Assembly: GCA_030630315.1 (NCBI GenBank)
Contig: DAOVNI010000011.1
Span: 1-13,757, forward strand
Reading direction: 5' to 3'
Length of the DNA: 13,757 nucleotides
Source: Phycisphaerae bacterium
GTDB lineage: Bacteria > Planctomycetota > Phycisphaerae > Sedimentisphaerales > Anaerobacaceae
The notes under the pieces are model-generated. The model searched no databases. It was given only the letters and a program-made list of their open reading frames with translations, and was not told the DNA's origin. Below, piece after piece: positions 1-13,757 of this stretch (positions are counted from its first letter, which is position 1; every line of letters begins with the position of its first letter). A program made the translations under genes and the position numbers.

Positions 1-85
1 AGATTGTAGGGTGGGCTTCAGCCCACCGTTGCTACTAAAACGATATCAGATTGTAGGGTGGGCTTCAGCCCACCGTTGCTACTAA
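1..85. repeat. Two direct copies of a REP-like palindrome
   Basis: A 38-bp unit is present twice, at 1-38 and 48-85, separated by 9 bp. The core of each copy is a perfect inverted repeat: GGTGGGCT and AGCCCACC around a 2-nt TC loop, followed by a conserved CGTTGCTACTAA tail. The first copy starts at the window edge, so more copies may lie upstream. The shape matches the REP class of dispersed palindromes found between bacterial genes. The unit could form a hairpin in RNA, but there is no T-run after the stem, so it is unlikely to be a simple intrinsic terminator. Confidence 0.85.
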
Positions 86-131
86 TCACTTGAATCGCCC
101 CCGTCATAAAATATATATTCTCCATTTTTCT

Positions 132-159
132 TTGAACCATAGCCCAGACTTGTTATAAT
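132..159 (+). promoter_or_regulatory. Candidate sigma70-type promoter for the beta-helix gene
   Basis: TTGAAC at 132-137 and a consensus TATAAT at 154-159 are separated by 16 bp. Transcription would start near 166 and give a leader of about 38 nt before the ATG at 204. An AAGGAG ribosome binding site at 191-196 lies 7 nt before the ATG. The -10 box is perfect, the -35 box only partial. Confidence 0.5.
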
Positions 160-203
160 AACTCTGTATCCGTCTTTTCCACTCTTTTCAAAGGAGAAAC
201 AAA

Positions 204-1844
204 ATGAAAAGACAACATATCCTTCAATGGGCAATCCTTGTAGCCTTGGTTCTTACCATTAATCCGGCTTTCGCCGGACGAATCATCTACGTCAATGCCG
301 ATGGCGACGGTGCAAACAACGGCTCATCCTGGGCCGACGCCTACAACTACCTTCAGGATGCCCTAAGTGCCGCTTGGAGCGGCGATGAGATCCGCGTGGC
401 TGAGGGCATCTATACACCCGATAGTAACTTAGCTGACCCTAATGGCTCGGGCGATCGAACCGCCACCTTCCAGCTAAAAAATGGCGTAACTCTTAAAGGC
501 GGCTATGCAGGTTACGGTGAACCAGACCCTGATGCCCGAGATATAGAGGCATATCAGACCAGCCTCAGCGGCGACCTTGCCAGCAACGATATAGATGTGA
601 ATGAGCCCTGGGATTTGTGGGATGAGCCGACACGGGCCGAGAATAGCTACCACGTTGTAACCGGCAGCGGAACAGATGCCAATACCGTGCTGGATGGCTT
701 CACAATCACTGCCGGAAATGCCAATGGACCATACCCTGAGTACTGCCACGGCGGAGGGATGCGCAACGAATACAGTAGCTCGACGGTGAGCAACTGCACT
801 TTCAGCGCAAACTCAGGCAATTGCAGCAATAGCGCCGGGATGGTCAATGAACACAGCAGTCCTAAGGTGACCAACTGCACGTTCATCGGAAACAACCGGT
901 GCGGGATAGCAAACTGGTACAACAATACTCCGACTCTGACGAACTGTACATTCATTGGGAACGGTCTTGGGGTGGCAAACCATTACGACAGTAGCTCGAC
1001 TCTGAGGAACTGTAAGTTCATTGGGAACCGTGAGGGAATTGAAAGTTTTGGGGGTATTACAACGCTGACTAACTGCATATTCAGCGGGAACAGACGGGCT
1101 ACCTTCTTCGACTACAGCAGCAGCAAGCCCATGCTGTTGAACTGCACATTCAGTGGGAATGCAGGAGTGATAGGAGTCGACGGCGGCGCCATTGCAACAC
1201 TAAATAATTGCGTCCTCTGGGGCAACGAGAGGCTACAATATGATTATGATGGTGTACTCATCATGAATTACAGTTGTATCCAGGGTGGCTGGCCCGGTGA
1301 AGGTAATATCGATGCCGACCCCCGCTTTGTTGACCTCGGTTACTGGGACTCAAACGGTGTCTGGATTGATGGTGATTATCATCTGCTGGAAGGTTCACCC
1401 TGCATCGATGCCGGCGACCCGAATTATGTGGCTGAACCGAACGAAACAGACCTCGATGGTAAACCCCGTATAATCGGCGGGCGAATCGATATGGGCGCTT
1501 ACGAATACAGTCCTCCAATACCAGCCGAGGTTAAGATTGTCCCGCGTACCATCAATTTAACAAGTATGGGCAAATGGATTACCTGTTATATCTCGCTTCC
1601 CGAAGATTACAATGTTACTGATATCGACCCCAACAGCATTCTTCTTGAGGAAGAGATTCAAGCGCAGTTGTTCCAGGTCAATGAACAAGAGCAAGTTGCC
1701 ATAGTCAGATTCAGCCGGGAAGAGTTGCGAGCCATCCTCGACACTGGCGATGTCGAGCTGACCATCACCGGCCAATTGACGGACGGAACCGTCTTTGAGG
1801 GAACAGATATAATTAGAGTAATAGATAAAGGCGGCAAAAAGTAA
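204..1844 (+). CDS. Secreted right-handed parallel beta-helix protein
   Basis: Predicted exported surface or extracellular protein of 546 aa. Residues 1-24 form a signal peptide: charged MKRQ, a hydrophobic core, and cleavage after AFA24. The start is supported by AAGGAG 7 nt upstream. After an IIYVNADGDG opening typical of pectate-lyase-like folds, residues about 150-370 carry repeated coils of the type NCTFxxN, each about 20-25 residues (NCTFSAN, NCTFIGN, NCIFSGN, NCVLWGN). Residues about 375-435 hold the segment with DPRFVD, SPCIDAGDP and the IDMGAYEY end, a motif set seen in planctomycete surface proteins (choice-of-anchor-like). The last about 100 residues, from AEVKIVP to the end, form a separate beta-rich module of unknown role. 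Members of this fold often bind or cleave polysaccharides, but no catalytic residues could be assigned, so the substrate is unknown. It converges on the next gene with only 6 bp between stop codons. Confidence 0.85.
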   Translation: MKRQHILQWAILVALVLTINPAFAGRIIYVNADGDGANNGSSWADAYNYLQDALSAAWSGDEIRVAEGIYTPDSNLADPNGSGDRTATFQLKNGVTLKGGYAGYGEPDPDARDIEAYQTSLSGDLASNDIDVNEPWDLWDEPTRAENSYHVVTGSGTDANTVLDGFTITAGNANGPYPEYCHGGGMRNEYSSSTVSNCTFSANSGNCSNSAGMVNEHSSPKVTNCTFIGNNRCGIANWYNNTPTLTNCTFIGNGLGVANHYDSSSTLRNCKFIGNREGIESFGGITTLTNCIFSGNRRATFFDYSSSKPMLLNCTFSGNAGVIGVDGGAIATLNNCVLWGNERLQYDYDGVLIMNYSCIQGGWPGEGNIDADPRFVDLGYWDSNGVWIDGDYHLLEGSPCIDAGDPNYVAEPNETDLDGKPRIIGGRIDMGAYEYSPPIPAEVKIVPRTINLTSMGKWITCYISLPEDYNVTDIDPNSILLEEEIQAQLFQVNEQEQVAIVRFSREELRAILDTGDVELTITGQLTDGTVFEGTDIIRVIDKGGKK

Positions 1845-1850
1845 CTCGCC

Positions 1851-3554
1851 CTACTTAATCGCCGGTTGATTTCCCGCCACAGCGCCGTCAATAGCTTCTT
1901 TAAGCGCAGCGACTGCCCGCCCCCACCGCTTTGCTTCGCTTTGCGAAGCAGTGGGGGGCAGCTTTTCGTAAGCGGCGTCGATAGATTCTTTAGCCCGTTC
2001 GAGCCTGCCCATCTGGTAATAAACATAGCCTAACAAAAACTGCAGCTCAGGCGCCCCGCTCATTTGGAGCCACTCTTCAACATTGGCTATCCTGCTTTCG
2101 AGCTTGTCCCTGTCACCTACCATAGCCACAAGGTCTATCTTAAACCGCGCATATTCAGGGAAAATCTCCAGAGCCCTCGAAAGAAACAGGGCACTGCTCA
2201 TATATTCGCCGGCGGCAAATAACGCATGGCTCCTGCCGGCGTATGCAAGTGGGTCGTCCGGCTTGTAAATCGACGCAAGGGTGAAAGAGTCCGCAGCGCG
2301 ATAGTACCTGCCCTGTTTTAGATATACCTCGCCGGCCCGCATATGCTGATTGAACTTATCGTTCGAGAAGGAGGCAAAAGTCTTGTGTGGACCCAGAATC
2401 GCTTTAGCTTTGGCAGATACATCAACGTCAGTTCCCAAAATATTTCGTATTTCATCGTCCGTCGTCCATCGTCTGTCCTCTGTCGTCCGTTGTCTGCCCT
2501 CTGTCGTCCGTTGTCTGTCTTCTGTCCTCCGTCTTCTGTCCTTTGTCTTTTGTCCCCTGTCTTCTGTCCTCCGTCTTCTGTCCTCTGTCTTTTGTCCTCT
2601 GTCTTCTGTCCTCTGTCTCTGCGCAGCTTCTTCAGGCTTTTCCGCCTTCGGCAGCTGCTCAAGACCTTTTTGTAACTCATCAATTCGCCGCTTCATCTGC
2701 TCATAAACACCAGGCTGGGCTTCCTCTTCGTCGGCCTGCTCTTTTGGCTTCTGCAGTTTAAGAGCTTGCAATACATCTGCGCTGCGCTCAAGCTTAGTAA
2801 GCGGCCGCAGAGAATCATCCCGGCTAATCAGGCTTTGCTTCAATTGTGGTGCCCTGTGTCCTAACTGCTTTAGGTCCTGCCGCAATCGTTCCATCTGCGC
2901 CAGGTTCTGCTCATCCGCTATCCTTTTGGCTTGTGCGTATGTGGCGACTCCATCTAAAATAAGTTGTTCGAGCTGCTGTGGAGTAAACCGCATCGGCCGG
3001 ATTTTGATACCGCCCAGGTCCGGCCCTGACGGACTCGATACCGTAGTGTCCCGGCCGGACAAAGCCTGCTCCTTCCCCCATTTAATCGCCGACCTGACTC
3101 CCGGAGCAAATCGGTCCGCAGCACGACCGCCAATCCTTGTGGTTGCCGGCCTGAAGACGCCGGGGCGGCCGGGTCTCGTAGTGGTTACCGTCCCCGATGG
3201 TGAATAATATGGTGTGTATCTGCCGGAAAGCGTGCCGAAATCCCCCGACCTCGCTGAACGCCTCAAAAAAGAATCAAGCGACGACGAGCCAATCGCCGCT
3301 CCAAAATCTGTGGTCGCCCGATACGGCACAACGCCGCGAAAGTGCCTGCCGCCGGCAACATTGCCGGTAATTATGAGGTTGCCGCTTCTATCAATCGGGT
3401 TAGGACTGCGAAACAGGCCGCTGCCGACACTGCTCGGCGGAACCGTCCCTGAACCAATGGGATTGCCAATCATGGGATTCCTAATCGCCCAGCCAGTCCC
3501 CGAAAAGAAGGTAAGAAATACCACGACCACAATAAATAACAATCGAGCCTTCAT
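1851..3554 (-). CDS. Exported TPR protein with an internal heptad-repeat insert
   Basis: 567-aa protein. Residues 1-23 look like a signal peptide (MKAR, a long hydrophobic run, then GTGWA), so it is probably periplasmic or secreted. Residues about 24-180 are Gly/Ser/Pro/Arg-rich and low in complexity. Residues about 190-310 look helical and charged. Residues about 313-366 are a highly charged peptide repeating every seven residues (RTEDRGQ, KTEDRRR), which is the translation of a 7-nt DNA repeat. From about 395 onward there are tetratricopeptide-like helical pairs, including YYRAADSFTLASIYKPDDP, AGEYMSSALFLSRALEIFPE and LGYVYYQMGRLERAKESIDAAYEKLP. Such repeats normally mediate protein-protein contacts. 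GGAG lies 11 nt before the ATG. It lies 55 bp downstream of the NAD kinase gene on the same strand, so co-transcription is possible. The partner is unknown. Confidence 0.8.
   Translation of the reverse strand: MKARLLFIVVVVFLTFFSGTGWAIRNPMIGNPIGSGTVPPSSVGSGLFRSPNPIDRSGNLIITGNVAGGRHFRGVVPYRATTDFGAAIGSSSLDSFLRRSARSGDFGTLSGRYTPYYSPSGTVTTTRPGRPGVFRPATTRIGGRAADRFAPGVRSAIKWGKEQALSGRDTTVSSPSGPDLGGIKIRPMRFTPQQLEQLILDGVATYAQAKRIADEQNLAQMERLRQDLKQLGHRAPQLKQSLISRDDSLRPLTKLERSADVLQALKLQKPKEQADEEEAQPGVYEQMKRRIDELQKGLEQLPKAEKPEEAAQRQRTEDRGQKTEDRRRRTEDRGQKTKDRRRRTEDRQRTTEGRQRTTEDRRWTTDDEIRNILGTDVDVSAKAKAILGPHKTFASFSNDKFNQHMRAGEVYLKQGRYYRAADSFTLASIYKPDDPLAYAGRSHALFAAGEYMSSALFLSRALEIFPEYARFKIDLVAMVGDRDKLESRIANVEEWLQMSGAPELQFLLGYVYYQMGRLERAKESIDAAYEKLPPTASQSEAKRWGRAVAALKEAIDGAVAGNQPAIK
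1921..1956. repeat. Palindromic element inside the TPR gene
   Basis: Imperfect hairpin in coding DNA. The inner stem is 1932-1939 paired with 1943-1950 (8 bp, TTT loop). The outer arms CCCCAC (1921-1926) and GTGGGG (1951-1956) pair across a 5-nt bulge on the left. It encodes roughly PTASQSEAKRWG near the protein's C-terminus, in the loop after the last TPR-like helix. The form suggests a REP-like element that entered the frame, or an ordinary GC-rich coincidence. Confidence 0.5.
2455..2615. repeat. Heptanucleotide tandem repeat, 23 units, within a CDS
   Basis: 161 bp made of 23 consecutive 7-mers on the plus strand, consensus TCYTCTG with variants such as TCGTCCG and TTGTCTG. No unit is lost or gained out of phase. 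Because 7 and 3 are coprime, every three units (21 nt) give a 7-residue peptide repeat in the minus-strand TPR gene. The tract is free of stops in that frame. Units near 2520-2615 are the most uniform and those near 2455-2515 more divergent. It resembles in form the heptanucleotide STRR repeats known from heterocystous cyanobacteria, but the unit is different. Confidence 0.95.
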
Positions 3555-3609
3555 AATATTAAATACTCCATACTCCCACAGGTATGTTCACAATTAAAAA
3601 TATTTTATC

Positions 3610-4479
3610 TTACACAATCTTATATTTCGGCTTTTCAGCCCAATTCAGTTTAGTCGCCAGGGTGTCCCATCGGGTTCGAAGCGGATTATTCACAATCAGG
3701 AAATCGCTGCTTTCCCTCTCGACTCTTACCACATCATCAATCGACAGCCTGCACGAGACCTGACCGTCGATCGAAACGGTCGTGCCTTCATTGACGCGTA
3801 CGCCAACGACCTCCACTCTACTATCGGCATTGATAACGATAGGCCGAAAGCTCAGCGAATGAGGACAAATCGGCGTAATAACCATCGCCTCCATCTTGGG
3901 CGACAGTATAGGGCCCCCCGCCGAGAGATTATAAGCGGTTGATCCAGTCGGAGTGGAAATTACAAGGCCGTCGCTTACACAGCCGGCGATGGGCTGACCA
4001 TCCACCGACATCTTCAGCTCAATCGTTCTAAAGGGCGGCCCGGCGGTGATAAAAACATCATTGATAGCCGCCGAGCAGAATTTTTCCCGGCTCTTATTAG
4101 CCATACTGAAAACTCTACAGCCTAACATCATCCGCTTCTCTATCGGCGCTGTGCCTTTCGTTAAACGAGGGAAAAATTCCTTGAGTTCGCCGACGCTGAA
4201 TTCCGCCAGGAAACCGAGCTTGCCGAGATTAACGCCTATCACCGGGACACCGCTCTGACTCAAATTCCTCGCCGCCGAGATAATGCTCCCATCGCCGCCG
4301 AAAACAATCGCAAAATCGCATTTTTTCAAAATCTCGGCTGTACAATTCTCAATACGATAGCTTTCTATTATCTCTGCCTTGCCCTGTGCAAAGTCGGTAA
4401 ATTCCTTAATTGCCTCAGCGACGTGTCCCTTTTTCGGGTCGCCGAAAACCACCAATCTTGGCAAACTGCTTTTTGCCAT
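3610..4479 (-). CDS. nadK: NAD kinase
   Basis: ATP-NAD kinase, 289 aa, a normal length for the bacterial family. It phosphorylates NAD to NADP in the cytoplasm and is usually essential. Visible signatures: the GGDGS motif at residues 61-65 (family GGDGT/S, with catalytic Asp63); [12 protein letters not shown] at 83-94; the AINDV segment around 138-142, with the conserved Asn-Asp pair; the nucleotide-binding stretch with SDGLVIST and TPTGSTAY at about 169-183; then GGP and the [13 protein letters not shown] segment at 203-215, typical of the C-terminal all-beta domain. The start at 4479 is the only Met that leaves the N-terminal strand LVVFGDP intact; the ribosome binding site is weak. The TPR gene follows 55 bp downstream. 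Divergent from the methyltransferase cassette across a 203-bp gap. Confidence 0.95.
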
Positions 4480-4560
4480 CTTATCGTCTCAAACAATTAA
4501 ATTCTCAGTCTTAACCCATCGATTATCGACCATATTGCACCAACAATCAACTAAAATCCA

Positions 4561-4590
4561 CCAACTCAAAACTAAGCACTAAAAACTAAA
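4561..4590. repeat. 30-bp heptameric repeat, left copy of a long-distance inverted pair
   Basis: After two leading C bases, this is four 7-mers in phase: AACTCAA, AACTAAG, CACTAAA, AACTAAA. The whole 30 bp is the exact reverse complement of 12111-12140, and identity stops abruptly at both ends. It lies in the nadK/methyltransferase gap, immediately upstream of the candidate promoter of the cassette. Confidence 0.95.
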
Positions 4591-4594
4591 TTAC

Positions 4595-4623
4595 TTGACA
4601 GCAATTTCACTTTACGCTATTGT
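4595..4623 (+). promoter_or_regulatory. Candidate promoter of the methyltransferase cassette
   Basis: Consensus TTGACA at 4595-4600 is followed after 17 bp by TATTGT at 4618-4623 (4 of 6 matches to TATAAT). It sits 60 bp before the methyltransferase ATG, faces it, and starts 5 bp after the 30-bp repeat. No other good promoter-like pair was seen between 4480 and 4682. Confidence 0.5.
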
Positions 4624-4682
4624 TTACCCCGTGAGATGGTGAGGAATTATCTCATTGGCGAATTTTCATATTTTTTGACGAT

Positions 4683-6032
4683 ATGAGCAGTATGAAAAAT
4701 GTCATTTCATTGTTTTCAGGCGCACTTGGTTTAGATTTGGGATTGGAGAAAGCTGGATTTGTCCTTAGAGCAGCAATTGAATGCAATCAATTTGCTATTC
4801 AGACAATAAAAGAAAATCGAAGACACCTTAGGACAAAGAAGCTGGTATTAATTGATAAGAGAGTATCTCTGAAGAATGTTGGCGTAATTTGTGAGGAAAT
4901 TTTAAAAAAGACCAGACTCAAAAAAAGTGGCCGTTATGTTTTGGCCGGGGCCCCACCATGTCAACCATTTAGCACAGCGGGCAAACGGGCTTCGTTAAAG
5001 GACAGTCGCAGTTGTGGGTTTCAAATCTTTTTGAAAGCGATAAGAATTCTTAGGCCAAAGTTTTTTGTGATTGAAAATGTCAAAGGGATATTGTCCGCAG
5101 CAAAAAAACATAGGCCACTGGCCAAACGGGGACCTGGTTTCCCCCAATTAACTCGTGAGGAAGAACATGGTTCCTGGTTTAAAGAGTTACTTGATGATTT
5201 AAACGAGCTTTGCGATGATATTGGATATTGTGTTACTTGGGGACTAATCAATTCTGCTGATTACGGCGCTCCTCAGGTGCGCGAGCGAGTTATATTCATA
5301 GGTTCATTAGATGGGTATTTTGTATGGCCTGAAGCCACTCACTCCAAAGGTGGAAATAACGGAACGAAGAAATGGGTGGCTTTAAGAAAAGGGCTTAAAG
5401 GTCTTAAGGACAAGGAACCAGCTTATAAAGAGTTTAGCGAGGAGAGTTCGAATTATTTGAAATTAATCCCAGAAGGCTCAAACTGGCATGCACTGCCTAA
5501 AAATCTTCAACCTAAGGCAATAGGTGCTGCTTTCAAATCATGGGGTGGGCGAGCAGGATTTTTAAGGCGTCTTTCATGGACAAAGCTTGCCCCTACTATC
5601 ACAAATAACCCAAAAACAAAAGCAACGATGCTGTGTCATCCCACAAAAACCAGACCACTTAGTGTACGAGAGTGCGCGAGAATACAACAGTTTCCTGACG
5701 ATTGGAGTTTTTCAGGTAGTACGGCAGCGCAATACCGGCAAATAGGAAACGCAACACCTCTTGGTATTGGTGAGTCAATCGGGGACGCTATAAGGAACGT
5801 GGAAGACAACGGGACAAACGAGCTTTATCCCAAGAAACTCTATTGTGCTGACCCTGCACTACTGGAACGGATCATTAACAGCCCAAAAACGATGTTAAAT
5901 CCACCAAGAATGCGGAAAATCAAAGGCATAGAGCAAGCAAGGTCATGGCTTAACGGCAGAGCAAACAAAAGAACGGATTTTGAGAAATATGAGGCGATAA
6001 GCCCAAAAGAAGCAGCAGTGGGCTTCAAATAA
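4683..6032 (+). CDS. dcm: DNA (cytosine-5-)-methyltransferase
   Basis: 449-aa type II C5-cytosine methyltransferase; it transfers a methyl group from S-adenosylmethionine to C5 of cytosine in a specific DNA site. All the key family blocks are present in canonical order: motif I VISLFSGALGLDLGL (7-21, SAM binding), motif IV GAPPCQPFS (89-97, catalytic Cys93), motif VI ENVKG (131-135), motif VIII QVRERV (198-203), a target-recognition region about 215-325, motif IX RPLSVRECARIQQFP (324-338) and motif X YRQIGNATP (351-359). About 80 residues follow motif X, a longer tail than many family members have. The site cannot be read from sequence. Met1 has no good Shine-Dalgarno; Met4 at 4692 is an alternative. 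The DNA is visibly more AT-rich than nadK and dxs, consistent with acquisition. The symbol is used for the family, not for E. coli CCWGG specificity. A Vsr gene follows 23 bp on. Confidence 0.93.
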   Translation: MSSMKNVISLFSGALGLDLGLEKAGFVLRAAIECNQFAIQTIKENRRHLRTKKLVLIDKRVSLKNVGVICEEILKKTRLKKSGRYVLAGAPPCQPFSTAGKRASLKDSRSCGFQIFLKAIRILRPKFFVIENVKGILSAAKKHRPLAKRGPGFPQLTREEEHGSWFKELLDDLNELCDDIGYCVTWGLINSADYGAPQVRERVIFIGSLDGYFVWPEATHSKGGNNGTKKWVALRKGLKGLKDKEPAYKEFSEESSNYLKLIPEGSNWHALPKNLQPKAIGAAFKSWGGRAGFLRRLSWTKLAPTITNNPKTKATMLCHPTKTRPLSVRECARIQQFPDDWSFSGSTAAQYRQIGNATPLGIGESIGDAIRNVEDNGTNELYPKKLYCADPALLERIINSPKTMLNPPRMRKIKGIEQARSWLNGRANKRTDFEKYEAISPKEAAVGFK

Positions 6033-6055
6033 TTCTAAGGGCCTCCAATTGCTAC

Positions 6056-6508
6056 ATGGAAAGGAAGCTTAGAAAGACGCTCAAGGGCGGAAAGTTCAAG
6101 AACGTTCCGGCTGTACGTTCGAAGACAATGGCGGCCATTCGCGGTAAAGATAATCGGACCACTGAGCTTTGTTTCCGAATGGCACTTGTTCGGGAAGGAA
6201 TCAAAGGATGGGAGACCAACGCTGAAGATTTGGTTGGCAAACCGGATTTCTTTTTCCGAAAAAAACACATTGCTGTATTTGTTGATGGCTGTTTTTGGCA
6301 TGGATGTCCTAAATGCGGGCATTACCCAAAGACGCGCAGTTCTTTTTGGAAAATGAAGATACTCCGAAACAAGGAACGAGACAAAAAAAACAGACAGCGA
6401 CTCCGTAGAAATGGTATAAAGGTAATAAATATATGGGAGCATTCCTTAAAAGACCCGAAACGGTTAGAATTAAAAATTAAGATGTTAAAAACCGCATTGA
6501 GAACATAA
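6056..6508 (+). CDS. vsr: Very short patch repair (Vsr-type) endonuclease
   Basis: 150-aa Vsr-family endonuclease, close to the E. coli length (156). Vsr nicks DNA next to T:G mismatches formed when 5-methylcytosine deaminates, so it protects sites made by the adjacent methyltransferase. Visible: the RSKTMAAIRGKD opening (21-32, family RSxxM), TTELCFRMAL (35-44), GKPDFFF with the metal-binding Asp64, FVDGCFWHGCPKCG (75-88) with Cys79, His82, Cys84 and Cys87 in the expected metal-binding region, PKTRSSFW (91-98), KxxRNxERD (101-109) and the IWEH segment at 126-129. The equivalent of E. coli His64 (HGCFWH) is Asp, and the Cys of WEC is His129. The FVDGCFWH form is common in this family, so activity is likely, but zinc coordination may differ. 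No strong ribosome binding site; translation may be coupled to the methyltransferase. Confidence 0.92.
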   Translation: MERKLRKTLKGGKFKNVPAVRSKTMAAIRGKDNRTTELCFRMALVREGIKGWETNAEDLVGKPDFFFRKKHIAVFVDGCFWHGCPKCGHYPKTRSSFWKMKILRNKERDKKNRQRLRRNGIKVINIWEHSLKDPKRLELKIKMLKTALRT

Positions 6509-6559
6509 ACAAATATGACAGAAAGTAAATGACAGAAAATCTAAGAAAAGGTGATTTAT

Positions 6560-7642
6560 ATGGCGAAGAAAGGTAGACATGATTGGAAAGCACCGTCCTG
6601 GCTCAAGGAATCTATTGCTTCGACAGCATGGTTTCATGATAAAAAAGTCGAAGTCTACGAAGGAACTACAGAAATCAACGGCATTAGTCTTTGGAGAGAG
6701 AATTATCGCACTATGCTGGACTTAGACCATATCCAGCAAATTCTAAAGAAAGACCTCCGCAAAATAACAGATGACGAAATTATTGAGCATATTCTTCTCC
6801 ACGACCTCCATAAAATACCCGATTTAGCAAAATCTATAAAGCTCGATGGAGTTCGAGTTCCTTTGATTTTATCATATGGTAAGAAACTGATAGATGGCAA
6901 CAGGCGTTTGTTAGCATGTCGGTATTTGATGAAAAAAGAAAAAGATCATACTGAAAAATTTACAGTATCGATCGTAAAATGTCTGAGTCCAAGGGTTTCC
7001 AAAGAGATAAAACTTAAAATTATTGCAGAAATGAATTTTCTGCCGCAGCATAAGGAAGAATGGCCCCGGTATGTCAGGGCTCAGTTCGCACTCCAAGAAT
7101 ATGAAAATTTTTTGAGAACATCAAAAAATGAGAAAGAAGCATATAAACACGTCAACTATTTCCTAGATATACCACCTGCTGATTTGAAGCGGTTCCGCGA
7201 AGTCTTGAAAATGATAGAAGAATATGTCAAATTTGTAGAACGAGCAGGGAAAAAAAAGCGTCAAGACGCTGAGATATTTGGCCGGTCGAAATTTCATTTC
7301 TTTGAGGAGCTCCACAACAAAGCTGATGTTATTGATAAACCAGTAAAGAAAATGTTTTTCAGGTATCTCAGCGACCAGCAAATCACATCCATGACAAAAG
7401 TGCGGGAATTTGCCGCAATTCTAAGATATGCTCCTGCAAGGAAACACTTAGAAAAACAAAACGGCAGTTTTGAGTTGGCAAAATCCATGTATGCTGAATC
7501 CGCAAGTCCAAAAAAGGCCTTGGCAAGGATAAAGCGGTTTTGTGCATGGATAGAAAATTTATCTCGTGTCGAAAAAAACAGCATATCCGTTGATTTAAAA
7601 AAACGGCTGAGCAAGGCCGTGCAGAAGCTCTTGAAAAAATAA
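6560..7642 (+). CDS. ParB-like (ParB/Srx fold) domain protein in the methyltransferase cassette
   Basis: 360 aa from the ATG at 6560, preferred because AAAAGGTG at 6546-6553 lies 6 nt before it; a GTG at 6551 would add three residues but overlaps that site. The segment with HKIPDLAKSIKLDG, then VRVPLIL, then LIDGNRRLLACRYL (about 84-123) matches the N-terminal domain of ParB/Spo0J proteins: strand, helix, strand and the G(N/E)RR box that in ParB binds CTP and in relatives can give nuclease activity. The rest, residues about 150-360, is Lys-rich and mostly helical, with no recognised domain; ParB's central HTH was not seen. Many ParB-domain proteins outside par loci are regulators or nucleases in mobile and defence loci. 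Here it may supply the missing effector or restrict DNA, which is inference. It is 51 nt after vsr and 14 nt before the next gene. Confidence 0.65.
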   Translation: MAKKGRHDWKAPSWLKESIASTAWFHDKKVEVYEGTTEINGISLWRENYRTMLDLDHIQQILKKDLRKITDDEIIEHILLHDLHKIPDLAKSIKLDGVRVPLILSYGKKLIDGNRRLLACRYLMKKEKDHTEKFTVSIVKCLSPRVSKEIKLKIIAEMNFLPQHKEEWPRYVRAQFALQEYENFLRTSKNEKEAYKHVNYFLDIPPADLKRFREVLKMIEEYVKFVERAGKKKRQDAEIFGRSKFHFFEELHNKADVIDKPVKKMFFRYLSDQQITSMTKVREFAAILRYAPARKHLEKQNGSFELAKSMYAESASPKKALARIKRFCAWIENLSRVEKNSISVDLKKRLSKAVQKLLKK

Positions 7643-7656
7643 GGGAATTAATTCAC

Positions 7657-8832
7657 ATGGGAAAGATACACATAGTTGGCGAAGAGCATTCCTTTACTTA
7701 TGATGCGTGTGAGAGTAGATATCCTAAAAAAAAGGGAGATACTCGCAAGTTTATACCTTATGGACATAAAGAACTAGTTTCAGCTTTAATGGAAAAAACA
7801 ATATCTGTGAAGGAACCCGCCCTTGTCCCGCTTTGGAACTCAAATGCAGGGACAGTCGAAATGGGCAGACAAGATCGTACAGTAAATTTGTTTTTACGAA
7901 AAGCAGGATCCATTCATGACATATGGCCACAGCAAATAGTTTTCAAGTTAACTGTAAAGAACGGCAGTATTTCTTCAGAAAGTAAGATATTTTCAGTTGG
8001 CGTTGCAGAAAAACAGTGTTCTGGTTTTTTTAAAAAACACAATATAGACGCAAGCCAGTTTAATGGAAAGGGTGCTACTACTAAGGCTGCTGCTGCTTTC
8101 ATAAAAGAGGCAAAGTCGGGTGACGGTTTGCTCTGTAGCGAGAACCTTTTGAATGCCGAGGGGTTAGATATATCAGATGAAGAAGTAACAAACCCAAATA
8201 ATTTTACCATTTTCTCTACGTTTAACAAGATGCCAATCTCTTTTACGGGCCAACCTAAAGTATCTCTCGGGTGTATTAGTATGGGTTTGGAGGGCAACGA
8301 AATTCCGTATGAGTTCATAGACTATTACAAGGACATGCTCGATATGTCTGAAATTGAGCAAGCTCAAGATTTACCTTTATCAATGCCTAAGATCTTGTTC
8401 ATTTTACGTTATGAGGAGTCAAAAGCATTGATGCTGATGGAAATGGATGGAGGGACTTCAGCTGAGAGCCCATGGGAAGCTCCAGAGATTGGATCGGGTT
8501 TGGATTTTTATGACGAAGTGGGAAGAGTATTCGAATCACTTTCATTAAAAGTATCAGATCTTTTTAAAAATAAATTTAATAGTGGCGATAATTGTGTCTT
8601 CTACGGGTTCGGCTCCAGCTATATGTGGGTCTGTCCGGCCTTAAACATATCAGTTCATGGCTACGATAAAGAGCTTGTCCAGAAGTGCGCAGAAATTCAA
8701 GTCCGCCACTTAAAATCACTCCTCGACGCTGGTATAGAATTACCCAAACCTGCTGTAGCTGAATTGAAGCGGTTCGCAAAGGATCCAGGTAGTTTGAAAC
8801 TGGCTGCGGACTCTGAGCCAGATGGCCCCTAA
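7657..8832 (+). CDS. PDT-like (prephenate dehydratase fold) protein, probably non-catalytic
   Basis: 391 aa; AAGGGA at 7641-7646 precedes the ATG by 10 nt. No family is obvious at first sight, but residues 3-190 line up in order with the prephenate dehydratase domain of PheA: IVGEEHSFTYDAC (6-18; family LGPxGTFSxxAA), a helix before ALVPLWNSNAGTVEM (55-69; family GVVPIENSxxGSV), GATTKAAAAFI (139-149; family xSTxxAA), then LLCSENLLNAEGLDISDEEV (158-177; family AAIxSxxAAxxxGL) and NPNNFTIFSTF (179-189; family NxTRFxxI). The Glu of ENS is Trp here and the Arg of the TRF signature is Ile, so dehydratase activity looks lost while the ligand-binding (periplasmic-binding-protein-like) fold may remain. 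Residues about 200-391 have no recognised domain; a degenerate ACT-like module is conceivable but weak. Its place as last gene of the cassette suggests a sensor or regulator rather than phenylalanine synthesis. Confidence 0.6.
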   Translation: MGKIHIVGEEHSFTYDACESRYPKKKGDTRKFIPYGHKELVSALMEKTISVKEPALVPLWNSNAGTVEMGRQDRTVNLFLRKAGSIHDIWPQQIVFKLTVKNGSISSESKIFSVGVAEKQCSGFFKKHNIDASQFNGKGATTKAAAAFIKEAKSGDGLLCSENLLNAEGLDISDEEVTNPNNFTIFSTFNKMPISFTGQPKVSLGCISMGLEGNEIPYEFIDYYKDMLDMSEIEQAQDLPLSMPKILFILRYEESKALMLMEMDGGTSAESPWEAPEIGSGLDFYDEVGRVFESLSLKVSDLFKNKFNSGDNCVFYGFGSSYMWVCPALNISVHGYDKELVQKCAEIQVRHLKSLLDAGIELPKPAVAELKRFAKDPGSLKLAADSEPDGP

Positions 8833-8949
8833 ATCCCAACACGGTATGGATTTTATAAAATTTGTTGACATAGGAACAACGAGTTAAAATTCACTCTCCG
8901 CTACTTGACCTGATAAACAACTACGCAACTCTCTCTCACTAACCCCCGA

Positions 8950-9651
8950 CTAAGCCAGCCAAACTACTCTACAGGCAAGATATTCGCTCAGCACCATCTG
9001 AATCAGTAATCCTTCTGTCTGATCTACAAAATAGCGATATCTGCTTGCCTGAACTGTTAGCCAGTCCCTTTCGTATTCAACGGTGCCGCTTTTGACTGCA
9101 CTAATGAAAGCGCGACTGCCTATCTCTGGCCATAAAGGAGCTGAAGATGTTGGTCCTTGCTCGAATGTAGTCCTTTGTTCATCTGACATGACAACGAAAG
9201 GCACGAATGAGATTTCCTCTGGTTCTCCTAACTGCGGAAGACCAAGCTGAAACGCCGCATGACCACGAGCAAGTTTCATTATGACGGTCTTGACCCGATC
9301 TTCTTCTACTTTCCAGACAAGCTTCCCATTGTCGTCTTTTGTGCGGCCTTTTGCTATTCTTACACCAAGGCTCGGATTCTCTGTCAGTATTTTCTTGACC
9401 TTATAGCGTTCTACCTCATCAGGTTCAGCCGAACCATTAATAACACACTCTAGCAAGCAGGCGACATATTGTTCGTGTGTTGAGAAACTATTGTTGCAAT
9501 CCTCACAGGCATCTACGACAGGAACATCGGGTGGTAATGGCTCATCGAGAAATACCCTAGAAGGGACGTGGTCTCTCGTATTTGGTGTGCCTCCACAGTA
9601 AACACACATACCTATTAAACGCTGATCAACAAAAAGATGGCGTGGATCCAT
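8950..9651 (-). CDS. HNH-type zinc-binding protein (possible endonuclease)
   Basis: 233 aa from the ATG at 9651. The reading frame is open to an ATG at 9765, which would add 38 residues, but that stretch lies next to repeat-like DNA and does not look conserved; the inner start puts the first CxxC at residues 16-19. CVYCGG (16-21), TRDHVPSR (25-32, His28) and a second CxxC followed by NN (ACEDCNNSFS, Cys49, Cys52, Asn53) form the zinc ribbon with the His and Asn of HNH nucleases; a THEQYVACLLECV helix follows. The family is annotated as HNH endonuclease or hypothetical, and nuclease action on nucleic acid is likely but unproven. The last 150 residues are unassigned. It converges on the methyltransferase cassette with 117 bp between stops, so any tie to it is only by proximity. 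Confidence 0.7.
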   Translation of the reverse strand: MDPRHLFVDQRLIGMCVYCGGTPNTRDHVPSRVFLDEPLPPDVPVVDACEDCNNSFSTHEQYVACLLECVINGSAEPDEVERYKVKKILTENPSLGVRIAKGRTKDDNGKLVWKVEEDRVKTVIMKLARGHAAFQLGLPQLGEPEEISFVPFVVMSDEQRTTFEQGPTSSAPLWPEIGSRAFISAVKSGTVEYERDWLTVQASRYRYFVDQTEGLLIQMVLSEYLACRVVWLA

Positions 9652-9830
9652 GTGATTTCCATGTTTCCTAACAAAAACCGAAAAACTCTTTCCACTTTCA
9701 AACCACACAATACCAAAAACCACAATTCCCGCCTGCCCCCAGGGTGAGCTCCTGCGCACCCACAAGCCGGGGTCAACACATAAAATTCTGCCACGCTAAT
9801 TCGTATCCTGAAATCTGTGGCCAATTTTCT

Positions 9831-9919
9831 TTTGTGTCTTCGTGCCTTCGTGGTTAAATTTAATAAACTCTGCGTTCTCTGTGTCCTCTGTGGCTAAAAA
9901 ATCCGTGTAATTTGTGGCT
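9831..9919. repeat. Composite 8- and 9-nt tandem repeats between dxs and the HNH gene
   Basis: Three 8-mers at 9831-9854 (TTTGTGTC, TTCGTGCC, TTCGTGGT), three 9-mers at 9869-9895 (TCTGCGTTC, TCTGTGTCC, TCTGTGGCT), then CGTGTAATTTGTGGCT at 9904-9919. The last block is the reverse complement of 12297-12312 with one mismatch. No reading frame with coding character covers this stretch. Together with 9652-9830 (nothing recognised) it fills the space between the HNH start and the dxs stop. Confidence 0.8.
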
Positions 9920-9938
9920 CGTATCGAGCATCCAACAT

Positions 9939-11993
9939 TTACGTTTTTAGCATCTTTTTTGCCGTCTTCACTATTTTATCGGCATTTACACCGACCTCCA
10001 TAAGCTGGGTGCTGCGGGAATCGTGCTTTATAAATCTCCTCGGCGCACCAAGAACTCGTATTGCGTATTGCGTATTGCGTATGGCGTTCTGCGATGCAGC
10101 CAATTCAAGTACGGCCGACCCAAACCCGCAGGCGCTGGTGTGGTCCTCGACCGTTATCAGGCCTTTGCCTTTCTCCAGCAGAGAGATAATTTTTTTATCC
10201 ACAGGAGCTGCAAAACGCGCATTTATCACATCAACCGCAATGCCGTCTTTATCCAGCAAGCTGGCTGCTTCCAGCGCCTCGGTCAGGACGCTGCCGTAGC
10301 TAACAATCGCCACGGCTGAATCTTTTCGTCTTTTAACAACAACGCTTTTGCCCAGCCTGAACGGCTTAGCACAAGCCCGGCAGACGTATGCCGGGACAAA
10401 GTCCTGGGACGGGACAAGGTCTTTGGGATACCTTATAACGACCGGGCCATCCTGGCCCAGAGCAAATTCCAGAGCCAATTTCATTTCAACCTCATTTGCA
10501 GGTGCGGTCAGCACCATATTTGGCAGCATTCGCAAAAATCCAATATCCATTAGACCATGATGTGTCGGGCCGTCCGAGCCGACAACCCCGGCCCTGTCGA
10601 TACAAAAAACAACCGGCAGATTCTGCAATGCGACCTCCTGGAATATCTGGTCAAAGCTTCGCTGCAGAAAGGTCGAGTAGATACAGACCACCGGCTTTAA
10701 GCCGCTCCCGGCCAGCCCGGCTGCAATATCCACCGCCGCACTTTCGGCGATACCCACATCGTAGAACCTGTCAGCGAACCTTTTACGAAATTCGACCAGC
10801 CCCGTGCCGTCGCACATCGCCGAGGTTATGGCAACAATCCTGCCGTCCTTTTCAGCCAACTTTGTCAGATGCTCGCCGAATACATTGGTAAAGCTGCGCC
10901 TGCCCGGCACCGAGGCGGACTCAACAGTGTCCCCATTCATTTTGAATGGGCCTGTCGAATGAAATTTGCTGGCCCCGTTAGAAGCAGGATAGATGGGCCC
11001 CGTCATAGCCTTTTTCCTCTCTGCCCTGGTAAGGCCGGAGCTTCTAATGGGGCTGTGGCGTGAACCAGCCGGTCGAAAACCATTGCCCTTTCTCGTGAAA
11101 ACGTGCAGAATCGCAGGGTGATTCAGGTCGGCCAATGCCTCGAACAATTGTATAAGTGCCCCAACGTCGTGGCCGTCAACAGGGCCAAAGTATGGGATAT
11201 CCAAGCTCTCAAACATCTGACTGGCCGGCAACACCATTCGAATACTCTTCTTAATCCTCTCAATCGCTTCCTCAACACTTTTGCCGATAACGGGCATATG
11301 CTCCAGAATGTTACGCGTGGTCCTGCGCAAATCCTCATAGGTCTGGCTCAGGCGCACCCTGGAGAAGTATTTTGCCATTGCGCCGACAGTTGCGTCTATT
11401 GCCATCGAGTTGTCGTTGAGCACGATTAGTAATTGCCGTCTAACTAAACCGAGATTATTGAGCGCCTCGAAAGAAACGCCGTTAACAATACTGGCATCTC
11501 CCACCACTGCCACGATTTTGGGGAATTTTGAATTTTGAATTTTGAATTTAGAAATTTTTTCATTTTTAATTTTTAATTCTTCACCTATTGCCATTCCGAT
11601 TGCCGTTGCTATTGCGGTGCCGGCGTGGCCGACGGTGAAGCGGTCATATACGCTCTCAGCGGGGTTGGGAAAGCCGCTTATCCCGCCGGGGAGGCGAAGG
11701 CGCTCGAATGCCTCTTTCCTTCCGGTAATGATTTTATGCGCATAGCATTGATGGCCGACGTCCCAGAGGAGCTTGTCTTCCTTGAAATCGAAGACATAGT
11801 GCATCGCCAGCGTCAATTCCACTACGCCGAGATTGCTGGCCAGGTGACCGCCGGTTTTGCTGACCGAATTGAGAATAAACCGGCGTATTTCGTCTGCCAG
11901 AGTCCGAAGCTCGCCTACCTTCAGCTTTTTGACGTCCGCCGGACTATCTACCCCGTTTAGAAACTTCCATTTTTCATGTGATGCTTGCGTCAT
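9939..11993 (-). CDS. dxs: 1-deoxy-D-xylulose-5-phosphate synthase with repeat-like insertions
   Basis: 684-aa thiamine-diphosphate enzyme that condenses pyruvate and glyceraldehyde 3-phosphate, the first step of the MEP isoprenoid pathway; cytoplasmic dimer. Visible: GGHLASNLG (48-56), WDVGHQ (77-82), the ThDP motif VVGDASIVNG (163-172, where GDG is GDA), the Asn-containing LNDNSM, PYFGPVDGHD (267-276), the pyrimidine-domain DVGIAESAAVDIAAG (412-426, with Glu417 for ThDP activation), and GPTHHGLMDIGFLR (475-488). E. coli DXS is 620 aa; most of the extra length sits in repeat-like blocks at 137-157 and 314-341, and a heptamer-derived stretch is at 637-646. In other DXS proteins the usual QH after IAE is conserved; here it is SA. 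Core residues are otherwise intact, so the enzyme is probably active. GGAAAGG lies 10 nt before the ATG. It appears monocistronic. Confidence 0.95.
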   Translation of the reverse strand: MTQASHEKWKFLNGVDSPADVKKLKVGELRTLADEIRRFILNSVSKTGGHLASNLGVVELTLAMHYVFDFKEDKLLWDVGHQCYAHKIITGRKEAFERLRLPGGISGFPNPAESVYDRFTVGHAGTAIATAIGMAIGEELKIKNEKISKFKIQNSKFPKIVAVVGDASIVNGVSFEALNNLGLVRRQLLIVLNDNSMAIDATVGAMAKYFSRVRLSQTYEDLRRTTRNILEHMPVIGKSVEEAIERIKKSIRMVLPASQMFESLDIPYFGPVDGHDVGALIQLFEALADLNHPAILHVFTRKGNGFRPAGSRHSPIRSSGLTRAERKKAMTGPIYPASNGASKFHSTGPFKMNGDTVESASVPGRRSFTNVFGEHLTKLAEKDGRIVAITSAMCDGTGLVEFRKRFADRFYDVGIAESAAVDIAAGLAGSGLKPVVCIYSTFLQRSFDQIFQEVALQNLPVVFCIDRAGVVGSDGPTHHGLMDIGFLRMLPNMVLTAPANEVEMKLALEFALGQDGPVVIRYPKDLVPSQDFVPAYVCRACAKPFRLGKSVVVKRRKDSAVAIVSYGSVLTEALEAASLLDKDGIAVDVINARFAAPVDKKIISLLEKGKGLITVEDHTSACGFGSAVLELAASQNAIRNTQYAIRVLGAPRRFIKHDSRSTQLMEVGVNADKIVKTAKKMLKT
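10058..10085. repeat. Heptanucleotide tandem repeat (GTATTGC)4 inside dxs
   Basis: Three exact GTATTGC units at 10058-10078 and a fourth, GTATGGC, at 10079-10085. On the coding (minus) strand this gives about AIRNTQYAIR, residues 637-646, between the conserved GSAVLELA and LGAPRRFIKH segments of the C-terminal domain. A related tract, GTATTGC GTATGTC GTATGTC, lies at 12338-12358 in the gene-poor stretch. Confidence 0.9.
10932..10950. repeat. Perfect hairpin in the dxs interdomain segment
   Basis: CCCATTCA (10932-10939) and TGAATGGG (10943-10950) form a perfect 8-bp stem around TTT. It encodes about PFKMNG just after the conserved KFHSTGPF. It lies 21 bp from the inverted-repeat-bounded block at 10972-11053. 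Confidence 0.6.
10972..11053. repeat. 82-bp inverted-repeat-bounded insert in dxs
   Basis: The ends are GCCCCGTTAGAAGC (10972-10985) and GCTTCTAATGGGGC (11040-11053), inverted copies with one mismatch in 14. The block encodes residues about 314-341 of DXS. Known DXS proteins pass from the KGxGxxPA segment to KFHGxGxF through only a few residues. The extra residues fall exactly between these two inverted ends, which points to an in-frame palindromic insertion. Confidence 0.6.
11523..11582. repeat. A/T heptanucleotide repeats inside dxs
   Basis: GAATTTT three times then GAATTTA at 11523-11550, and after a short T-rich link ATTTTTA, ATTTTTA, ATTCTTC at 11562-11582. On the coding strand this gives a Lys/Asn/Phe-rich stretch (about residues 137-157) just before VAVVGDAS, where other DXS proteins have only a short linker. 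The sharp drop in GC against the rest of dxs supports later insertion. Confidence 0.9.
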
Positions 11994-12110
11994 ACTATTC
12001 GAACCTTTCCGGTGAAGTTTCCAACGGGGTCTATTTGTTCTAACAATTTATTCACAAAAAATACTCGCAATTACCTTATACGAACAATTTCAATCAAAAG
12101 TACAGGTATT

Positions 12111-12140
12111 TTTAGTTTTTAGTGCTTAGTTTTGAGTTGG
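12111..12140. repeat. 30-bp heptameric repeat, right copy of a long-distance inverted pair
   Basis: TTTAGTT, TTTAGTG, CTTAGTT, TTGAGTT then GG; the exact reverse complement of 4561-4590. The outer boundaries of the pair enclose 7.58 kb: the methyltransferase cassette, the HNH gene and dxs. Confidence 0.95.
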
Positions 12141-12249
12141 AGGAAAATCAATCAAATCTGCAGCACCCTAAAAGCAAAAATCAGAATTTTCAAATTTTTT
12201 TTTAGTCGTTTTATGATAACAAGTTATCTGCGAAAGAGCCACCTTTAAT

Positions 12250-12762
12250 ATGCTTTTTTTCGCATCAAACGTGCAGGTTGGGCCACAGAGAAATATAGCC
12301 ACGAATTACACGAATTTATTAGACGCAGATTTATTTCGTATTGCGTATGTCGTATGTCGGGAAAGTGAAAAACTAAAAGTCAAAAGTGCAAAACCACAGT
12401 GTAAAAAGCAAAATTGTGGAGGGCCTTCGGGCGAAGTTTCGACTTTGGTTTTTTATTGGCCAGCCGGTGAGGGTGGCGATTACTTCGTCAATTTGCTTCA
12501 AAAGTGGGATGGTTTGGTACATGATATCAGTTCCCCATTTCCCCATGGAAACGTGTATATTGACTACCAAGCAACAGGAATGGGAACAACGATTATTCTT
12601 CTCTCTGGTGGAAGGATAGCCAGCAAAAACCACCCCACAATCCAAAGGTTTGCTTGTGGTTATCTCACGGATTTTCGCAGTAACAAGCAAGGATTTAAGC
12701 ACTACAAATACTGGATTTCCGAAGCACAGTTTGTCGCTGTATGTAGTCGATTAGTAGGTTAA
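12250..12762 (+). pseudogene. Doubtful 170-codon open frame, probably noncoding or a relic
   Basis: An open frame of 170 codons with no good ribosome binding site. Its first 55 residues are simply translated tandem repeats (the tracts at 12300-12396). The remainder (residues about 60-170, starting TLVFYWPAGEGGDYF) shows no family I recognise. An opposite-strand frame of 109 codons (12373-12702, GTG start) covers the same DNA and is equally unconvincing. It may be the decayed end of a gene, fused by chance to repeat sequence. Confidence 0.2.
12297..12396. repeat. Cluster of 7- and 9-nt tandem repeats
   Basis: CACGAATTA/CACGAATTT (12300-12317); GTATTGC, GTATGTC, GTATGTC (12338-12358); AAAGTGA, AAAACTA, AAAGTCA, AAAGTGC, AAAACCA (12362-12396). 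The first block, extended to 12297-12312, is an inverted near-copy of 9904-9919. The second shares its unit with the tract in dxs at 10058-10085. Confidence 0.85.
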
Positions 12763-12855
12763 GCAGTACAGTTGTTAAGAACCTGAAAACCGATGTAAAG
12801 GACACGACAGTGCCATAAAGAACTTGACTCTATGACGTAAAGAAGGGATTGTATT

Positions 12856-13509
12856 ATGGGGATAAAAATACTGATTGCAGATGACCATAAAATTGTGCGT
12901 GAGGCCATCGGTTCTTTGCTGAACAATGAACTTGGTCTGGAAGTTGTTGGCGAGGCAGAAGATGGTCGAGCTGCAGTACAACTTGCCCGGGAATTACAAC
13001 CTAATGTCATTGTTATGGATATCGCAATGCCCAATTTAAATGGTATTGAGGCCACGCGCCAAATAGTTCACGAACTGCCCAGCGTCAAGATAGTCACCTT
13101 ATCAGAACGCTCAGACAAGCGCTCTGTGCTCGAAATGCTTAAAGCAGGAGCATCGGGTTACGTTCTGAAGCAATGTGCATTCCAAGAACTGGTCTTAGCC
13201 ATACGGAATGTTGTTTCAAGCCAGACTTACCTCAGCCCCCAGATAAGCGAAGCAGTTGTTGAAGAATACCTAAATCCCTCGGCGGGATATGATGACTCGG
13301 TTTACTCAGTATTAACACCGAGGGAACGAGAGATGCTCCAGTTGTTCGCGGAGGGCAAGTCGGCGAAAGTAATCGCAAGAGAATTATGTGTTAGCGTAAA
13401 AACTCCTGAATGGCACCGCAGCCAAATCATGAAGAAGTTAGGTGTACGAAGCATCGCCGAGCTTGTTAAGTATGCTATAAGCGAGGGATTGACTTGCACC
13501 TATGCCTGA
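12856..13509 (+). CDS. NarL/LuxR-type two-component response regulator
   Basis: 217-aa cytoplasmic DNA-binding regulator. The receiver domain spans residues 1-120: acidic pair Asp9-Asp10 (ADDH), phospho-acceptor Asp55 (VIVMDIAMP), Thr81 (IVTLSE) and Lys105 (GYVLKQC), all the residues needed for phosphorylation. The LuxR-type helix-turn-helix spans about 152-210: LTPREREMLQLFAEGKSAKVIARELCVSV begins in the canonical way and ends in IMKKLGVRSIAELVKYAI. The recognition-helix signature, normally KTVxxH, reads KTPEWH (182-187), with Pro and Trp in place of the usual residues. GAAGGGA at 12841-12847 lies 8 nt before the ATG. No sensor kinase is in the window, so its partner and targets are unknown. 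It converges on the second Vsr-type gene. Confidence 0.93.
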   Translation: MGIKILIADDHKIVREAIGSLLNNELGLEVVGEAEDGRAAVQLARELQPNVIVMDIAMPNLNGIEATRQIVHELPSVKIVTLSERSDKRSVLEMLKAGASGYVLKQCAFQELVLAIRNVVSSQTYLSPQISEAVVEEYLNPSAGYDDSVYSVLTPREREMLQLFAEGKSAKVIARELCVSVKTPEWHRSQIMKKLGVRSIAELVKYAISEGLTCTYA

Positions 13510-13544
13510 CACGGCTTAGCATACGAACGCAACAGAATAAATAG

Positions 13545-13757
13545 CTATGTTTTGAGAAACTGCTTTAGTCTCATAATAAGTTTCTCTGGATTTCGGGTCT
13601 GGCACTCCCAGACTACAAGTACTTTCCAGCCTGCTTTTCGCAACTTGCGAAGATTTCTTTTATCTCTTGCAATATTGCCTTCACGTTTTGACTGCCAGAA
13701 CTTTGCGCGGGTTTTTGGTTTAACCTTTCCATAGCGGCAGTTGTGCATGTGCCAGAA
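13545..13757 (-). CDS. vsr: Second Vsr-type endonuclease, 5' end outside the window
   Basis: The C-terminal 70 residues of a Vsr-family mismatch endonuclease; the frame continues beyond 13757, so the N-terminal part with the metal-binding Asp is not visible. The frame at the edge reads FWHMHNC, matching the family FWHxHxC block. Then come VKPKTRAKFW (family PxTRxxFW), the KREGNIARD block (KxxxNxxRD), LRKAGWKVLVVWEC (GWxVxxVWEC, with the Cys missing from the first Vsr), and a charged tail. It is closer to the E. coli type than the copy at 6056-6508. A Met codon at 13748 lies inside the conserved block and is not the true start. A methyltransferase gene may lie beyond the edge. Stop codons of this gene and the response regulator are 36 bp apart. 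Confidence 0.9.
   Translation of the reverse strand, partial: FWHMHNCRYGKVKPKTRAKFWQSKREGNIARDKRNLRKLRKAGWKVLVVWECQTRNPEKLIMRLKQFLKT

Follow-up and report, generated by a model that had tools for sequence, protein, structure and literature searches.

The locus considered here raises the question of why a protein with the fold of prephenate dehydratase (PDT), an enzyme of phenylalanine synthesis, should be encoded at the end of a gene cassette devoted to DNA modification. The window (the whole stretch of DNA that was analysed, 13,757 nucleotides from a Phycisphaerae bacterium) contains the following genes of the cassette and its flanks:

3610..4479, minus strand: NAD kinase (nadK), flank (PF20143, PF01513)
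4683..6032, plus strand: C5 cytosine DNA methyltransferase, 449 aa (PF00145, E=2e-53; TIGR00675, 148.7 bits, cut-off 100.65)
6056..6508, plus strand: Vsr mismatch endonuclease, 150 aa (TIGR00632, 104.2 bits, cut-off 97.85; PF03852, E=4.5e-16)
6560..7642, plus strand: ParB/KorB-like DNA-binding NTPase-fold protein, 360 aa (ATG start; a GTG at 6551 is also possible)
7657..8832, plus strand: PDT-like protein (repurposed prephenate dehydratase), 391 aa (intact ORF, profile and structure matches)
9939..11993, minus strand: 1-deoxyxylulose-5-phosphate synthase (dxs), flank (PF13292, E=2.5e-102)

PF00800 matches residues 4-190 of the PDT-like protein over profile positions 1-177 of 181 (E=1.1e-13), scoring 51.8 bits against a gathering cut-off of 25.2, and is found individually in 42 of the 44 family rows (E up to 0.1). 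Profile-profile comparison of the family with six ordinary PDTs (hhalign) gives a probability of 97.2 and E=3.4e-11 over 209 columns. The family profile also picks up an ordinary PDT from one genome in the phylum of L005 (E=6.2e-12) and, among PDB sequences, the S. aureus PDT 2qmw (E=7.6e-6); a PDB sequence search with the single protein gave no relevant match. Chance similarity can be ruled out because PF00800 recurs across the family rows, the profiles match each other, and family-profile searching recovers an ordinary PDT. Among 5.8 billion proteins, the window protein has 36 relatives and the family profile 42 (43 distinct combined; 34-98% identity), and of the 42 found with the profile, 40 carry a precomputed PF00800 assignment and 38 exceed 350 aa. 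The dN/dS of the gene, an estimate resting on L001 and L002 since dS is saturated against L003, is ~0.15-0.18 (0.120/0.664 and 0.102/0.665), which supports purifying selection. A spurious ORF at 7657-8832 was rejected on the basis of the PF00800 match, the relatives and dN/dS.

The predicted structure fits the two-lobed PDT fold (PDT structures including 6vh5, 2qmw and 2qmx), and GqqA (7am0) is one of its two best structural matches. The PDT fold proposed by the initial annotation for the N-terminal part is therefore borne out by Pfam, profile-profile comparison and structure model alike, down to the two lobes that it called for. The five PDT sequence blocks that it pointed to do occur in the right order, all inside the PF00800 match, the fourth (AEGL, residues 167-170) not being conserved in the family. 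From sequence, structure model and gene neighbourhoods, it is clear that the protein descends from a PDT. One member of the family, P0037, is a 223-aa metagenomic ORF in which the first ~39 residues of a cassette methyltransferase are joined to the PDT-like C-terminal part, reflecting either an internal cassette deletion or an assembly artefact. The parts of the window protein are as follows:

7666..8226, plus strand: PDT domain, two-lobed PBP2-type fold, residues 4-190 (PF00800, hhalign, fold matches)
7834..7842, plus strand: W60-N61-S62 in place of E-N-S (W 41/41 and N 41/41, against E 6/6 and N 6/6 in ordinary PDTs)
8206..8214, plus strand: T184-I185-F186 in place of T-R-F (T and F 41/41 each; TRF in 6/6 ordinary PDTs)
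8254..8532, plus strand: ACT-like region, ~residues 200-292 (structure only; approximate boundaries)
8533..8829, plus strand: family-specific C-terminal region, ~residues 293-391 (conserved across family alignments)

The binding pocket was compared between six ordinary PDTs and 41 family members, made up of the L037 protein and 40 of the 44 rows; four rows of at most 350 aa (P0036, P0037, P0043 and P0044) were left out, among them the P0037 chimera, which has unrelated letters at these positions. Where ordinary PDTs (6/6) have the ENS Glu, all 41 members carry Trp, and the TRF Arg (6/6) is replaced by Ile in 25, Val in 14, Leu in one and Ala in one, leaving each residue of the prephenate dehydratase signature in 0/41. 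The two replacements noticed earlier in the window protein are thus traits of the whole family. Pro58, Asn61, Ser113, Gln120, Cys121, Ala144, Asn182, Thr184 and Phe186, in contrast, are invariant in 41/41 members and 6/6 ordinary PDTs, and Thr141 is present in 41/41 and 5/6. The more general statement that the catalytic residues are replaced consequently holds for Glu and Arg and fails for N61, Q120, C121, T141, N182, T184 and F186. The Asn, Gln and Thr of the cleft (N61, Q120 and T184, kept together in 41/41) are presumably the catalytic residues of E. coli PDT, and the ENS Glu is taken here to occupy the position of E. coli E159. Even the L037 relative, only 23% identical to the window protein (P0001), retains the pocket set, with Val at the Arg position. 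In the available part of PMC8192741, E159 and E232 of E. coli PDT are described as important for substrate binding, and the PDT-family acylase GqqA (7am0) as keeping the equivalents of both and complementing PDT-deficient E. coli; the PDT-like protein differs in having Trp for the ENS Glu, and no ParB or methyltransferase partner of GqqA is mentioned there. Sequence, structure model and neighbourhoods show that the Glu and Arg signature residues were lost, while purifying selection has maintained the remainder of the cleft. A change at two signature positions within an otherwise conserved cleft indicates a pocket that is still used, but for another ligand or another reaction.

The C-terminal half, initially described as unknown, can be assigned in part. 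Within the range 1-300, 257-259 residues of the model align to PDT+ACT chains, and the first ~95 residues of the half are ACT-like by structure, hhalign finding neither an ACT signal nor an internal repeat. The strings GAL and ESRP, which we take to be the Phe-binding motifs of the ordinary PDT ACT domain, occur in 1/44 and 0/44 PDT-like rows, respectively, compared with 6/6 ordinary PDTs in each case; an ACT domain bearing these motifs is therefore absent from the family. The original description stands for the remainder, residues ~293-391, which lie mostly beyond the range of the PDT structure matches and are not put forward as a new fold. The only near-invariant charged residues listed in the C-terminal half are K245, R251 and E262. 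A distant relative of this half was also seen at a contig edge (L029, 1-690), beside a PLD-family gene.

The gene preceding the PDT-like gene encodes a protein with the ParB N-terminal fold, KorB and ParB being its best folds, and its GxxR P motif reads DGNRR in 40/40 sequences. It shares this fold and motif with ParB/KorB CTPase-fold proteins (8qa9, 7bnr, 5k5d), and the helical region that follows the N-terminal fold in KorB and Noc aligns with its own. The partner differs from ParB/KorB proteins in its weak sequence-profile matches, in C-terminal helices that are barely matched beyond ~300, and in having a PDT-like protein and a C5 methyltransferase as companions. According to the part of PMC12704722 that was available, the GxxR Arg is required for NTP binding in the ParB-fold proteins tested, 17 of 28 purified ParB-fold proteins showed no NTP binding, and KorB uses CTP in regulating plasmid genes. 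Nuclease activity is also reported for ParB-fold proteins (PMC5512222, available in part), and the ParB-like protein of the window gives a match (E=2.4e-5) to PHROG 18056, a group called ParB-like partition nuclease.

Pairwise distances among the ParB-like and PDT-like proteins are closely correlated (r=0.955, 20 pairs, 0/2000 permutations as high), and remain so without L037 (0.934) and within 16 (0.904; 0/2000 permutations as high each time), a correlation that linkage alone could produce, as co-divergence of neighbours also follows from joint transfer. In a comparison of lengths alone, not of contigs seen, the longest contig of 13 of 43 PDT-like clusters is exactly as long as that of a ParB-like cluster, against 0-1 when shifted by 1-10. 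Taken with sequence and structure model, the neighbourhoods establish that the PDT-like protein is paired (7/7 loci) and co-diverges with the ParB-like protein.

Of these seven distinct loci with flanks, the window and L001-L003 belong to Planctomycetota, L004 to Thermodesulfovibrionia and L005 to Omnitrophota, and L037 comes from genome G1120, which shares its phylum with the L004 genome; L029 is not among them because its upstream sequence is cut off. In every locus the ParB-like gene lies directly upstream of the PDT-like gene on the same strand with a gap of 3-21 nt, and a C5 methyltransferase adjoins the pair; six loci have it on the same strand, and in L037 it is convergent. Vsr is present in three (the window by profile, L002 and L003 by ORF likeness), and either Vsr or HhH-GPD in four, the HhH-GPD gene of L004 standing immediately after the PDT-like gene in place of Vsr. 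The contigs of L001 and L005 stop ~0.5-0.6 kb past the PDT-like gene, so that a downstream repair gene there may be missed. The methyltransferase-Vsr-ParB setting first described for the window therefore recurs in its methyltransferase and ParB components but not regularly in Vsr. The survey of homologues called for at that stage places all seven beside a methyltransferase, without the TRF Arg. By eye, a C-terminal extension of the methyltransferase is common to the window, L001-L003, L023 and L037 and absent in L004 and L005. Nuclease-like neighbours vary: genes that look HNH-like by eye stand next to the window cassette and, in L002, downstream; L005 has PDDEXK_5 (below cut-off) upstream, and L037 has Mrr_cat. 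The ORF that follows the window cassette (8950-9765, minus strand, 271 aa) has CxxC and CN motifs, is HNH-like by eye and has no Pfam match. No endonuclease model other than Vsr from Pfam, NCBIfam or PADLOC matched in the window cassette; PADLOC models match its methyltransferase and Vsr, with 0 families at E up to 1 for the PDT-like or ParB-like protein.

The cassette separates the dxs and nadK ORFs of the window, which lie 5,459 nt apart, while the two genes adjoin in five of the six relatives with both on one contig (gaps of 35, 35, 51, 71 and 151 nt). In the sixth, G295, they are ~8.8 kb apart with other genes between them, including an HNH-like ORF by eye (L052). This survey covered ten picked relatives, of which G900, G244 and G250 have the genes on different contigs and G901 shows neither. 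In G905 the cassette is at a different genomic place, and the GC content of the cassette (0.39-0.43) is lower than that of six other window genes scored (0.46-0.54). Neighbourhoods, sequence and structure model together demonstrate that the cassette is present at a site where relatives have none. The dxs-nadK junction (window 4480-9938) appears to be variable.

The cassette is also rare: in a survey of 298 genomes of the class, two have it, own genome counted. Surveys for the ParB-like protein (own or seed genome counted) found it in 4/294 genomes of a phylum draw, 3/89 of the family, and 1/2 and 2/245 in further draws. The PDT-like survey of the L005 phylum gave 3/285 (seed counted), including one ordinary PDT and the L029 C-terminal fragment, and that for L037 gave 1/235 (seed counted). 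A viral origin of the PDT-like protein was rejected, no relatives being found in viral contigs, in PHROG or in BFVD structures at E<=1e-3 (best 1.2e-3), nor in phage records for the L037 relative. The ParB-like proteins gave one weak 39-residue match to viral sequences in one search and none in another. Plasmid records contained no match to the window PDT-like or ParB-like protein, and ParB-like proteins have weak plasmid matches in Bradyrhizobium and Exiguobacterium. The L037 PDT-like protein matches a PDT-domain gene of an Arcobacter plasmid (E=9e-3) that neighbours genes of aromatic degradation and was not accepted as a cassette. On the L037 contig (198-3094 and 6043-16132), TnsA-like and Mu/TnsB-type transposase genes accompany the cassette, and a Tn7-like transposon may carry the system there.

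There is good support for the view that a PDT was recruited away from phenylalanine synthesis to a mobile methyltransferase-ParB cassette. A PDT gene may have been duplicated or captured, and then repurposed as a dedicated subunit of a cassette that would consist of a C5 methyltransferase, often a Vsr or HhH-GPD repair enzyme, a ParB/KorB-type NTP-switch protein and the PDT-like protein. In such a system, the methyltransferase would mark self DNA, the ParB-like protein would load on DNA and be switched by CTP or another NTP, and the PDT-like protein would bind the ParB-like protein. The two-lobed cleft, with Trp for Glu and an aliphatic residue for Arg, would be expected to accept a less acidic, probably aromatic or base-like ligand, and closure of the cleft, together with the ACT-like region, might alter the state of the ParB clamp and so license or trigger action on unmodified or stressed DNA. 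The final effector step could fall to the ParB-like protein, to a nuclease particular to the locus or to one of the host; it is the weakest link because no single kind of nuclease is constant across the loci. The most likely reading, for which belief and doubt are evenly balanced, is a modification-based defence cassette in which a repurposed PDT acts as ligand sensor for a ParB-type DNA clamp and gates it. Counting against it are the missing PADLOC match for either protein, the rarity of the cassette, the 17 of 28 purified ParB-fold proteins without NTP binding, and the ParB-like relatives in L021-L023 that have no PDT-like gene. The fuller proposal, an as yet undescribed defence system in which the PDT fold (Glu to Trp, Arg to aliphatic) is the ligand sensor that switches a ParB/KorB NTP-driven clamp beside a C5 methyltransferase and a repair partner, is more tentative, with doubt outweighing belief; its ligand would perhaps be a nucleotide-derived signal or a flipped base.

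The simplest alternative, an ordinary divergent prephenate dehydratase that lies near a methyltransferase by accident, draws on the Pfam name and on the several relatives named prephenate dehydratase in their sources. A separate ordinary PDT is present, however, in 6/6 other cassette genomes (202-222 bits, alongside 43-59 bits for the PDT-like protein). The window protein scores 29.6 bits with the NCBIfam equivalog PRK11898, far below the cut-off of 219 bits that the ordinary PDTs of three tested cassette genomes pass (259-314 bits). The window's own genome (69.4% complete) contains the PDT-like match only and no second PDT, which would fit an ordinary enzyme and does not support repurposing; incompleteness may explain the absence. 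With Glu and Arg also lost in 41/41 and the same neighbours in 7/7 loci, an ordinary metabolic PDT was rejected and is extremely improbable. It is somewhat unlikely, by comparison, that the protein has remained an enzyme (a dehydratase, decarboxylase or hydrolase) but acts on another substrate, making or destroying a small molecule for the cassette, such as a signal or a modified nucleotide. The retention of the cleft Asn, Gln and Thr leaves room for such an enzyme, as do the invariant Ser/Thr positions. The loss of the TRF Arg in 41/41 and the change to Trp, again in 41/41, of the Glu presumed to bind substrate (through the assumed correspondence with E159) weigh against it. The acylase activity of the PDT relative GqqA (PMC8192741, available in part) indicates that PDT-fold enzymes do acquire other substrates.

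Two further alternatives concern the ParB-like/PDT-like pair as a whole. The pair might be a restriction arm, one protein cutting or nicking unmethylated DNA in place of the expected endonuclease, since it sits where one would look for an endonuclease gene beside the methyltransferase and Vsr; the PHROG 18056 match and the reported ParB-fold nucleases (PMC5512222) point the same way. The PHROG name is not a tested activity, however, the PDT-like protein matches no Pfam, NCBIfam or PADLOC nuclease model, and K245, R251 and E262 form no nuclease-like constellation, and we consider a restriction arm unlikely. A role as a regulator or partition-like accessory (a KorB-style ligand-gated repressor controlling the methyltransferase or maintaining the element, with no part in defence) seems equally improbable. 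It accords with the KorB and ParB folds of the partner, with the CTP-dependent regulation of plasmid genes by KorB (PMC12704722), and with an Exiguobacterium plasmid on which a distant, weakly matching ParB-like gene precedes an SNF2-related gene and the 3.5 kb upstream include two genes annotated as ParA-family. Against it, a scan of ten window proteins found no ParA, and repair, Mrr-like nuclease and SNF2 genes accompany the relatives.

The preferred reading, a PDT-derived sensor gating a ParB-type clamp, can be compared with known systems. As in Type II restriction-modification, the window has a C5 methyltransferase and Vsr, both above curated cut-offs, but ParB-like and PDT-like genes follow them and no cognate endonuclease was found. 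The Dpd and Dnd systems likewise combine modification enzymes with a ParB-superfamily protein (DpdB/DndB; PMC12839542 and PMC10853773, each available in part), whereas the mark predicted here is C5 methylation, with a PDT-like protein alongside; the window-cassette matches listed (best 25 of 60 for the methyltransferase) include no Dpd or Dnd model. DpdE or ZorD is nearest to the SNF2 helicase found in relatives of the ParB-like partner. Relative to ordinary PDTs with an ACT domain (PF00800; 6vh5, 2qmw, 2qmx and the CM-PDTs of the cassette genomes), the PDT-like protein lacks the Glu and Arg, has an extra C-terminal region of ~100 aa and occupies a different genomic setting. The open-licence literature yielded no paper linking prephenate dehydratase with ParB or defence, a search in which one could be missed.

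The sensors that gate DNA-targeting bacterial immunity are often its least understood part, and here a core amino-acid biosynthesis fold seems to have become a partner dedicated to a ParB-type DNA switch, in genomes that also encode the ordinary enzyme. If this is correct, the PDT fold joins the parts list of DNA-modification systems, a defined conserved pocket becomes available to screen for a ligand, and a defence-linked ParB-fold pair gains a constant second protein. It is also a warning that the name prephenate dehydratase in public sources is attached to some PF00800 proteins outside aromatic biosynthesis.

In L021-L023, more distant ParB-like proteins lie close to C5 methyltransferases and SNF2 helicases but have no PDT-like gene with them, which indicates that the ParB-like switch does not always depend on one. 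L037 carries both a ParB-like/PDT-like and a ParB-like/SNF2-helicase pair, with one methyltransferase and an Mrr-like nuclease on the same contig; its PDT-like/ParB-like pair is a divergent one. The methyltransferases of L022, L023 (second) and L037 share 45-50% identity with their counterparts in the window and L001-L003, and 39-45% with the L004 and L005 enzymes; that of L021 reaches only 28-31%. The methyltransferase/ParB-like/SNF2/HhH-GPD locus of L021 also encodes proteins of 395 and 280 aa with no family above cut-off (3957-5144 and 8009-8851), which are possible effectors. In L022, a C5 methyltransferase (13233-15311, minus strand) has a C-terminal HhH-GPD-like stretch (E=8.5e-5; its 23.3 bits fall short of the 26.2 cut-off) and perhaps unites modification and base-excision repair in one protein. 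Elsewhere in the window, a tandem repeat at 2455-2621 (periods 7, 21, 28 and 42) lies within a TPR-protein ORF (1851-3554, minus strand) and encodes a repetitive Arg/Asp/Glu-rich stretch.
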